This document shows, piece by piece, positions 1 to 64,000 of a stretch of DNA of 64,000 nt (positions are counted from its first letter, which is position 1; each line of letters begins with the position of its first letter). The translations under genes and the position numbers were made by a program. The notes beneath the pieces were generated by a model. The model saw only the letters and a program-made list of their open reading frames with translations, made no database searches and was not told where the DNA came from. The stretch comes from Sphingobacteriaceae bacterium (GTDB lineage Bacteria; Bacteroidota; Bacteroidia; Sphingobacteriales; Sphingobacteriaceae): contig CANHGR010000004.1 of NCBI GenBank assembly GCA_947460875.1, positions 62,001 to 126,000 of the forward strand, given 5' to 3'.

Positions 1-272
1 ATCCCGGTGCGGCTGTTACGGCTATTTTTGCCGGCGACGTGATTCGAGTAATGAGTCTGGGGGGAACAAAATTCGTAATGCTAAAGCATGGAGAGTATTT
101 TTCAGTTTACTCGAATTTACGTACGACCAACGTTACTGAAGGTCAAAAAGTTAGTATCAAACAAACCGTCGGCACTGTTGCAACAGACCCCCTAGATGGA
201 ACAACCCAGGCGCATTTAGAGATTTGGAAGGGCGCGAGTCCAGTCAATCCACAAAGTTGGTTAGCAAGATAA
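1..272 (+). CDS. M23 (LytM/EnvC-like) peptidase domain protein, C-terminal end
   Basis: The reading frame is open to the left edge, so only the last ~90 residues are present. They match the C-terminal half of the LytM/M23 fold: a glycine-bounded beta strand (IFAGDVIRV), the GEYFSVYSNL strand, a gly/val-rich turn and the final HLEIWKG strand. In active M23 enzymes this last strand carries an HxH zinc motif. Here the first position is Q (QAHLE) and only the second His remains, which resembles the inactive, EnvC-type amidase activators. A role as activator of septal amidases is therefore more likely than a peptidase role, but the N-terminal part that would decide this is outside the window. Confidence 0.85.
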   Translation, partial: PGAAVTAIFAGDVIRVMSLGGTKFVMLKHGEYFSVYSNLRTTNVTEGQKVSIKQTVGTVATDPLDGTTQAHLEIWKGASPVNPQSWLAR

Positions 273-382
273 ACTTGACTAATAAAAATGGGCAAGCAAG
301 TTCTCGTTCTTTGGCAACTTCAACAGCTATCTTGGAACGTTTCCATATTAAAACATTATTCTTAGACTTCCATCGCATTCTT

Positions 383-390
383 TATGTTTG
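383..390 (+). promoter_or_regulatory. Bacteroidota-type -7 element (TATGTTTG) before the CDGSH gene
   Basis: TATGTTTG fits the TAnnTTTG -7 consensus exactly and lies 15 nt before the ATG at 406, giving a very short leader. No clear TTTG/TTG -33 box is seen 19-21 nt upstream. Confidence 0.4.
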
Positions 391-405
391 TTAAAACAAT
401 AATTT

Positions 406-630
406 ATGGCAACTACCAAACTTACAATTAACAACAACGGATCTGTAAAAATTGAAGGCGATTTTGAGATCGTAGACCGCGACGGCAATGCTTATGGTTT
501 ACAAGGGAGAACTATCGTTTCCGTTTGCTGTTGTGGCCTTTCAAAAAATAAGCCGTTTTGCGATGGCTCACACAATGGCCATTTCGAACATGATGCAACT
601 GCATTCGACCTTCCTCCTAAAAAAGTCTAA
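406..630 (+). CDS. CDGSH-type iron-sulfur domain protein
   Basis: A 74-residue protein with the complete CDGSH signature: C-x-C-x2-S-x3-P-x-C-D-G-S-H (residues about 43-58, CCCGLSKNKPFCDGSH). In this family three Cys and one His bind a redox-active, pH-labile [2Fe-2S] cluster. There is a single motif, no signal peptide and no membrane anchor, so it should be a small cytoplasmic protein, either a redox or cluster-transfer factor. An FMN reductase gene starts only 22 nt downstream on the same strand, so the two may form a small redox operon. The physiological partner is unknown. Confidence 0.93.
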   Translation: MATTKLTINNNGSVKIEGDFEIVDRDGNAYGLQGRTIVSVCCCGLSKNKPFCDGSHNGHFEHDATAFDLPPKKV

Positions 631-652
631 TGCACACAATTTATAAAATAAA

Positions 653-1225
653 ATGAGTAAAAACTTGCACTTTGTTGCTGTGAGCGGTAGCCTCCGTAAA
701 GACTCATTTAATTCGGCGATATTACGAACAGCTTTGGAACTACTTCCAGAGAACACTACAATGGAAATTGCTTCCTGGAATGAGCTTCCTTTTTACAATG
801 GTGATTTCGACCTGCCTATAAGCACGTTCAGACCAGAATCGGTTGAAAAATTTCGCGGCAGATTAAAGAAGGCAGATGCGATAGTCATCGCGTCTCCCGA
901 GTATAATTATTCTATCCCGGGAGGATTGAAAAACGCACTCGATTGGGCGTCACGCGGAGAGGATTCTCCCCTTTTACGTAAACCTGTCGCGCTAATGGGT
1001 GCTTCGCCGGGAATGTGGGGAAGTATCAGAATGCAGTTTGCCTTTCATGCCCTTTTTCAAGCCTTTGACATGAAAGTGGTACATAAACCAGAGATCATGA
1101 TCGCACAAGTTGCAAACAAGTTTGACGAGAGCGGAAAATTTATAGATCAGGTTGCGATCGGTTTAATCAAGAAGAAATTGCAGGCGCTAAAGGACCTTAC
1201 CCTCAGCTTGTTGGTATCGCATTAG
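653..1225 (+). CDS. NAD(P)H-dependent FMN reductase (ChrR/YieF-like flavoprotein)
   Basis: 190 residues with the flavodoxin-like fold of the NADPH-dependent FMN reductase family. The N-terminal GSLRKDSFN loop (about residues 12-20) binds the FMN phosphate. The SPEYNYSIPGGLKNALDW block (about 81-98) is the family signature around the isoalloxazine ring, followed by a GASPG loop. Relatives reduce quinones, chromate, azo dyes or flavins with two electrons; the substrate cannot be told from sequence. The ATG follows the CDGSH gene by 22 nt, so co-transcription is likely. Length is normal for the family. Confidence 0.92.
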   Translation: MSKNLHFVAVSGSLRKDSFNSAILRTALELLPENTTMEIASWNELPFYNGDFDLPISTFRPESVEKFRGRLKKADAIVIASPEYNYSIPGGLKNALDWASRGEDSPLLRKPVALMGASPGMWGSIRMQFAFHALFQAFDMKVVHKPEIMIAQVANKFDESGKFIDQVAIGLIKKKLQALKDLTLSLLVSH

Positions 1226-1308
1226 CAACAAAAAATGAATGTTATTTCAGCAAACTATCTACGATTATCGTTAAAACAATTACTTGAAAATTTTTGTTCT
1301 GATCTAGG

Positions 1309-3926
<2,618 letters not shown>

Positions 3927-3930
3927 GGCT

Positions 3931-3964
3931 TTTGAACTGTAGTCGGGATTATTTTTTACATTTG
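3931..3964 (+). promoter_or_regulatory. Candidate dapA promoter (TTTG / TACATTTG)
   Basis: TACATTTG at 3957-3964 matches the TAnnTTTG -7 consensus exactly. A TTTG lies 22 nt upstream at 3931-3934, near the usual -33 distance. Transcription would start near 3971, giving dapA a leader of about 145 nt that contains the heptad-repeat tract. Confidence 0.5.
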
Positions 3965-3980
3965 CAGCCGACTTTGCGCC

Positions 3981-4092
3981 TGACGCAAGGCACAAAATAC
4001 AAGACGGAAAGAGTGAAGGTGTATCACGAACAACTTGAAAGATTTGACGTAAAGCGTAGGATATAAAGTGTAAACGTACGGCATAAAGCATA
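3981..4092 (+). repeat. Degenerate 7-bp-periodic repeat tract in the dapA leader
   Basis: The stretch can be written as successive 7-mers with related composition: TGACGCA AGGCACA, AAATACA AGACGGA, AAGAGTG AAGGTGT, then TTGACGT AAAGCGT, AGGATAT AAAGTGT. It is purine-rich with A favoured at fixed positions of the period. There is no coding potential on the plus strand and no perfect repeat unit. Similar heptad tracts occur at five other intergenic sites in this window. Confidence 0.5.
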
Positions 4093-4116
4093 TTATTAAC
4101 GAATTAACAAATTCAG

Positions 4117-5016
4117 ATGACTAAATTTCACGGAACAGGGGTAGCGATGGTCACTCCGTTCAATACAGACGGTTCGGTTGACTATGATGGGTTGAGAAAC
4201 ATAATCAATCACTTGATAGATGGCGGTGTAGACTATATCGTATCGTTAGGAACAACAGGAGAAACTTCTGTACTTAGTAATGCTGAAAAGAAAGAAATAT
4301 GGAAATTTACTTCAAATACAGTTTCGGGACGAATTCCATTGGTGGCGGGTATTGGTGGAAACAATACAGCCGACGTCGTATATGCTCTTAGGTCATTTGA
4401 CACTATTGGCTACGATGCAATATTATCTGTTAGTCCGGCGTACAATAAACCCATTCAAGAGGGAATCTATCAGCATTATAAAGCTGTGGCTGAAGCTTCT
4501 CCGTTGCCAGTTATACTTTATAATGTCCCAGGCCGTACGGGTGCTAATGTTAGCGCCGAAACGACCCTACGCTTAGCTAGAAATTTTAAAAATATTATAG
4601 GCATCAAAGAGGCGTCAGGAAATTTCGATCAGATCAACCAAATCGCGAAAGAGAAACCTCAAGACTTTCTGCTCATTTCGGGCGATGACATGCTTACGTT
4701 GCCTTTTATTGCAAGCGGTGCGGTTGGTGTTATTTCGGTAGTCAGTAACGCGCTTCCTGCGGCTTTCTCATACATGGTTAGACTATGCCTTACGGGCGAT
4801 TTTAAACAAGCCAGACCACTTCATTTTGACCTGCTGGAAATTACAAACCTTTTATTTGCCGAAGGTAGCCCGGGGGGCGTGAAGGCAGCATTAAAAGAAT
4901 TAGGCTTATGTGGTGATACTCTTCGCCTACCATTGGTAAACGTGAGCGATTCATTATCTAAAAAGATAAATTTGGAACTGACAAAGTTTCGCAACACACA
5001 TTCAGCAAAATTTTAA
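4117..5016 (+). CDS. dapA: 4-hydroxy-tetrahydrodipicolinate synthase DapA
   Basis: 299-residue (beta/alpha)8 aldolase that condenses pyruvate with aspartate semialdehyde, the first committed step to lysine and meso-diaminopimelate. The key residues are present: the Thr pair in SLGTTGETS (residues 43-51), Tyr135 and Arg140 in LYNVPGRTG, and the Schiff-base Lys164 in GIKEASGN. The downstream need for diaminopimelate is visible in this window, since MurE carries the DNPR diaminopimelate-recognition motif. The gene is monocistronic: its own promoter lies upstream and a bidirectional terminator follows. Confidence 0.98.
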   Translation: MTKFHGTGVAMVTPFNTDGSVDYDGLRNIINHLIDGGVDYIVSLGTTGETSVLSNAEKKEIWKFTSNTVSGRIPLVAGIGGNNTADVVYALRSFDTIGYDAILSVSPAYNKPIQEGIYQHYKAVAEASPLPVILYNVPGRTGANVSAETTLRLARNFKNIIGIKEASGNFDQINQIAKEKPQDFLLISGDDMLTLPFIASGAVGVISVVSNALPAAFSYMVRLCLTGDFKQARPLHFDLLEITNLLFAEGSPGGVKAALKELGLCGDTLRLPLVNVSDSLSKKINLELTKFRNTHSAKF

Positions 5017-5020
5017 AATA

Positions 5021-5053
5021 GAAAAGCTCCGATAGTTAATATCAGAGCTTTTC
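5021..5053. terminator. Bidirectional terminator between dapA and the histone-like gene
   Basis: GAAAAGCTC (5021-5029) pairs with GAGCTTTTC (5045-5053), and the stem extends inwards through GAT/ATC past one mismatch. A/T runs lie on both sides, and the two flanking genes converge on it. Confidence 0.85.
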
Positions 5054-5078
5054 TTAAATTCTTTAATCTTAAAGTAAA

Positions 5079-5264
5079 CTACTTTTTAGCTTCTTTGTTT
5101 TTAGATTCCTGAATTTCAAGACGAATTGCTTGAGCAAGATTCTTCAAATCTTGCATACCTTTTCTAACACGCGTCCCAGCTGCACTGTTCGCTTTGTTGT
5201 AGAATTTGTCTGCGTCAGCCTCTAGGCCTGCAATCAGGTTTTTTACTTCTGTGAATTTTTTCAT
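5079..5264 (-). CDS. Histone H1-like (Hc1 family) DNA-binding protein
   Basis: A 61-residue basic protein. The TRVRKGMQDLKNLAQAIRLE segment (about residues 31-50) and the KFYNKANSAAG segment before it are the hallmark of the short Hc1-like proteins found across Bacteroidota, related to the chlamydial histone H1 homologue. It is predicted to be helical, with lysines at both ends (C-terminal NKEAKK), and probably compacts or coats the nucleoid. The gene stands alone and converges with dapA on a shared terminator. The upstream ~200 nt is AT-rich and holds no gene. Confidence 0.88.
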   Translation of the reverse strand: MKKFTEVKNLIAGLEADADKFYNKANSAAGTRVRKGMQDLKNLAQAIRLEIQESKNKEAKK

Positions 5265-5461
5265 TTTTAGTTTAATAAGGTTACGAGTTATTTGCTTTAA
5301 GCTAATGTAGAAGGTTTTTTTTAAAAAAAGAATTTTTAAGATAAATTAAAATTGTTCTTTAAGCAGGATTTTTCCACATTTTGAATTTTAGACACACTGA
5401 ACATCAATATTTAACTTTAAATTAACTATTTTAATTAAAAAGAACACTCTAAATTAAAAGC

Positions 5462-6703
5462 TTACACCACTGTGTTTGCTTTTTCTTTATATAGTCCTTG
5501 CTCTAATTTTACCCTTACTTCGGTAAATGCATCTAAGGTACGTTGAACATCTTCAAGAGAATGTGTCGCGGTAGGAATTATACGCAACATGATCAAGCCT
5601 TTTGGAATTACCGGGTAAATCACAATCGAGCAGAATATGTCATAGTTCTCGCGTAAATCCATTGTAATGGCGGTAGCTTCAGATAACTCGCCTTTTAAGA
5701 ACACCGGCGTTACCATTGTATTAGTGTTTCCGATATTAAATCCACGCTCTATTAAGCCTTTTTGAAGAGTGTTTGCTATAAGCCAAAGTTTTTCGCGCAG
5801 CTGCGGTTGCGTCTGCAATAGTTCGAGGCGCTTTTTTAATCCGATGACCATCGGCATTGGTAATGACTTCGCAAACGTCTGTGAACGCATATTGTACCGA
5901 AGGTAGTTTGTGATCTCTTCAGTCGAAGCGACAAAAGCGCCTATTCCAGCCATCGATTTAGCAAATGTTCCAAAATAAACATCGATTCCATCCATACACT
6001 CTTGTTCTTCGTGTGTACCGGCGCCGGTCTTACCCATTGTTCCGAAACCGTGTGCATCGTCTATCAATAACCTAAAATTGAACTCCTTCTTCATTTCCAC
6101 AAGCGCCTTTAAATTACCTTGCACGCCGGACATGCCAAAAACACCTTCTGTAATTAAAAGGATACCGCCACCAGTTTGTTCAGCAAGAGCCGTAGCACGC
6201 TGTAACTGCTTTCTGCAGCTTTCCATGTCATTATGCTGATAAACATATCGTTTACCCATATGCAAACGCAATCCGTCGATAATGCACGCATGCGACTCGC
6301 CATCATATACAATAACATCATTGCGATCTACAAGGGTGTCGATTATGGAAACCATACCCTGGTATCCGTAATTAAGAAGGAATGCATCTTTTTGACCTAC
6401 AAATTCTGCAAGACTTTTTTCAAGATCCTCGTGGTGTGTCGAATTTCCTGACATCATTCTGGCACCCATCGGATAGGCCAATCCAAAATCATCGGCCCCA
6501 TTCTTATCTGCCTCTCGCACTTCAGGGTGGTTCGCAAGGCCCAAATAGTTATTTAAACTCCATACCAAATGCTCTTTACCGCGAAACATCATATGTGCAT
6601 CTATTTCGCCTTCCAGTTTCGGAAACGAAAAATAACCATGCGCCCACTTTTGATGCTGGCCCAATGGGCCCATGTTCTTCGAAATTTTATTGAATAAATC
6701 CAA
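5462..6703 (-). CDS. Alpha-oxoamine synthase family PLP enzyme (serine palmitoyltransferase / cysteate acyltransferase-like)
   Basis: 413-residue PLP-dependent acyl-CoA:amino-acid C-acyltransferase of the family containing SPT, KBL, ALAS and BioF. The internal-aldimine Lys is K249 in TFAKSMAG. Asp215 in IDDAHGFG should bind the pyridine nitrogen, and His138 (GESHAC) should stack on the ring. The first residues (MGPLG...GYFSFPKLEG) and LAYPMGARMMSG are typical of a Bacteroidota clade distinct from the characterised Sphingobacterium SPT. Its product could be 3-ketosphinganine (from serine) or the sulfonolipid precursor (from cysteate); the sequence does not decide. It lies 198 nt upstream of the ftsZ 3' end on the same strand but is probably a separate unit. 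Confidence 0.88.
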   Translation of the reverse strand: MDLFNKISKNMGPLGQHQKWAHGYFSFPKLEGEIDAHMMFRGKEHLVWSLNNYLGLANHPEVREADKNGADDFGLAYPMGARMMSGNSTHHEDLEKSLAEFVGQKDAFLLNYGYQGMVSIIDTLVDRNDVIVYDGESHACIIDGLRLHMGKRYVYQHNDMESCRKQLQRATALAEQTGGGILLITEGVFGMSGVQGNLKALVEMKKEFNFRLLIDDAHGFGTMGKTGAGTHEEQECMDGIDVYFGTFAKSMAGIGAFVASTEEITNYLRYNMRSQTFAKSLPMPMVIGLKKRLELLQTQPQLREKLWLIANTLQKGLIERGFNIGNTNTMVTPVFLKGELSEATAITMDLRENYDIFCSIVIYPVIPKGLIMLRIIPTATHSLEDVQRTLDAFTEVRVKLEQGLYKEKANTVV

Positions 6704-6774
6704 TGCTATTTAATTAAAGGGTTATTTTTGTTTGTAAAGTTAAGTATTAAGCGCGGAAATGCAACAAATGCGGG

Positions 6775-6802
6775 GGCAAGCAGCACGGAGCAAAGAGCGC
6801 GG
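6775..6802. repeat. Short 7-bp-periodic repeat tract between ftsZ and the oxoamine synthase gene
   Basis: Four consecutive heptads, GGCAAGC AGCACGG AGCAAAG AGCGCGG, share the AGCNNNG pattern. The same words (AGCATGG, AGCATAG, GGCAAAG) recur in the murD-ftsW gap at 14528-14562. Confidence 0.5.
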
Positions 6803-6901
6803 ATTCAGAATTTAGACGACGGTATAGTTTCACCATACAAAACATTTCTCGGATTTTAACTAAGCTTTATGACTCTCTATACCTTCGCGTATGCGCCTTG
6901 C

Positions 6902-8494
6902 TTAATCTACGTTATCATGCAAAAACGAATTATTTGATCTTATCTCGGTGATCCCTTCTTCATTTGAAAGCGTAAATCTGGATACCTGCGATTCCGAAGA
7001 ATGTGGAACCTGCTGCAAAGCCATTTGCTTGCGTTTGTACGCAGGTTCATTTTCAAGTTCTTGCAACCCGTTAGTCGTACGCAATTTCATACTAAGATCC
7101 TTAAGGCGCAAAATACGCTCTTTGGACTTACGAAGCTGCTCTTCTATTGAATCGTCTGTTTTATCTTCATCCGGGTTATCCGAGAATAGTTCTGCGGGCT
7201 CCTCTACTTGCGCAGTCAATACAGGCTCCTCATATGGAAGTTCAGCCTCCTTGGAGTCTTGCAACTTAAAATCTAATTCCACCGCTAATTTTGGCTCTAA
7301 ATACTCCTCGTCTACTAAGGGAAGTTTTATCATTCCATCGTTAGCTGTGTTATGGCTATCATCGTGTTTGAAAAAATTTTCGAACAAATCGGCCTGAAGT
7401 TCTTCGTTCTTCAAAACTGGCTCATCACTAATGGTTTGAGGCTCAATAAAAGTATTATGTACCGGTCTAACCAATGGCACATCCGAAGAAAAAAGAGATA
7501 GCTTGCGTTGATGTGTCTTTTCGACTGCCCGTTCTTCCATCGTTTGAAAACCTGTTGCAATAATGGTGACAGATAACTTATCACCAAGTGTTTCGTCGAT
7601 ACAATTCCCCCAAATAAGATCCGCTGCCAGTCCGGCTTCTTGCTGGATGTAATCAGTGATTACACTTACTTCATCCATCGAAACTTCTCTTGACCCGGAG
7701 CTTATATTCAATAAAATATACCTTGCTCCTTCAATTTCATTATCTTTTAATAAAGGTGATGCAAGTGCGCCTTCAACAGCGTGTAACGCCCTACTCTCCC
7801 CTTCGGCTGCAAAGCTTCCCATGATAGCTACTCCGCTATCCGCCATAACGGTTCTAACATCTTTAAAATCAACGTTAATATAACCGGGGATAGTTATTAT
7901 TTCTGCAATTCCTTTTGCAGCGGTTGTTAGGATATTATCCGCTTGCGCAAACGCAGCACTTAGCGTCAGATTGCCAAATATTTCGCGTAGGCGATCGTTT
8001 GATATAATTAAGTAAGAATCAACATACTTTTTAAATTCTTCAAGACCTTCTTCGGCCTGCATTCGACGACGCTTACCTTCGAATGAGAAAGGAGTCGTGA
8101 CGATACCTACCGTTAAGATATCAAGCTCTTTCGCAGCCTTAGCAATGATCGGACTAGCACCTGTTCCAGTGCCTCCACCCATTCCCGCGGTGATAAAAAG
8201 CATCTTGGTATTGCTACCAAGCATTTTCTTAAGATCTTCAATATTTTCGATAGCGGAGTTCTTCCCAACTTCCGGAATAGAGCCTGCACCCATCCCTTCA
8301 GTTAGACTTGCGCCGAGTTGCACTTTGTTAGGAATCGGACTCAGTTCAAGTGCTTGGGCGTCTGTATTACATATGATGAAATCTACCCCGGTAATGCCTT
8401 GTCTGTACATATGATTGACGGCATTTCCACCGCCACCGCCTACACCAATTACCTTAATAATTGATGACTTTTCTTTTAACATTTCGAACTGCAT
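6902..8494 (-). CDS. ftsZ: Cell division GTPase FtsZ
   Basis: 530 residues. The tubulin signature GGGTGTG is at 106-112, the N-terminal GVGGGGGNAVNHM loop at 17-29, and the T7 synergy loop is in VDFKDVRTVMADSG. The conserved GTPase fold ends near residue 320. It is followed by an unusually long, acidic, probably disordered linker of ~200 residues (many E/D and P) and a short C-terminal peptide, so the protein is longer than the ~380 residues of E. coli FtsZ, as is common in Bacteroidota. It polymerises into the Z-ring. It is the last gene of the dcw cluster, 120 nt after ftsA, and that gap may hold its own promoter. Confidence 0.98.
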   Translation of the reverse strand: MQFEMLKEKSSIIKVIGVGGGGGNAVNHMYRQGITGVDFIICNTDAQALELSPIPNKVQLGASLTEGMGAGSIPEVGKNSAIENIEDLKKMLGSNTKMLFITAGMGGGTGTGASPIIAKAAKELDILTVGIVTTPFSFEGKRRRMQAEEGLEEFKKYVDSYLIISNDRLREIFGNLTLSAAFAQADNILTTAAKGIAEIITIPGYINVDFKDVRTVMADSGVAIMGSFAAEGESRALHAVEGALASPLLKDNEIEGARYILLNISSGSREVSMDEVSVITDYIQQEAGLAADLIWGNCIDETLGDKLSVTIIATGFQTMEERAVEKTHQRKLSLFSSDVPLVRPVHNTFIEPQTISDEPVLKNEELQADLFENFFKHDDSHNTANDGMIKLPLVDEEYLEPKLAVELDFKLQDSKEAELPYEEPVLTAQVEEPAELFSDNPDEDKTDDSIEEQLRKSKERILRLKDLSMKLRTTNGLQELENEPAYKRKQMALQQVPHSSESQVSRFTLSNEEGITEIRSNNSFLHDNVD

Positions 8495-8566
8495 AATTCT
8501 GTCTTAAAGTATAATCTGAACGCTTTTCAACGATACAAATCTAAATTAGAAAAAATCCCACAAGCG

Positions 8567-8614
8567 TTTTCCACAAGTGTTAAGTATTGTTGAAAACTTG
8601 CCTGATGTGGAAAA
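8567..8614. promoter_or_regulatory. Inverted pair of DnaA-box-like sites between ftsA and ftsZ
   Basis: TTTTCCACA at 8567-8575 and its reverse complement TGTGGAAAA at 8606-8614 both fit the relaxed DnaA-box consensus TTWTNCACA. Between them is the 12-mer AAGTTTTCAACA (minus strand), also found on the plus strand upstream of mraZ at ~22719-22730. The second box overlaps the ftsA-ftsZ boundary. TTTTCCACA also occurs at 5370 and inside murC, so chance is possible. Confidence 0.25.
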
Positions 8615-9967
8615 TTAACTAATGTAATCTTCATCTTTGATATCGTCTTTAATGAATCTTGCGCCAGTTTGAAGCAGCTTATCGAATAGTCCTGCAGTCT
8701 TTTTGGTCTTTGCCGGATCCGCAATTTTTTCTGCTTTTCCGCCCGATTGCTTTAACGTTTCCTGAATGTCTTCAGCATGATGAATACCTTTAATTAGTAG
8801 TCCGATACCGGTTGCATACATCGGACTTTTAAGTTGGTCATATACATTTTTCGGAAGCACTTCATTCTTTGCGAGGTGCTCGTTCGGGTATCCTACACGG
8901 GCGTCTAAACCGGTAACGTACTCTATTAGTTGCGACAAGTGTTTAAGTTGCGCACCACCTCCTGTTACCACGATACCTGCAATTAGTTTTTTCTCATATC
9001 CGGATGATTTAATTTCATAATAGACGTGCTCTACAATCTCTTCCATTCGAGCTTGAATTACATAAGCAAGATTCTTTACAGATATCTCTTTTGGCTCTCT
9101 ACCACGGAGTCCCGGAACACATATAATTTCATTGTCTTTGTTTTCTTCTGCTAGCGCAGAGCCAAAACGTGTCTTTAATAATTCGGCCTGATTACGCATA
9201 ACAGAACAACCTTCACGAATATCCTCGGTAACGCTATTTCCGCCAAATGGAATAACCGCTGTATGTCTGATTATTCCCTCATGGAAAATTGCAAGATCTG
9301 TTGTACCGCCGCCAATGTCAACCAGAACTACTCCCGCTTCCTTCTCTTCATCGCTCAGCACTGCTTCTGAAGACGCAAGCGGCTCAAGTATAAGCTCGTG
9401 TGTCTCTAGTCCGGCATTAGTAACGCACCTCATGATATTTTTAACGGCGCTAACATGACCGGAGATAATATGAAAGTTAGCTTCCAGTCGCACTCCTGAC
9501 ATCCCAATAGGATCTTTTATACCTGGCTCATTATCAATAGTAAACTCTTGTGGTAAGACATGGATAATTTCTTCACCGGGAGGCATAACCAATTTGTACA
9601 TGTCTTCGATTAGCTTATCAATATCTCTTCGCTGAATTTCATTATTGATATCCTTACGCGTAAAGATTCCTCTATGTTGAAGACTCTTAATATGCTGCCC
9701 GGCGATACCGACATTCACGATCTTAATATCGACGTTAGACTGGCCACTAGCTTCTTCAACTGCGGTAGCGATACCTTGCACCGTTTTCTGAATGTTAGAA
9801 ACCACGCCGCGAGTTACTCCGGCTGATTCAGCTTTGCCAAGGCCGAGAATCTCAATCTTATTATGCTCATTACGGCGACCGACGATAACGCATATCTTAG
9901 TTGTTCCGATATCGAGCCCAACAACGATTGGAGAACCTGATGTTTGAGTAGAAGCGTTCTTTTCCAT
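8615..9967 (-). CDS. ftsA: Cell division protein FtsA
   Basis: 450-residue actin-fold ATPase that tethers FtsZ to the membrane. The phosphate-1 loop VGLDIGTTKICV is near residues 17-28, the phosphate-2 motif VLVDIGGGTTDLAIF in the middle, and the adenosine motif VVTGGGAQLKHL near the end of the fold. FtsA family members replace one actin subdomain with domain 1C, consistent with the length here. The C-terminal ~20 residues (LLQTGARFIKDDI) resemble the amphipathic membrane-targeting helix. The ATG is 2 nt from the ftsQ stop, and the gene order ftsQ-ftsA-ftsZ is the classic dcw end. Confidence 0.97.
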   Translation of the reverse strand: MEKNASTQTSGSPIVVGLDIGTTKICVIVGRRNEHNKIEILGLGKAESAGVTRGVVSNIQKTVQGIATAVEEASGQSNVDIKIVNVGIAGQHIKSLQHRGIFTRKDINNEIQRRDIDKLIEDMYKLVMPPGEEIIHVLPQEFTIDNEPGIKDPIGMSGVRLEANFHIISGHVSAVKNIMRCVTNAGLETHELILEPLASSEAVLSDEEKEAGVVLVDIGGGTTDLAIFHEGIIRHTAVIPFGGNSVTEDIREGCSVMRNQAELLKTRFGSALAEENKDNEIICVPGLRGREPKEISVKNLAYVIQARMEEIVEHVYYEIKSSGYEKKLIAGIVVTGGGAQLKHLSQLIEYVTGLDARVGYPNEHLAKNEVLPKNVYDQLKSPMYATGIGLLIKGIHHAEDIQETLKQSGGKAEKIADPAKTKKTAGLFDKLLQTGARFIKDDIKDEDYIS

Positions 9968-9969
9968 GC

Positions 9970-10854
9970 TTAATTGTTTACTGTTGAGGTTATTTCTTTA
10001 GTTAATTTTATTGAGTCGGCTATCTTTTTAAGTGCTGCCTCTGCTTTTGCCCTTTTGTCCGCTATAGTTTGCCAAGCGGATAAATTCCTTTCCGCTACAA
10101 CCTGATTAGCGTACCGTAGGTTTATTGTCTTATAAGCTTCCCAACCAACTTTGGGCAGGGCATTTTTATAGAATGCAAGCAAGTTTCTAAACTTAACCTG
10201 CAATGAATCAGCATCGCCCAAAATGATTTTATGATTGCCAATTCTTGGCACCATTTCTATCTCAGTTTGCTCATTTACATAGAGCTGCTCAATTTGATCA
10301 TTCCATAATGAATCCTTGCGGATAAATGCAGCTATGTGATATAAATCGTTAACAAGTTTTGTGTCGATCGTATCTACCTTTCCCGAGAAATTTTCAATAA
10401 TAAATCCGTTAGAAACAAGTACCCTGGCCGTGAAATCTTCTGACGTAGGAATCTTAAAGCCATTGTGATCGATATAAAAATCCTGATTAGTAAGATTAAG
10501 AATCCGTAAGATAGGTTCACGCTGTCTGATTGCTACATGAATGACCCCATCCATATCCGCATAAATATTTGCGTCCTCTATAAAAGGATTAGCTTTTAAT
10601 CGGTTTTCCAACTGATGAATATTGATTTTACTGAGCATTCTACCAGCCAGCGGACCTTGCGCTGATAACAACATAACATCTATTTCTGCACGGTCAATAA
10701 ACCCTCTGGTGCCGGGAATGTAAATTTTAACATCTGTGCAGCGAACAGCGCTCTTTCTGACTTCAATAAAGCCCATCAAGACAACCAGCCCACTAAGGCA
10801 TACCAGCCATATAAATAGATACAACACTGCTTTCCAATTGACTTTTTTAAGCAT
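9970..10854 (-). CDS. ftsQ: Cell division protein FtsQ/DivIB
   Basis: 294 residues with a short cytoplasmic N-terminus, one membrane helix (about residues 8-27, AVLYLFIWLVCLSGLVVLMG), a POTRA-like segment (about 35-110), and a beta domain. Family conservation is weak, but the topology, length and position between murC and ftsA identify it. It bridges the FtsL/FtsB complex to other divisome parts in the periplasm. A lysine/alanine-rich C-terminal tail (about 260-294) is predicted helical. The start codon overlaps the murC 3' end by 8 nt, so translation is probably coupled. Confidence 0.93.
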   Translation of the reverse strand: MLKKVNWKAVLYLFIWLVCLSGLVVLMGFIEVRKSAVRCTDVKIYIPGTRGFIDRAEIDVMLLSAQGPLAGRMLSKINIHQLENRLKANPFIEDANIYADMDGVIHVAIRQREPILRILNLTNQDFYIDHNGFKIPTSEDFTARVLVSNGFIIENFSGKVDTIDTKLVNDLYHIAAFIRKDSLWNDQIEQLYVNEQTEIEMVPRIGNHKIILGDADSLQVKFRNLLAFYKNALPKVGWEAYKTINLRYANQVVAERNLSAWQTIADKRAKAEAALKKIADSIKLTKEITSTVNN

Positions 10855-12202
10855 AACTCAAAGCGTTTTTAAAGGGCTGGACCAATGTATCTATATCGCC
10901 CGCGCCAACAGTCAAAAGTAAGTCGGGCTGATGCCGACGCACGAATTCAACCGCTTCTTGTTTTCCACATTTTATCTTTCTTTCAATCGTAACGTTTTCG
11001 AGTAACATATCAGAGGTAATACCCGGTATCGGCAGCTCCCGAGCCGGGTAAATATCCAGGAGAATCAGTTCATCTGTCAGACTTAGTACGGCCGAGAAAT
11101 CATGTGCGAAATCGCGAGTGCGCGAAAATAAATGAGGTTGAAAGACTGTAGTTAATTTCCTACCGGGATAAAGACTTCTAACTGCGGTTATGCAAGCATG
11201 CAGCTCGGTAGGATGATGCGCATAATCATCTATAAATACTTGTTTTTCAGTCTTAATAATATACTCAAAGCGCCGCTTAATCCCTTGAAATTCAGCGAGT
11301 GCACGCTTGATTTTTTCGGGCGCGATTCCAACTAACAGCGAAACTTGTATTGCCGCGATCGCATTTTCAACATTATGGTGGCCAGGTATACCGATTAAGA
11401 TATTCTCAATCTTAATCGAGGTGCTTACAAAATCGAAATAGAAATTGCCGCCGTCTACCCTAATATTTTCTGCGCGGATATCGGCTTCACCAAAAGCCGA
11501 ATACGTGGTTCCGCCGGACAGGCTCAGTCCGTTTTTATAGATTAAACTGCCCCCAGGTTTCAGCTGCGAAGTGAACAATTGGAACGAATCTTCAAATTTT
11601 TTATGATCTCCATAGATATCAAGATGATCTGCATCCATTGATGTTATGACAGCAATATCAGGATGGAGTTGCAAAAAAGACCGGTCGTATTCATCAGCTT
11701 CTACAACCATGACATTGTTTTTTCCGATCAGGAAATTGGTATTATAATTTGTTGCTATCCCGCCAAGAAATGCTGAACAATCAAAGGCGCTATGTTTAAA
11801 AATATGGGCAATTATAGTGGAGGTAGTTGTCTTACCATGTGTACCGGCTACTGCAACCGTGAACATTCCTGAACTGATCATGCCCAATACTTGCGAGCGC
11901 TTCTTTATGTCGAAACCTTCGCTATCAAAATAGTTTAGAATCAAAGAGTCTCTTGGAATCGCCGGCGTAAAAATAATAAGAGTCTCGTCAGATCGGTTGC
12001 GAAACACTTCCGGTATAGTATCTATATCGTCCTTAAAAACAATCGAAATTCCTTCGCCGATTAAGCTTTCCGTGAGAACTGTTGAGGTACGGTCATAGCC
12101 GGACACGAAGCAACCACGAGAACGAAAATACCTGGCTAGGCTGCTCATACCTATTCCGCCGATACCTACAAAGTAAACATTTTTGATGCTGTTAACCTCC
12201 AT
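10847..12202 (-). CDS. murC: UDP-N-acetylmuramate--L-alanine ligase MurC
   Basis: 451-residue Mur ligase that adds L-Ala to UDP-MurNAc. The N-terminal Rossmann domain has FVGIGGIGMSSLA (residues 11-23). The ATP P-loop GTHGKTTTS is at 120-128. The central domain carries EADEYDRSF, typical of MurC/Mpl, and the C-terminal domain has DDYAHHPTEL. Mpl has the same motifs, but the length and the dcw position point to MurC. It overlaps murG by 11 nt and ftsQ by 8 nt. Confidence 0.97.
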   Translation of the reverse strand: MEVNSIKNVYFVGIGGIGMSSLARYFRSRGCFVSGYDRTSTVLTESLIGEGISIVFKDDIDTIPEVFRNRSDETLIIFTPAIPRDSLILNYFDSEGFDIKKRSQVLGMISSGMFTVAVAGTHGKTTTSTIIAHIFKHSAFDCSAFLGGIATNYNTNFLIGKNNVMVVEADEYDRSFLQLHPDIAVITSMDADHLDIYGDHKKFEDSFQLFTSQLKPGGSLIYKNGLSLSGGTTYSAFGEADIRAENIRVDGGNFYFDFVSTSIKIENILIGIPGHHNVENAIAAIQVSLLVGIAPEKIKRALAEFQGIKRRFEYIIKTEKQVFIDDYAHHPTELHACITAVRSLYPGRKLTTVFQPHLFSRTRDFAHDFSAVLSLTDELILLDIYPARELPIPGITSDMLLENVTIERKIKCGKQEAVEFVRRHQPDLLLTVGAGDIDTLVQPFKNALSYA

Positions 12203-13334
12203 GTTTCCCTCCCTTTTCGTTGCCTGTCAGCGAGGCTGACATCATTTTAATAACTTCGCTCGCTATAATTTCGTCTGCGTGTAGCAATGACATCTTTCCA
12301 ATATTCTCTGACAAGCTTAGGCATTTATCTGAATTTCGGATTAGGTTCACTGCTGTATCGGCAAGTTTCGTTGTAGCCTCTTGGTCGCTAATAAGCACTG
12401 CTGCATCGTTCAAAGCCAGCGCCATGGCGTTTTTCGTTTGATGGTCTTCTGCAACATTTGGCGATGGCACCAAAATAACGGGCTTTTTAATAACACATAA
12501 CTCTGCAATCGTACCAGCTCCCGCACGTGAAATAATCAAATCTGCGGCAGCGTAGGCAAAGTCCATCCTATTAAGAAACTCAACGATTTTAATGTTGACA
12601 TTCAACTTATCTTCAGTTTGTTCCAAAATAGTTTTATAATAGTGCTTGCCGGTTTGCCAGATCAATTGTATGTCCGAAGCAACAATGTTACCCATACCTG
12701 TCAACATACAATTGTTTAAAGTGCGTGCACCAAGGCTTCCTCCGGTTACCAATATCGTTTTCTTTGCAGGATTCAGGTTGAAGTAGCTAAACGCGTCCTC
12801 TCTCTTACCTTCAATCGCGACTGATTCCGTACGAATTGGATTGCCGGTAAGCATAATTCTATTGGCGGGGAAGAATTTCTCCATGCCCTTGTACGCCACA
12901 CATATTTTATGAGCTTTTTTGCCGAGCCATTTATTTGTTATCCCCGCGTACGAATTCTGTTCTTGTATCAAATAGGGAATATTCATCTGACCGGCAGCAT
13001 AAAGTAAGGGCCCGGAAGCATATCCTCCCACTCCCACTGCTGCATCAGGCTTAAAATCTTTGATGATCGACCGCGCTTTAAGCAGGCTACTGATTATTTT
13101 TATGGGTAGCCATAAGTTTTTAAACAGTGATTTGCGCTGAAAGCCCTGGATGTCCAAGCCGATAATCTGATAACCAGCCGCCGGCACCTTTTCCATCTCC
13201 ATCCTTCCGTTTGCACCAACGAAAAGTATCTCTGTTTGGGAATCTAGTTTTTTTAAAGCATCAGCGATCGCCAAGGCAGGAAAGACATGCCCTCCTGTAC
13301 CTCCACCGCTTATAATCACTCTATGTGCTTTCAT
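12192..13334 (-). CDS. murG: Lipid II-forming GlcNAc transferase MurG
   Basis: 380-residue GT28 enzyme that transfers GlcNAc from UDP-GlcNAc to lipid I at the inner membrane face. The G-loop SGGGTGGHVFPALAIA is at residues 9-24 and the second glycine loop is VTGGSLGAR. The UDP-GlcNAc pocket RAGAGTIAEL and the downstream PVILVPSP are intact. The start is 6 nt from the ftsW stop. Its place between ftsW and murC matches the flippase-to-transferase order of other dcw clusters. Confidence 0.97.
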   Translation of the reverse strand: MKAHRVIISGGGTGGHVFPALAIADALKKLDSQTEILFVGANGRMEMEKVPAAGYQIIGLDIQGFQRKSLFKNLWLPIKIISSLLKARSIIKDFKPDAAVGVGGYASGPLLYAAGQMNIPYLIQEQNSYAGITNKWLGKKAHKICVAYKGMEKFFPANRIMLTGNPIRTESVAIEGKREDAFSYFNLNPAKKTILVTGGSLGARTLNNCMLTGMGNIVASDIQLIWQTGKHYYKTILEQTEDKLNVNIKIVEFLNRMDFAYAAADLIISRAGAGTIAELCVIKKPVILVPSPNVAEDHQTKNAMALALNDAAVLISDQEATTKLADTAVNLIRNSDKCLSLSENIGKMSLLHADEIIASEVIKMMSASLTGNEKGGKHGG

Positions 13335-13340
13335 TGTATG

Positions 13341-14507
13341 TTAGGCCATTGCCGGAATTTCACCGACGATGACATTTTCTCCTTTTTGTTGTTTTTTCTC
13401 TTCAATATCGCGACTAACGCTTAAAATAATACCGAAGGCTATACTTGTAAATAATATTGAAGTTCCTCCCATGCTGACCAACGGTAGCGGCACGCCAGTA
13501 ACGGGACCCAGACCGACAGCTACCGCCATATTAGCAAATGCCTGTATTGTCAGGCTAAAACTCAAGCCAGCCGCCAGTAATGCCCCAAATGCTTTGGGAC
13601 TTTCAGTTACAATCAAAATGCATCGATAGAGGAAAACAAGGTATAGAATCACCATAACAACACCACCCACTAACCCATATTCTTCAATAATTGTAGCGTA
13701 GACGAAATCAGAATATGGATGTGGAAGGAAGTTTCGCTGAGTACTATTTCCGGGACCTTTCCCGAAAAATCCACCGGTTGCTATCGCAATTTTCGAGTGA
13801 TTAGCCTGGAACGATTTATCAGGATCTGCCTTTTCAGGATACATAAACACTTCAATACGCGATAGGTAAGTTGCCCGCCGCGGACCGAGTAAGACTACGC
13901 CGCTTAGCAAAACCAATCCGGCCAAACAGACAATAGCGATTTGCTTAATACTGATTCGGCCAATAATCAACAATAGGATGCTAACGCCAAACAACATTAA
14001 AGCCGTAGACAAACCTGCCGGTGCAATAAGGACAAAAATTAAACATACCGATAGCATGATGGGCATAAATGCCTTTTTTACGTCTTTGATATTTTCTTGC
14101 TTACGGGTTAATGTGCGCGCCAGAAAGGTAATCAAAGCGAGTTTTGCAAAATCGGAAGTTTGAAACGTTTGGTTAATAACCGGGATTGTTATCCAGCGAC
14201 TTGCCTCATTTACATTGCTTCCGAATAGCAGTGTATAAAGCAGCAAAGGGATGGCGACGATCATCAATATTTTTGAAATGCCTGCGTAATATCTGTAATC
14301 CAGTAAATGTGAAAAGTACATCAGCGCAAAACCGCCCACAATCATCATCAGATGTTTAGTCAAGTAGTAGTGTTCTGACTTATCATTCTTGTACGCAAGA
14401 GTTCCGGTAGAGCTGTAAACAGCCAACAGCGACCATAGCGACAGAAGGATGACGATCAACCAGATCCAGCGATCGCCTTTTGTGTTGTTTAGTATTTTGT
14501 GAATCAT
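13341..14507 (-). CDS. ftsW: SEDS peptidoglycan glycosyltransferase FtsW
   Basis: 388 residues with about ten membrane helices. SEDS family landmarks are present: the large extracellular loop containing KADPDKSFQANHSKIAIATGG, the GKGPGNSTQRNFLPHPYSDFVYA stretch, and the C-terminal PLPLVSMGGTS motif. SEDS proteins polymerise lipid II together with a class B PBP; here the partner should be the ftsI product six genes earlier in the operon. The last ~20 residues are a hydrophilic cytoplasmic tail. A paralogue, rodA, lies at 60441. Confidence 0.96.
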   Translation of the reverse strand: MIHKILNNTKGDRWIWLIVILLSLWSLLAVYSSTGTLAYKNDKSEHYYLTKHLMMIVGGFALMYFSHLLDYRYYAGISKILMIVAIPLLLYTLLFGSNVNEASRWITIPVINQTFQTSDFAKLALITFLARTLTRKQENIKDVKKAFMPIMLSVCLIFVLIAPAGLSTALMLFGVSILLLIIGRISIKQIAIVCLAGLVLLSGVVLLGPRRATYLSRIEVFMYPEKADPDKSFQANHSKIAIATGGFFGKGPGNSTQRNFLPHPYSDFVYATIIEEYGLVGGVVMVILYLVFLYRCILIVTESPKAFGALLAAGLSFSLTIQAFANMAVAVGLGPVTGVPLPLVSMGGTSILFTSIAFGIILSVSRDIEEKKQQKGENVIVGEIPAMA

Positions 14508-14527
14508 TTTTTACGTGCTGGGTTAAT

Positions 14528-14562
14528 GGCAAAGAGCATGGAGCATAGGGCAAAGGGTAATT
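14528..14562. repeat. 7-bp-periodic repeat tract in the murD-ftsW gap
   Basis: Five consecutive heptads with no spacer: GGCAAAG AGCATGG, AGCATAG, GGCAAAG GGTAATT. The first and fourth units are identical and the second and third differ by one base. The tract sits in the only gap over 100 nt between murD and ftsW inside an otherwise tight operon. Confidence 0.6.
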
Positions 14563-14628
14563 GATTTGACCTGATTAACTGGTTCATTCTGGCTATTTAT
14601 TTACGACTAAAACCGATAACTTAAAACT

Positions 14629-16017
14629 CTATAACTCTTTTACTGCTTCCTTAAACTGATTTCCTCTGTCTTCATAATTTCTAAACAAGTCGAAACTTGC
14701 ACATGCCGGTGATAATAAAACTGTATCCCCTTTCTTAGCAAGATGGTATGCAATTTGGGCTGCTTCGGCTGCTGAAGTTGTGTTCACCATCACGTCGATA
14801 TCATCTTCAAAAGCCTCATGGATCCGCTTATTATCTTTACCGAGGCATATTATTGCCTTTACTTTACTTTTTACGATATCTTTTAATATCGAATAATCGT
14901 TGCCTTTATCTACGCCTCCCAAAATAAGTACAACTTCACCGGGCATACTTTCCAGAGCATACCAAGTGGAATTTACATTGGTAGCTTTTGAGTCGTTAAT
15001 AAAATCAATACCAGATATTCTGGCAATATGTTCGAGTCGATGTCCAATATTCCTGAAGCTACCCATGCTTTCGCGGATCGATTCATTGCGCAATTCCAGA
15101 ACTTTGGCAATAATGCCGGAAGCCATCGAATTGTAAATGTTGTGTTTGCCCTGTAAAGCTAATTCTGCTAATGACATAGTAAGGTTTTGGTTATTGTTCA
15201 GGTATATATTAATATTATTATCGTTTAGAAATCCGCCCCTATCAAGCGTCTTCTGAATAGAAAAGGAATAAGACAAGGCTCTGACCTCGTGACGTTCTAG
15301 TGCCTTGAAAGTTTCGGGATCATCAGCATTGTAAATAAAAACATCATTTGATGTCTGATTTTGAATGATGCGCATCTTGGAATCGGCATAATTCTCCATT
15401 TTGTATTCGTATCGATCCAAATGGTCAGGCGTGATATTGAGGAGAACGGCGATATCTGCCTTGAACTTGTACATATCATCAAGCATAAAGCTGCTGATCT
15501 CAAGGACATAATAATCAAACTTCTCTAGGGCAACTTGTTTTGCAAAGCTCTTACCGATGTTGCCCGCTAGACCCACGTTCAACCCCGCATTTCTCAGCGT
15601 ATGGTACGTCAGCATGGTAGTCGTCGACTTGCCATTAGATCCGGTGATGCAAATCATCTTAGCATCAGAATATCGACCCGCAAACTCTATTTCAGAGATA
15701 ACCGAAATATTGTTTTCCCTAAGCTTTTTGATGATAGGAGCTTTTTCGGGGATACCGGGACTTTTTACAACTTCTATTGCGGTAAGAATTTTTAGTTCTG
15801 AATGATTATTTTCTTCAAAAGGGATACCCGCTTCATCGAGTTCTGCTTTATAATTTTTTGCTATCGAACCTGAATCTGAAACAAATACTTCAAAACCTTT
15901 CAATTGCGCTAAAATGGCTGCACCAACACCGCTTTCGCCTGCGCCAAGTACGACGATTAAGCCGCCTTCTGTGGGCTTACCATCTTTATTGGGAATGTTG
16001 TACTCAATGTTTGCCAC
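14629..16017 (-). CDS. murD: UDP-N-acetylmuramoylalanine--D-glutamate ligase MurD
   Basis: 462-residue Mur ligase adding D-Glu to UDP-MurNAc-L-Ala. The N-terminal nucleotide-fold motif VVLGAGESGVGAA is at residues 22-34 and the P-loop ITGSNGKSTTT at 124-134. The central ITPDHLDRY motif binds Mg and the NDSKATN motif near residue 334 binds the substrate. The start abuts the mraY stop directly, so coupling is likely. A 121-nt gap with a heptad repeat separates it from ftsW. Confidence 0.97.
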   Translation of the reverse strand: MANIEYNIPNKDGKPTEGGLIVVLGAGESGVGAAILAQLKGFEVFVSDSGSIAKNYKAELDEAGIPFEENNHSELKILTAIEVVKSPGIPEKAPIIKKLRENNISVISEIEFAGRYSDAKMICITGSNGKSTTTMLTYHTLRNAGLNVGLAGNIGKSFAKQVALEKFDYYVLEISSFMLDDMYKFKADIAVLLNITPDHLDRYEYKMENYADSKMRIIQNQTSNDVFIYNADDPETFKALERHEVRALSYSFSIQKTLDRGGFLNDNNINIYLNNNQNLTMSLAELALQGKHNIYNSMASGIIAKVLELRNESIRESMGSFRNIGHRLEHIARISGIDFINDSKATNVNSTWYALESMPGEVVLILGGVDKGNDYSILKDIVKSKVKAIICLGKDNKRIHEAFEDDIDVMVNTTSAAEAAQIAYHLAKKGDTVLLSPACASFDLFRNYEDRGNQFKEAVKEL

Positions 16018-17259
16018 TTACCTTAATTTTAGAGTTACAATAGTTAGTACCGCGAGAATCACACCCACGATCCAAAATCTGGTAACGATCTTTGCTTCGT
16101 GATATCCTCGTTTTTGATAATGGTGATGTAGAGGAGACATTAGAAATACTCTTCGTCCTTCGCCATACTTTTTCCTCGTGTACTTGAAGTACGAAACCTG
16201 TATAATGACGGACAGATTTTCCATTAGAAAAACACCACAAAGGATAGGAATGAGTAGTTCCTTACGTATCATAATCGCAAACGCAGCAATAATCCCACCG
16301 ATGGCTAAACTTCCGGTATCACCCATAAATACTTGGGCGGGATAGGAATTATACCATAGAAATCCTACGCAGGCTCCAACAAAAGCACCGGCAAATATGA
16401 CAAGCTCGCCTGAGTTGGGGATATACATGATGTTTAGATAATCAGCCATGATCGCATTGCCCGAAACGTATGCGAGGATTGCTAATGTCATCCCGACAAT
16501 TGCCGAGATGCCGGTTGCTAAGCCGTCTATACCGTCTGTAATATTTGCACCATTAGATACCGAGGTGACAATAACCACAACGAAAATCATAAAAACGAGG
16601 AGGGTATATTTCTCATGCCCCTCGCCCAAGAACTTAAGTACTTTGGAATAGTCGAACTCGTTATTTTTATAAAAAGGAATATTAGTCTTTGTCGACTTAA
16701 GATTCTGCGTAAAATATGACTCGGACCCTCTTTGGTGCACTTCCACTTTTGCCGTGCCGGAGACCGGTAAGCTAACTTGCTCACGAATAACGATTGAGGA
16801 ATGGAAATACATGGTCCATCCGATGATCAAGGCCAAGCCTACCTGACCCATGATCTTGAAGCGACCTGCTAAACCCTCTTTATCTTTCTTAAAAACCTTT
16901 ATATAATCATCTAAAAAGCCAATGATACCCATCCATACAGTGGTAGTGATCATTAAAACGATATAAATATTCTCAAGTTTGGCAAAAAGAAGTGTGGGAA
17001 CCAGGATGCCTAATAGAATGATCAATCCGCCCATAGTTGGAGTGCCCTGCTTCTGCATTTGCCCCTCCAAACCCAGATTACGTACAGTTTCACCTACTTG
17101 CTTTTGTCTTAAAATCCTTATTAGCCTGCTACCATAAACTGTAGTTAGAAAAAGTGATAAAATAACCGCCATCCCCGTACGGAAAGAGATGTATTGAAAC
17201 ACCCCTGCACCGGGAATGTCAAATTGCTCGTCCAACCAAATGAATAGATAGTATAACAT
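16018..17259 (-). CDS. mraY: Phospho-MurNAc-pentapeptide transferase MraY
   Basis: 413-residue integral membrane enzyme that makes lipid I from UDP-MurNAc-pentapeptide and undecaprenyl phosphate. Catalytic landmarks are present: [20 protein letters not shown] (Mg-binding Asp pair), the [13 protein letters not shown] loop and the [10 protein letters not shown] motif. It is ~50 residues longer than E. coli MraY. The excess is a hydrophilic stretch after the fourth or fifth helix (about residues 160-205, from IREQVSLP to [10 protein letters not shown]), a pattern typical of Bacteroidota. It overlaps murE by one base. Confidence 0.97.
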
Positions 17260-18716
17260 TAGCTTTGTATAGTTAACATTTCGACCAAAATTTGCTTATC
17301 GTCAAAGGGATATTTTACACCCTTAACTTCCTGGTATTTTTCGTGACCCTTTCCCGCAAGTAGGATGATATCTCCCGTCTTCGCCAAATGGCAAGCGGTA
17401 CGTATTGCTTCTTTACGATCTGTTATTGACAGTGTCCTCTTTCTGGTAACAGGAGTAATTCCGTCCTCCATATCATGTATGATTTCTTCAGGTATTTCGC
17501 TACGCGGATTATCGGATGTTAAGATCACCTTATCACTTTGCTCTGCGGCAATTTTTGCCATTACCGGGCGCTTCGATTTATCACGATCGCCGCCGCAGCC
17601 TATAATGGTAATAACCTGCTCTGTTCCTTTGCGGATATCATTAATTGTGTTTAACACATTTTGAATAGCATCCGGAGTATGGGCATAGTCAACTATTCCT
17701 ATGACACCGTTCGCTGACACGATACATTCAAATCTGCCCTCAGCACCATCTAAACGACTGAGAACCGTTAAGGTCTTGCCTCTATCTTGCTCAAGTAGGG
17801 TTGCCACGGCATAGACAGCAAGAAGATTATAGGCGTTAAAACTTCCTACCTGCTTAAACCAAACTTCTTCACCATCGAGATTTAGTAACAGCCCGTTAAA
17901 GCTGTTCTCTATTATTTTAGCCTTAAAGTCGGCCATGTTCTTTAACCCAAACGACTTTTGATGAGCGCGGGTATTCTGCAACATCACCATTCCATTTTTA
18001 TCATCAGAATTTGTCAATGCAAACGCGGATTTAACCAATTTATCAAAAAACATCTTTTTAGCATTTATGTATGCGGCAAAGGTTTTATGATAATCCAGAT
18101 GATCATGGGTGATATTTGTAAACACGCCACCTGTAAAGAACAGACCTTCTGTTCGGTATTGAGCAAGAGCATGTGAGCTTACCTCCATAAAACAGTAATC
18201 ACACCCGCTAATGACCATATCATTAAGCAAGCTATTTAATGAAATCTGGTCCGGTGTAGTATGTGTAGACGAGATTACTTCGCCATTTATTTGATTTTGA
18301 ACGGTCGAGATCAATCCGACTTTGTAGCCGAGCTCTCGAAACAATCTAAATAGCAGAGTGGCAACGGTTGTTTTACCATTTGTGCCGGTAATTCCAACCA
18401 ATTTCAGTTTATCTGAAGGATTATCGAAAAAGTTTGAAGATGCAATACCAAGAGCTTTAGCTGAGTTTTCTACTTTGATAAAACAAGCACCGGAAGTTTC
18501 CTCAGGAAAATGTTCACAAATTACGGCGACTGCACCTTGCGCCACTACCTCAGCAATATACTGATGTCCGTCAGAAACTGTTCCTTTAACCGCGACAAAG
18601 AGTGTACCAGGCACTACCAATCGCGAGTCGAAACATATTTTTTCTATGCCGGTGCCGGTGTTTCCAATCACTTCGGTGATCGCAACGCCATACAATATTT
18701 CCTGGAGAGATTTCAT
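17259..18716 (-). CDS. murE: UDP-MurNAc-tripeptide synthetase MurE (meso-diaminopimelate type)
   Basis: 485-residue Mur ligase that adds the third peptide residue. The P-loop GTNGKTT is at 111-117, the tripeptide-substrate TTPDQ and SSHAL motifs follow, and the carbamylated-Lys region is normal. The C-terminal domain has [12 protein letters not shown] marks enzymes that take meso-diaminopimelate rather than lysine, so the wall should be A1gamma type, consistent with dapA nearby. The start overlaps the ftsI stop by 4 nt. Confidence 0.97.
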
Positions 18717-20812
18717 TGCAGTTCTATTATAACTGGATAACCTTTTGTAACTCTTCTACCCGCTTCTACCGACTGTTTGACAACTTTTCCACTACCCTTC
18801 ACAACGGGTCTAAGTCCGGCATTTCCAAGGAGGAAAACAGCATCTCTCATCCCCATTCCTTTAGTATCCGGAACGGTTCCATCGACATATTTCACCTCTC
18901 TGAAGGAAGTCACATTGTTGGTGTCTACTACGTTGATATAATCTGTATTTGCAGCAAAGGAAACTTTCATCCCAAAGGCATTATAAACTCGCTCTGCGGC
19001 TTTCTTATACCCTGCTTTTGGTGCTGGAATTTTAGTATTAATTGCTATTTGCTGCCTGGCACGAGGATCGTATAAGCGTATATCGTTTGCGAAAACTTTA
19101 TCGGCGATTTCTCTGAATACCGGGCCCGCGACTTGGGCTCCATAGTATCCGTTTTTCGGGTCATTGATTACTACGATAAGCGAATACTTAGGATTATCGG
19201 CTGGAAAATAGCCGCAAAAAGAAGCCTGATATTGCTTTTTAGCCGTGTATCCCTTATTGCCATCAGCGACTTGGGCCGTACCGGTTTTACCTGCTACTTT
19301 ATACAGCGGGCTGTATATTATGCCTCTCCCTGTTCCTGCACTGACCACTCCTTCGAGCATTTCCTGGATCTCTTTTAATGTTTGGTCCGAACATATCCGG
19401 TCGTTAATAACTCTTGCCTTAAACTGTTGGATGGTATTGTTTAACCGTCTGATTTCTCTTACGAAAATGGGAGAAATATATTTTCCGTTATTCGCGATGG
19501 CATTATAAAAAGACAGCATTTTCAGAGGTGTAAGCTGCATTTCATAGCCGTACGCCATCTGCGGCAAGGTCATATTCTTATTCCAGCTCTTGTTCTTTGG
19601 ATTTTTCACTACTGGCTGAGCTTCCCCTGGAATCTGTAGCTCTAGCTTGTCGTTCAGATGCCAATCATATAAATGATCGGTAAATTGAGATTGGTTATCC
19701 CGGTAGGCATCATTAACAAGTTTGGCTACGGCAGCATTGGAAGATTCCTGAAATGCTCGTTTAACAGATACTACACCAATGCTTCCATGAGAATCTTTAA
19801 TGGTATGTCCTGGAATTCGGTATTCTCCCGTTCCAACTCTTGTACTTGTATCAACCTTGTTGTCTTCCAGCAAGGCCATATATGAAGCTACTTTAAACGT
19901 AGAACCCGGATCTTGGTTTCCCGCAATAGCGTAGTTGAATTTCTCTTGATAGACCCCTTCACTTACTTTGCTATAATTTGCAATTGCTCTGATTTCGCCG
20001 GTTTTAACTTCCATGAGAATGACGCTTCCATGATCAGCATTACTGAGTATTAGTTGCTTGCGCAAGGCATTCTGCGCTACATCTTGCATGTTCACATCGA
20101 TAGTTGAAATAATATCGGCACCGTCTTTCGGTGCAATCTCGATCTCACGATTTACAGGGATCCAAATACCGCCGGCAATACGCTGCATCAATTGCTTTCC
20201 GTTCTGACCGTTGATGTATTCGCCGTAGGCCCCTTCTAAGCCAACGGGCTGCACATTTTCATTACTGTAGCCGATGGTACGAGCCGCAAGAGACTTAAAG
20301 GGAAGAATTCTTTTGTTGTGCTGTACCGCGATCAATCCACCTTTATATCGACCCAAATTAAAAATTGGGAATTTACGGATAATGGTCAGTTCCTGGTGAG
20401 TAACATTTCGTTTCAGGAGCATATAGCGCGCGCTATCGCGACGGGCTTCCCGTAGTATTTCGGAATACTTCGACGCACTTTTATCGCTAAAAAACGCAGA
20501 AAGACGAGTAGCTAGCGAGTCGACTTTTTCATAAAAAATCTTTTCATCTGCGATGCCCGAAGCCAAAAAATCCATGCGCAATTCATACTCCGGAACTGAA
20601 GTAGCAAGTAGGCTTTGATCTACAGAATAAATATTACCCTTTACTGCTTCAACGTTAACAAAACGCGTAGAAAGGCTATCGGCCATGCCGGCCCATTTCT
20701 TACCCTCAACTAATTGAACATTAAATAATTTATAGAGAACTGCGAATGATAAAATTAGAATTAGCCCGAACGCAATATAAACCCTCAGTAAAATATCGGT
20801 TCTGATATTCAT
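18713..20812 (-). CDS. ftsI: Division-specific transpeptidase FtsI/PBP3 with C-terminal PASTA domain
   Basis: 699-residue class B penicillin-binding protein. One N-terminal membrane helix (residues 10-28), then a dimerisation domain. The transpeptidase domain has the nucleophile in STFK (S304-K307), SSN (357-359) and KTGT near residue 508. The last ~60 residues (VPDTKGMGMRDAVFLLG...) form one PASTA domain, as in SpoVD-type proteins and Bacteroidota FtsI. It cross-links septal peptidoglycan with FtsW. It follows the ftsL-like gene after 84 nt and overlaps murE. Confidence 0.96.
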   Translation of the reverse strand: MNIRTDILLRVYIAFGLILILSFAVLYKLFNVQLVEGKKWAGMADSLSTRFVNVEAVKGNIYSVDQSLLATSVPEYELRMDFLASGIADEKIFYEKVDSLATRLSAFFSDKSASKYSEILREARRDSARYMLLKRNVTHQELTIIRKFPIFNLGRYKGGLIAVQHNKRILPFKSLAARTIGYSNENVQPVGLEGAYGEYINGQNGKQLMQRIAGGIWIPVNREIEIAPKDGADIISTIDVNMQDVAQNALRKQLILSNADHGSVILMEVKTGEIRAIANYSKVSEGVYQEKFNYAIAGNQDPGSTFKVASYMALLEDNKVDTSTRVGTGEYRIPGHTIKDSHGSIGVVSVKRAFQESSNAAVAKLVNDAYRDNQSQFTDHLYDWHLNDKLELQIPGEAQPVVKNPKNKSWNKNMTLPQMAYGYEMQLTPLKMLSFYNAIANNGKYISPIFVREIRRLNNTIQQFKARVINDRICSDQTLKEIQEMLEGVVSAGTGRGIIYSPLYKVAGKTGTAQVADGNKGYTAKKQYQASFCGYFPADNPKYSLIVVINDPKNGYYGAQVAGPVFREIADKVFANDIRLYDPRARQQIAINTKIPAPKAGYKKAAERVYNAFGMKVSFAANTDYINVVDTNNVTSFREVKYVDGTVPDTKGMGMRDAVFLLGNAGLRPVVKGSGKVVKQSVEAGRRVTKGYPVIIELQ

Positions 20813-20896
20813 AGCCGAGTCTCCTCCACATTATTTTGCCACACTGCCTTCCTTTGAAAGCGATTAGTTCTGGATTCGAAAATAGTTAGACCAGGA

Positions 20897-21289
20897 TTAT
20901 TTTTCACTTATTAAGATTATTTTCTGCGGTGGCTCTACAAGCTCTTTTAACCCAAGGGTATCAACCTGCTTGGCTACTTCAGATTGAGTACTTTTAAGCA
21001 TCAAATCAGCTTTCAACGTTTTGTAGTCCCAACTTAATTCTTTGACTTCTCTTGTTAGCTTATCGATACTACGGACATTCTTTTCGGCCAAATGCTTGTT
21101 TCCGATATAAACCATACAGAGTAAGGCCAGAAATAGGATGAACGGCAACATTGAAGTAGCTACTTCTTTAGAAAGCACGCCGTCAACAAAAAAATTGGTA
21201 AACATATTTTTAGGCAGCTCAGCTTTTTGCTGCTCAGGTGTAACATCCTGCTCAAGTCCTTCAATCTCGTTTCTAAATCGGTTAGCCAT
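20897..21289 (-). CDS. ftsL: FtsL-like divisome membrane protein
   Basis: 130 residues with a ~40-residue cytoplasmic segment, one membrane helix (about residues 44-61, ATSMLPFILFLALLCMVYIG) and a periplasmic coiled coil rich in L/K/E (about 62-115). FtsL sequences are barely conserved. The call rests on this topology and on the position exactly between rsmH and ftsI. FtsL with FtsB and FtsQ activates FtsWI. The start directly abuts the rsmH stop. The N-terminal part is longer than that of E. coli FtsL. Confidence 0.8.
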   Translation of the reverse strand: MANRFRNEIEGLEQDVTPEQQKAELPKNMFTNFFVDGVLSKEVATSMLPFILFLALLCMVYIGNKHLAEKNVRSIDKLTREVKELSWDYKTLKADLMLKSTQSEVAKQVDTLGLKELVEPPQKIILISEK

Positions 21290-22192
21290 TTAGTTCTTTT
21301 CTGCAATCCTAAGTTTAGCGCTGCGCGCCCGGTTATTATTTTCAATTTCTTCGCCTGATGCGCTTATTGCTTTTCTTGAGATGTTCATTAATGGCTTTAT
21401 TTCGTTCCCGTAAAAATCCTTGTCAACTTCTCCTCGAAATTTTCCTTTGGCGATGAAATTCTTTACCAAACGGTCTTCAAGAGAGTGATAAGAAATCACC
21501 ACTAGTCGGCCACCAGGTTTTAGCACATGTGCCGATTGAGTCAAGAACTCTTGCAACGCTTCCATTTCCTGATTCACTTCGATTCGAAGAGCTTGAAAAA
21601 CTTGCGCTAAGTATTTACTCTCTCTCCCTTTCGGGATAAGGCTGCCAATTGCGGTTCGTAATTCAGCGATTGTTTCTATGGTTTTGCTCATACGCGATAC
21701 TACAATGGCTTTCGCCAGCGTTTTAGCGTTTTTCACTTCCCCATAAATTCCAAAAATCCGATGCAAGTCTTCTTCTGCGTAGGTATTAACGATTTGCCCG
21801 GCTGTGAGAATGGATGATTTGTCCATTCTCATGTCCAGGTCTGCATTAAACCGAATGGAAAACCCCCGCTCCGGCTGATCAAATTGATGTGAAGACACAC
21901 CAAGATCAGCCAGAATGCCATCTACTGCTGGAGCATTATGCAGGCGACAATTGTTTTTCAGATAGCGGAAGTTCTGATCTATAAAGGTTAACCGATCATC
22001 ATTTGGAATATTTCGTTGCGCATCAGAATCCTGATCAAAGGCCAGGAGTCGACCGTTTTTATTAAGATGTTTTAAAATTTCAAGCGAATGCCCGCCCCCA
22101 CCGAAGGTTACATCGACATAGACTCCATCAGGATTTATAGCCAAACCTTCAATTGATTCATGGAGCATGACAGGCGTATGGTACTTAATCAT
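21290..22192 (-). CDS. rsmH: 16S rRNA (cytosine(1402)-N4)-methyltransferase RsmH
   Basis: 300-residue SAM-dependent methyltransferase that modifies C1402 in the ribosomal P site. Family motifs are the N-terminal HTPVMLHE, the SAM loop VDVTFGGGGHS (about residues 26-36), GILADLGVSSHQFD and the C-terminal ISYHSLEDRLVK. The inserted helical domain between them is present, so the length is normal. It overlaps mraZ by 8 nt and abuts the ftsL-like gene, as in nearly all dcw clusters. Confidence 0.97.
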   Translation of the reverse strand: MIKYHTPVMLHESIEGLAINPDGVYVDVTFGGGGHSLEILKHLNKNGRLLAFDQDSDAQRNIPNDDRLTFIDQNFRYLKNNCRLHNAPAVDGILADLGVSSHQFDQPERGFSIRFNADLDMRMDKSSILTAGQIVNTYAEEDLHRIFGIYGEVKNAKTLAKAIVVSRMSKTIETIAELRTAIGSLIPKGRESKYLAQVFQALRIEVNQEMEALQEFLTQSAHVLKPGGRLVVISYHSLEDRLVKNFIAKGKFRGEVDKDFYGNEIKPLMNISRKAISASGEEIENNNRARSAKLRIAEKN

Positions 22193-22646
22193 TCGCCCTC
22201 CTTCCCGAACCCATTACTTCTTCAGTTAGATTGGCGAAGTTCTCAGGCTCATTGTCCAATTGGGCATCATAATTATCTTTTGCCCAAACTTCTATTTTGC
22301 TAAACTGACAAGAAAGCACAACATCGTTTCCGATACCAGCGTATTCAAGTAATGATTTTGGCAACAATACCCTTCCAGATGAATCTAACGTAAGCTCAGA
22401 AGCTCCCCGTGTAAAATATCTGATAAATTCTCTGGTCTTCTTTTCGTAGGAATTAAGCTTACCTAGGTCTTCTACAATCTTGCCCCACCCACTTCGAGTA
22501 TATATAACAAGATTCTTCTCGAATCCACGATTAATTACAAGCCCTTCACGCTCAGCCTCAGGTAGTTGCTTCTTGAGATTAGAGGGAACCATCATTCTCC
22601 CTTTAACATCCAGCTTGCATTCAAATTCTCCTAAGAAATTAGACAT
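22185..22646 (-). CDS. mraZ: Transcriptional regulator MraZ
   Basis: 153 residues with two tandem SpoVT/AbrB-like halves, each containing the D-x-x-G-R motif: LDVKGRMMVPSNLK (about 13-26) and LDSSGRVLLPKSLL (about 87-100). MraZ forms a ring-shaped multimer that binds direct repeats upstream of its own gene and represses the dcw operon. Such repeats are present 44 nt upstream here. It is the first gene of the cluster, and no terminator is visible before ftsZ. Confidence 0.96.
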   Translation of the reverse strand: MSNFLGEFECKLDVKGRMMVPSNLKKQLPEAEREGLVINRGFEKNLVIYTRSGWGKIVEDLGKLNSYEKKTREFIRYFTRGASELTLDSSGRVLLPKSLLEYAGIGNDVVLSCQFSKIEVWAKDNYDAQLDNEPENFANLTEEVMGSGRRAND

Positions 22647-22667
22647 AACGCTCTTTGCGGTTTAATT

Positions 22668-22675
22668 CAAGAGTA
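22668..22675 (-). promoter_or_regulatory. Candidate -7 element of the dcw promoter
   Basis: On the minus strand TACTCTTG is one mismatch from TAnnTTTG and lies 21 nt before the mraZ ATG. The MraZ-type repeats lie 14-44 nt upstream of it, where bound MraZ would cover the -33 region. Confidence 0.35.
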
Positions 22676-22688
22676 AAATTAAATAATC

Positions 22689-22720
22689 TTACCACTTTTT
22701 ACCACTTTTTACCACAAAAA
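22689..22720 (-). promoter_or_regulatory. Triple 10-bp operator repeat upstream of mraZ (MraZ boxes)
   Basis: TACCACTTTT occurs at 22690-22699 and 22700-22709, followed by TACCACAAAA at 22710-22719. Read on the coding strand this is GTGGTAAAAA in a strict 10-bp phase, so all boxes face one side of the helix. MraZ is known in other phyla to bind short direct repeats (TGGG- or AAAGTG-type) at about this spacing before mraZ. Confidence 0.8.
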
Positions 22721-22767
22721 GTTTTCAACACTTACATCAAATGTCTATGACTCCCACCAATAGACGC

Positions 22768-22804
22768 AAAAAGCCCCGGCTCGAGAATTCGAACCGGGGC
22801 TTTT
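22768..22804 (-). terminator. Intrinsic terminator of pgk
   Basis: AAAAGCCCCGG (22769-22779) pairs with CCGGGGCTTTT (22794-22804), with an inner TCGA/TCGA extension after one mismatch. On the minus strand the stem ends in a CTTTTTG run, 20 nt after the pgk stop. Confidence 0.9.
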
Positions 22805-22823
22805 AATGCCGAATATTGTCTCT

Positions 22824-24014
22824 CTAACCGTTGATGGCCTTCACGCCAGGGAGTTCCTTGCCTTCCATATACTCCAATAAAGCACCTCCACCGGTAGAAA
22901 CGTAGCTAACCTTATCCTCCATGCCAAACTTTGAGATCGCAGCGGCAGAATCTCCTCCACCAATTAATGAGAAGGCGCCTTTTTCTGTTGCAGAAGCTAA
23001 TGCATCAGCTACCGCTTTAGTTCCGTGCAAGAAATTTTCCATCTCAAAAACGCCCATAGGACCATTCCAAAGAATTGTTTTGGAATTAATTATTACATCG
23101 GCAAATATTTTACGTGTTTCCGGACCAATATCTAAGCCCATCCAATCGTCGGGAATATTTCCTGCTTTAACGGTTTTACGCTCCGCATCATTGTCGAAAT
23201 CGGTTGCTACAACGGTATCCACAGGCAAATAGATTTTAACGCCTTTTGCCTTTGCTTTTTCTAATAACTCAAGTGCTAATTCTTGCTTGTCTGCTTCTAA
23301 TAAGGAAATTCCGATAGTTCCGCCTAATGCTTTGGAAAACGTATAGGCCATTCCGCCAGCAATTATCAGATTATCAGCCTTGTTTAATAATTGCTCTATC
23401 AAAAGAATCTTATCAGAAACTTTTGAGCCACCCATTATAGCGGTAAATGGCTTTTCTGCGTTGTTTAACACTTTCTCTGCATTTTCTAATTCAGCAGCCA
23501 TTAGGAAGCCAAAATATTTAGCGCTAGGGAAGAATTTTGCAATTACTGCAGTAGAAGCGTGGGCGCGATGCGCCGTACCAAAGGCATCATTCACATAAAC
23601 GTCTCCAAGCTTTGACAGCTTTTCTGCAAAAACTTCATCACCCTTTTCCTCTTCCTTATAAAAGCGTAGGTTTTCAAGTAACAATACATCGCCAGGTTTT
23701 AATTCAGCTGCTTTCGTGATAGCTTGTTCGCCAATGCAATCATCTGCGAATTGAACACTTACGTTTAATACTTCTGAAAGATGCTTAACAATATGTTTTA
23801 AGGAATACTTCTCGGTCGGACCATCTTTCGGACGGCCAAGATGCGACATGAGGATCACAGCACCTCCATCCTTTAAAATTTTATTAATTGTCGATAAAGC
23901 CCCTTGGATGCGATTATCATCGGTGATATTATAGCTCTCGTCTAGAGGAACATTAAAATCAACACGTATAAGAGCCTTTTTGCCCAAAAAATTGAAATTT
24001 TCAACTGTTTTCAT
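22824..24014 (-). CDS. pgk: Phosphoglycerate kinase
   Basis: 396 residues, the standard monomeric PGK length. The N-terminal substrate site has RVDFNVPLD (residues 17-25) and MSHLGRPK. The hinge region and the C-terminal nucleotide site ([30 protein letters not shown]) are intact. It interconverts 1,3-bisphosphoglycerate and 3-phosphoglycerate with ATP. It follows the GNAT gene by 34 nt and gap before that, so a glycolytic gap-GNAT-pgk operon is likely, ended by the strong terminator downstream. Confidence 0.98.
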
Positions 24015-24048
24015 TATTATATTTAAAATTTGAGAATAAACGAGGGTG

Positions 24049-24483
24049 TTATTGAATTTTGAGGTACATTTTTCTATGCGGACCGATGGGATCTATAGTA
24101 AATTCATCTGATATAAACTCAAATCCTATTCCGGTATAAAAAGGGTATGCCACCCTGCGTGCGTTGCACCAAAGATAATTTACTTTTTGACCCCGAAGGT
24201 AAATAATTGCAAAATTTACCACCTGATTCCCCAATCCCTTTTTACGAAATTCAGGCAAAGTGGCCATCCCCCGCAGCTGATATCCGTTTCCTGGATAATC
24301 AGAAAGGGGCTGTTTATGAAAGGTAGCCACGCAAGTGAGTTGCTCATCTACATAATAGCCTAAGTGAAACGAGCCTTCCTCGTCGTCGGGTGGAAAACGA
24401 CAATCTTCTGCCGTAGGGCGATGCGGAAGAAGCACGCCATGGCGTAAAGCGAATGTATCTGGAGAGGCGATGAATTTGATCAT
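24049..24483 (-). CDS. GNAT-family N-acetyltransferase
   Basis: 144 residues with the GNAT core. The acetyl-CoA motif A is [26 protein letters not shown] (about residues 68-93, with the R-x-x-G-x-G loop as RKKGLG), and a late FYTGIGFE motif B follows. No substrate can be assigned. The start overlaps the gap stop by 4 nt and pgk follows, so it is carried in a glycolytic operon. This may be accidental or may reflect acetylation tied to central metabolism. Confidence 0.85.
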
Positions 24484-25514
24484 ATTTTTTGGTCCGACCT
24501 TTCGGTCTGCGGCGAAGAAAGTTTTAAAATAGAAATTTTTTCTACAAGATCTGCCAGGCGATTGGAATAACCAGACTCATTATCATACCAACCTACAACC
24601 TTTACCAATCCGCCAACTATAGAAGTTAATTGAGAATCGAAAATGCAGGAGTGTGAATTATCAATTACATCCACCGAAACGATCGGATCTTCGGTATACT
24701 CCAGAACTCCTTTTAAATAACCGAGTGAAGCATTTTTAAAGGCCGCGTTTATTTCATCCACTGTAGGCTGCCGTTTCAGGATGCAGGTAAAATCTGTAAG
24801 CGAACCGTTCAGCACAGGCACGCGTATCCCAGCACCCCCTAGTCTTCCCTCTAAATGCGGAAAAATAGCGGTTATTGCTTTTGCTGCGCCAGTTGTTGTG
24901 GGAATGATAGAAGCAGAAGCGGCCCTCGCCCTGCGTAGATCTTTGTGTGGAGCATCATGCAGGCTTTGATCGCCGGTCATGGAATGCACTGTCGTTATAT
25001 ATCCGTCAATAATGCCCCAGTGATCATCCAGCACTTTTACCATCGGAGCTACGTTATTGGTTGTACAAGAAGCGCTTGAAAGGATCGTTGCTGACAGGTC
25101 TATCTGATTATCATTTACACCAATCACCACAGTCGGCACGCTTTTATCTGCCGAAGGAGCCGAAATGATTACCTGTTTCGATCCGGCTTTTAAATGAAGT
25201 TCGGCTTTATCTTTAGATGTAAATTTCCCTGTCGATTCTATTACCAGATCAATTTCGAGAGCTTTCCAAGGGAGACGCGAAGGATCTTTTTCAGCCAATG
25301 CCTGAATGATTTGACCATTTATAACTAACGTTTGCGCCGTTGCACTTACTTTACCCCCAAAGATTCCATGAATGGAATCATACTTAAAAAGATGGGCAAG
25401 GGTTTGGGTATCAGAAAGATCATTGATTGCAATTACTTGAACATTCTTCTTGTTAAGAAGCCCGCGCAAAGCGATCCTACCAATACGTCCGAAACCATTA
25501 ATTGCTACTCTCAT
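24480..25514 (-). CDS. gap: Type I glyceraldehyde-3-phosphate dehydrogenase
   Basis: 344 residues. NAD-binding GFGRIGR at 7-13 and IAINDLSD at 29-36, with Asp32 favouring NAD over NADP. The catalytic Cys150 is in SSASCTTNN, the catalytic His follows in the TVHSMTGDQ segment, and the C-terminal WYDNESGYSNR motif is intact. The C-terminal tail ([15 protein letters not shown]) is a few residues longer than usual. It is the first gene of the gap-GNAT-pgk unit, with a TACCTTTG promoter element just upstream. Confidence 0.97.
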   Translation of the reverse strand: MRVAINGFGRIGRIALRGLLNKKNVQVIAINDLSDTQTLAHLFKYDSIHGIFGGKVSATAQTLVINGQIIQALAEKDPSRLPWKALEIDLVIESTGKFTSKDKAELHLKAGSKQVIISAPSADKSVPTVVIGVNDNQIDLSATILSSASCTTNNVAPMVKVLDDHWGIIDGYITTVHSMTGDQSLHDAPHKDLRRARAASASIIPTTTGAAKAITAIFPHLEGRLGGAGIRVPVLNGSLTDFTCILKRQPTVDEINAAFKNASLGYLKGVLEYTEDPIVSVDVIDNSHSCIFDSQLTSIVGGLVKVVGWYDNESGYSNRLADLVEKISILKLSSPQTERSDQKI

Positions 25515-25525
25515 AACTTCTACAA

Positions 25526-25533
25526 CAAAGGTA
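25526..25533 (-). promoter_or_regulatory. -7 element (TACCTTTG) of the gap operon
   Basis: On the minus strand TACCTTTG matches TAnnTTTG exactly, 12 nt before the gap ATG. The leader would be only a few nucleotides. No clear -33 TTTG is seen. Confidence 0.5.
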
Positions 25534-25578
25534 AAAAAGCATTACTGAATGAAGAATAAAAAGGCTTTCAGTTTCATA

Positions 25579-25812
25579 TCAGGTATTGATTTTCGCAAAG
25601 ACTATCCCTGCAATCATCGCCCGCATCAAACCCTAAAAGAACCAGCTTAGCACGATAAGAATCGTAATCTCCAGCGAGCTAAAGGCATTCCACATAACGG
25701 GGATTAGAGCAACGATCGAATAGACCAGTCCGAATTATCCGCGCAGGTAAGATGGACCTTTAAAAAGCCCGTTAAGGCTGTCCCAGAACCACGCCAACGC
25801 AAAAGTTATAAC
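25579..25812 (-). pseudogene. Decayed membrane-protein gene fragment
   Basis: One minus-strand frame ending at TGA 25579-25581 reads as a membrane protein with in-frame TAA (25735-25737) and TAG (25633-25635). Recognisable stretches are VITFALAWFWDSLNGLFKG, FGLVYSIVALIPVMWNAFSS, LEITILIVLSWFF and MRAMIAGIVFAKIN, giving at least three hydrophobic segments. The 5' part is missing: upstream the sequence runs into the end of an IS3-type element. The family is not recognised. Confidence 0.55.
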
Positions 25813-26106
25813 TGTACGTCGTCAAACTAAAGTAAACTTTTCGCTAGCTGAAGTTTCATGTTGATTCAACCCTATTTATTTTTCTTTTATTTTCGAAAAT
25901 TTGTCTTGAAATTGATCTTTGATAAGCTTTTCTTCGCTCAAGAAACATTACCTTTTTGATTCGATCTCTTTCTTTTGAAATGGCCTCAACGCGTCCAAAA
26001 TAGACATCTGCAGGTGTTACATTATTCAAAGATTCGAGGTAGCGTTCGTTATTGTAACGATATACGAACTTTTCGAGGCCTTTTTCAAGCTCTTCTAGGG
26101 CACTGC
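25813..26106 (-). mobile_element. IS3-family element remnant (transposase C-terminus plus one end)
   Basis: The minus strand from ~26106 to 25866 encodes the C-terminal part of an IS3-type OrfB integrase without interruption: ALEELEKGLEKFVYRYNNER, then ESLNNVTPADVYFGR and a basic tail (ERRKAYQRS), ending at TGA. The YNNERYxESLNNxTPADVYFGR block is diagnostic. About 40 nt past the stop is a likely element end beginning TGTACGTCGTCAAACTAAAG at 25813 (plus strand). The rest of the transposase and the other end are missing. The P-type ATPase stop codon lies inside the remnant. Confidence 0.8.
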
Positions 26107-28662
26107 AATTTCTTCATTGAGTCTTTTGCGCCACTTCACAAACTCATACCAAATGGTACTAATAAAGCCAACCAAAACGCTGATCAATAACTGATTTAAA
26201 TCCAATGGCATGAAACCGAAGAAATCTGCTAACGGCCTGATAAATATCAACGATCCCGACAACACAATTGTTATCAAAATCATCCAAATGATCATATTAT
26301 TCTTATACTTTATCGTGGTAAATACTGAAAAGAAAAAGGAACGGTTTATTAGTGTTAGAAATATATTAGCAGAAATTAAAACAGTGAAAACCATAGTCCT
26401 GATCAAGGTTTCATCATAATCCTGCGCGAGCGCATATTGATAAATGCTAATAGTACCCGCTGTAATCATTAAGCCCTGCAGAATACTTGTAAAAAGCTCA
26501 GGCCCTGTAAAAAATGACGTTACAAACGGCCTCGGCTTTTGGATCATGGTATTTTTCTCTATGGGTTCATTCTCGTAAATGATCGAGCAGGTCGGTCCCA
26601 TAATCAGTTCCAAAAAAATTACATGTACAGGCGAAAATATATTTGGGTAAACCCAGCCAAAGGCAAGTGGAGTAAACACGGTAAGAATAATAGGAATATG
26701 GATAGATATAATGTATTGTATTGCTTTTTTTAAGTTGCTGTAGATTTTCCGTCCCATCGCCACAGCATCAACCATTTTAGAAAGATCATCCTTGACTAAC
26801 ACAAGAGCCGCAGCCTGTTTTGCAATCTCCGTTCCTTTCTTGCCCATCGCAATTCCAATGTGGGCTGCCTTCAAAGCCGGTCCATCATTTACACCATCGC
26901 CCATCATAGCCACAATCTCGTTTTCCGCTTTTAAAGCTTCTATAACTCTAAGTTTGGCATCCGGAAACATCCTGGCAAATACATTGGTGCTACCCACAAT
27001 TTTTCGAAGCTCCTGCTCATCCATCTTCATCAATTCATCGCCGGAAAGGCAATTTTCATAGCCTCTAAAGCCGATTTGCCGCGCAATAGCATTTGTTGTG
27101 ACTGCGTTATCGCCCGTTATGATCTTTACAGAGATTCCGGCACTATAAAAGTCTTCAAGTACTTTTTCTATATGTTTCTTCGGGGGATCGTAAAAAGCGA
27201 TAAGCCCTTTAAATTTGAATTGAAAATCCTGTTGATTTTCGGGGAAACGATTGCCGGAGAAAATTGCTTCGCCAACGCCAAGCATACGATAACCGTCTGC
27301 AGCTATGATATCTATTGTTTGTTCGATCATCGCTTTTTCATCTGCAGACATGTCTGAAGTGGCCATAAGTGCTTCAGGGGCACCTTTCGCCGCCACGATG
27401 CGCTTTCCGGATGAATTTTCAAATATATGGGTCATCATTGGCGGCTTTCCCCCAAGGGGATACTCATGAATCATTTTATACGCTGGACGCTCATCATCTG
27501 AGGTTGAGTTGGAATAAGCCTTATGCAAGGCCACTTCCATCGGGTCAAATGGGATTGGTTCGCTAGCCCACATTGCCAGCCTTACAAGTTCCTGTTCTTC
27601 TGTGCTAAGTTGATCGTTGGCCGTTGTGATCTTTTTGGAGCCTACCACAACTAGCTGTGCAAGGGTCATTTTGTTTTCAGTAATCGTTCCGGTTTTGTCG
27701 ATACAAATAACAGATGCGCTGCCTAAAGTTTCCACAGTTTTCATCTGCTTCACGACGACTCCCATTTTCATTAAACGCCATGCACCTAGCGCCATAAAGG
27801 TGGTAAAGGCTACAGGTATCTCCTCGGGCAGGATACTCATCGCTAGCGTAAGTGCCTTTAAAAGGCTATCGAGCAAATCATTTGATTTTAAGTAATTTAT
27901 AAGCCAAACGATCAAGAAAACAAACGCACCGGCAATCACCATCTTCTTTACGAAATCTCCTATTTGCGTCTCCAAAGGAGTATCTTCCTCTTGAATATCA
28001 TCTAAGCTTTTTCCTATCGCCCCGAGGCGCGTGCCATTACCGATGGCTGTGACCGTGGCAATTGCTAGACCGCCGGTCACGGTGGTGCCCCTCAAGATAA
28101 ACTTGTCTTCCTTCTTTTTGTCTTTATATACAGGCAAAGATTCGCCTGTGACAATTGATTCATTAACAGAGAAATCATTTGAATGGACAATGACTCCATC
28201 TGCGGCAATCAGTGTACCCTCTTCTACCATCAGGCTATCCCCTACCACCAGATCATCACTTTTAATTTCTACAACTACACCGTCTCGAATTACCTTACAC
28301 CATGGCTGGGTCATCTCCTTTAGCTTTTTCAGCGCGTTATGACTTCTGGTATCTTGATAAAGGGAAATAGCCGCAACTAGAACGATCGCCGACGCGAGGA
28401 AGATGGCGTCGCCGGTACTGCCACTTACAAAATAAATAACTGATGCAATGAGTAGCAGAATTACCATCGGCTCCTTTGCTAGACTTTTCAACGCTTGAAG
28501 AATTCGGCTTTTCTTACGATATTGGAGGGTATTAGATCCATGCTCGGCCCTGGCCGCTAGAACTTGCGATGCTGTAAGTCCTTCTATTTCAAAGTTATTT
28601 TCGACCATAGCTTTAGAATAAGAATTAGCCGCTTTTTGTTCGGCTGCTCTTATATCTTTCAT
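26095..28662 (-). CDS. Cation-transporting P-type ATPase (P2-like, unusual ion site)
   Basis: 855 residues with all P-type landmarks: actuator TGES (about residue 170), phosphorylation site CIDKTGTITENKM (about 323-335), and MMGDGVNDGPALK in the P domain. Ten membrane helices are expected. Helix 4 reads LPEEIPV, keeping the Glu equivalent of the SERCA calcium ligand. Helix 6, however, reads LELIMGPTCSIIYENEP where calcium pumps have NLxTDxLP, so the Asn and Asp ligands are absent and the transported ion is uncertain. Its start abuts the beta-CASP gene stop, so the two are co-translated. The stop codon is shared with an IS3 remnant. Confidence 0.9.
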   Translation of the reverse strand: MKDIRAAEQKAANSYSKAMVENNFEIEGLTASQVLAARAEHGSNTLQYRKKSRILQALKSLAKEPMVILLLIASVIYFVSGSTGDAIFLASAIVLVAAISLYQDTRSHNALKKLKEMTQPWCKVIRDGVVVEIKSDDLVVGDSLMVEEGTLIAADGVIVHSNDFSVNESIVTGESLPVYKDKKKEDKFILRGTTVTGGLAIATVTAIGNGTRLGAIGKSLDDIQEEDTPLETQIGDFVKKMVIAGAFVFLIVWLINYLKSNDLLDSLLKALTLAMSILPEEIPVAFTTFMALGAWRLMKMGVVVKQMKTVETLGSASVICIDKTGTITENKMTLAQLVVVGSKKITTANDQLSTEEQELVRLAMWASEPIPFDPMEVALHKAYSNSTSDDERPAYKMIHEYPLGGKPPMMTHIFENSSGKRIVAAKGAPEALMATSDMSADEKAMIEQTIDIIAADGYRMLGVGEAIFSGNRFPENQQDFQFKFKGLIAFYDPPKKHIEKVLEDFYSAGISVKIITGDNAVTTNAIARQIGFRGYENCLSGDELMKMDEQELRKIVGSTNVFARMFPDAKLRVIEALKAENEIVAMMGDGVNDGPALKAAHIGIAMGKKGTEIAKQAAALVLVKDDLSKMVDAVAMGRKIYSNLKKAIQYIISIHIPIILTVFTPLAFGWVYPNIFSPVHVIFLELIMGPTCSIIYENEPIEKNTMIQKPRPFVTSFFTGPELFTSILQGLMITAGTISIYQYALAQDYDETLIRTMVFTVLISANIFLTLINRSFFFSVFTTIKYKNNMIIWMILITIVLSGSLIFIRPLADFFGFMPLDLNQLLISVLVGFISTIWYEFVKWRKRLNEEIAVP

Positions 28663-30078
28663 TTAATTCGGACTTTCATCCTCCAGAATGTCAGGTGCAG
28701 CATCACAGTTAAATAAAATAACATCCTGATCCTCCTTCATAACCTTAACAGAAGAGTAAGATTCACTTAAAAGTTTTACTCTAAATGCTTCCTGTGCACC
28801 GCGCTCACCGTGTACCAACATTATTTGAGTGGGTGCCTTTTTAAATTTGCTCAGCCAGTTCAATAACTCTGTCTGATCAGCATGAGCTGAGAGGTTTAAT
28901 AGCTCAGTTACCCTTGCGTTTACCGGATAATATTTTCCGTGAATTTTTAATTCATAAGCCTTATTCAATAAGGCCCTGCCCCTCGTTCCCTCAGCTTGAT
29001 AACCGATCATCAATATGAGATTTCGGCGATCCTTTAAATAATGCTTTAAGTAGTCGAGCACCCGTCCACCGGATAGCATCCCGCTAGCAGCAATTACTAT
29101 TTTACTTCCTTTTTGTTGGATCAAGCGCTCGGTATTTTTAAAGTCGCGGTTGATGATTACTTGATCACTCATCTCAACCAGCTCCTTCTTTTCGATTTTG
29201 GAAAATTCAGGATATTTCAGAAGAATTGAGGTTGCATTTGCTGCCATCGGACTGTCTAAAATTATAGGAATATCTTTCGGGATCTTATCTTGATCCTTGA
29301 GAAGATCAAGAATATAAATCAGTTCTTGAGCACGTCCAACGGCAAAGCTTGGAATTAATACATTTCCTCCTCTATCGATGGTATCATTAACCGCATCAGC
29401 TAACAACTCATAGGCATCCGTCGGTTCGTGTAGACGATCGCCGTAGGTAGATTCCATGATCACAAAATCAGCGGCAGTAAAGTAATCCGGTTCGGCTAGA
29501 ATGGCACTTCGACATCTTCCGATATCGCCCGAAAAAATGATAATCTTACCGTAGCAAGTCAACTCAATCGAACAAGCACCCAGAATGTGTCCGCTCGTTT
29601 TAAATCTAAACTGAATGTCACTACTTAAGCGAATAAAAGTATCGCAAGGTTTTGTAATAAAGTATTTAAAGGACTCCTCAGCGTCTTCCGAGGAATATAA
29701 TGGTAAAGCGGGATGATGCTTAGAATAATGATAATCATTGGCCTTTCTTGCATCCTCTTCTTGAATTTTAGCACTATCTAACAGAATCAACCGGGTGAGT
29801 TCCTCCGTGGGCTCGGTCATGTAAATCTTACCCCTGAAACCCTGCTTCACCAACAGCGGAATATATCCGCAATGGTCAAGATGAGCATGAGTAAGAATAA
29901 GAACATCAATCGTTGCAGGATTAACGGGCAGTTTCTCCCAATTTTTTTCACGAAGTGATTTTATTCCCTGAAATAGTCCGCAGTCAATCAGAATATTGAG
30001 AGTTGGAGTTTTCAATAAATGTTTAGAACCGGTTACTGTTTCTGCCGCACCGAGCGATTGTAAGATTACTAAATCCAT
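28663..30078 (-). CDS. Metallo-beta-lactamase fold protein with beta-CASP and RMMBL domains (RNase/exonuclease-like)
   Basis: 471 residues. The zinc motif HAHLDH is at 64-69, with the companion FSGDIGR. The beta-CASP insertion has the MESTYGDR and LIPSFAVGRAQEL motifs. The RMMBL end contains YQAEGTRGRALL and LSAHADQTELLNW, then LVHGE. This is the architecture of CPSF73-like and YsmH/TTHA0252-type RNA-processing enzymes, so an RNA endo- or exonuclease role is likely. The final ~35 residues are extra. It forms a two-gene operon with the P-type ATPase and diverges from the FixL-like kinase gene. Confidence 0.92.
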   Translation of the reverse strand: MDLVILQSLGAAETVTGSKHLLKTPTLNILIDCGLFQGIKSLREKNWEKLPVNPATIDVLILTHAHLDHCGYIPLLVKQGFRGKIYMTEPTEELTRLILLDSAKIQEEDARKANDYHYSKHHPALPLYSSEDAEESFKYFITKPCDTFIRLSSDIQFRFKTSGHILGACSIELTCYGKIIIFSGDIGRCRSAILAEPDYFTAADFVIMESTYGDRLHEPTDAYELLADAVNDTIDRGGNVLIPSFAVGRAQELIYILDLLKDQDKIPKDIPIILDSPMAANATSILLKYPEFSKIEKKELVEMSDQVIINRDFKNTERLIQQKGSKIVIAASGMLSGGRVLDYLKHYLKDRRNLILMIGYQAEGTRGRALLNKAYELKIHGKYYPVNARVTELLNLSAHADQTELLNWLSKFKKAPTQIMLVHGERGAQEAFRVKLLSESYSSVKVMKEDQDVILFNCDAAPDILEDESPN

Positions 30079-30134
30079 TACAAAATATATTAAACTAATC
30101 TATTCAAACTTCCTTTGATTTTCACAATAAAACA

Positions 30135-30148
30135 GTGATCATAATCAT
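30135..30148. promoter_or_regulatory. FNR/CRP-like palindrome in the divergent promoter region
   Basis: GTGATCATAATCAT has a perfect TGAT-N4-ATCA core, 8/10 matches to the FNR site TTGAT-N4-ATCAA. It lies between the beta-CASP/ATPase operon and the kinase-regulator operon. The regulator's recognition helix carries FNR-like E-T-V-S-R residues, so autoregulation and control of the divergent operon are plausible. The core is short and could occur by chance. Confidence 0.4.
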
Positions 30149-30266
30149 TAAAATAGATGATTCTCGCCTTAATTTCTGAGCTGAATTATTCTGACAGACT
30201 AGTGAAGCATTTTTTAACGCAAGGGACAATTCCCATTTAAGTCTTATCTTTAACCTTTCAACTCCT

Positions 30267-31487
30267 TTGATGGAATCTGCACCTCTTTTAAAAGCAATTA
30301 TCGACAATGCCATTGATGGCATCCTGACTATTGATACGAAAGGAATTGTAGAATCTATCAATCCAGCTGCCTGTAAATTATTTGGTTTCGATGCTTCTGA
30401 AGTAATTGGCAATAACATTTCAATGCTCATGCCACCGCCAGACAAAGGGCATCATGACGGCTATTTGAAACGGTATCAGGAAACAAAAGAGCCACGCATA
30501 ATCGGTGCCGGACGCGAAGTAAAAGGTCTCCGAAAAGATGGAAGTATCTTTCCCTTTAGGTTGGCCGTAAGTGAAGTTGTGTATATTGGAAAAACCATTT
30601 ATACCGGCTTTATTCATGATCTGAGTAAAGAAAAAGAAGCGGAAGAACGTATCATTGAATACGCACAAGAATTGGAGCAGCTTGTTGAGAACCGAACGGC
30701 AGAGCTTCGTGGCACTGTGCAAGCGCTTGAAAAAGCAAAAGCAGAAGTGAGCCTTTCATTTGAAAAAGAAAAAGAACTAAACCAGCTAAAAAGTCGCTTT
30801 GTTTCCATGGCTTCTCATGAATTTCGAACGCCTCTGAGTTCTATTCAACTATCCGGGTCGCTAATCGAAAAATACGCTCAGCAATTTAATAATCCAAACA
30901 TTTCAAAGCATGTTGGCAAGATCAAAAGCTCGGTACGAAATCTAACAACCATCCTCAACGATTTTCTTTCGCTTGAGCGCCTTGAAGCCGGCAAAGTAGA
31001 GCCTGCGCCTGTCAGCTTTGACCTCGTAAAGCTTTCGGAAGAGATCACCGAAGAGCTGCAGTTGATTGCCAAACAAAATCAAACTATCATCTATCAACAT
31101 ACTGGACTACGCAGTATAATTATTCTGGATCAGAACCTACTTAAAAACTGCATAATCAACCTTATCGCTAACGCCATCAAATACTCCGGAGAAAATACAT
31201 TTATTGAGTTCAACACTGAGTTAACGGATGCGACCTGCATCGTAACAATTAAAGACAACGGAATAGGGATACCTGATTCAGATCATAAGCATTTGTTCGA
31301 GCCATTCTTTAGAGCCAACAATACCGGCAACATACCGGGAACTGGCTTAGGCCTAAATATTGTTTCGAGATACGCAAGGCTCATGAACGGCAGCGTGTCG
31401 TTTGAAAGTATGCTAAACAAAGGCACTGTATTTACCATTACAATACCGATCCACAATGAAGAAAACTCTATTGATTATCGAGGATAA
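30267..31487 (+). CDS. FixL-like haem-PAS sensor histidine kinase
   Basis: 406 residues, no membrane segment, so cytoplasmic. The N-terminal PAS domain (about 1-125) matches the FixL haem PAS closely. His62 in HHDGYLKRY is the proximal haem ligand equivalent, and Arg82 in GAGREVKG lies exactly 20 residues later, the same spacing as His200 and Arg220 of Bradyrhizobium FixL. KDGSIFPFRLAV and TGFIHDL also match. A coiled coil (about 125-175) follows, then HisKA with the phospho-His in SHEFRTPLS and HATPase_c (DNGIGIP, GTGLGLNI). Predicted role: oxygen or redox sensing and phosphorylation of the overlapping regulator. Haem binding is inferred, not shown. Confidence 0.88.
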   Translation: MMESAPLLKAIIDNAIDGILTIDTKGIVESINPAACKLFGFDASEVIGNNISMLMPPPDKGHHDGYLKRYQETKEPRIIGAGREVKGLRKDGSIFPFRLAVSEVVYIGKTIYTGFIHDLSKEKEAEERIIEYAQELEQLVENRTAELRGTVQALEKAKAEVSLSFEKEKELNQLKSRFVSMASHEFRTPLSSIQLSGSLIEKYAQQFNNPNISKHVGKIKSSVRNLTTILNDFLSLERLEAGKVEPAPVSFDLVKLSEEITEELQLIAKQNQTIIYQHTGLRSIIILDQNLLKNCIINLIANAIKYSGENTFIEFNTELTDATCIVTIKDNGIGIPDSDHKHLFEPFFRANNTGNIPGTGLGLNIVSRYARLMNGSVSFESMLNKGTVFTITIPIHNEENSIDYRG

Positions 31488-32517
31488 CGAAGATATCCGA
31501 GAGAGCACCGCTGAAATCCTGGAATTGGCAAATTTTACCGTTTTGCAGGCAGAAAACGGCAAAAAAGGTATTGAAATAGCTCAAAAAAACCTCCCCGACC
31601 TTATTCTTTGCGATATTATGATGCCTGAACTTGATGGTTATGGAGTATTGTATCTTTTAAGCAAAGTACCCGAAACCGCCACAATTCCATTTATTTTTCT
31701 TACTGCTAAGGCAGAACGGATAGATATGCGAAAAGGCATGGAGATGGGAGCAGATGACTACCTAACTAAACCCTTTGACGATATTGAATTACTGAATGCG
31801 ATCGATGGACGGTTTAACAAAAAGGAAAGGGAACATACGTTTTATAGCAAGGCGATTGAGAGCTTGAGTTCTATAGCAAATCATGGCAACGGCGCTTCTG
31901 AGTTGAAAAAGCTTGTCGGCGGACGAAAGCTTAGATTTGTAAAAAAGAAACAAGCAATCTACTTTGAAGGCGACTCTGTTCAAGGTATTTATTTATTGTT
32001 AACAGGCCGTGTCAAGGCTTTTAAATTAAGTGAAGACGGCAGAGAACTTATAACCGGGATTTATGGACAAGAAGAATATTTCGGCGTTCAGGCTTTATTT
32101 TCAGAAGAAGCATACAACGAAACAGTAGAAGCGTTAGAGGACTGTTCAGTATGTCTTTTGCCGAAAGATACGGTTATGGATCTTTTAAATAAATATCCGG
32201 ACATTGGACAGAAACTGATTAAAATTTTATCGAATAACCTACGAGAAAAAGAAGATCAACTTTTGCAACTGGCGTACAATTCTGTTAGAAAGAGAATGGC
32301 TGAAGTTTTGCTACGTTTAATCAAACAGCAAGATCAGCCTGCAGGTGAAGAAATATTCCTGCGTCTTCTTCGTGAAGACCTCGCCGCCATGGCAGGAATG
32401 GCAACTGAAACTGTCAGTCGCACGCTGAGCGATTTCCGCGAAGAAGGAATCATTGGCAAGCAAGGCAGTGAAATCCACATACTTGATATTTCGCGCCTGA
32501 AGCGGATGAAAAACTGA
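31456..32517 (+). CDS. Response regulator fused to a CRP/FNR-type transcription factor
   Basis: 353 residues. The receiver domain (1-120) has IIEDNED, the phospho-acceptor Asp in LILCDIMMPELDG and the conserved T/K (FLTAKAE, LTKPFDD). A cyclic-nucleotide-binding-type beta barrel (about 150-265) follows, then a winged helix (about 275-345) with REDLAAMAGMATETVSRTL. The E-T-V-S-R recognition residues match FNR and CRP relatives that read TTGAT/TGTGA half-sites. The FNR N-terminal Cys cluster is absent, so it probably receives its signal by phosphorylation. The start lies 32 nt inside the kinase gene, implying translational coupling. It combines FixJ-like input and FixK-like output in one chain. 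Confidence 0.93.
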   Translation: MKKTLLIIEDNEDIRESTAEILELANFTVLQAENGKKGIEIAQKNLPDLILCDIMMPELDGYGVLYLLSKVPETATIPFIFLTAKAERIDMRKGMEMGADDYLTKPFDDIELLNAIDGRFNKKEREHTFYSKAIESLSSIANHGNGASELKKLVGGRKLRFVKKKQAIYFEGDSVQGIYLLLTGRVKAFKLSEDGRELITGIYGQEEYFGVQALFSEEAYNETVEALEDCSVCLLPKDTVMDLLNKYPDIGQKLIKILSNNLREKEDQLLQLAYNSVRKRMAEVLLRLIKQQDQPAGEEIFLRLLREDLAAMAGMATETVSRTLSDFREEGIIGKQGSEIHILDISRLKRMKN

Positions 32518-32535
32518 CGACAATCATATTTCTAT

Positions 32536-32549
32536 TTGATTAGCCTCAT
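32536..32549 (+). promoter_or_regulatory. Weak FNR-like site upstream of ldhA
   Basis: TTGAT-TAGC-CTCAT has a perfect left half-site and a 3/5 right half. A GAACTTTG at ~32572-32579, one mismatch from TAnnTTTG, would start transcription near 32586. The box centre would then lie ~43 nt upstream of the start, close to the usual activator position. Confidence 0.25.
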
Positions 32550-32599
32550 GGTAACAGCAAGCTTCTTGCCTGAACTTTGCACGCATATAAAACTAAAAA

Positions 32600-33637
32600 A
32601 TGAAAGTTGTTGCGTACAGTGTCAGGCATTTTGAGAAAGAGCTTATCGCTAAAGCCAATCAAAAAAAGCACGATATTACTCTTATCTCAAATACGCTTGA
32701 TGTCGAAACGGCAATCTATGCAGAAGGAAAAGACGCAGCAATTGTCTTTACAAACGATGATGTATCAGCGCCGGTCATTAACAAGCTGGCAGATCTTGGA
32801 ATCAAATATATCGCCACTCGATCTGTCGGAACCGATCATATTGATCGTGAAGCTGCCGCTAAAAGAGGGATCAAAATAGCCAATGTCCCATCCTACTCGG
32901 CCGAGGCTATTGCTGAGTACGCGGCAATGCTTGCCCTAAGCCTAGGAAGGAAAATAATACCAACAGTTGATCAGGTTCGCAACTTTGATTTTCGAATAGA
33001 TGAGCATATTGGGTTTAATTTTTTCGGCAAAACAGTTGGTATTATCGGCTTGGGTCAGATTGGAAAAGCGGCAGCTAAAATTTTCATTGGCCTTGGATGC
33101 AAAGTTTTAGCCTATGACATTTCAGCGCAGAATATGAAAGATGTAAGAATGGTTGATATTGACATGCTATGTGCAAAATCTGATATTATTTCCCTTCATG
33201 TCCCGCTCAATAATTCAACTAAACACTTAGTTAATAAAAAAAGTCTTTCAAAAATGAAAGATGGTGTAATGTTGATCAATACCAGCCGCGGAGCGGTTAT
33301 AAATACAGAAGACGTGCTTACTGCCCTATCAAATAAAAAGATAGGGGCTTTGGGTCTTGACGTGTACGAACTCGAAAAAGGACTATTCTATTTTGATCAT
33401 AGGAGCGATACAACTAGGGATCCAGTAATTGAGCAACTTTTATCGTTCCAAAACGTAATTTTAAGTCCACATCAAGCATTCTTAACCAAAGAAGCCTTGC
33501 AAGAAATTGCCCTTAAAACTATTGCTAATCTTGACAAATGGCAGCAGAACAAATGCGTGGGTAAAGCTTGTGTATGCACAAAAGACTGCAGCTCAATCTC
33601 TGAGCTGAAAAAAAATCCGGAGAATAGAATGCTTTAA
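32600..33637 (+). CDS. ldhA: D-lactate dehydrogenase (LdhA-type, D-2-hydroxyacid dehydrogenase family)
   Basis: 345 residues. The NAD-binding loop is GIIGLGQIGKAAA (about 149-161). Catalytic residues of the family are the Arg in NTSRGAV, the Glu in LDVYELEKG, and the His in LSPHQAFLT. It matches E. coli LdhA throughout, including the FYFDHRSD region. It reduces pyruvate to D-lactate and so re-oxidises NADH without oxygen. Its position just after the haem-PAS two-component pair suggests oxygen-dependent control. Odd feature: a C-terminal tail with four cysteines (KCVGKACVCTKDC) absent from E. coli LdhA. The 3' end carries the terminator of the convergent mla operon. Confidence 0.93.
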   Translation: MKVVAYSVRHFEKELIAKANQKKHDITLISNTLDVETAIYAEGKDAAIVFTNDDVSAPVINKLADLGIKYIATRSVGTDHIDREAAAKRGIKIANVPSYSAEAIAEYAAMLALSLGRKIIPTVDQVRNFDFRIDEHIGFNFFGKTVGIIGLGQIGKAAAKIFIGLGCKVLAYDISAQNMKDVRMVDIDMLCAKSDIISLHVPLNNSTKHLVNKKSLSKMKDGVMLINTSRGAVINTEDVLTALSNKKIGALGLDVYELEKGLFYFDHRSDTTRDPVIEQLLSFQNVILSPHQAFLTKEALQEIALKTIANLDKWQQNKCVGKACVCTKDCSSISELKKNPENRML

Positions 33638-33649
33638 TCTATTTCTCCG
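33608..33649 (-). terminator. Terminator of the mla operon embedded in the ldhA 3' end
   Basis: CGGAGAA (33618-33624) pairs with TTCTCCG (33643-33649), and TAGA/TCTA extends the stem past one bulged T. Both stop codons (ldhA TAA 33635-33637, mlaD TAG 33639-33641) lie inside. On the minus strand the stem is followed by GA and eight T residues (33615-33608), a typical intrinsic terminator. Confidence 0.75.
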
Positions 33650-34613
33650 CTTCCTCCTTTGCTTTCTTTCTGAAATATCCCCTGAATAGGAAATTACTTT
33701 GTAAAGCCTTTAAGTTTTCGTTCAGATTAGTGGAGCTACTTTCGAGATTCTTCATTATTTCTCTCATTTGATCAGCACTTTGTTGGTCATTGAGCAGCAA
33801 TCCTGCTGCATTATCCGTCTGGTTTAATTTTGAAGATGCCTTACTTAGATTTTCAGTAAGCAGCGACGCTGACTTTGATGCCTTTTGCAATTCGTCTGCA
33901 GATGCCTGCAGCTTGGCAAATAGCAGAGTATCTGTAAACATTTTATTAGCCAACCCGTCTTCCCTGTTGATCGTTTTTGCAAATGCGTTCAGATCTGCAG
34001 CAAGTTGGCTGGTCGCTGCCGAAGTATTTTTTAAATTCTCAACTATTAGTTTAAAACTCGAGGCTAGTTGCTGGTCTGAAAGCAACGCTCCTGCAGTACC
34101 TTTGCCATCTACTAAATTGGATGCTAATATTTTAAAATCTGAAGTAATATCGACCAGATTACGGTTATTAACCTGGAATGTCTTCATTATCTCATCGGTA
34201 GAGAGGGAAGTTTTTACACTAAGCCTATCACCATCCTCTATAACAGGAGCTTTTAGTGAGCCTGCGGCAATGACGATAATTTTGTTGCCAATTAAACCAT
34301 CAGAACTGATGCTTGCTGTAGCATCTTTATGAATATACTTTTGTGCGTCTTGCTCAACACTTATCGTAACCAGCACCTGCGAGGAACCGTAAAATCGAAT
34401 TTTTTTAATTGTACCTACTTTAACGCCAGCATACCAAATATTGCCGCCTTCTTTGAGTCCACCAACATCATTAAAGACGACATTTAGCGAAATACTCTTG
34501 ATAAATGTCTTTTTTTGACTGCCTAAGGTAAATACACCCAGCACAAAAATGACAAGGCCTAAAAGGATAAATACGCCTACTATTACTTTCAGTCGATTGT
34601 CTGCTACCTTCAT
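33639..34613 (-). CDS. mlaD: MlaD-family (MCE domain) lipid-transport substrate-binding protein
   Basis: 324 residues: an N-terminal membrane anchor (about 9-29, VIVGVFILLGLVIFVLGVF), one MCE/MlaD domain (about 38-118, NVVFNDVGGLKEGGNIWYAG), then a long helical/coiled-coil region rich in A, L, S, Q and N (about 130-310). MCE proteins form hexameric rings that carry phospholipids between the inner and outer membranes. It is the third gene of an mlaE-mlaF-mlaD operon, 3 nt after mlaF, and ends at a terminator overlapping ldhA. The C-terminal coiled coil makes it longer than E. coli MlaD. Confidence 0.92.
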   Translation of the reverse strand: MKVADNRLKVIVGVFILLGLVIFVLGVFTLGSQKKTFIKSISLNVVFNDVGGLKEGGNIWYAGVKVGTIKKIRFYGSSQVLVTISVEQDAQKYIHKDATASISSDGLIGNKIIVIAAGSLKAPVIEDGDRLSVKTSLSTDEIMKTFQVNNRNLVDITSDFKILASNLVDGKGTAGALLSDQQLASSFKLIVENLKNTSAATSQLAADLNAFAKTINREDGLANKMFTDTLLFAKLQASADELQKASKSASLLTENLSKASSKLNQTDNAAGLLLNDQQSADQMREIMKNLESSSTNLNENLKALQSNFLFRGYFRKKAKEEAEK

Positions 34614-34616
34614 TTC

Positions 34617-35393
34617 TTATTGAATAAAATTATAATCATAAAATGGTTTCACCTCTTCATCTTTTGTGAGGAAAACCTCATCGAACGTGCCCTGGCGTTC
34701 AAATTTGCCGTTTAATAAAATAGCCACCCGATTACCTACTTGCTTTGCGCAAGTTAAATCGTGGGTAATAACAATAGAACTTGTGCGATATCTTTCCTGC
34801 ACTTCATTTATTAGACTGTTAATATCTAAACAAGTGATGGGATCTAGACCAGCAGTCGGTTCATCATAGAGCATAATCTCAGGCCTGAGTATAAGAGTAC
34901 GTGCAATGCCCACTCTCTTTCTCTGTCCGCCAGAAAGTTCAGAAGGCATTTGATTCATCGTTTGCAATAAGCCAACTGCATCGAGTACTTCTTCTACGGC
35001 CAAATCAACTTCCTTTTTTGAAAGATTCCTTTGGTTGCGTACTAATGGGAACTCTAGATTCTCTCTAACGGTCATACTATCGTAAAGTGCGCTATTCTGA
35101 AAAGAAAAGCCAACTTTTAGCCGAAGGTCAAGCAGCTCCTGGTAGCTGATTTTATCAACGTATTGCCCGTTTACAAGTACTTCTCCGCTATCTGGCATGA
35201 GTAGCCCAACTATAATTTTAATCAATACAGACTTCCCCGTACCCGAACGACCTAAAACTACAAGATTTTCTCCCCGGTAAAGGTCGAGATGTACTTTTCT
35301 AAGAACATGAATACTCCCAAAAGATTTACTCAGACCTTTGATCTCGATTACCTTCTCGGCAGATTTATTAATATTTTCTAGTGGCTGCACCAT
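34617..35393 (-). CDS. mlaF: MlaF-family ABC transporter ATPase
   Basis: 258 residues with Walker A GRSGTGKSVL (about 49-58), the Q-loop (SFQNSALYDSMTVREN), signature LSGGQRKRVGIA, Walker B IMLYDEPTAGLD and the switch His in VITHD. The SGGQRKR signature and YDEPTAGLDPIT are typical of the MlaF group that drives lipid exchange with MlaE and MlaD. The start overlaps the mlaE stop by one base. Confidence 0.95.
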   Translation of the reverse strand: MVQPLENINKSAEKVIEIKGLSKSFGSIHVLRKVHLDLYRGENLVVLGRSGTGKSVLIKIIVGLLMPDSGEVLVNGQYVDKISYQELLDLRLKVGFSFQNSALYDSMTVRENLEFPLVRNQRNLSKKEVDLAVEEVLDAVGLLQTMNQMPSELSGGQRKRVGIARTLILRPEIMLYDEPTAGLDPITCLDINSLINEVQERYRTSSIVITHDLTCAKQVGNRVAILLNGKFERQGTFDEVFLTKDEEVKPFYDYNFIQ

Positions 35394-36205
35394 TAGATAC
35401 CTCTGAATATAGCGAAAAACTGAACCGATATTACTTCTTCCAGGAAGATCAAGAACATGCCGATGACAACAGCAGAGTTTGCTGCCTTTCCAACCCCCTC
35501 GGTTCCCTTTGATGAATTATAGCCCTGATAACATCCGACAATCCCGATTGTAAATCCAAAAATTATCGATTTAATGGTTGATGCCGTAATATCTAGAAAG
35601 GTTATCTGCTCCAATGCCGACTGGAAAAACTCTGTGTAGCTAGTACCTTCACTTAGGTTTACATTTAAAAAGGCGCCGGCCATCCCCATTAATGCCGTGT
35701 AAAAAGTAAGAATAGGGATCGTAATTGACGAAGCTATAACTCTAGTAGTAACCAAAAACTTGAAAGGATTACATGCAGATACTTCCATGGCATCTATCTG
35801 CTCGGTTACTCGCATCGAACCCAATTCCGCTCCTATACTTGAACCTACTTTGCCTGCTGCAATTAGACCGGTCAATAATGGCGCCAGCGTTCGAAGCAAA
35901 GCAATGGCAACCAAAGACGGCAGCCAAGAGGTTGCACCAAATTCTGATAGCGAAGGTCTTGATTGCTTTGTGAATACAAGACCGGTAATTAGCCCTGTAG
36001 TCGATATCAATAATAAAGAGCGATAACCAATATTATAGCACTGGCGTATCAACTCCTTTATTTCATAAGGAGGCAAAAATCCCTCTCTAAAAAAACGAAT
36101 AATGAAGAGCCCAACATCATACAAAGTCAAAAATACGTTGGTAAACCAGCCGGTAAATTCAGCTGTTTTGACCGCTACCAGACTTTCATTATTATTTTTC
36201 ATCAA
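35393..36205 (-). CDS. mlaE: MlaE-family ABC transporter permease
   Basis: 270 residues with five or six membrane helices and the MlaE fold signature: LAPLLTGLIAAGKVGSSIGAELGSMRVTEQIDAM (about 110-143), the cytoplasmic coupling helix region common to all MlaE permeases. A pre-membrane amphipathic helix (about 30-60) is present. It is the first gene of the operon. The region upstream (36206-36512) shows no gene and no clear promoter. Confidence 0.95.
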   Translation of the reverse strand: MMKNNNESLVAVKTAEFTGWFTNVFLTLYDVGLFIIRFFREGFLPPYEIKELIRQCYNIGYRSLLLISTTGLITGLVFTKQSRPSLSEFGATSWLPSLVAIALLRTLAPLLTGLIAAGKVGSSIGAELGSMRVTEQIDAMEVSACNPFKFLVTTRVIASSITIPILTFYTALMGMAGAFLNVNLSEGTSYTEFFQSALEQITFLDITASTIKSIIFGFTIGIVGCYQGYNSSKGTEGVGKAANSAVVIGMFLIFLEEVISVQFFAIFRGI

Positions 36206-36679
36206 TTTACCGATATTCTGATTTTAATAGTAATTCATAACCAAATTCAAGGTGAATTCGCGAACCAAAAATTATAAAAGCATCGGCAGGGGAAGTCTTT
36301 TAAAGCGTTACAATAAACGACCCAAAATCTGCAGAGCTATCCGAATTCCTGCTATCCTAAAACAGGAAGATGTTGCCAATTTTATTCGCAAATATCCTGA
36401 AAATATCATAATTAATTTACTCTTTTTATTTGAGATTTAATAGATCATCGATAGCCGAAAGAAACGCAAAAGAAGCAAAAAGTAATTGACTCCATTGATA
36501 TTTTTAGTTCTAGCACGAGAGGAGGTTCTATTCATTGAATAAAACCTCTTCTCGTGCGGCCTTTCAATAGCATGACACAATTTACTTGACGCCATGCCCC
36601 TCGAATGAAAGATTAATCTGTTCATAAATAACTACTAACAATGCGGATTGCCATCAAAGGCCCCTGCGTATGAAGCACT
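36206..36679. other. Gene-free stretch upstream of mlaE containing a large palindrome
   Basis: Short reading frames here (36252-36440 plus, 36437-36625 minus) have no recognisable family or composition and are probably not genes. The only clear structure is the 45-bp palindrome at 36513-36557. The right part merges into the decayed universal-stress gene. Confidence 0.5.
36513..36557. repeat. 45-bp near-perfect palindrome (possible cruciform or hairpin)
   Basis: The left arm GCACGAGAGGAGGTT (36513-36527) pairs with AACCTCTTCTCGTGC (36543-36557) with a single G.T. After one mismatch TATTCA and TGAATA continue almost to the centre. No T-run follows on either strand, so it is not a standard intrinsic terminator. 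It lies 3' of the universal-stress pseudogene and 5' of the mla operon. Confidence 0.8.
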
Positions 36680-37457
36680 AGGTATTTTCGATGACTATGC
36701 TTCAAAATACGGTATAATAGAATGCTCTTTTGGCATCACGATTAGAGGATCAATTTTGATTTAATCTGCAATTTCGATGATTTCATCATTGCTTCCACCA
36801 TTAATAAAATCATAAAATGGCCTTAGACATCCATAATAGACTGCAAAAAGCGCATCTCTTTAGCCTTGTCTTTAGTCACATTTATTTCAGTGCCAACACC
36901 GCCATTTATAATGTGAAGCTAAGCACCAAACTCATTGACAATACTTTTTATCTCGCTTAACCGAATCGTTTCTACTACATTTTCCAGATCACAAGCCAGG
37001 CCGATTTTGTTCATTTTAAACTGCGCTTGTGGCGGAACAATTATGGTACGCCAAGGAAACTGACTAATTGCGCCCAAATTTTTACCGCCGAAAATAAGTC
37101 GCTCAAAAGCGTTGCCGATTTCTGCCCCCATTATGACTAAAGACAAATTTACCGAATTGCAGTATTCTTCAATCCCGGCTATAACGGTCCCCAGCTTTAC
37201 TTCAAAATTTATGGTAATTTTACCTCCTGTATTCTGCGCTATATCTTCTTGTACTTTCTTTAGTGTCAGTTCTGCATCTGCAATTACCTCGGCCGTTGTA
37301 TAGCCTGGCAACGGAAGCTCGCTATATGAAACGTGCAATGGCCAGACACAAATTAACGAAATGGCACATTGTCGGCAATCACAGTCATTTCTACCCCATA
37401 ACTAAGAGCGTTCAGTGATATCTCTGACAGGCCAGTCGGTACACCGATAGTTTTTAT
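36680..37457 (-). pseudogene. Decayed tandem universal stress protein (Usp) gene
   Basis: Three minus-strand frames together rebuild a two-domain Bacteroidota Usp. The N-terminus reads KTIGVPTGLSEISLNALSYG but begins at ATA (37455-37457), not ATG. A shift near 37365 moves to the 37338-36919 frame, which holds the first domain's nucleotide-site region (LVIMGAEIGNAFERLIFGGK, IIVPP) and the start of domain 2 (KIGLACDLENVVETIRL). A TAG follows at 36919-36921, and another shift continues with FYDFINGGSNDEIIEIAD and DPLIVMPKEHSIIPYFEA. The lost start, stops and shifts make a working product very unlikely. Usp genes often accompany redox regulators such as the one at 30 kb. Confidence 0.75.
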
Positions 37458-37465
37458 GATTGAGT

Positions 37466-37483
37466 ATTAATCGATCGATTAAT
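37466..37483. promoter_or_regulatory. Perfect 18-bp palindrome over the LOG gene stop codon
   Basis: ATTAATCGATCGATTAAT is a perfect inverted repeat. It includes the stop codon of the LOG gene (minus strand) and lies 9 nt before the lost start of the Usp pseudogene. It could be an operator of the dead Usp gene; it is AT-rich and lacks a T-run, so a terminator role is less likely. Confidence 0.35.
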
Positions 37484-38225
37484 TTTCCAAAAGCCATTTC
37501 GCGGGCCTAACTCCTGTTTGGGAAGATAATCCGTATTGCTTAATACACCGTTCCTTAATCAACTCTACGGCTTCGTCGACAGAGTCTGTGATAAGAAATA
37601 ACTTGGCATCACTTTCAGAGATAGCAGCTGTCTGTTTCATCTTATCAATGTGCTCGAGAAGTTCTTGATGAAACTCTTTACAAAAAATAATAATCGGAAA
37701 ATCTCTTATTTTACGTGTCTGGATAAGAGTAAGTGCTTCAAAATACTCGTCCATGGTTCCATAGCCCCCGGGAACCACAATAAAAGCATAAGAATACTTA
37801 ACAAGTAATATCTTACGTACAAAAAACTGCCTGATCGTAACCCATTTATCCAAATAAGGGTTAGTAAACTGTTCTGACGGCAATTTAATATTACAACCGA
37901 TTGATCTTCCCCCGACATCTTTTGCCCCTCTGTTTGCCGCTTCCATCAATCCCGGCCCACCTCCTGTCATGATCGTAAAACCTAAGCGTGCAATTTCTCC
38001 AGCTAGCTTGCGGGTAATGTCATAGTATTCATGATTTTCAGAAAAACGCGCAGACCCGAAAAAAGTAATACATGGCCCCACAAAGTGTAGTGCTCTAAAG
38101 CCCTTTACTAATTGAATAACTGTACTCACTGTGAATTTGAATTCTTTCCATCGCGACTGCGGACCTTCGAGAAATTGGATTTCGGATTGCATATATTTTC
38201 TTTTAACATGTGGATATGTCAACAT
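37479..38225 (-). CDS. LOG-family (TIGR00730-type) nucleotide phosphoribohydrolase-like protein
   Basis: 248 residues with the Rossmann-fold lysine-decarboxylase-like family motifs GGGPGLMEAANRGA (about 88-101) and PGGYGTMDEYFE (about 151-162). LOG proteins cleave cytokinin or purine nucleotide monophosphates to base and ribose 5-phosphate; bacterial members often act in nucleotide salvage. There is an N-terminal extension of ~50 residues before the core, and a first Met further inside (MQSEIQFLE, codon 12) could be the true start. It lies 69 nt after the sigma factor gene on the same strand. Confidence 0.9.
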   Translation of the reverse strand: MLTYPHVKRKYMQSEIQFLEGPQSRWKEFKFTVSTVIQLVKGFRALHFVGPCITFFGSARFSENHEYYDITRKLAGEIARLGFTIMTGGGPGLMEAANRGAKDVGGRSIGCNIKLPSEQFTNPYLDKWVTIRQFFVRKILLVKYSYAFIVVPGGYGTMDEYFEALTLIQTRKIRDFPIIIFCKEFHQELLEHIDKMKQTAAISESDAKLFLITDSVDEAVELIKERCIKQYGLSSQTGVRPAKWLLEN

Positions 38226-38294
38226 TCAAGGCCGGCTCATTGTCTGTTTTTGCTTTTTAGAAATTCCTAGACAGTCTTTTTGCTTCACTTCATG

Positions 38295-38813
38295 TTAACC
38301 TACAGCTTGATAATAATAAGGCAACAATCCTTTTTGAAGGATTTTTCTTGCTTGATGTATACGAGTTTTGATAGTTCCCATTGGCACCGATAGATGTTCG
38401 GCAATCTCTTGATACCTATATCCGGTGTAGTACATTGAAAAAGGCTCTGACAAATCGCTTTTAAGATTGGCAATCGCGGTTTTTATATCATCCAGCGCCA
38501 TTTTAGATTCAGCGAAATTACGAGGTGCCCCATAGAGCAAATGAGAACTTGAAAGTTCATCTGCTGATTCGCCCTCATAGCGGCGAGCAGCTTTAAAATG
38601 GCAAGAATCAATAAACGTATTCCTCATGATCGTATACAACCAACCTTTGAAGTTTGTCCCCTCTCTAAATGAATTCCAAAAACGCAGTGCTTTCAATAAA
38701 GTATCTTGAATAAGATCGTTGGAATCCTCAATATTTTTCGTAAAATTTCTTGCCGAAGCACGCAATAATGGCATTTCTTCCGCTAAAAGATGTTCAAATT
38801 GAATTCGTTCCAT
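38295..38813 (-). CDS. ECF-type RNA polymerase sigma factor
   Basis: 172 residues. Region 2 includes DSNDLIQDTLLKALRFWNSF and FKGWLYTIMRNTFID (about 29-72), the core-binding and -10 melting segment. Region 4 has YRYQEIAEHLSVPMGTIKTR (about 130-149), the -35 recognising helix-turn-helix. No anti-sigma factor or transmembrane sensor gene lies beside it, so its control is unknown. The LOG gene follows downstream on the same strand. Confidence 0.93.
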   Translation of the reverse strand: MERIQFEHLLAEEMPLLRASARNFTKNIEDSNDLIQDTLLKALRFWNSFREGTNFKGWLYTIMRNTFIDSCHFKAARRYEGESADELSSSHLLYGAPRNFAESKMALDDIKTAIANLKSDLSEPFSMYYTGYRYQEIAEHLSVPMGTIKTRIHQARKILQKGLLPYYYQAVG

Positions 38814-39403
38814 AAATATAATTTTTAAGATAGTATTGCCTTTCTTGCGCCGATCAATACCGGCAAAACGTAAACCAAAAGAAATTGTATCGTATTTAAA
38901 TTGGAATTTGAAATCGCTTTTTCAAAAATCCATCGTTTGAACAACTAAAAGAATGATCTAAATCAGTACTCAAAGTGATCTAGCTCAAGTTCATTTAAAT
39001 CTCTCTCGTCCTATTTATTCGGATATTTTCAGGGTTTATTACTCTAAGATCGTCAAGAAACCTGATCAAGTGGAAGCGATTAACTCTGAATTACCCCAGG
39101 GCTTAGTCTATAGAGGCATCCCACGGAAAGAGCTGAAAGACACTGATTAAAATTCCTTTAGAAAACGTTCAATTGTTCAAACATGACGTTGAACCCCTTG
39201 CGGTCAAGAGACATTATTAAACCGCAACCTTAGCGGTCTGCCTTTCTGATTCTCTTTAAATTCACCAAGCCGTCCCCCAAACCGTTATAGCTCCATAATC
39301 AACAATCAAACGGACAAACCCTAGAAATCTGAATCTCAAGATTCGAAAAAAAAGAAGTAAAGCATCATAAGAAAGACTGCCAACTAGATAGTAATCAGCA
39401 GAA
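38814..39403. other. 590-nt stretch without a confident gene
   Basis: A 62-codon open stretch without a start codon (38962-39150, plus) reads as a plausible protein fragment (HLNLSRPIYSDIFRVYYSKI, then ELPQGLVYRGIPRKELKD) ended by TAA. It may be the tail of a lost gene, but no family is recognised. Two small hairpins are seen: ACCGC/GCGGT at 39221-39237 and GAATCT/AGATTC at 39331-39344. Nothing else stands out. Confidence 0.35.
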
Positions 39404-40399
39404 TTAAGAATTTATAGTCTTCCAAAGGAGGTCTTTCAATTCTGATAAGCCTTTCTGGGCAACAGACGAAATAAATACCGTAGCCAAGTTAGGCAGGTCT
39501 TTTTTAATCTCAGCAACCAACTCGTCATCGAGCAAATCTGATTTTGTAATCGCAAGCACCCTGGGCTTTTGCATAAGTTCCGGGTTATACTGTCTAAGCT
39601 CATTCAATAGAATCTCATACTCTTCCGGAATACGACGACTAGTGTCAGCCGGAACCATGAACAACAAGACAGAATTTCGTTCAATATGCCTAAGAAAGCG
39701 TAAACCCAGTCCTTTTCCTTTTGAAGCTCCTTCTATTATTCCGGGTATGTCTGCTATAATAAATGATTTGCTGCCGCGATAGGAAACTATCCCGAGGTTG
39801 GGAATTAGTGTTGTGAATGGATAATCTGCAATTTCAGGTTTCGCAGCCGAAACAACAGAGAGCAAAGTTGATTTACCGGCGTTTGGGAAACCAACCAAGC
39901 CCACATCCGCAAGGACCTTTAGTTCTAAAACCATCCACTCCTCGCGTCCGTCTTCACCCGGCTGTGAATATCGTGGTGTTTGTTTTGTTGCAGATTTAAA
40001 ATGCCAGTTGCCCAATCCACCCCTACCGCCCGGCGTAAGTATTTTTTCCTGGCCGTCTGTAGTTATTTCAAATAATACCTCGCCGGTTTCTGCATTTTTT
40101 ACAATCGTACCCAAGGGCACCTCCAAGACCTCATCTTTACCATTTCGTCCAGTCTTCTGAGAACTGCCACCTGACAGTCCTGCTTCAGCGATAATATGCT
40201 TACGATATTTCAGATGTAGCAAAGTCCATAATTGGCTGCTGCCTTTAAGAATAACATGACCGCCTCGCCCACCATCTCCTCCATCGGGTCCGCCTTTGGA
40301 TGTCAGAATATCACGATGCAAATGGGCTGATCCCGCACCACCATGACCAGAACGGCAACATATCTTAACGTAATCAACAAAATTTGAACCCGAAGACAT
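39404..40399 (-). CDS. obg: Obg-family GTPase (ObgE/CgtA)
   Basis: 331 residues. The glycine-rich Obg domain (about 1-158, [14 protein letters not shown]) is followed by the G domain with G1 GFPNAGKST (about 166-174), G2 [11 protein letters not shown]3 DIPGIIEGA, and G4 TKSDLLDD. The C-terminal OCT domain of longer Obg proteins is absent, as in other Bacteroidota. Obg binds the 50S subunit and acts in ribosome assembly and the stringent response. The neighbouring adk (52 nt upstream) is the usual partner gene in this phylum. Confidence 0.96.
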
Positions 40400-40451
40400 G
40401 CGATTTATAATTTTAGGTATATATATTAGGTTTAACCGCCGCCTAATCGTA

Positions 40452-41024
40452 TTAATAGTTATCTATCTGCTGGTTTATAGACGCGAAAATCTCTTCGATG
40501 CTTCCAATTCCGTTAATACTTGCGTATTTGCCTTGCGACTTGTAAAAATTTGCCACAGGTGCTGTTTTGCTGTTATATTCCTCTATTCTTTTGCGGATGA
40601 TATCTACATTAGCATCATCCGGTCTTCCAGATTCCTGACCTCTGGATAGCAGGCGTTGTTCGAGCTCTTCCTTATGGACTTCTAAGGCAATCATTCCCGA
40701 GATTGATGAACTTTTAGATTCAAGCAGCTTATCAAGCACTTCCGCCTGCGAGATAGTTCTCGGAAAGCCATCGAATATAAACCCATTGGCACCTTTATTG
40801 GCGTCAAGCTTATTGCTAATCATGGCGATAACTACTTCATCTGGCACAAGAAATCCCTGATCCATTAACTTCTTCGCTTCTAAGCCAAGCGTAGTGTTAT
40901 TCGTAATTTCTCCGCGCAGGATATCTCCGGTAGATAGATGAATTAAATGATACTTATCAATAAGGTTTTGAGATTGGGTTCCTTTTCCGGCTCCAGGGGG
41001 ACCAAATAAAACAAGGTTTAGCAT
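40452..41024 (-). CDS. adk: Adenylate kinase
   Basis: 190 residues: P-loop GPPGAGKGT at 8-16, NMP-binding STGDILRGE, the FDGFPRT motif (about 83-89), and the short-LID form ([13 protein letters not shown]), lacking the zinc-finger insertion of long adenylate kinases. It interconverts ATP + AMP and 2 ADP. It precedes obg on the minus strand, separated from the upstream tRNA by a terminator, so it should have its own promoter in 41025-41066. Confidence 0.96.
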
Positions 41025-41068
41025 AGCGAATTATTTTCTTTCAATTGGGAAATTTATTCTTAAAATTT

Positions 41069-41102
41069 AAAAGCCTTTTCGGGATTTTTCGAAAAGGCTT
41101 CT
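41069..41102 (-). terminator. Terminator after the tRNA-Arg gene
   Basis: AAGCCTTTTCG (41071-41081) pairs with CGAAAAGGCTT (41090-41100), an 11-bp perfect stem with an 8-nt loop. On the minus strand it is followed by a T-rich run, 12 nt after the tRNA 3' end. Confidence 0.85.
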
Positions 41103-41112
41103 TATTTTTTTG

Positions 41113-41186
41113 TGGACTCAGAGGGAGTCGAACCCCCAACCTCCTGATCCGTAGTCAGGTGCTCTATCCAATTAAGCTATGAATCC
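41113..41186 (-). tRNA. tRNA-Arg (anticodon ACG)
   Basis: A 74-nt cloverleaf on the minus strand. The acceptor arm GGATTCA/TGAGTCC has one G-U pair. The D arm is normal (AGCTTAATTGGATAGAGC). The anticodon stem CCTGA/TCAGG encloses loop CTACGGA, giving ACG, which is read as ICG after A34 deamination. The T arm contains GGTTCGACTCC and the discriminator is A. CCA is not encoded. Confidence 0.95.
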
Positions 41187-41445
41187 GTTACAGCTGCCCC
41201 TCAGAAGGAAAAGCGAATAGCAAAAATAGGTTTTCTTTTATATATGATCTAAATTTTTTGAATGTTTTTATAAAACTGATAAAACCATTGTTCTTGCTAT
41301 AGCGTCTAATCTGCCAAATGAAGCAGTGAATTACAGAACAATTGATAAAAATTTAAACCACAGCTTAACATATAATTTTTCATTTAAATTTCATTTCGCA
41401 GGAATACTTTCGATTAACATCATCAATAATCGACAATTTATGAGC

Positions 41446-42576
41446 ATGAAATTCATTTATACAATAGCCTTTATCTTCTTTCTAGTGTATCTAATGCAAG
41501 GATGCAAGAAAACTTCAAATCCTGAACTGGAGTCTGAAAATACATTAGGATTACCGACTACATTATTGAACTATGCTGCACCGGTATTGCCGTCACATAT
41601 GCTTGCTCCACCGGTGCGCAATACAGATAATACTCCGGCAAATAATCCAGTAACGAATGCGGGGGCTACGCTCGGTCGCGTGTTATTTTATGACGTCAAT
41701 TTAAGTATTAACAATACAATAAGCTGTGCATCCTGCCACAAGCAAAGCAGTGGCTTTTCAGACCCCTTAGCGTTCAGTAAAGGTTTCAATGGCGGAAACA
41801 CATCTCGCAGCTCTATGTCATTAGCTAACGCAAAATACTACAGTAGCGGCAGATTCTTTTGGGATGAGCGTGCAGCTAGTCTGGAAGATCAGGTACTAAT
41901 GCCTGTTCAAGACGCTGTAGAAATGGGACTTACACTTCCAGAGCTTACTCGGCGACTTCAGTCGCTAGATTACTATTCAGCACTTTTTTCAAAGGCCTTC
42001 GGCGATTCTAATATTAACCCCGACAGGGTTTCTAAGGCATTGTCGCAGTTTATTAGGAGTATGGTCTCCTATCAAAGTAAATATGATATTGGGAGGGCGG
42101 CTGTTACAGATCCTAGTGCACCGTTCCCTAACTTTAGTACAGAAGAAAATGCTGGCAAACAACTTTTCTTAGCGCCTGGAAGTTGCGCAGCCTGCCATGG
42201 CACGGACGCATTTAATGCCCCCGGCTTAAAAAATAACGGACTTGATGCCACGATTACAGACGCAGCTGCCGGCGCAGCAAATAACAATCCAGGCACTATC
42301 GGAAAGTTTAAAGTGCCTTCACTTAAAAATATAGGCGTTTCTGCTCCATACATGCACGATAGCAGATTTACCAATCTAGATCAAGTAATTGAGCATTACA
42401 GCACAGGTGTCAAAGATAATCCGTCCCTTGATCCGCCACTTAGAGTCCAAGGCGGTGCAGTACGATTATTAAACTTAAGCGCAACTCAAAAAAATGCACT
42501 GAAAGCCTTTCTGCTAACTTTAACAGACAATGCAATGCTGACAGATGAGAAGTTCAGCGACCCTTTTAAAAAATAG
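41446..42576 (+). CDS. Di-haem cytochrome c peroxidase (CCP/MauG family) lipoprotein
   Basis: 376 residues from ATG 41446, chosen because it directly precedes a lipoprotein signal (MKFIYTIAFIFFLVYLMQGC, lipobox LMQGC); the frame is open further upstream, but that part lacks protein character. Two c-type haem sites are visible: CASCH (about residue 95) and CAACH (about residue 245). The GRVLFYD motif precedes the first haem, and APYMHDSRFTNLDQVIEHY is the typical C-terminal block. The enzyme should reduce peroxide in the periplasm with electrons from small cytochromes, or oxidise another substrate as in MauG-like relatives. It is anchored by a lipid. Confidence 0.9.
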   Translation: MKFIYTIAFIFFLVYLMQGCKKTSNPELESENTLGLPTTLLNYAAPVLPSHMLAPPVRNTDNTPANNPVTNAGATLGRVLFYDVNLSINNTISCASCHKQSSGFSDPLAFSKGFNGGNTSRSSMSLANAKYYSSGRFFWDERAASLEDQVLMPVQDAVEMGLTLPELTRRLQSLDYYSALFSKAFGDSNINPDRVSKALSQFIRSMVSYQSKYDIGRAAVTDPSAPFPNFSTEENAGKQLFLAPGSCAACHGTDAFNAPGLKNNGLDATITDAAAGAANNNPGTIGKFKVPSLKNIGVSAPYMHDSRFTNLDQVIEHYSTGVKDNPSLDPPLRVQGGAVRLLNLSATQKNALKAFLLTLTDNAMLTDEKFSDPFKK

Positions 42577-42692
42577 CAAGAACTTAATAAGCGCCAAACA
42601 GTATGTAAGCAAAATAAATTTTTTAATTTAGATGTTAATACACTCTCACAAACAGCAAAGTAGGCTGTCTGTTTATTTTTTGTTAGAATTAT

Positions 42693-43550
42693 TTGACTAA
42701 AAAATTTGTGAGAGTAACCATAATCTGTGTTTCGGCTGTCTTATTCTTAAGCGCCTGTGTAAACCTAAAATACATTAACGATTTCTCAGCGTCGGCCATA
42801 AAGGGAGTCGTAAAATTTGAAACAGCGGGCTATAGTTTTACACAAATCTGTGTTGAAGACTGCCGGGTAAACAAAATAAACTTACTCGATCTCAATGTAT
42901 CGGAATGTGATTGCAAGGCCGACAAAAAAGCGGATAGCGTTACACTGCAAATCTATAGGGGTATTAAAGGATACCTTGACGGGCTAAATAAATTATCAGC
43001 AAAAAAGCTTAGCACGTTCAAAATAGAACCACTCAGCAAGTCGCTAGCTAGCGATGATTTAGGTAGTTTACAAATTGACAAAAAATATTCTGGCGCTTAT
43101 TCTGCAATCGCAGAGATCGTTTTAAGAGCAACAACCGACCAATACCGTAGCCGCAAGCTGCAAGAATATATCAGGGCAGGAAACGAACCGACTACAATTT
43201 TAATCGAGTTTTTAGACTTTAACCTTTCTTCCAATTTATCAGGCAAGCTAGACATCCGCAAGGAACAACTTAAAATCAGCTATTTTAATCTGATTAAAGA
43301 CCAATCCCTTTCAGCCTATGAAAAGCGAAGGGCAGTTGAAGAATATTATAATCACCTAGATGCCGTTTCGATACAGAAGAAAAAACTGGGCACGTTCTCA
43401 AAAACAATTAACAAAATCGCCGTCGGCCACCAGAACTTATCTAACAATTTGGGGCGAATGAGCGCTCATGAGATCAGAGAACAGATCAAACAGTTTATCA
43501 AAGATTTAAATCTTATAAATCAAGAATTCACCACAATAAAAAACAACTAA
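42693..43550 (+). CDS. Lipoprotein of unknown function
   Basis: 285 residues starting at TTG 42693, since a complete lipoprotein signal follows immediately (IICVSAVLFLSACV, lipobox LSAC, Cys about residue 22). No family is recognised. The mature part has a cysteine cluster (ICVEDC, then SECDC) near residues 53-78 that may form disulphides. The remainder is lysine-rich and helical, with a heptad-like C-terminal coiled coil (about 215-285). The next gene starts one base after the stop, so the two are translationally linked and may act as a pair. The preceding peroxidase gene is 116 nt away and may be unrelated. Confidence 0.75.
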   Translation: MTKKFVRVTIICVSAVLFLSACVNLKYINDFSASAIKGVVKFETAGYSFTQICVEDCRVNKINLLDLNVSECDCKADKKADSVTLQIYRGIKGYLDGLNKLSAKKLSTFKIEPLSKSLASDDLGSLQIDKKYSGAYSAIAEIVLRATTDQYRSRKLQEYIRAGNEPTTILIEFLDFNLSSNLSGKLDIRKEQLKISYFNLIKDQSLSAYEKRRAVEEYYNHLDAVSIQKKKLGTFSKTINKIAVGHQNLSNNLGRMSAHEIREQIKQFIKDLNLINQEFTTIKNN

Positions 43551-43940
43551 ATGGCTGAACTTTCCTCAAAGCAAGCCAATGAGCTCGCCGATATGTTCTT
43601 AAAGATAGCCCAGCTTACTGGCAACTACAGATATAGTAATTCCCATATTCTTTCCGAAACAGAAGATCTGCAGATTCAGTACTATCACACTTCACTTCTT
43701 AATCAGGCCGGACAATTATATACAGAATCTGCAGCCCTAGTAATGAACGATGTAGAGCCAGCAATTTCTTCTATTGAAAATAGTACCTTAAAGATCAAGA
43801 GCAGCTACAGGAACCTTCAGAATGTAACCAAGGTGATTAATATCGTAGATTCCATAGTTAGGTTAGGCAGTTCAATACTTAGCAGGAAGCCCTTGAAAAT
43901 AGCAGAAGCGATAGACGATCTTGTAAATAAGCTAGAATAA
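43551..43940 (+). CDS. Small helical protein of unknown function, partner of the preceding lipoprotein
   Basis: 129 residues with no signal peptide and no membrane helix, predicted almost entirely helical. The ATG directly abuts the lipoprotein stop. No domain is recognised. Spaced hydrophobic residues suggest a four-helix bundle or a coiled coil matching that of its neighbour. It ends 65 nt before a convergent reductase gene. Confidence 0.7.
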   Translation: MAELSSKQANELADMFLKIAQLTGNYRYSNSHILSETEDLQIQYYHTSLLNQAGQLYTESAALVMNDVEPAISSIENSTLKIKSSYRNLQNVTKVINIVDSIVRLGSSILSRKPLKIAEAIDDLVNKLE

Positions 43941-44005
43941 ATCACCCGAATTTAGCAGTTTAAGTTACCGCTATCTTCATAAAACAAAACGTTTAATTCC
44001 TGGTC

Positions 44006-44914
44006 CTATCTTTTGATTTTCAATTGCTTGTCTACGACAGCAAGTCCTTCTTTGAAGGTGCGTGGAGTATATCCAAGTTCGAGCATCGACTTATCAAGAA
44101 TAAATCCTGTTCTTTTAGGCCGCCTTGCAGGTTGTTTCAAAGTATCCGATGAGATTGGATTAATCAACGATTTATCTAGGTGCCAAAAATCGGCAACATG
44201 TTCTACAAGTTCAACGATGCTCATCAAGTCCTTTCCTGAAGCGTTATATACTCCTTGAGCTCCTTTGAGAGCTGCAAGCATGCAGCAATCTGCAAGATCT
44301 TCTGCCAGTGTTGGCATACGCCATTGGTCGTACACTACATTTATCGGGTCTCCCTTTTCTAACGCCGATTTAGCCCAAAGTACTATATTAGTCCGGCTCA
44401 TATCATTTACAATCCCATAAACAATGATCGTTCGCAAAATCGTCCACCTACAGGAAGAGGCTTTTAACAAATCCTCGGCAGCTAGCTTACTTTCTCCGTA
44501 AAAACTTACTGGATTGGGTTCGGCATCTTCGGTATACGGACCGGCTTCTCCATCAAATATAAAATCAGTCGATAAATGGATTAATTGAATATCAAGCTCT
44601 TCGCATATTCTAATCAAATACTCTACTGCCTCAACATTCATTTTGCGGCAAAGTTCTTTCTCTTTTTCGCAGGTGTCTACATTAGTCATTGCAGCGGTGT
44701 TAATCACTACATCAGGCTTATACTTTGAAATTATCTGCCTGGATTCAGCTTCAACTGTGATATCCAGCTCGGCATATGTGTATCCTTCGATTACTGGATT
44801 CCTATTGGGTCCCACCGAGGTTGCAATTAGCTTTGCATCACCAATAGTCAATATACGTTCAGTAAGTTTCTGACCCAGCAATCCATTGCTGCCTGTAACC
44901 AGTATAGTTTTCAT
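44006..44914 (-). CDS. RmlD-like NAD(P)-dependent sugar-nucleotide reductase (SDR)
   Basis: 302 residues of the extended SDR/RmlD type. The cofactor loop GSNGLLGQK is at 8-16, STDFIFDGEAGPY (about 113-125) is the typical RmlD active-site strand, and the catalytic pair is Y/K in FYGESKLAAED. RmlD reduces dTDP-4-keto-rhamnose; the exact substrate here is unproven. No rmlA, rmlB or rmlC genes are nearby, so a different substrate is possible. It diverges from the glycosyltransferase genes that start at 45047. Confidence 0.85.
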   Translation of the reverse strand: MKTILVTGSNGLLGQKLTERILTIGDAKLIATSVGPNRNPVIEGYTYAELDITVEAESRQIISKYKPDVVINTAAMTNVDTCEKEKELCRKMNVEAVEYLIRICEELDIQLIHLSTDFIFDGEAGPYTEDAEPNPVSFYGESKLAAEDLLKASSCRWTILRTIIVYGIVNDMSRTNIVLWAKSALEKGDPINVVYDQWRMPTLAEDLADCCMLAALKGAQGVYNASGKDLMSIVELVEHVADFWHLDKSLINPISSDTLKQPARRPKRTGFILDKSMLELGYTPRTFKEGLAVVDKQLKIKR

Positions 44915-45046
44915 GTAGCCAAAAATAGTAGAATTAAGCTTCTACAAAAGAAAATATCTGTTTGCTGGTAAAACATCGCATCAATTAATAAAAGCATTCT
45001 TTCATTATCCGACCGCCGACTTATCTTTACTCCCTAAATACCTTTA

Positions 45047-46648
45047 ATGCAACAATTAGAGAACTACTTCAACAATCATCCCCAAAGGATATTTTTCTTA
45101 GTGCTCCTGCTTGCTTTTCCCGCATTTTTTACCAATCTCGGACTTTTGCCACTATTCGCCGATGAGCCTACTCGCGCGAATGTTGCCTTGGAGATGATAC
45201 TTAGCGGCAATTTCTCTGTTCCAACAATTGGCGGCGAATATTATTATAATAAACCACCCCTGTATAACTGGATGTTGGCCGGACTATATAGCCTGACCGG
45301 CAGCTCGTCAGAATTTGTAACTCGCTTGCCAGCTGTAATACCGATGTTTCTGTATGCGATTACTATTTATTATGCAGCTGACTACTTCCTAAAAGACAAA
45401 AGAATTGCAGCGTTAAGTGGCCTGGCATTTATAATCAACAGTAGAATGCTACTATACGATTCAATGTTAGGACATATCGATATTTTCTATTCTTTGCTTA
45501 CGTTTTCTTCTTTTATGCTGATCTTTTATTTTTATCAACAGCAAAAGTGGTTCTTACTTTTCTTTGTATCCTACCTCATAACCGCAATCACATTCCTTAG
45601 TAAAGGGCTACCTTCCATTGCCTTTCAAGGCTTCACCCTTATTGCCCTGCTCAGTTATACAGGAAATTTTAAGAAATTTTTTAGCTGGCAGCACATTCTT
45701 TCGGGATTTTTCTGCCTTGCCATAATTGGAGCCTATTTTTATAATTATCATCAGTACAATCCTAACCTCGAAACATATTTCAGTACCATTTGGGATCAAA
45801 GCAGCAGGCGTACCGCAAATGCAGAGTTAACAATTTGGAAAAGAATAACTTATCTGTTGTTTTTTCCATTTGAACACCTTATCCATATCTTTCCTGTTAG
45901 TCTTTTGGCGCTATTTGCGCTCCATAAAGGATTTGTCCAAGACATAAAGCAAAATCCCTTTTTAAAATTCATTACTATTATTTTTCTAGCAAATATCTGG
46001 ATCTATTGTCTTTCACCGCTAACGCGTCCACGTTATTTACTCATGCTCTATCCTCTTGTGTTTATCGTATCCAGTTACGCGTATTATACCTATCGGGATC
46101 AATTTCCACGACTAAACAAAATTGTCAATTTCTCGATCTTAATACTCGCCATGCTCATTACCTTGGCTGTACCTGTAGCATTACTCGCGGGTATCGATGA
46201 TTTCGTCGAGCGCGTTCCCATCAAAGTAGTCGTTCTTTTTACATTATGCCTTAGCGCTACTTTAATCATTTGGCGTTCAAAAACTCAGAAATTTTTGGCG
46301 TTCGCCGGATTATTAATCTTTCTTAGACTCGGCTTTTCATGGTTCATTATTCCTCATCGTTTACACCTTGGAGAAAATAAATACTACCGTGAAATTGCGA
46401 TTGAAATGGGAAACATTAGCAAGGGAATGCCTTTCTATTTTTACCAATTCCACCCTCCCGTTTTGGCAATCCCTTTTCATGACCGGTTAATATTTTACAT
46501 TCAAAGCACGCGAATGCAAGGCGTAAAATTTGTAGAGAACGTCACGAAGCCAGGTTATTATTTTACCTTTGATCGGAATATAAATATGCCCGGCGTAGAG
46601 TTAGTTAAAGAATACAAGGGCAATCTCAAATTATATGAGGTAAAATGA
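45047..46648 (+). CDS. ArnT/PMT-like GT39-family membrane glycosyltransferase
   Basis: 533 residues with ~10-12 membrane helices. The first extracytoplasmic loop holds the GT39/GT83 motif FADEPTRANVALEM (acidic pair DE, about residues 38-51) followed by GGEYYYNKPPLYNWM, characteristic of ArnT and related enzymes that take sugars from polyprenyl phosphate donors. A C-terminal soluble portion follows. The target could be lipid A, another lipid or a protein. It is the first of three overlapping genes, with the GT2 polyprenyl-phosphate transferase (4-nt overlap) and a flippase-like protein, a full lipid-linked sugar-transfer set. Confidence 0.9.
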   Translation: MQQLENYFNNHPQRIFFLVLLLAFPAFFTNLGLLPLFADEPTRANVALEMILSGNFSVPTIGGEYYYNKPPLYNWMLAGLYSLTGSSSEFVTRLPAVIPMFLYAITIYYAADYFLKDKRIAALSGLAFIINSRMLLYDSMLGHIDIFYSLLTFSSFMLIFYFYQQQKWFLLFFVSYLITAITFLSKGLPSIAFQGFTLIALLSYTGNFKKFFSWQHILSGFFCLAIIGAYFYNYHQYNPNLETYFSTIWDQSSRRTANAELTIWKRITYLLFFPFEHLIHIFPVSLLALFALHKGFVQDIKQNPFLKFITIIFLANIWIYCLSPLTRPRYLLMLYPLVFIVSSYAYYTYRDQFPRLNKIVNFSILILAMLITLAVPVALLAGIDDFVERVPIKVVVLFTLCLSATLIIWRSKTQKFLAFAGLLIFLRLGFSWFIIPHRLHLGENKYYREIAIEMGNISKGMPFYFYQFHPPVLAIPFHDRLIFYIQSTRMQGVKFVENVTKPGYYFTFDRNINMPGVELVKEYKGNLKLYEVK

Positions 46649-47601
46649 GAGAACTTTCTGTTGTGATTACCGTTCTGAACGAGCGTGAAAATATACCCCC
46701 ACTCATCAATGCAATCAAGCTTGCTTTGGCAGGTATAGACTACGAAGTTGTTTTTGTGGACGATGGTTCTAACGATGGAACTCCACGTGAAATCCGATCA
46801 AATGCCGATGATCATATCAGGCTCGTTGAACTTAGAAAAAATTATGGCCAAAGCACTGCGATGACCGCCGGTATCGACCATTCAGTTGGCCGGTATATTG
46901 CCCTGCTTGATGGCGATTTGCAAAACGACCCCTCGGATATCCCTTCGATGTTGCAGAAGTTAAAAGACGAAGACTGGGATGTAGTTGCCGGAAACAGAAA
47001 AGACCGAAAAGACGGTGCCTTCCTCAGAAAAATACCTTCGAATATCGCAAATGCAATAATAAGGCGGATGACTGGCGTTTATATTAAGGATTATGGATGT
47101 ACCCTTAAGATCTTTAAACGAGAAATTGCTGAAGATCTTGGAATTTATGGAGAATTGCATCGATTTATTCCGGTCCTAGCAAAATTACAAGGCGCAAGCA
47201 TCACGCAAGTAGATGTAAAACATCATGCCCGACGTTTTGGCAATTCAAAATACGGATTAAGTCGGACGTTTAAAGTCATGGCCGACCTTGTCACAATGGT
47301 ATTTTTTAGAAAGTACATTCAAAAACCAATGCATTTGTTTGGCACTTTAGGCTTCATCTCTTTCGGACTCGGAATGATCATTAATTTTTACCTTCTCGTT
47401 TTAAAACTGATGGGTCAGGATATCTGGGGAAAGCCCATTCTCATTCTTGGTTTGATATTTTTGCTCGGAGGAATTCAACTGATTACTTTCGGTATACTCG
47501 CCGAAATCAGTGTGCGTACCTATTTTGAAGGCACAAATAGAAAAACCTATCAGGTTAGAAATATATTTAATGGACAAGCAGAAACTCTGGCGCGTTCTTA
47601 A
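46645..47601 (+). CDS. GT2-family polyprenyl-phosphate glycosyltransferase (ArnC/DPM1-like)
   Basis: 318 residues. The GT-A domain (1-235) begins VVITVLNERENIPPL and has VDDGSNDGTP and ALLDGDLQNDP (the DxD-type metal site), with KHHARRFGNSKYGLSR near 192-207, the acceptor motif of ArnC, GtrB and DPM enzymes. Two C-terminal membrane helices (about 232-252 and 266-290) anchor it. It should load a sugar from a nucleotide donor onto undecaprenyl phosphate for the neighbouring ArnT-like enzyme. It overlaps both neighbours. Confidence 0.93.
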   Translation: MRELSVVITVLNERENIPPLINAIKLALAGIDYEVVFVDDGSNDGTPREIRSNADDHIRLVELRKNYGQSTAMTAGIDHSVGRYIALLDGDLQNDPSDIPSMLQKLKDEDWDVVAGNRKDRKDGAFLRKIPSNIANAIIRRMTGVYIKDYGCTLKIFKREIAEDLGIYGELHRFIPVLAKLQGASITQVDVKHHARRFGNSKYGLSRTFKVMADLVTMVFFRKYIQKPMHLFGTLGFISFGLGMIINFYLLVLKLMGQDIWGKPILILGLIFLLGGIQLITFGILAEISVRTYFEGTNRKTYQVRNIFNGQAETLARS

Positions 47602-48475
47602 GATACTGCTGAAGATTGCCTTTACTGCATTATTGCTATGGCTGGTATTTTCTAAGGTCGACGAAAAAAAACTTAAAGAACTGCTTATTAATAGCGATCC
47701 TTTCTACATTTTTTTTGCTTTTTTCTTTTATTGGCTTTCGATCGCAGCTGCTTGTTGGCGAAATTTAACCTTACTCAGAAGTATTGGATTTGACTTTAAA
47801 TATGGATTTGCTTTTCGGCTCTATATGCTGGGCATGTTTTACAATATTTCGCTACCTGGAGGCGTGGGCGGCGATGGGTACAAAATTTACATACTTAGAA
47901 AAAAATTCAAGCTTCCAACAAAACGAATCTTTCTTGCAATGCTTTTTGACCGCATAAGTGGTCTTTGGGCAATTGCACTCATTGCAGTTTCTCTTGTAAT
48001 TCTAATACCGAAAATCGAAATTCACTATAGTCTTCCACTTACGGCCCTGGTTCTTGGAACGATCGTGTACTATTTTACAATGCGACGATTTTTTCCAGAT
48101 TATTCCAAGCATTTTCTTAGCATACATCTCAAGGCCGGCCTTGTCCAGTCTTTGCAGGTCGTTGCAATTATTTGCATTCTGCTTTCGCATAATTTTGATG
48201 GTAAGTTTTCGCCATACTTATTCAGCTTTCTCTTATCAACTCTTGCTGCTAACCTGCCTATCACGATGATGGGGATTGGAGCCCGAGAGATCGTAATGAA
48301 TGAGACCTCCGGCTACTTTGGCATGAATACCGAACTCGCTGTTTTTTTAACCGTTACGTTCTTTCTTATTTCAACGATATCGGCCCTTGTAGGTGTTTGG
48401 TTTGTTTGCCGTTCAAAGGAGTTTGAGCCTGCACCAAGTCAGGAGGAAGCCGAAAAATTAGAAGCTAATAGATAA
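47570..48475 (+). CDS. Flippase-like UPF0104/LPG_synthase_TM family membrane protein
   Basis: 301 residues from ATG 47570; the longer frame opened at 47510 would overlap the GT2 gene further and lacks a plausible start. Seven or eight membrane helices and the LPGGVGGDGYKIYILRKK segment (about 94-111) mark the flippase-like domain of AglD and MprF relatives. In this context it may move the polyprenyl-phosphate sugar across the membrane. The short acidic C-terminal tail (PAPSQEEAEKLE) is cytoplasmic. It overlaps the GT2 stop by 32 nt, so the three genes are one operon. Confidence 0.87.
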   Translation: MDKQKLWRVLKILLKIAFTALLLWLVFSKVDEKKLKELLINSDPFYIFFAFFFYWLSIAAACWRNLTLLRSIGFDFKYGFAFRLYMLGMFYNISLPGGVGGDGYKIYILRKKFKLPTKRIFLAMLFDRISGLWAIALIAVSLVILIPKIEIHYSLPLTALVLGTIVYYFTMRRFFPDYSKHFLSIHLKAGLVQSLQVVAIICILLSHNFDGKFSPYLFSFLLSTLAANLPITMMGIGAREIVMNETSGYFGMNTELAVFLTVTFFLISTISALVGVWFVCRSKEFEPAPSQEEAEKLEANR

Positions 48476-48495
48476 GGTAAGGAACTACGTTTTCT

Positions 48496-49140
48496 TTAAA
48501 TCCAGTTTAGCCGGATATTTTTAATGTTGCCCTTTTGAATTAAACCTTTAAGTTGAGTGACTTCATTTAAATGACCAGGAATTTTGGTTTCATGTGTTTC
48601 GACCAGAATAAGGCCTATTTTTTCATGCAGTTTAACACTTATAAGCTTCTTCAGAATTGCAATTTCTTCGCCTTCCACATCTAACTTCAAAATATCGACA
48701 CGCTGGTCAAGGTCTAAAATAAACTTGCAGAGGTCAAGAACATTAACTTCAGCGCCCGATAATTCATCTACGTTTATTTTTTCAGCAATGAGCGATGAGC
48801 AAACGGTAAATTCCTTATCGCTTGTTAACGCTCTGTTTTTATGAAAATAAAGTTGGGCTTTTCCATCCCTATCAGATACTGCGCTTTGAATGCAAGTCAT
48901 ATTCTTAAGCCCATCAAATCTAGACTTCAAAAAGTTGAACGCCAGAGGATCCGGTTCAAAAGCAATAACTCTTGCACCTTTATCTAAAAAAAGGGCACTT
49001 ATATCTCCTACGTTTGCACCGCAATCTATTATTAATGAAGATGAATCAATTTCTTTTAAAATTGATCTTAACTTTAAAAAACTCAACCAGTACGCTCCCT
49101 TATTGAGAACTTTTCTTTTTAGATCCTCAAGCATTTTCAA
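48496..49140 (-). CDS. FkbM-family methyltransferase
   Basis: 214 residues with the SAM loop IDCGANVGDISALF (about 38-51), the acidic ribose contact FEPDPLAF (about 60-67) and ILKLDVEGEE (about 149-158), the FkbM signature. Members methylate hydroxyl groups of sugars or polyketides; sugar methylation is likely here. The start overlaps the epimerase stop by 4 nt, so both are co-translated, and both converge on the flippase gene. Confidence 0.88.
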   Translation of the reverse strand: MKMLEDLKRKVLNKGAYWLSFLKLRSILKEIDSSSLIIDCGANVGDISALFLDKGARVIAFEPDPLAFNFLKSRFDGLKNMTCIQSAVSDRDGKAQLYFHKNRALTSDKEFTVCSSLIAEKINVDELSGAEVNVLDLCKFILDLDQRVDILKLDVEGEEIAILKKLISVKLHEKIGLILVETHETKIPGHLNEVTQLKGLIQKGNIKNIRLNWI

Positions 49141-50087
49141 AACTGCTTAGAGTTAGTTTTATACCATTCATAAAATGCCAATAGTCCGGTTTTTAAATCG
49201 GTTGTGGGTTTATAATTAAGCAAGTTTTTAGCTTTTGAAATATCTGCATAAGTATGCCGAACATCTCCCGGTTGATCTGGCTGCCAATTAATGACAGCCT
49301 TCTTGCCAACAATTTCTTCTATGGAATTGATCAATTCCAGTAAGTTTACAGTTCGATGATTGCCAAGATTTATGATCTCAAATATAGAATTTTTATAATT
49401 TACAGCGGCTTTTATTCCTTGAACAGTGTCTTGAACAAACGTATAATCTCTGCTAGTTGATCCGTCGCCAAAAACAGGAATAGGCTGATCATTAATTATC
49501 GATTTGAAAAATTTATAGATAGCGAGATCCGGTCGCTGACCGGGTCCATAAACCGTAAAAAACCGAAGGGCTAAAAATCTAATTCCATATAAATGACTGT
49601 ATACGTGCCCCATCATTTCGCAAGAAAGTTTCGTAGAAGCATATGGACTAATTGGCAAAAGCTTTTCATCCTCTCTCCATGGAACATTGTCATTTATACC
49701 ATAGACACTGCTTGACGATGCAAACACGAATTGTTTAATGCTTCGTTCACGCGCATACTCGAGCAATGTCTGCGTACCTCCCGAATTTACTTCCTGGTAG
49801 GTTGCGGGATCCATAATGCTAGGGCGCACTCCTGCTTTCGCTGCAAGATGAATGATGATATCTACATCTTTTATTTGTTCAATATCTGCCTTCCGACAAA
49901 TATCGCCTTCAATTAAATTATAATGTTCATTGCCAATGAAGGGATCTACGTTAACTTGCTTTTGCTTACGCGAATAAAAGCTATCGAAATTATCCAGACA
50001 GCTAACCGTGTAATTATCATGCAGTAAGGATGCAGTTAGATTGCTACCTATAAATCCCGCACCACCTGTAAGCAATATATGTTTCAT
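49137..50087 (-). CDS. NAD-dependent sugar-nucleotide epimerase (UDP-glucuronate 4-epimerase-like)
   Basis: 316 residues from ATG 50087; a GTG four codons upstream is possible but less natural. Extended SDR: TGGAGFIGSN (about 7-16), LAAKAGVRPSI (typical of UDP-GlcA 4-epimerases and relatives), the catalytic Tyr-Lys in SPYASTKLS (about 146-154) and RFFTVYGPGQRPDLA. The substrate is probably a UDP-hexose or UDP-uronic acid. Together with the FkbM methyltransferase it would make or decorate a surface sugar. Confidence 0.9.
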   Translation of the reverse strand: MKHILLTGGAGFIGSNLTASLLHDNYTVSCLDNFDSFYSRKQKQVNVDPFIGNEHYNLIEGDICRKADIEQIKDVDIIIHLAAKAGVRPSIMDPATYQEVNSGGTQTLLEYARERSIKQFVFASSSSVYGINDNVPWREDEKLLPISPYASTKLSCEMMGHVYSHLYGIRFLALRFFTVYGPGQRPDLAIYKFFKSIINDQPIPVFGDGSTSRDYTFVQDTVQGIKAAVNYKNSIFEIINLGNHRTVNLLELINSIEEIVGKKAVINWQPDQPGDVRHTYADISKAKNLLNYKPTTDLKTGLLAFYEWYKTNSKQF

Positions 50088-50237
50088 ATTCGATATCACG
50101 CAAAGCTACATTTTTTCAAATCTCAGCATACTTATTTCGTAAGATTTTAATACCCATAATGGGATTGTTTAAACAGAACGACGCATAGGCTGAAAAAAAA
50201 ATTCATAGCTTTATAACGATTAACCTTTTGAACATTC

Positions 50238-50939
50238 ATGAATATAATCATTACAGGTGCAAGCAGTGGCGTAGGCTTTGAAGCAGTTCTAGAGCTCGTG
50301 TCAAGTGGAGATCATCAAGTTATTGCCTTAGCGCGGTCAGAAGAAAAACTGAAACGCATGTATGAGATTGCAAAAAGCTTAAACCCGGATTGCAATCTTT
50401 TTCCAGCAAAGTTTGATATCGTAACCGATGATTACTCCGTATTATTACCCTTTATTTCACAAAAATTCCGCTCAGTAGATATTCTTATTAATAATGCAGG
50501 TGTGTTGATCAATAAACCGTTTGAAGAGCTTGCAGACAATGATTTTTTAGACATGTTTCAGGGTAATTTTATGGGACATATAAAAATGATCAGAAACCTG
50601 CTCCCTTTGATGAACCACAATGCCCATATAGTCAATATTGGCAGTATGGGAGGCTTCCAAGGCAGCAGTAAGTTTGCCGGACTCTCAGCCTATTCGGCTA
50701 GTAAATCGGCTCTTCATACCCTTACTGAATGTCTTGCTATCGAGTTAGCCGACAGACATATAAAAGTAAATTGCTTGGCATTGGGTTCTGCTCAAACAGA
50801 AATGCTCGAGCATGCTTTTCCCAATTACCGGTCACCGGTCATGGCTTTCGAGATGGGCAAATTTATTGCGGATTTTTCATTAACCGGACATACTTTTTTT
50901 AACGGCAAAATTCTCCCCGTTGCGCTTACGACACCTTAA
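50238..50939 (+). CDS. Short-chain dehydrogenase/reductase
   Basis: 233 residues, classical SDR. The cofactor loop is TGASSGVGFEA (about 6-16), NNAGVL (about 88-93), the catalytic Ser in NIGSMGGFQG, the Tyr and Lys in YSASKSAL (about 154-161). The substrate is unknown. The C-terminus (VALTTP) is slightly short for the family, and the usual substrate-binding loop is compact. A lipoprotein gene begins 9 nt downstream. Confidence 0.9.
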   Translation: MNIIITGASSGVGFEAVLELVSSGDHQVIALARSEEKLKRMYEIAKSLNPDCNLFPAKFDIVTDDYSVLLPFISQKFRSVDILINNAGVLINKPFEELADNDFLDMFQGNFMGHIKMIRNLLPLMNHNAHIVNIGSMGGFQGSSKFAGLSAYSASKSALHTLTECLAIELADRHIKVNCLALGSAQTEMLEHAFPNYRSPVMAFEMGKFIADFSLTGHTFFNGKILPVALTTP

Positions 50940-50948
50940 GATAACCAA

Positions 50949-51428
50949 ATGAAAAAATGGATTTTTTGTGTTGTAACGATAATCGTCTTTTCTGCTTGTC
51001 AACGAGGCGAAGATAATGTAGCAAATACCGCGGAAGGCATCGACACTCTATTAAAAGAACATACACTCGAATTACCCTACAATGCGTCTTATAACGAGAC
51101 GACGCAGAAAATAGAACTTAATCAAACTGTTATTCAGGGAAACCACCTAAACGTTGAGGAAATGGTCACCGCAATCAATACCAAATACCCTAAAATAGCA
51201 CTCAAATTTTTGAGTCGAAAACGTGATATTATATATGTTAAAATTGCAAATGCTGAATACCTAGGAGAGCAGATGGGCTCGTCGGGGTCGATGATTTTCC
51301 TGGCAGAAGCTACGTTTGCACTTACCGAAATAGAGGGAATTAAAGCAGTTAATTTTAACTTCCAGGAGGGCGATCATGCAGCGCCAGGAACCTACACCAG
51401 AAATGATTTTAATAAACTAAACCTATAA
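50949..51428 (+). CDS. Small lipoprotein of unknown function
   Basis: 159 residues with a lipoprotein signal (FCVVTIIVFSAC, Cys about residue 17). The mature part is a compact alpha/beta sequence with LKFLSRKRDIIYVKI and the LGEQMGSSGSMIFLAEATFAL segment (about 101-125). The short 9-nt gap after the SDR gene suggests co-transcription. No family assignment and no catalytic motif are evident. Confidence 0.75.
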   Translation: MKKWIFCVVTIIVFSACQRGEDNVANTAEGIDTLLKEHTLELPYNASYNETTQKIELNQTVIQGNHLNVEEMVTAINTKYPKIALKFLSRKRDIIYVKIANAEYLGEQMGSSGSMIFLAEATFALTEIEGIKAVNFNFQEGDHAAPGTYTRNDFNKLNL

Positions 51429-51486
51429 AGTACATTTTTGAATTTCAATCAGACGATCCCTAAATTAATATAAAACAAACGAAACC

Positions 51487-52506
51487 ATGAACAAGCAATA
51501 TGCCTACAGAACGAGCGGTTTTGCTGCGATAGCGAGCATAGTTATTTTATCTTTTTTTGCCTTTAAAAGGCAACAACAAACTATCGGCACATTTGAAAGA
51601 ATTGACCCTGCAATTAATGCACTCATCAGCGAAAAAGCTACAATAGAAGAAATTGCATCGGGCTATGCCTGGACCGAAGGTCCTTTATGGATCGAATCAA
51701 AAAAGATGCTCCTATTTTCTGATGTACCCAACAATAAGATCATGAAATGGACAAAAGAAAAGGGCGCAGAATTATACCTGACGCCATCCGGATATACCGG
51801 CAGTATACCCCGAGGCGGTGAAACCGGATCAAACGGATTATTACTTAACAGCGACGCCAATCTTGTCATGTGTCAGCATGGCGATAGAAGATTGGCTTTC
51901 ATGAATGCCCCTTTAGATAATCCAAAGGCTGATTTTATTACACTTGCCGATAATTATCAAGGAAAAAAGTTTGATAGCCCTAACGATGCAGTTTTTCACT
52001 CAAATGGCGACCTTTATTTTACAGATCCGCCGTATGGTTTGGAAAGAAATGTCGGCGATCCATTGAAGCAGGCACCATATCAAGGTGTGTACCGATTAAG
52101 TAAAGAAGGTAAGGTGACTTTACTGGTTGACTCCGTAACAAGACCGAATGGAATTGCTTTTTTACCGGGTGAAAAATCCCTTATTATCGCTTGTTCTGAT
52201 GCTCAAAATGCATTTTGGTATATTTATGACGTAAGAACTGACGGAACATTAGCTAACGGTCGACTATTCGCGGATGCTCGAGAGGCCGCCAAAATATCCC
52301 GCGGAGCGCCGGACGGCTTTAAAATTGACAGCAAGGGCAACGTCTTTGCATCCGGCCCGGGTGGCATATGGATCTTCAACAAAACAGGAAAACTTCTGGG
52401 CAAAATCAAACTAAACAGATTAGCGTCCAATTGCAGCTTTGGCGATAATGAAAAAACGCTTTATGTGACAGCCGACAAAACCGTACTCAAAATTGCATTG
52501 AGATAA
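51487..52506 (+). CDS. SMP-30/gluconolactonase-type beta-propeller hydrolase
   Basis: 339 residues: N-terminal signal anchor (about 9-26, GFAAIASIVILSFFAF), then a six-bladed propeller. Metal-site motifs of the family are visible: SGYAWTEGPLW (the Glu ligand), SPNDAVFHSNGDLYFTDPPYG (Asn and Asp), RPNGIAF and SRGAPDGFKID (the Asp of PDG). Relatives hydrolyse gluconolactone or related lactones in the periplasm using a divalent metal. It stands alone, 58 nt after the lipoprotein gene. Confidence 0.9.
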   Translation: MNKQYAYRTSGFAAIASIVILSFFAFKRQQQTIGTFERIDPAINALISEKATIEEIASGYAWTEGPLWIESKKMLLFSDVPNNKIMKWTKEKGAELYLTPSGYTGSIPRGGETGSNGLLLNSDANLVMCQHGDRRLAFMNAPLDNPKADFITLADNYQGKKFDSPNDAVFHSNGDLYFTDPPYGLERNVGDPLKQAPYQGVYRLSKEGKVTLLVDSVTRPNGIAFLPGEKSLIIACSDAQNAFWYIYDVRTDGTLANGRLFADAREAAKISRGAPDGFKIDSKGNVFASGPGGIWIFNKTGKLLGKIKLNRLASNCSFGDNEKTLYVTADKTVLKIALR

Positions 52507-52609
52507 GACTTCAATCGCCATTCGGAGGAATCTCATGTAGAGTGACGGTTATCGAAATACTAATTTTATATATTCCTTTTTTGTAAATTGCGCCGTCTAT
52601 CGTACGATT

Positions 52610-53431
52610 ATGTTTGACTATATTAAGAAGAAACTAGAAAAGAGAAGGATCAAAAGAAACTTTAGCGAATACGGTTCGCAGGTTTATGAATATGCATTAC
52701 CGGATTTCGGACTAGTCAAATTTGCCAAATGGCTTAATCCTCTTGATGAAGTAAGGAACATCACACAAGGACAGGTCAATTTCTATAAAAAGTTTCTTCA
52801 TCCTGGCGACCTCGCCATAGATATCGGCGCACATATTGGCGACACTGCAATGCCAATGGCGTTAACAGTGGGCAAACAAGGACTCGTCTTAGCTTTTGAC
52901 CCAAACCCGCACGTGTTCAAAATCTTACTTCAGAATGTTGAATTAAATAAAGAGTTGACAAATATAGTTCCAATCAATGTTGCGATTTCTGCATATGATG
53001 GCGAGTTCTTTTTTAATTCATCCGAAGCAACTTTCAATAATGGTGGCATTTCAGAAACTGCACAAAACCGCCACGGAAAATATGGCTTGCAAGAAAAAGT
53101 AAAAGGTCTAAATCTCGAAAATCTTTTAAGAACGTCTTATAGTGAGTATTTAGACAAGCTTAGAGTTATAAAGATTGATGCAGAGGGCTATGATATTGAA
53201 ATCATTAAGTCAATTCTGCCAGTTATTCAAAAATACAAGCCCCATCTTATTGTTGAATGCTTCAAACAACTAAGAAAGAAAGGAAGAGACCACCTGTATG
53301 ATACCATTGCAGATCTTGGTTATGATCTTTATTACATGGAAGATTTTGATGACCAAGCAAAGCTCGAACTCATTAAACGTGATGACATGAGCAATTGGAG
53401 GTATTTCAATATATTGGCGGTACCAACTTGA
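52610..53431 (+). CDS. FkbM-family methyltransferase
   Basis: 273 residues with the FkbM SAM fold: AIDIGAHIGDTAMPMAL (about 70-86), AFDPNPHVFKIL (about 98-109) and VIKIDAEGYDIEII (about 188-201). The N-terminal ~45 residues (KKKLEKRRIKRNF) are basic and outside the fold. The acceptor is unknown; surface-sugar O-methylation is the likeliest guess. It is the second FkbM enzyme of the window, unlike the first in length and sequence. Confidence 0.88.
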   Translation: MFDYIKKKLEKRRIKRNFSEYGSQVYEYALPDFGLVKFAKWLNPLDEVRNITQGQVNFYKKFLHPGDLAIDIGAHIGDTAMPMALTVGKQGLVLAFDPNPHVFKILLQNVELNKELTNIVPINVAISAYDGEFFFNSSEATFNNGGISETAQNRHGKYGLQEKVKGLNLENLLRTSYSEYLDKLRVIKIDAEGYDIEIIKSILPVIQKYKPHLIVECFKQLRKKGRDHLYDTIADLGYDLYYMEDFDDQAKLELIKRDDMSNWRYFNILAVPT

Positions 53432-53648
53432 GGGCAGGGAACAAAGGACACGTAGCGTGACGCATGGCGCGCGGGTCAGCCGACTTGGCGCTTAGAGTTT
53501 CGTCTTTGATTAAAGAGGTAAGAAGAGCTAAGGCTAAAAGAAAAAAGCATCTCCTTCTATTGTCCCTTGTTCGTTTCGAAATCCCCTATGCGCTATTCGA
53601 TTCGCTTATTTTACCTAAAATCTTTCATCTTAAAACTATTCTTTCTCC
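53432..53648. repeat. Heptad-repeat tract with an inverted-repeat partner between the FkbM gene and purN
   Basis: 53432-53473 reads as six 7-mers with C at position 4 in each (GGGCAGG GAACAAA; GGACACG TAGCGTG; ACGCATG GCGCGCG). GAACAAAGGACA (53439-53450) has a partner TGTCCCTTGTTC (53561-53572), 11/12 complementary, across a 110-nt spacer. A purine-rich stretch lies between them. The frame 53464-53685 overlaps all this and looks like a chance ORF. Confidence 0.55.
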
Positions 53649-53679
53649 TTTGTGCTTTGACCTTTATGCGATATCTTTG
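53649..53679 (+). promoter_or_regulatory. purN promoter (TTTG-19-TATCTTTG)
   Basis: TTTG at 53649-53652 and TATCTTTG at 53672-53679 match both Bacteroidota promoter boxes with an exact 19-nt spacing. Transcription would start near 53686, just before the start codon. Confidence 0.7.
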
Positions 53680-53691
53680 ACATAATAAAAT

Positions 53692-54279
53692 TTGAATTTG
53701 AAAAAGCGCATCGCCATATTTGCTTCTGGATCAGGATCCAATGCCCAGCGGATCATGGAGCACTTTAAAAAACATACCGAAGCAGAAGTAGCACTAGTCC
53801 TAACAAATAATTCTGAGGCCTATGTTTTACAAAGGGCAGATAACTTCGAAATTCCTACTCATATTTTTGGCAAACACGAATTTTACAGAACAAGTGATAT
53901 CGTCAACTTGCTCAAAAATCTAAACATTGACCTTATCGTTCTGGCTGGTTTTTTATGGTTGATACCTGAAAATCTTCTTAAGGCTTTCCCTAGCAGGATC
54001 ATCAACATCCATCCATCCATATTACCAAAATTTGGCGGCAAAGGCATGTATGGCGATCGAGTTCATAAAACCGTCCTTTCTGACGGCGAAGAAGAATCTG
54101 GCATTACGATTCATTTTGTAAATGAGAATTTTGATGAGGGCGAGATCATTCACCAATCGCGTTTTCGAATCGAAAAAGACGACGATCTGGAAATGCTCAA
54201 ATTCAAAGGACAACAATTAGAACATTTGCATTATCCGCGGGTCGTTGAGGCTTTGCTTAGAAAGATGAAGACTGTATAG
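53692..54279 (+). CDS. purN: Phosphoribosylglycinamide formyltransferase PurN
   Basis: 195 residues from a TTG start (53692, or TTG 53698, which gives MKKRIAIFASGSGSN). The GAR-binding loop FASGSGSNAQ and the catalytic Asn, His and Asp set are present: NIHPSILPKF (about 103-112) and NENFDEGEII. It transfers formyl from 10-formyl-tetrahydrofolate in step 3 of purine synthesis. Its promoter lies directly in front of the start, so the mRNA leader is almost absent. purH follows after 133 nt that hold an inverted heptad repeat. Confidence 0.95.
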   Translation: MNLKKRIAIFASGSGSNAQRIMEHFKKHTEAEVALVLTNNSEAYVLQRADNFEIPTHIFGKHEFYRTSDIVNLLKNLNIDLIVLAGFLWLIPENLLKAFPSRIINIHPSILPKFGGKGMYGDRVHKTVLSDGEEESGITIHFVNENFDEGEIIHQSRFRIEKDDDLEMLKFKGQQLEHLHYPRVVEALLRKMKTV

Positions 54280-54379
54280 ATGTGAGTATTGAGATGTGAG
54301 AGATTGCGCATTAAGCGGAATTTAAATTTCAAATCGTACGACGCATCTCAAATCTAACCTCTCAAATCTAATTTCTAAA
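54279..54379. repeat. Inverted heptad-repeat element between purN and purH
   Basis: The left arm (54279-54306) reads GATGTGA GTATTGA, GATGTGA GAGATTG. The right arm (54345-54379) reads ATCTCAA ATCTAAC, CTCTCAA ATCTAAT, TTCTAAA. The right arm's reverse complement (TTGAGAT, GTTAGAT) has the same unit as the left arm, so a transcript could fold into an imperfect hairpin over a ~38-nt loop. It ends 3 nt before the purH -7 element. Confidence 0.65.
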
Positions 54380-54382
54380 TCC

Positions 54383-54390
54383 TATCTTTG
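54383..54390 (+). promoter_or_regulatory. -7 element (TATCTTTG) of purH
   Basis: Exact TAnnTTTG match, identical to the purN -7 element, 22 nt before the purH ATG. No TTTG -33 box is seen, because that position is occupied by the repeat's right arm. Confidence 0.5.
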
Positions 54391-54412
54391 CAGCTTCAAA
54401 TAATGCTCTTCA

Positions 54413-55939
54413 ATGACTCATCCTGTTAAGATTAAAAATGCCTTAATTTCTGTATATTATAAAGATAATCTGGAGCCTCTGATTAAGCAGCTTAATGATT
54501 TTGGCGTTAAATTCTATTCCACAGGTGGGACAGAAAAATTTATCAAAGATTTAGGTTTTGATGTTATACGTGTAGAAGATTTAACCGGATATCCTTCAAT
54601 ACTTGGTGGTCGAGTAAAAACGCTCCACCCTAAAGTATTTGGCGGTATTCTATCAAGACGTGAGTTAAAAGAAGATAGAGCCCAAACAGAAGAATATGAA
54701 ATTCCAGAAATCGATTTGGTTATCGTAGACCTGTACCCATTCGAAGAAACAGTAAAATCGGGGGCGACAGATGACGCTATAATTGAAAAAATCGATATTG
54801 GGGGAATCTCGCTAATCCGAGCTGCCGCGAAAAATCACAATGACGTTGTTATCATCGCATCCAAAAATGATTACAATGAGTTACAAAGTATACTGGAAGA
54901 AAATACGGGATGTTCTCTATTGTCGCATCGACGAGCTTTTGCAAAAAAAGCGTTCAACATTTCCTCACACTACGACACAGCAATCTTTAACTATTTTAAT
55001 TCCGATCAATCTCTTCCTGTTTTCAAACAAAGCGAGCAACAAGTAAGAAAACTGCGCTACGGTGAAAATCCGCACCAAAAAGGCGTTTTTTATGGGGATT
55101 TAGATTCAATGTTTCTGCAGCTCAACGGAAAAGAACTCTCATATAATAACCTTGTTGATATCGATGCAGCAGTTTCTCTAATCGATGAATTCGAAGACAC
55201 AACTTTTGCTATTTTAAAACATACCAATGCTTGCGGTATTGCTACAGGCAAGAACTTGACCGCAGTTTGGACAGATGCTCTTGCATGCGACCCTGTTTCG
55301 GCATTTGGTGGGGTTATAATCTGTAATAGAGAAATAGATGGCGATGTGGCTCTGGAAATAAACAAACTTTTCTTTGAAGTGCTCATCGCACCAACGTATA
55401 CATCAGAGGCAATAAAAATACTGACAGAGAAAAAGAACCGAATAATACTTCAACGACAGCCGGTTACTCTTCCGGAAAGGCAATTTAAAACGCTGCTTAA
55501 CGGTATTATTGAGCAAGAAAAAGATCATACTCTAGAAGGGCCGGAGTTAATGACCTCGGTCACAGATCGTAAACCAAACAATCAAGAACTCGCCGACCTC
55601 CACTTCGCAAACAAGATTGTTAAACACACTAAATCAAACACCATAGTTTTAGCAAAAAACGGCCAATTATTGGCGAGTGGCGTTGGACAGACTTCACGAG
55701 TTGACGCCCTTTCTCAAGCTATCGCGAAAGCTAGATCCTTTGGCTTCAACCTTCAGGGGGCAGTAATGGCGTCTGATGCGTTTTTTCCTTTCCCGGATTG
55801 TGTTGAAATTGCTGCCGATGCCGGCATCGGCATGATACTTCAACCTGGTGGATCTATAAAAGATCAACTTTCTATAAACATGGCCAATCAAAAGGGTGTT
55901 GGGATGGTGACCACGGGTGTTCGCCATTTTAAACATTAA
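54413..55939 (+). CDS. purH: Bifunctional AICAR transformylase / IMP cyclohydrolase PurH
   Basis: 508 residues. The N-terminal IMP cyclohydrolase domain (about 1-195) contains STGGTEKF and GGRVKTLHPKVFGGIL. The C-terminal formyltransferase domain has RYGENPHQKG, the folate-site KHTNACGIATG and SDAFFPFPD, ending GVRHFKH as in most PurH proteins. It performs the last two steps of IMP synthesis. It has its own -7 element, and the purN gene precedes it, so both serve the same pathway. Confidence 0.97.
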   Translation: MTHPVKIKNALISVYYKDNLEPLIKQLNDFGVKFYSTGGTEKFIKDLGFDVIRVEDLTGYPSILGGRVKTLHPKVFGGILSRRELKEDRAQTEEYEIPEIDLVIVDLYPFEETVKSGATDDAIIEKIDIGGISLIRAAAKNHNDVVIIASKNDYNELQSILEENTGCSLLSHRRAFAKKAFNISSHYDTAIFNYFNSDQSLPVFKQSEQQVRKLRYGENPHQKGVFYGDLDSMFLQLNGKELSYNNLVDIDAAVSLIDEFEDTTFAILKHTNACGIATGKNLTAVWTDALACDPVSAFGGVIICNREIDGDVALEINKLFFEVLIAPTYTSEAIKILTEKKNRIILQRQPVTLPERQFKTLLNGIIEQEKDHTLEGPELMTSVTDRKPNNQELADLHFANKIVKHTKSNTIVLAKNGQLLASGVGQTSRVDALSQAIAKARSFGFNLQGAVMASDAFFPFPDCVEIAADAGIGMILQPGGSIKDQLSINMANQKGVGMVTTGVRHFKH

Positions 55940-56001
55940 AGCATCTTGCGGGCAATCTAAAAATGCAGGATTTTTAATGATACATTTTTAGAAAAAGAGC
56001 T

Positions 56002-56009
56002 TACCTTTG
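56002..56009 (+). promoter_or_regulatory. -7 element (TACCTTTG) of the mre operon
   Basis: Exact TAnnTTTG match. It includes the upstream TTG at 56007 that could be mistaken for a start codon, which supports ATG 56037 as the real mreB start. The leader would be ~20 nt. Confidence 0.55.
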
Positions 56010-56036
56010 TATACTTTTTTACATAAACTGTTCTTA

Positions 56037-57059
56037 ATGGGCCTATTTAACTGGTTTACACAGGAAATTGCAATTGATCTCGGAACTGCAAATACCCTCA
56101 TCATACATAATGATCAAGTAGTAGTTGATGAACCCTCAATTGTCGCGATTGATCGCGTTACAAATAAAGTGATCGCTATAGGCCGGCAGGCGATGCAGAT
56201 GGAGGGTAAAACCCACGACAATATTCGCACCGTTCGTCCTCTAAAAGATGGCGTGATCGCAGACTTTAACGCCGCTGAGCACATGATCCGCGGGATGATC
56301 AAAATGATCACTAATGGAAAGGGATGGTTTTTCCCTTCGCTGAAAATGGTTATATGTATCCCTTCTGGTATTACAGAAGTTGAAAAACGTGCCGTGCGCG
56401 ACTCTGCCGAAATCGCTGGAGCAAAAGAAGTATACCTCATCCACGAGCCAATGGCTGCCGCAGTGGGTATCGGTATCGACGTGGAAGAACCAATGGGAAA
56501 TATGATTATTGATATTGGCGGCGGCACGACAGAAATCGCGGTAATTGCACTTTCGGGAATAGTGTGCGATCAATCTATTCGCGTAGCCGGAGATAATTTC
56601 GATAGTGATATTGTACAATACATCCGTCGCCAGCATAATATTATGATTGGCGATCGAACTGCAGAAAAAGTGAAAATCGAAGTAGGTGCAGCCTTACCTG
56701 AACTCGTTGATCCACCAGCTGACTATGCGGTTCAAGGTCGCGATTTGATGACTGGAGTTCCAAAACAGATCACGGTGTCTTACACCGAAATAGCACATTG
56801 CTTGGATAAGTCAATTTCAAAAATAGAAGAAGCAATCTTAAAGGCTCTTGAGATTACCCCACCGGAGCTTTCGGCAGATATCTACCAAACCGGCATCTAT
56901 TTAACAGGTGGAGGAGCACTTTTGAGGGGCCTCGATAAACGTATTTCTGCCAAAACAAAACTCCCGGTTCACATCGCCGAAGACCCCCTAAGAGCAGTTG
57001 TTCGAGGTACCGGAATAGCATTGAAGAATATAGGTAATTTTAAATTTCTGATGCAATAA
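56037..57059 (+). CDS. mreB: Rod shape-determining protein MreB
   Basis: 340 residues from ATG 56037; the longer frame from TTG 56007 overlaps the promoter. Actin fold: phosphate-1 IAIDLGTANTLI (about 11-22), phosphate-2 IIDIGGGTTEIAVI (about 155-168), and adenosine LTGGGALLRG. The amphipathic start MGLFNWFTQ matches the membrane-binding end of MreB proteins. MreB filaments guide the elongation synthases. The gene starts a five-gene rod-shape operon, but an 82-nt gap with an inverted heptad repeat separates it from mreC. Confidence 0.97.
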   Translation: MGLFNWFTQEIAIDLGTANTLIIHNDQVVVDEPSIVAIDRVTNKVIAIGRQAMQMEGKTHDNIRTVRPLKDGVIADFNAAEHMIRGMIKMITNGKGWFFPSLKMVICIPSGITEVEKRAVRDSAEIAGAKEVYLIHEPMAAAVGIGIDVEEPMGNMIIDIGGGTTEIAVIALSGIVCDQSIRVAGDNFDSDIVQYIRRQHNIMIGDRTAEKVKIEVGAALPELVDPPADYAVQGRDLMTGVPKQITVSYTEIAHCLDKSISKIEEAILKALEITPPELSADIYQTGIYLTGGGALLRGLDKRISAKTKLPVHIAEDPLRAVVRGTGIALKNIGNFKFLMQ

Positions 57060-57063
57060 ATCT

Positions 57064-57141
57064 ATGTACGATGTAAGATTACAGAGTGCCGATTTTTATC
57101 CATCGGTTAATGGCATGCAGATCTAAAATCTTAAATCTCGG
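57064..57141. repeat. Inverted heptad-repeat element between mreB and mreC
   Basis: The left arm reads ATGTACG ATGTAAG, ATTACAG (57064-57084). The right arm reads ATCTAAA ATCTTAA, ATCTCGG (57121-57141). The left arm's reverse complement contains ATCTTAC and ATCGTAC, so the arms share the ATCTNAN unit and phase also seen at purN-purH. An inner CCGAT/ATCGG hairpin (57089-57105) sits at the centre. The right arm ends directly at the mreC ATG. Confidence 0.65.
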
Positions 57142-57978
57142 ATGCGTAACCTGTGGATGTTCGTAAGCAAGTATAATGCTTTCTTCCTGTTCATCATTTT
57201 CTTTGTCATCTCCTTGATATTCGTAGGCAGTAATAACCCCTACCAGCGGACGGTAATTTTAAACTCCTCCAATGATTTTATCGGCAGATCATACGAACAG
57301 ATCGACAACCTTAAAGACTATCTGAGCCTCAGTCGCGTAAACGACAGCCTTGTTGCAGAGAATGCAAACCTCCGTAACCAGCTTAAATCTTCCTTTGCAG
57401 ACGATAGCATTCGACAAAAGGCTGTTAACGATACCCTATATAAACAACAATACACCACAATTGAAGCGCGAGTTGTAAGAAATACCGTTAACAGAAAGAA
57501 TAACTATATCACCATTAATCGCGGCAGAGCGCATGGCATATCCTTGGGCATGGGGGTAATCGGATCAGCCGGAGTTGTGGGTATCGTTAGATATGTTAAC
57601 AACAATTATTCCATTGTGCAGTCCTTGCTCCATAGCAGGACAAAAATAAGTGCGAGTATTGAAGGAAGTAATGCATTTGGATCGCTCGTTTGGGGACCCG
57701 ACAATTTTAATTCGCAAACGGCTTTTCTGTTAGACATTCCAAATCATATCGTGGTCAAGAATGGCCAACGTATTGTCACGTCAGGCTTCTCTCTTTTCCC
57801 GGCAGGTACTAGCATCGGAAAAATCATCCGAAGAGATGTAAAAGGCGGCAATAATTTTCTGGATATAGAACTGAAACTCAGCACAGATTTTTCTACCCTC
57901 CAATACGTCTACGTCATCAATAATCTACGTGCGGCCGAACAGCAAGAACTAGAAACTCAAATCCCTGAAGATGAATAG
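57142..57978 (+). CDS. mreC: Rod shape-determining protein MreC
   Basis: 278 residues: cytoplasmic N-terminus, one membrane helix (about 11-30, YNAFFLFIIFFVISLIFVGS), a periplasmic coiled coil (about 60-95) and the two beta-barrel domains (NRKNNYITINRGRAHGISLGMGVIG, then SGFSLFPAGTSIGKI). MreC links MreB to PBP2 and RodA. The stop overlaps mreD by 8 nt. Bacteroidota MreC is poorly conserved, but topology and context are clear. Confidence 0.93.
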   Translation: MRNLWMFVSKYNAFFLFIIFFVISLIFVGSNNPYQRTVILNSSNDFIGRSYEQIDNLKDYLSLSRVNDSLVAENANLRNQLKSSFADDSIRQKAVNDTLYKQQYTTIEARVVRNTVNRKNNYITINRGRAHGISLGMGVIGSAGVVGIVRYVNNNYSIVQSLLHSRTKISASIEGSNAFGSLVWGPDNFNSQTAFLLDIPNHIVVKNGQRIVTSGFSLFPAGTSIGKIIRRDVKGGNNFLDIELKLSTDFSTLQYVYVINNLRAAEQQELETQIPEDE

Positions 57979-58486
57979 GATAATTATAAGCAACCTCATT
58001 CGCTTTCTGAGCCTGCTGTTCATTCAAGTCTTTTTGTTGCAAAACATCGGCTATTATAATCTGGCAACGCCCTTCATTTACATTCTTTTTATATTACTTC
58101 TACCCTTTAAAATACCAAACACTCTACTATTCCTTTTATCTTTTCTTGCCGGAGCAGCAGTAGACGTATTTTATGATACTCCAGGAATCAATGCCGCAGC
58201 CTGTAGTTTGATGGCATTCGTTCGCATCATATTTATCAGCATTACCGTCCAGCGGGATGGGTTTGACAATGAGCGTGAACCGAAAATGGGCATTATGGGT
58301 TTTAGATGGTTCTTCTTTTATGCAGTTGTTCTAACCTTCGTACACCATCTGTGCTTGTTCATGCTCGAAACCTTTAGTTTCATTGAAATATATTATACTT
58401 TATTACGCGTTGTTTTTAGTTCTTTAATTACAGTATTTTTGATTTTGATAAGTGAATTTATCTTTTTCAAGAATAAGGAACGTTAA
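57971..58486 (+). CDS. mreD: Rod shape-determining protein MreD
   Basis: 171 residues with five or six predicted membrane helices, including SFLAGAAVDVFYDTPGINAAA (about 56-76), the conserved MreD loop (G-x-x-x-D). It bridges MreC and the elongation synthases. It overlaps mreC by 8 nt and abuts mrdA directly. The sequence beyond the loop is weakly conserved, so the call relies on topology and order. Confidence 0.88.
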   Translation: MNRIIISNLIRFLSLLFIQVFLLQNIGYYNLATPFIYILFILLLPFKIPNTLLFLLSFLAGAAVDVFYDTPGINAAACSLMAFVRIIFISITVQRDGFDNEREPKMGIMGFRWFFFYAVVLTFVHHLCLFMLETFSFIEIYYTLLRVVFSSLITVFLILISEFIFFKNKER

Positions 58487-60457
58487 ATGAATAGTTTTTT
58501 CGCCCGAAAATTTATTATCCAAGCTCTTTTTATTACAGTTGCTGCGGTGCTTTTAGCGCGGCTTTTCTATATACAGATTTTGGATAAGGATTATTACTTG
58601 TCTGCTAACTACAATGCCATCCGTCCTCTAAAAATCTACCCCTCGCGCGGAATTATTCTAGACAGAAATAATGAAATTCTTGTTCAAAATGAACCTGTGT
58701 ATGACATCATGGTAATTCCAAAGGATGTCAAGCCATTTGACACTTTAGAATTTTGCAGCTTGATTGGTATTGATAAAGCCGGTTTCGACCGAAGATTTAA
58801 AAAAGCCAGAAACTATTCGCCGTATAGGGCGTCTATTTTTGAAAAACAATTGTCGGCTAAAACTTATGCCTCGCTACAGGAAAAATTATATCAATTCCCG
58901 GGGTTTTTTGAACAGAAACGTACGGTAAGATCCTATCCCGACTCAATAGCGAGTCATTTTCTGGGTTATATCGGTGAAGTAACGGATAATATGATTGATC
59001 GTTACGGACCCTATTATAGTCCGGGCGACTACATCGGAATTTCAGGAGTGGAGAAATACTATGAGCCTGAATTGCGGGGCGTCCGCGGAGTGCAGAAAAT
59101 AATGGTGGATGCTTTAAACCGAACTAAAGGCAGCTATTCCGATGGAACATATGATACGCTAGCGATAGCTGGTGCAAATCTGGTGTCTTCACTTGATAAA
59201 AATCTACAGAAGCTTGGCGAACAATTGCTAAGAAATAAAAAGGGAAGTATCGTTGCCATCGAACCTTCTACCGGAGAAATTCTGGCGTATGTGAGCAGTC
59301 CTGGATACGACCCAAACAGTATGGTTGGTCGTGAGCGCGGAAATAACTATATGAAAATGCTGAACGATCCCAACCAACCAATGTTTAACCGGCCTATTCA
59401 GGCAGAATATCCACCTGGATCAATTTTCAAAGTTGTCAATATTCTGATCGCGCAACAATTTGGTTCCATTGATTCAACCTACAAATACAATTGCCCCGGT
59501 GGATATCGTTATGGCAGAAGTGGCTTTATGGCTTGTACTCACGTTCACGGATCACTGAATTTAGTGCAGTCGATACAGTATTCTTGCAATACTTTCTTAG
59601 GGTTTACGTACAACCGAATGATCGACCATGCGGGTATTCGACCGGTAAACGCGTTCAAAAAATGGCGTGAAGCTGTCGCTCAGTTTGGAATTGGATCGAC
59701 GCTAGATCTTGACCTTCCTAATGAAAGAAGCGGAAAGCTGCCATCGGACGAACTATATACCAGGCGTTTTGGAAACGATAAGTGGGGCTCAAGCTATACC
59801 ATCTCCCTCTCAATCGGTCAAGGAGAACTTGGCATCACTCCGCTGCAAATGGCTAATGTAATGGCGATTGTAGCCAATCGAGGCTTCTATTATAAACCAC
59901 ATTTAGTGAAAGCCATAGGTGATAAAAACATTGTGAAAAAAGAATACACAGAAAGAAACTCGGTTGATATCAAAAGCAGGTATTTTGATTTAGTGATTGA
60001 AGGCATGAGTCGCGCGGTGAATCAACCGGGTGGAACGGCATACTCAACAAACTCCAGAATACCAGGAATTGAAATGTGTGGTAAAACTGGCACAGTGCAA
60101 AATCCGCACGGAGCAGACCATTCAGTATTTGTTGCATTTGCACCGCGCGTAAATCCTAAGATCGCTATCGCGGTAGTTGTGGAAAATGCCGGGTATGGCT
60201 CTGTTTGGTCGGCACCAATGGCAAGCCTAATGGTGGAAAAATACTTGACCGATAGCATCACTAAGCCTAAATATTATATCGATCGGCTGTTAAATACCAG
60301 CTTTATTGGCGGCAAAATGACCCTTAATTCACCTACGCCAATTAAGAAGGATACAAGCAATCAAAAACCTCCGGCCGCGCAGAAATCTACTAAAGCAACT
60401 CCGATACCGAAACAGCAAATTTTAGTAGCAAAGCCAAGAAATGAATCCGCAGCGTAG
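58487..60457 (+). CDS. mrdA: Elongation transpeptidase PBP2 (MrdA)
   Basis: 656-residue class B PBP. An N-terminal membrane helix (about 8-26), a dimerisation domain with PSRGIILDRN, and the transpeptidase domain with SxxK (Ser in PPGSIFKVVN, about 309-318), SCN in QYSCNTFLG and KTGT in CGKTGTVQNP. The C-terminal ~50 residues are a proline/lysine-rich tail (PTPIKKDTSNQKPPAAQKS). It cross-links side-wall peptidoglycan with RodA, whose start overlaps this gene by 17 nt. Confidence 0.96.
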   Translation: MNSFFARKFIIQALFITVAAVLLARLFYIQILDKDYYLSANYNAIRPLKIYPSRGIILDRNNEILVQNEPVYDIMVIPKDVKPFDTLEFCSLIGIDKAGFDRRFKKARNYSPYRASIFEKQLSAKTYASLQEKLYQFPGFFEQKRTVRSYPDSIASHFLGYIGEVTDNMIDRYGPYYSPGDYIGISGVEKYYEPELRGVRGVQKIMVDALNRTKGSYSDGTYDTLAIAGANLVSSLDKNLQKLGEQLLRNKKGSIVAIEPSTGEILAYVSSPGYDPNSMVGRERGNNYMKMLNDPNQPMFNRPIQAEYPPGSIFKVVNILIAQQFGSIDSTYKYNCPGGYRYGRSGFMACTHVHGSLNLVQSIQYSCNTFLGFTYNRMIDHAGIRPVNAFKKWREAVAQFGIGSTLDLDLPNERSGKLPSDELYTRRFGNDKWGSSYTISLSIGQGELGITPLQMANVMAIVANRGFYYKPHLVKAIGDKNIVKKEYTERNSVDIKSRYFDLVIEGMSRAVNQPGGTAYSTNSRIPGIEMCGKTGTVQNPHGADHSVFVAFAPRVNPKIAIAVVVENAGYGSVWSAPMASLMVEKYLTDSITKPKYYIDRLLNTSFIGGKMTLNSPTPIKKDTSNQKPPAAQKSTKATPIPKQQILVAKPRNESAA

Positions 60458-61700
60458 TCTTTTCTTTAATGTCGACTGGACAATAGTTCTAATCTATTTT
60501 GCTCTCTGCATTATCGGCTGGTTTAACATTCATGCTGCCGTCTATGATCCGGTTTACCCAGGTATCATCGACCTTCACACCAACTATGGAAAGCAATTTA
60601 TCTTCATGCTTTCAGCTTTTACACTGGCTATTATAATCTTATTACTCGACAGTAAATTTTTTAACATCCTCGCCTTTCCCGTCTATATCATTACAATCAT
60701 CCTTCTAATTTTGGTACTATTTGTGGGTCGAAATGTAGGCGGTAATCAAGCCTGGATCCCGATAGGAGGCTTCAGACTCCAACCTTCTGAATTTGCCAAG
60801 TTTGCTACAGTGCTCCTACTTGCGAAATATCTAAGCGCCTCAACGACCAAAATTCAGGATTTCCGGTCGCAATTGATGTGCGCAGCAATCATTATCATTC
60901 CAACAATACTCATCCTTTTGCAACCTGATACTGGCTCTGCACTAGCTTTTGCTTCTTTAATCTTTGTACTTTATCGTGAAGGTCTTTCACCATATTACCT
61001 CGTTATCAGCGTGGCAGTCATTGCCTTGTTTATTCTTACAATCCTAGTAGATCAGATTTACCTGATCATCGGACTCATCTTACTCGGAGCGCTTGTTTCC
61101 TACCTCTACAGAAAAAACCAACGAATTGTATTTGCCACACTTGCAGCACTTGCATTATCCATTGTATTCACATTTAGTGTAAGTTATCTCTTTAATCAGG
61201 TATTACAGAAACATCAAAGGGTACGCATTGATAGTTGGCTAGGTGTTAGCAATGATCTGCAAGGAATAGGTTATAACGTAAACCAATCCAAAATTGCCAT
61301 CGGTGCCGGACAACTCTGGGGCCGGGGCTATCTGAAAGGCACTCAAACCAAATATGACTTTGTGCCCGAGCAAAGTACCGACTTTATCTTTTGCACAATA
61401 GGTGAAGAATGGGGCTTCGCAGGATGTTTTGTAGTGATTGGACTATACCTTTTCCTTCTGCTTCGAATTATTCATATTGCTGAACGACAACGTTCTGCTT
61501 TTTCAAGGATTTACGGCTATGGAGTGGCGTCTATCCTTTTCTTCCACTTTTTTATCAATATTGGAATGACAATTGGCATCGTGCCCGTTATCGGGATACC
61601 ACTCCCCTTCATTAGCTATGGTGGATCATCCCTTTGGAGTTTTACTATCCTTTTGTTTATCTTGTTGAAACGCGACTCAAACCGGATGGGAATTATTTAG
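60441..61700 (+). CDS. rodA: SEDS glycosyltransferase RodA
   Basis: 419 residues with ten or so membrane helices. SEDS landmarks: GGNQAWIPIGGFRLQPSEFAK (about 93-113, with W and the QPSE motif), the loop containing GAGQLWGRGYLKGTQTKYDFVPEQSTDFIF, and the C-terminal GIPLPFISYGGSSLW. It polymerises lipid II during elongation with PBP2. The insertion of two helices around residues 185-250 makes it longer than E. coli RodA, as in other Bacteroidota. It overlaps a convergent gene by 8 nt at the end. Confidence 0.96.
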   Translation: MNPQRSLFFNVDWTIVLIYFALCIIGWFNIHAAVYDPVYPGIIDLHTNYGKQFIFMLSAFTLAIIILLLDSKFFNILAFPVYIITIILLILVLFVGRNVGGNQAWIPIGGFRLQPSEFAKFATVLLLAKYLSASTTKIQDFRSQLMCAAIIIIPTILILLQPDTGSALAFASLIFVLYREGLSPYYLVISVAVIALFILTILVDQIYLIIGLILLGALVSYLYRKNQRIVFATLAALALSIVFTFSVSYLFNQVLQKHQRVRIDSWLGVSNDLQGIGYNVNQSKIAIGAGQLWGRGYLKGTQTKYDFVPEQSTDFIFCTIGEEWGFAGCFVVIGLYLFLLLRIIHIAERQRSAFSRIYGYGVASILFFHFFINIGMTIGIVPVIGIPLPFISYGGSSLWSFTILLFILLKRDSNRMGII

Positions 61701-62586
61701 TAAATCGTCTGTTTAACATCTCGTAAAATTTGTCGGCTGCAGCTTGCTTGTCTGCCCAGTTATTTTTTAAAGCGTAATTTGTTTTTAGGAAGTTATCTGC
61801 GGCATCAAAACTTTCGAATCTATTTAGAATCTCTATCGCCTCACTGTATGCCAGGCTGTATCCCTTGAATAAATCTTTTACAAATAGCAGTTTATCGTTA
61901 AGATTGATAATAGATTTTAGATCGGCTACCGGCTCACGGGTATACTTTCCTGCTAACGTGTCGCCTCTTTGTTGAGAGGATAACACATCGTTTACAGTTA
62001 GTTTAGGCGCATCTACAATACTCTCTAAACTTGGATCTTCAAATACATCGTATTCGGGGGCAAGACGACTAGATTCGTTAGTTTCTTTCGCTATGGCGTT
62101 CAAGCCAAGCTCATCCAACGGTTCCTTGCTAATTTCTTCGTGCTGCGGCATATCTTCTGCCGGCTCATCAAGTATGAATTTGGTTTTTTTGAGATGAATT
62201 TCCTCCGGCTCGGCATTGTCAATATGAGATTCCTGTTCTTCCACGATACTTTCCTGTAAATTTAAATCAACATCAATTTCTTGTTCGCCATACTTTTGCG
62301 GGAGATCATTGCTATCAACTTTTACTTCAACTGACTGGGATTGTGTTGATGGAACTATTATCTTATCGAGCAACTCCGCTCCGGCGTGAGTTATCTCAAC
62401 TGAAGGACCAGCAGCACCTAGCTTCTGGACAATACGAATATGGTCGGCCAAAAAATTAGCATTTGCTTTAAACAACTCCATCTCTACTTCTTTCATCTTG
62501 TCCGGATGTTCAGCCAAGTATTTATATTGGTCGTTAAGCTCATTAACAATCTCACCTATTTTCCTGAATAGCTCCTTTTGATCCAT
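61693..62586 (-). CDS. Conserved acidic cytoplasmic protein of unknown function
   Basis: 297 residues from ATG 62586, chosen over an upstream start because MDQKELFRKIGEIVNELNDQ is the first protein-like stretch. An N-terminal helical segment (1-65) is followed by a long acidic, probably disordered middle (about 85-205, many E/D, few aromatics) and a compact C-terminal helical domain (about 225-297) with KLLFVKDLFKGYSLAYSEAIEILNRFES and a final KFYEMLNRRF. That C-terminal pattern is seen in other uncharacterised Bacteroidota proteins. It converges on rodA with overlapping stops. No enzyme motif is present. Confidence 0.8.
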   Translation of the reverse strand: MDQKELFRKIGEIVNELNDQYKYLAEHPDKMKEVEMELFKANANFLADHIRIVQKLGAAGPSVEITHAGAELLDKIIVPSTQSQSVEVKVDSNDLPQKYGEQEIDVDLNLQESIVEEQESHIDNAEPEEIHLKKTKFILDEPAEDMPQHEEISKEPLDELGLNAIAKETNESSRLAPEYDVFEDPSLESIVDAPKLTVNDVLSSQQRGDTLAGKYTREPVADLKSIINLNDKLLFVKDLFKGYSLAYSEAIEILNRFESFDAADNFLKTNYALKNNWADKQAAADKFYEMLNRRFTK

Positions 62587-63102
62587 CATAAACGTAAAGA
62601 TTTTGTAAAACGATTTCTTCAAAAATAGGATTAATCCGGTAGAATTGCATTGGTAATTGATTGAAAGACGGGTTATCTTAAGATGGTCCAAATACCTGCA
62701 TCGTAAACAGTTTTCAAACAGTGAAATGAATTAAGATGCCAGGCCTGCCAGTACAAGTAGTGGAATGGACGTCATCCATTGAAATGGTGTTCCCTCAAAC
62801 AGGACTTTTAAAATCGGAACTTAAAAGAAGCTTTTAAAACAATCTCTTTCCGTGATACAAGGAGGCAATACGAAGCTACGCCCCGGTTTTCTTATCGGAC
62901 TTTGCGCCTGTATAGTAAAACAAAAACCAAAAAGAACGGAAGTAAAAGTTTACTCATAGGAAATTATCACGATCAAGTCTAACCAATGCTGTATTAATAA
63001 TCGAATAGATTGTAACAAATAGGGGGCACTTTGCACATTGAAGCAATGAATGAAAGACAATTATTTATCTTTACGACTACGTTGAATAACCAGACCCTTG
63101 CC
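62587..63102. other. Gene-free stretch before the GltD-like gene
   Basis: No convincing gene. A 33-codon ORF (62736-62837, plus; MPGLPVQVVEWTSSIEMV) and a minus-strand ORF at 62994-63257, which lies over the next gene's start, have no recognisable features. There is no strong repeat or hairpin. Confidence 0.5.
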
Positions 63103-63132
63103 TTGTAATTTTGATAAATATCTCTACTTTTG
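63103..63132 (+). promoter_or_regulatory. Promoter of the GltD-like gene (TTG-19-TACTTTTG)
   Basis: TACTTTTG at 63125-63132 matches TAnnTTTG, and TTG at 63103-63105 lies exactly 19 nt upstream. Transcription would start near 63139, 45 nt before the TTG start codon. Confidence 0.6.
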
Positions 63133-63182
63133 AAGATTGAAAAAATCTGAGCCAATTCCACTATAAAAATTATACAAACCTT

Positions 63183-64000
63183 TTGAAACCAACAGATATT
63201 AAAGACCCGGAATACTTCCACAAGGTGGTTGATTGTCAATATGCCTGCCCTGCACATACGCCAGTTCCTGAATATATAAGACTAATTGCCGAAGGTAAAT
63301 ATTCTGAAGCCTATATGGTAAACTGGGAATCTAACGTGTTCCCTGGAATACTAGGTCGCACATGCGATCGTCCTTGTGAGCCTGCTTGCAGACGCGGAAG
63401 AATAGAAGAGGAACCCGTAGCAATTTGCCGCCTGAAACGTGTTGCAGCAGACAACAAAGATGATGTTAAGGCATACATGCCTAAGATCCCCTCAAAAGGT
63501 AATGGAAAAAAGGTTGCATTGATTGGCGGCGGACCATCAGCGCTCACCGTAGCGCGCGACCTTGCCCCGCTCGGCTATGAAATCCACTTGTACGATGATC
63601 AAAACGCTGGCGGAGGGATGATGCGTAGTCAGATTCCATCATTCCGTTTACCTACTGACGTACTGAATGAAGAAGTAAATTATATCTTAGATATGGGCGT
63701 TCACACCCATTTCAACACCTATGTGTCTAGTCTTCAGGAAATCCTTGACAAAGGCTATGATGCAGTTTTTATTGGCACCGGAGCTCCTCGCGGACGCAAT
63801 ATCGATCTTCCCGGAAGGAAAGAAGCGGCTGCAAACGTCCATATTGGCATTGAATGGCTTGCAAGCGTCGCGTTTGAACATACCAGTAAAATAGGAAAAA
63901 AGGTAATCGTTCTAGGTGGCGGAAACACTGCGATGGACTGTTGCCGCACCTCTCGGCGCCTTGGCGGTGAAGAAGTAAAAGTATTAGTGCGCAGTCCCTT
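63183..64000 (+). CDS. GltD-like FAD/NAD(P)-dependent oxidoreductase with [4Fe-4S] N-terminus, 5' part
   Basis: The frame opens at TTG 63183 and runs off the right edge, so 272 residues are visible. The N-terminal domain has the four-plus-four Cys pattern for two [4Fe-4S] clusters (CQYACPAHTPVPEY near residue 17, then CDRPCEPACRRG near 61-72). An FAD-binding loop ALIGGGPSALTVARDLA (about 102-118), the GGGMMRSQIPSFRLP motif and an NADPH loop VIVLGGGNTAMDCC (about 240-253) follow. This matches the glutamate synthase small subunit and its relatives in formate dehydrogenase and NADPH:ferredoxin complexes. The partner gene lies outside the window, so the substrate is unproven. Confidence 0.88.
   Translation, partial: MKPTDIKDPEYFHKVVDCQYACPAHTPVPEYIRLIAEGKYSEAYMVNWESNVFPGILGRTCDRPCEPACRRGRIEEEPVAICRLKRVAADNKDDVKAYMPKIPSKGNGKKVALIGGGPSALTVARDLAPLGYEIHLYDDQNAGGGMMRSQIPSFRLPTDVLNEEVNYILDMGVHTHFNTYVSSLQEILDKGYDAVFIGTGAPRGRNIDLPGRKEAAANVHIGIEWLASVAFEHTSKIGKKVIVLGGGNTAMDCCRTSRRLGGEEVKVLVRSP

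Follow-up and report, generated by a model that had tools for sequence, protein, structure and literature searches.

The locus described here raises the question of whether two overlapping genes of a Sphingobacteriaceae bacterium can provide the sensing, phospho-relay and FNR-type output that rhizobia divide among FixL, FixJ and FixK. The window (the whole stretch of DNA analysed, 64,000 nucleotides) carries a gene for a soluble sensor kinase, followed by a gene for a response regulator in which a receiver is fused to a CRP/FNR domain (REC-CRP). A sequence-only reading had interpreted this pair as a compressed Fix system. The results given below make it probable that the pair is a low-oxygen switch of two proteins, in which a FixL-type kinase would phosphorylate a fused FixJ- and FixK-like activator of micro-oxic genes. 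The open reading frames and their overlap agreed with those of the earlier reading, and the coordinates are collected in Table 1. The kinase start was ambiguous by one codon, as TTG 30267 directly precedes ATG 30270. Residues were numbered from the ATG; His62 and Arg82 become 63 and 83 when counted from the TTG.

Table 1. Coordinates of genes, residues and predicted regulatory sites in the window.
Feature	Position	Strand	Evidence
Cation (Ca2+-type) P-type ATPase gene, behind the MBL gene in the same direction	26095..28662	-	NCBIfam; L118 homologue adjoins an orphan REC-CRP with shared intergenic box
MBL-fold beta-CASP nuclease-like protein gene, predicted divergent target	28663..30078	-	NCBIfam; box in shared intergenic region
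-7-like element GAAGTTTG of the divergent MBL/P-ATPase promoter, 36 bp from box	30105..30112	-	
Predicted regulator box GTGATCATAATCAT, divergent intergenic region between kinase (+) and MBL/P-ATPase operon (-)	30135..30148	.	Family motif; -7-like elements at 35 bp (+) and 36 bp (-)
Sensor kinase gene, soluble, FixL-like	30270..31487	+	Pfam; FixL PAS match; invariant residues; AlphaFold2 pLDDT 81
His62 codon, aligned with FixL proximal haem ligand His200	30453..30455	+	Alignment; kept in nearly all class-wide PAS-bearing partner kinases
Arg82 codon, aligned with FixL distal Arg220	30513..30515	+	Alignment; invariant in FixL-type partners, mostly Met/Ile/Leu in the other PAS type
Kinase/regulator gene overlap, 32 nt	31456..31487	+	ORF coordinates
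Response regulator gene: receiver, cNMP-type barrel, Crp/Fnr helix-turn-helix	31456..32517	+	Pfam; alignment; AlphaFold2 pLDDT 81
Predicted box CTGACGACAATCAT, left half-site formed by the regulator TGA stop (32515-32517)	32514..32527	+	Kept in 37/38 family loci
Second predicted box TTGATTAGCCTCAT (TGA-N6-TCA), 22 bp downstream of the first	32536..32549	+	
-7-like element GAACTTTG (consensus TAnnTTTG), 58 bp from the first box	32572..32579	+	Spacing common to relatives
D-lactate/2-hydroxyacid dehydrogenase gene, predicted target	32600..33637	+	NCBIfam; downstream of regulator across family

The kinase is composed of a PAS domain (residues 7–117), a coiled linker, a HisKA domain with His183 and a HATPase_c domain, and all three domains scored above the curated Pfam cut-offs. 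A structural comparison with FixL had been recommended in the sequence-only reading. The haem-PAS domain of Bradyrhizobium FixL was the top PDB match of the kinase (E 3e-29), and the remaining PAS matches among the PDB matches listed were to DosP, also a haem-PAS protein. The FixL alignment contained no gaps; it placed His62 on His200 and Arg82 on Arg220, as had been claimed, and the motifs HDGYL, RIIG and KDGSIFP were found in the PAS domain. His62, Tyr65, Arg82 and the phospho-acceptor His183 were invariant across 29 aligned kinases, and the catalytic residues of the window kinase were complete. AlphaFold2 models of the two proteins showed the expected folds; with low pTM (0.40 and 0.53), they bear on the folds and not on how the domains are arranged. 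With a FixL-homologous PAS, the proximal His and the distal Arg, followed by HisKA and HATPase, the protein is a putative FixL-type haem-PAS kinase in the wider sense; against the NCBIfam FixL model NF041777 it scored 162.6 bits, below the equivalog cut-off of 850. The results suggested that the kinase is probably a FixL-like, haem-based O2 sensor.

The regulator matched Response_reg, cNMP_binding, HTH_Crp_2 and Crp of Pfam, all above the curated cut-offs, which confirmed the fusion of a receiver to a CRP/FNR barrel. Its recognition helix reads TETVSR and is FNR-like. It is a two-component response regulator, with D10, D53 (the phospho-acceptor), T83 and K105 of the receiver invariant in the alignment. 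The cNMP-type barrel and Crp helix-turn-helix place it in the CRP/FNR superfamily, consistent with Foldseek matches to CRP, FNR and FixK2; no PDB chain among the top Foldseek matches spanned a receiver and a CRP part together. It is not a FixJ, which has a receiver and a LuxR/GerE helix-turn-helix, since its output is cNMP_binding plus HTH_Crp_2. Nor does the NCBIfam FixK model NF050806 describe it (79.7 bits, cut-off 300), and it has an N-terminal receiver. No FNR-type N-terminal cysteine cluster for a [4Fe-4S] centre was found in the regulator alignment, and the Arg-Ser cAMP motif of CRP was absent from the barrel in the alignment as read by eye. Therefore, a CRP domain driven by phosphorylation is the simplest reading.

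The distribution of the pair was investigated with REC-CRP orthologues at E below 1e-40. At the level of the order, 182 of 201 genomes had an orthologue, all of one family; at the level of the class, the count was 198 of 395, spread over 102 of 197 genera. When 148 genomes were sampled across the phylum, 23 gave a match, and every one of them lay in the same class. A kinase lay directly upstream of REC-CRP at almost every locus, and this class-wide adjacency ruled out chance pairing. A search for the fusion beside haem-PAS kinases in other Bacteroidota had been advised at the outset; the pair proved to be common across Bacteroidia.

Partner kinases within the family carried a FixL-type PAS of about 100 bits or more against the FixL domain, with the His, Tyr and Arg in all. 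Outside the family, the partner PAS was mostly of a second type, in which the His was kept and the place of Arg220 was mostly taken by Met, Ile or Leu. This type (RSMGxGMDLxGxxKDGxEFPVEISLSP) was seen in the partner kinases of loci L042–L063 and L065–L113, where the FixL proximal His was almost always kept, and it is possibly a different haem-PAS. The solved structures nearest to one second-type PAS were one multi-sensor kinase, then FixL and DosP. A PAS-less receiver-kinase adjoined REC-CRP at seven loci, five of which (L064, L083, L105, L106 and L112) had a separate PAS kinase gene upstream; these loci may encode three-protein relays. The upstream kinase of L106 scored 215 bits against one FixL PAS domain, which suggests two FixL-type PAS domains.

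The tree of REC-CRP placed the family's FixL-type loci, together with one locus of another family, in a single strongly supported group; three further FixL-type loci lay elsewhere. REC-CRP is a Bacteroidia lineage of its own, paired with several kinds of sensor, the FixL-type PAS among them. The description of the pair as compressed therefore holds for function only; descent from the rhizobial three-gene cascade is not implied.

The gene order in the family is kinase, REC-CRP, D-lactate dehydrogenase (D-LDH) and HemN, with a cbb3 cluster close by (fixI-type ATPase, ccoN, ccoP, ccoG and ccoH, some named by sequence resemblance). Sphingobacterium corticibacter has the identical order of kinase, REC-CRP, D-LDH, HemN and fixI. 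In 40 of the 61 genomes compared, no more than 15 kb separated ccoN from REC-CRP, and many of the class-wide loci also had cbb3 genes or HemN within 6 kb. Both REC-CRP and ccoN were present in 81 of 101 genomes, REC-CRP alone in 11, ccoN alone in 1 and neither in 8 (Fisher p 3e-6, in a test that ignores phylogeny).

These data bear on the signal. The PAS haem could read NO, CO or redox, or the PAS could be without haem here, with the same promoters being controlled; we consider this unlikely. It would fit the replacement of FixL His214 by Arg76 and of Ile218 by Ala80 in the window kinase. In Bradyrhizobium FixL, the haem propionates are bonded by Arg206 and His214 (PMC10765370). The Arg206 equivalent is kept in the window kinase; at the places of His214 and Ile218, most relatives have His and Ile, and Arg and Lys are recurrent. 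It would also fit the Met, Ile or Leu at the Arg220 place of class-wide partners, by which the signal may vary among lineages. However, all kinases of the FixL-type set share the pocket landmarks His62, Tyr65 and Arg82, and the genes linked to the pair belong to life at low oxygen. O2 remains the preferred signal.

A recurrent palindrome, TGAY-N4-RTCA (RTGAYNNNNRTCAY), was found before the kinase, ccoN and D-LDH genes. Upstream of the kinase, it occurred at 24 of 42 family loci, with 0.15 expected from dinucleotide shuffles, and at 20 of 69 other loci of the class, with 0.23 expected. For ccoN, 23 of 30 loci had the palindrome upstream, compared with an expectation of 0.15, and its distance from the ATG was −86 to −98 in nearly all of them. 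A slightly relaxed form preceded D-LDH at 37 of 38 loci. The left half-site of the D-LDH box coincides with the TGA stop codon of the REC-CRP gene, and 34 of the 36 loci aligned use TGA as the stop. The relevant form of the box is RTGAY-N4-RTCAY. The classical FNR box TTGAT-N4-ATCAA was also considered as the operator and was rejected, as it was not enriched in the window (6 found, 5.7 expected).

The distance from the box start to the −7 element TAnnTTTG was 58 bp 32 times in the 33 D-LDH promoters scanned. In ccoN promoters, the box was followed by TAnnTTTG or TAnnTTTA at 58 or 59 bp 26 times; in kinase promoters, the distance was 36 or 58–60 bp. Boxes paired 22 bp (two helical turns) apart were found upstream of the kinase operon at L045, L048, L049, L055, L063, L077, L080, L107 and L108. 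In a flavobacterium, the sigma-A −7 box spans −12 to −5 (PMC9723704), so the 58-bp spacing would centre the boxes on −63.5 and −41.5. The −41.5 box would occupy the classical, class II activator position. Composite promoters of box and −7 element numbered 217 in 92 genomes with REC-CRP, compared with 14 for the reversed control. In nine genomes without REC-CRP only 4 were found, a significant difference from REC-CRP genomes (Mann-Whitney p 1.6e-4). The linkage and co-occurrence with cbb3 and HemN genes and the palindrome at a fixed class II spacing support the earlier proposal that sensing, relay and FNR-type output may be contained in two proteins.

The boxes could belong to another CRP/FNR regulator, with REC-CRP having a different regulon or acting as a mere modulator. 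These genomes encode further CRP/FNR proteins, which could bind the same boxes; they gave two matches in the window's genome and mostly 2–10 in relatives. One genome, G041, was the single one of 101 with ccoN but without REC-CRP. In it, a stand-alone CRP/FNR regulator (L249, 9469–10182) with a CX2CX8C N-terminus, a candidate FNR-like Fe-S site, adjoins fixI-ccoN beside boxes of like kind; the regulator appears to have been swapped and the boxes retained. But the boxes lie within the REC-CRP operon itself, where one overlaps the stop codon of REC-CRP at 37 of 38 loci, and composite promoters are about five times as frequent in genomes that have REC-CRP, so that control of the boxes by a different protein is improbable. 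REC-CRP remains the preferred owner of the boxes.

The window's genome is reduced (2.2 Mb), and nothing over the cut-off was found for ccoN in it. No close hemN was found either; the sole match, at 26% and covering part of the protein, was rejected as HemN and is probably HemW. The targets with the best support elsewhere are thus missing from this genome. The pair is therefore apparently kept for its remaining targets. These are probably the D-LDH gene and the divergent MBL/P-ATPase operon. An exact-box scan of this genome gave 18 sites, compared with 9 for the reversed control; many sites were intragenic and no clear regulon emerged. The composite 58-bp pattern had no match in this genome because its −7 elements deviate. 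The kinase-side −7-like sequence (TAATTTCT), 35 bp from the box at 30135, is weak. The absence of ccoN and of a close hemN match and the weak −7 element at the kinase promoter would suit a decaying leftover, briefly retained after its main targets were lost, but this is very improbable, because both genes are intact with all catalytic residues present and the D-LDH tandem boxes are retained at the right spacing.

Some further observations concern the surroundings. At 22824–25514 of the window, phosphoglycerate kinase-like and GAPDH genes adjoin the P-ATPase and MBL genes, so that glycolysis genes stand beside low-oxygen genes. Only short ORFs occur at 36437–37338; among them, a 139-aa ORF (36919–37338, minus strand) resembles the C-terminal part of a universal stress protein by eye. 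It had no NCBIfam match and is perhaps a decayed gene. Locus L118 has an orphan REC-CRP paralogue that lacks a kinase next to it. The genes around it, named by eye, encode Usp, alcohol dehydrogenase, P-ATPase, MBL, phosphofructokinase and aldolase, and form a cluster reminiscent of hypoxia clusters. The orphan REC-CRP faces the homologous P-ATPase across a box (ATGATCATAATCAT) near-identical to the intergenic box of the window.

From the domains, residues, synteny, co-occurrence, conserved boxes and spacing found by computation, we infer the following mechanism. His62 would attach the haem to the kinase PAS. Haem-bound O2, in contact with Arg82, would keep the kinase inactive in the manner of FixL. 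A fall in O2 would lead to autophosphorylation on His183 and transfer of the phosphate to Asp53 of the receiver. The phosphorylated receiver would cause the CRP/FNR domain to dimerise or rearrange and to bind the palindrome (R)TGAYNNNNRTCA(Y). Once bound at −41.5 (and −63.5), the regulator would activate sigma-A promoters. Its predicted targets in most of the family are its own operon, D-LDH and the cbb3 oxidase cluster, with hemN and the FixI-type copper ATPase as neighbours.

The pair was compared with known systems. It shares with FixL-FixJ-FixK of rhizobia and Caulobacter the haem-PAS kinase landmarks, a two-component relay, an FNR/FixK-type output and the linkage to cbb3 oxidase (fixNOQP) and fixGHI-type genes. 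That cascade uses FixJ, a receiver with a LuxR-type HTH, and a stand-alone CRP/FNR protein, FixK, whereas here one receiver-CRP fusion is found, without a separate transcriptional step and with Bacteroidota −7 promoters. DosS/DosT-DosR of Mycobacterium is likewise a system in which a haem sensor kinase acts on a hypoxia regulon, but DosS and DosT have GAF haem domains and DosR has a LuxR-type HTH. FNR/Anr of Proteobacteria shares the E-T-V-S-R recognition helix and an FNR-related palindrome, with cbb3 and hemN among the controlled or linked genes. FNR itself senses O2 via [4Fe-4S], whereas REC-CRP has a receiver and no such cysteine cluster. In hFixL-FxkR-FixKf of Rhizobiaceae, an alternative FixL-type sensor also leads to a CRP/FNR output that controls fixNOQP, but a receiver forms the C-terminal part of hFixL itself, and FxkR is a protein distinct from FixKf (PMC4999443, PMC7888657).

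In open-access full text, neither a REC-CRP regulator nor a FixL-type kinase was found described for Bacteroidota, which is weak evidence for novelty. To our knowledge, low-oxygen sensing and the switching on of the high-affinity cbb3 oxidase in aerobic Bacteroidia are largely unexplored. Strong cbb3 induction under oxygen limitation has been reported for Flavobacterium psychrophilum, in a text that names no Fnr or Crp regulator (PMC9723704).

There is about an even chance that the pair represents an oxygen control common to the class Bacteroidia, with one receiver-CRP activator, confined to this class among the genomes sampled, and interchangeable sensors, namely the FixL-type PAS kinase, the second His-conserving PAS type and the three-protein relay via a receiver-kinase. 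Tandem boxes with a spacing of 22 bp would control cbb3 oxidase and fermentation, and the regulator stop codon would serve as a half-site in one of them. Regulator, operator and promoter geometry are concrete enough here to be tested in culture, for instance in Sphingobacterium corticibacter. The pair would be a case in which a layer of a known cascade is replaced by a domain fusion and the sensor has been exchanged several times on a constant output.
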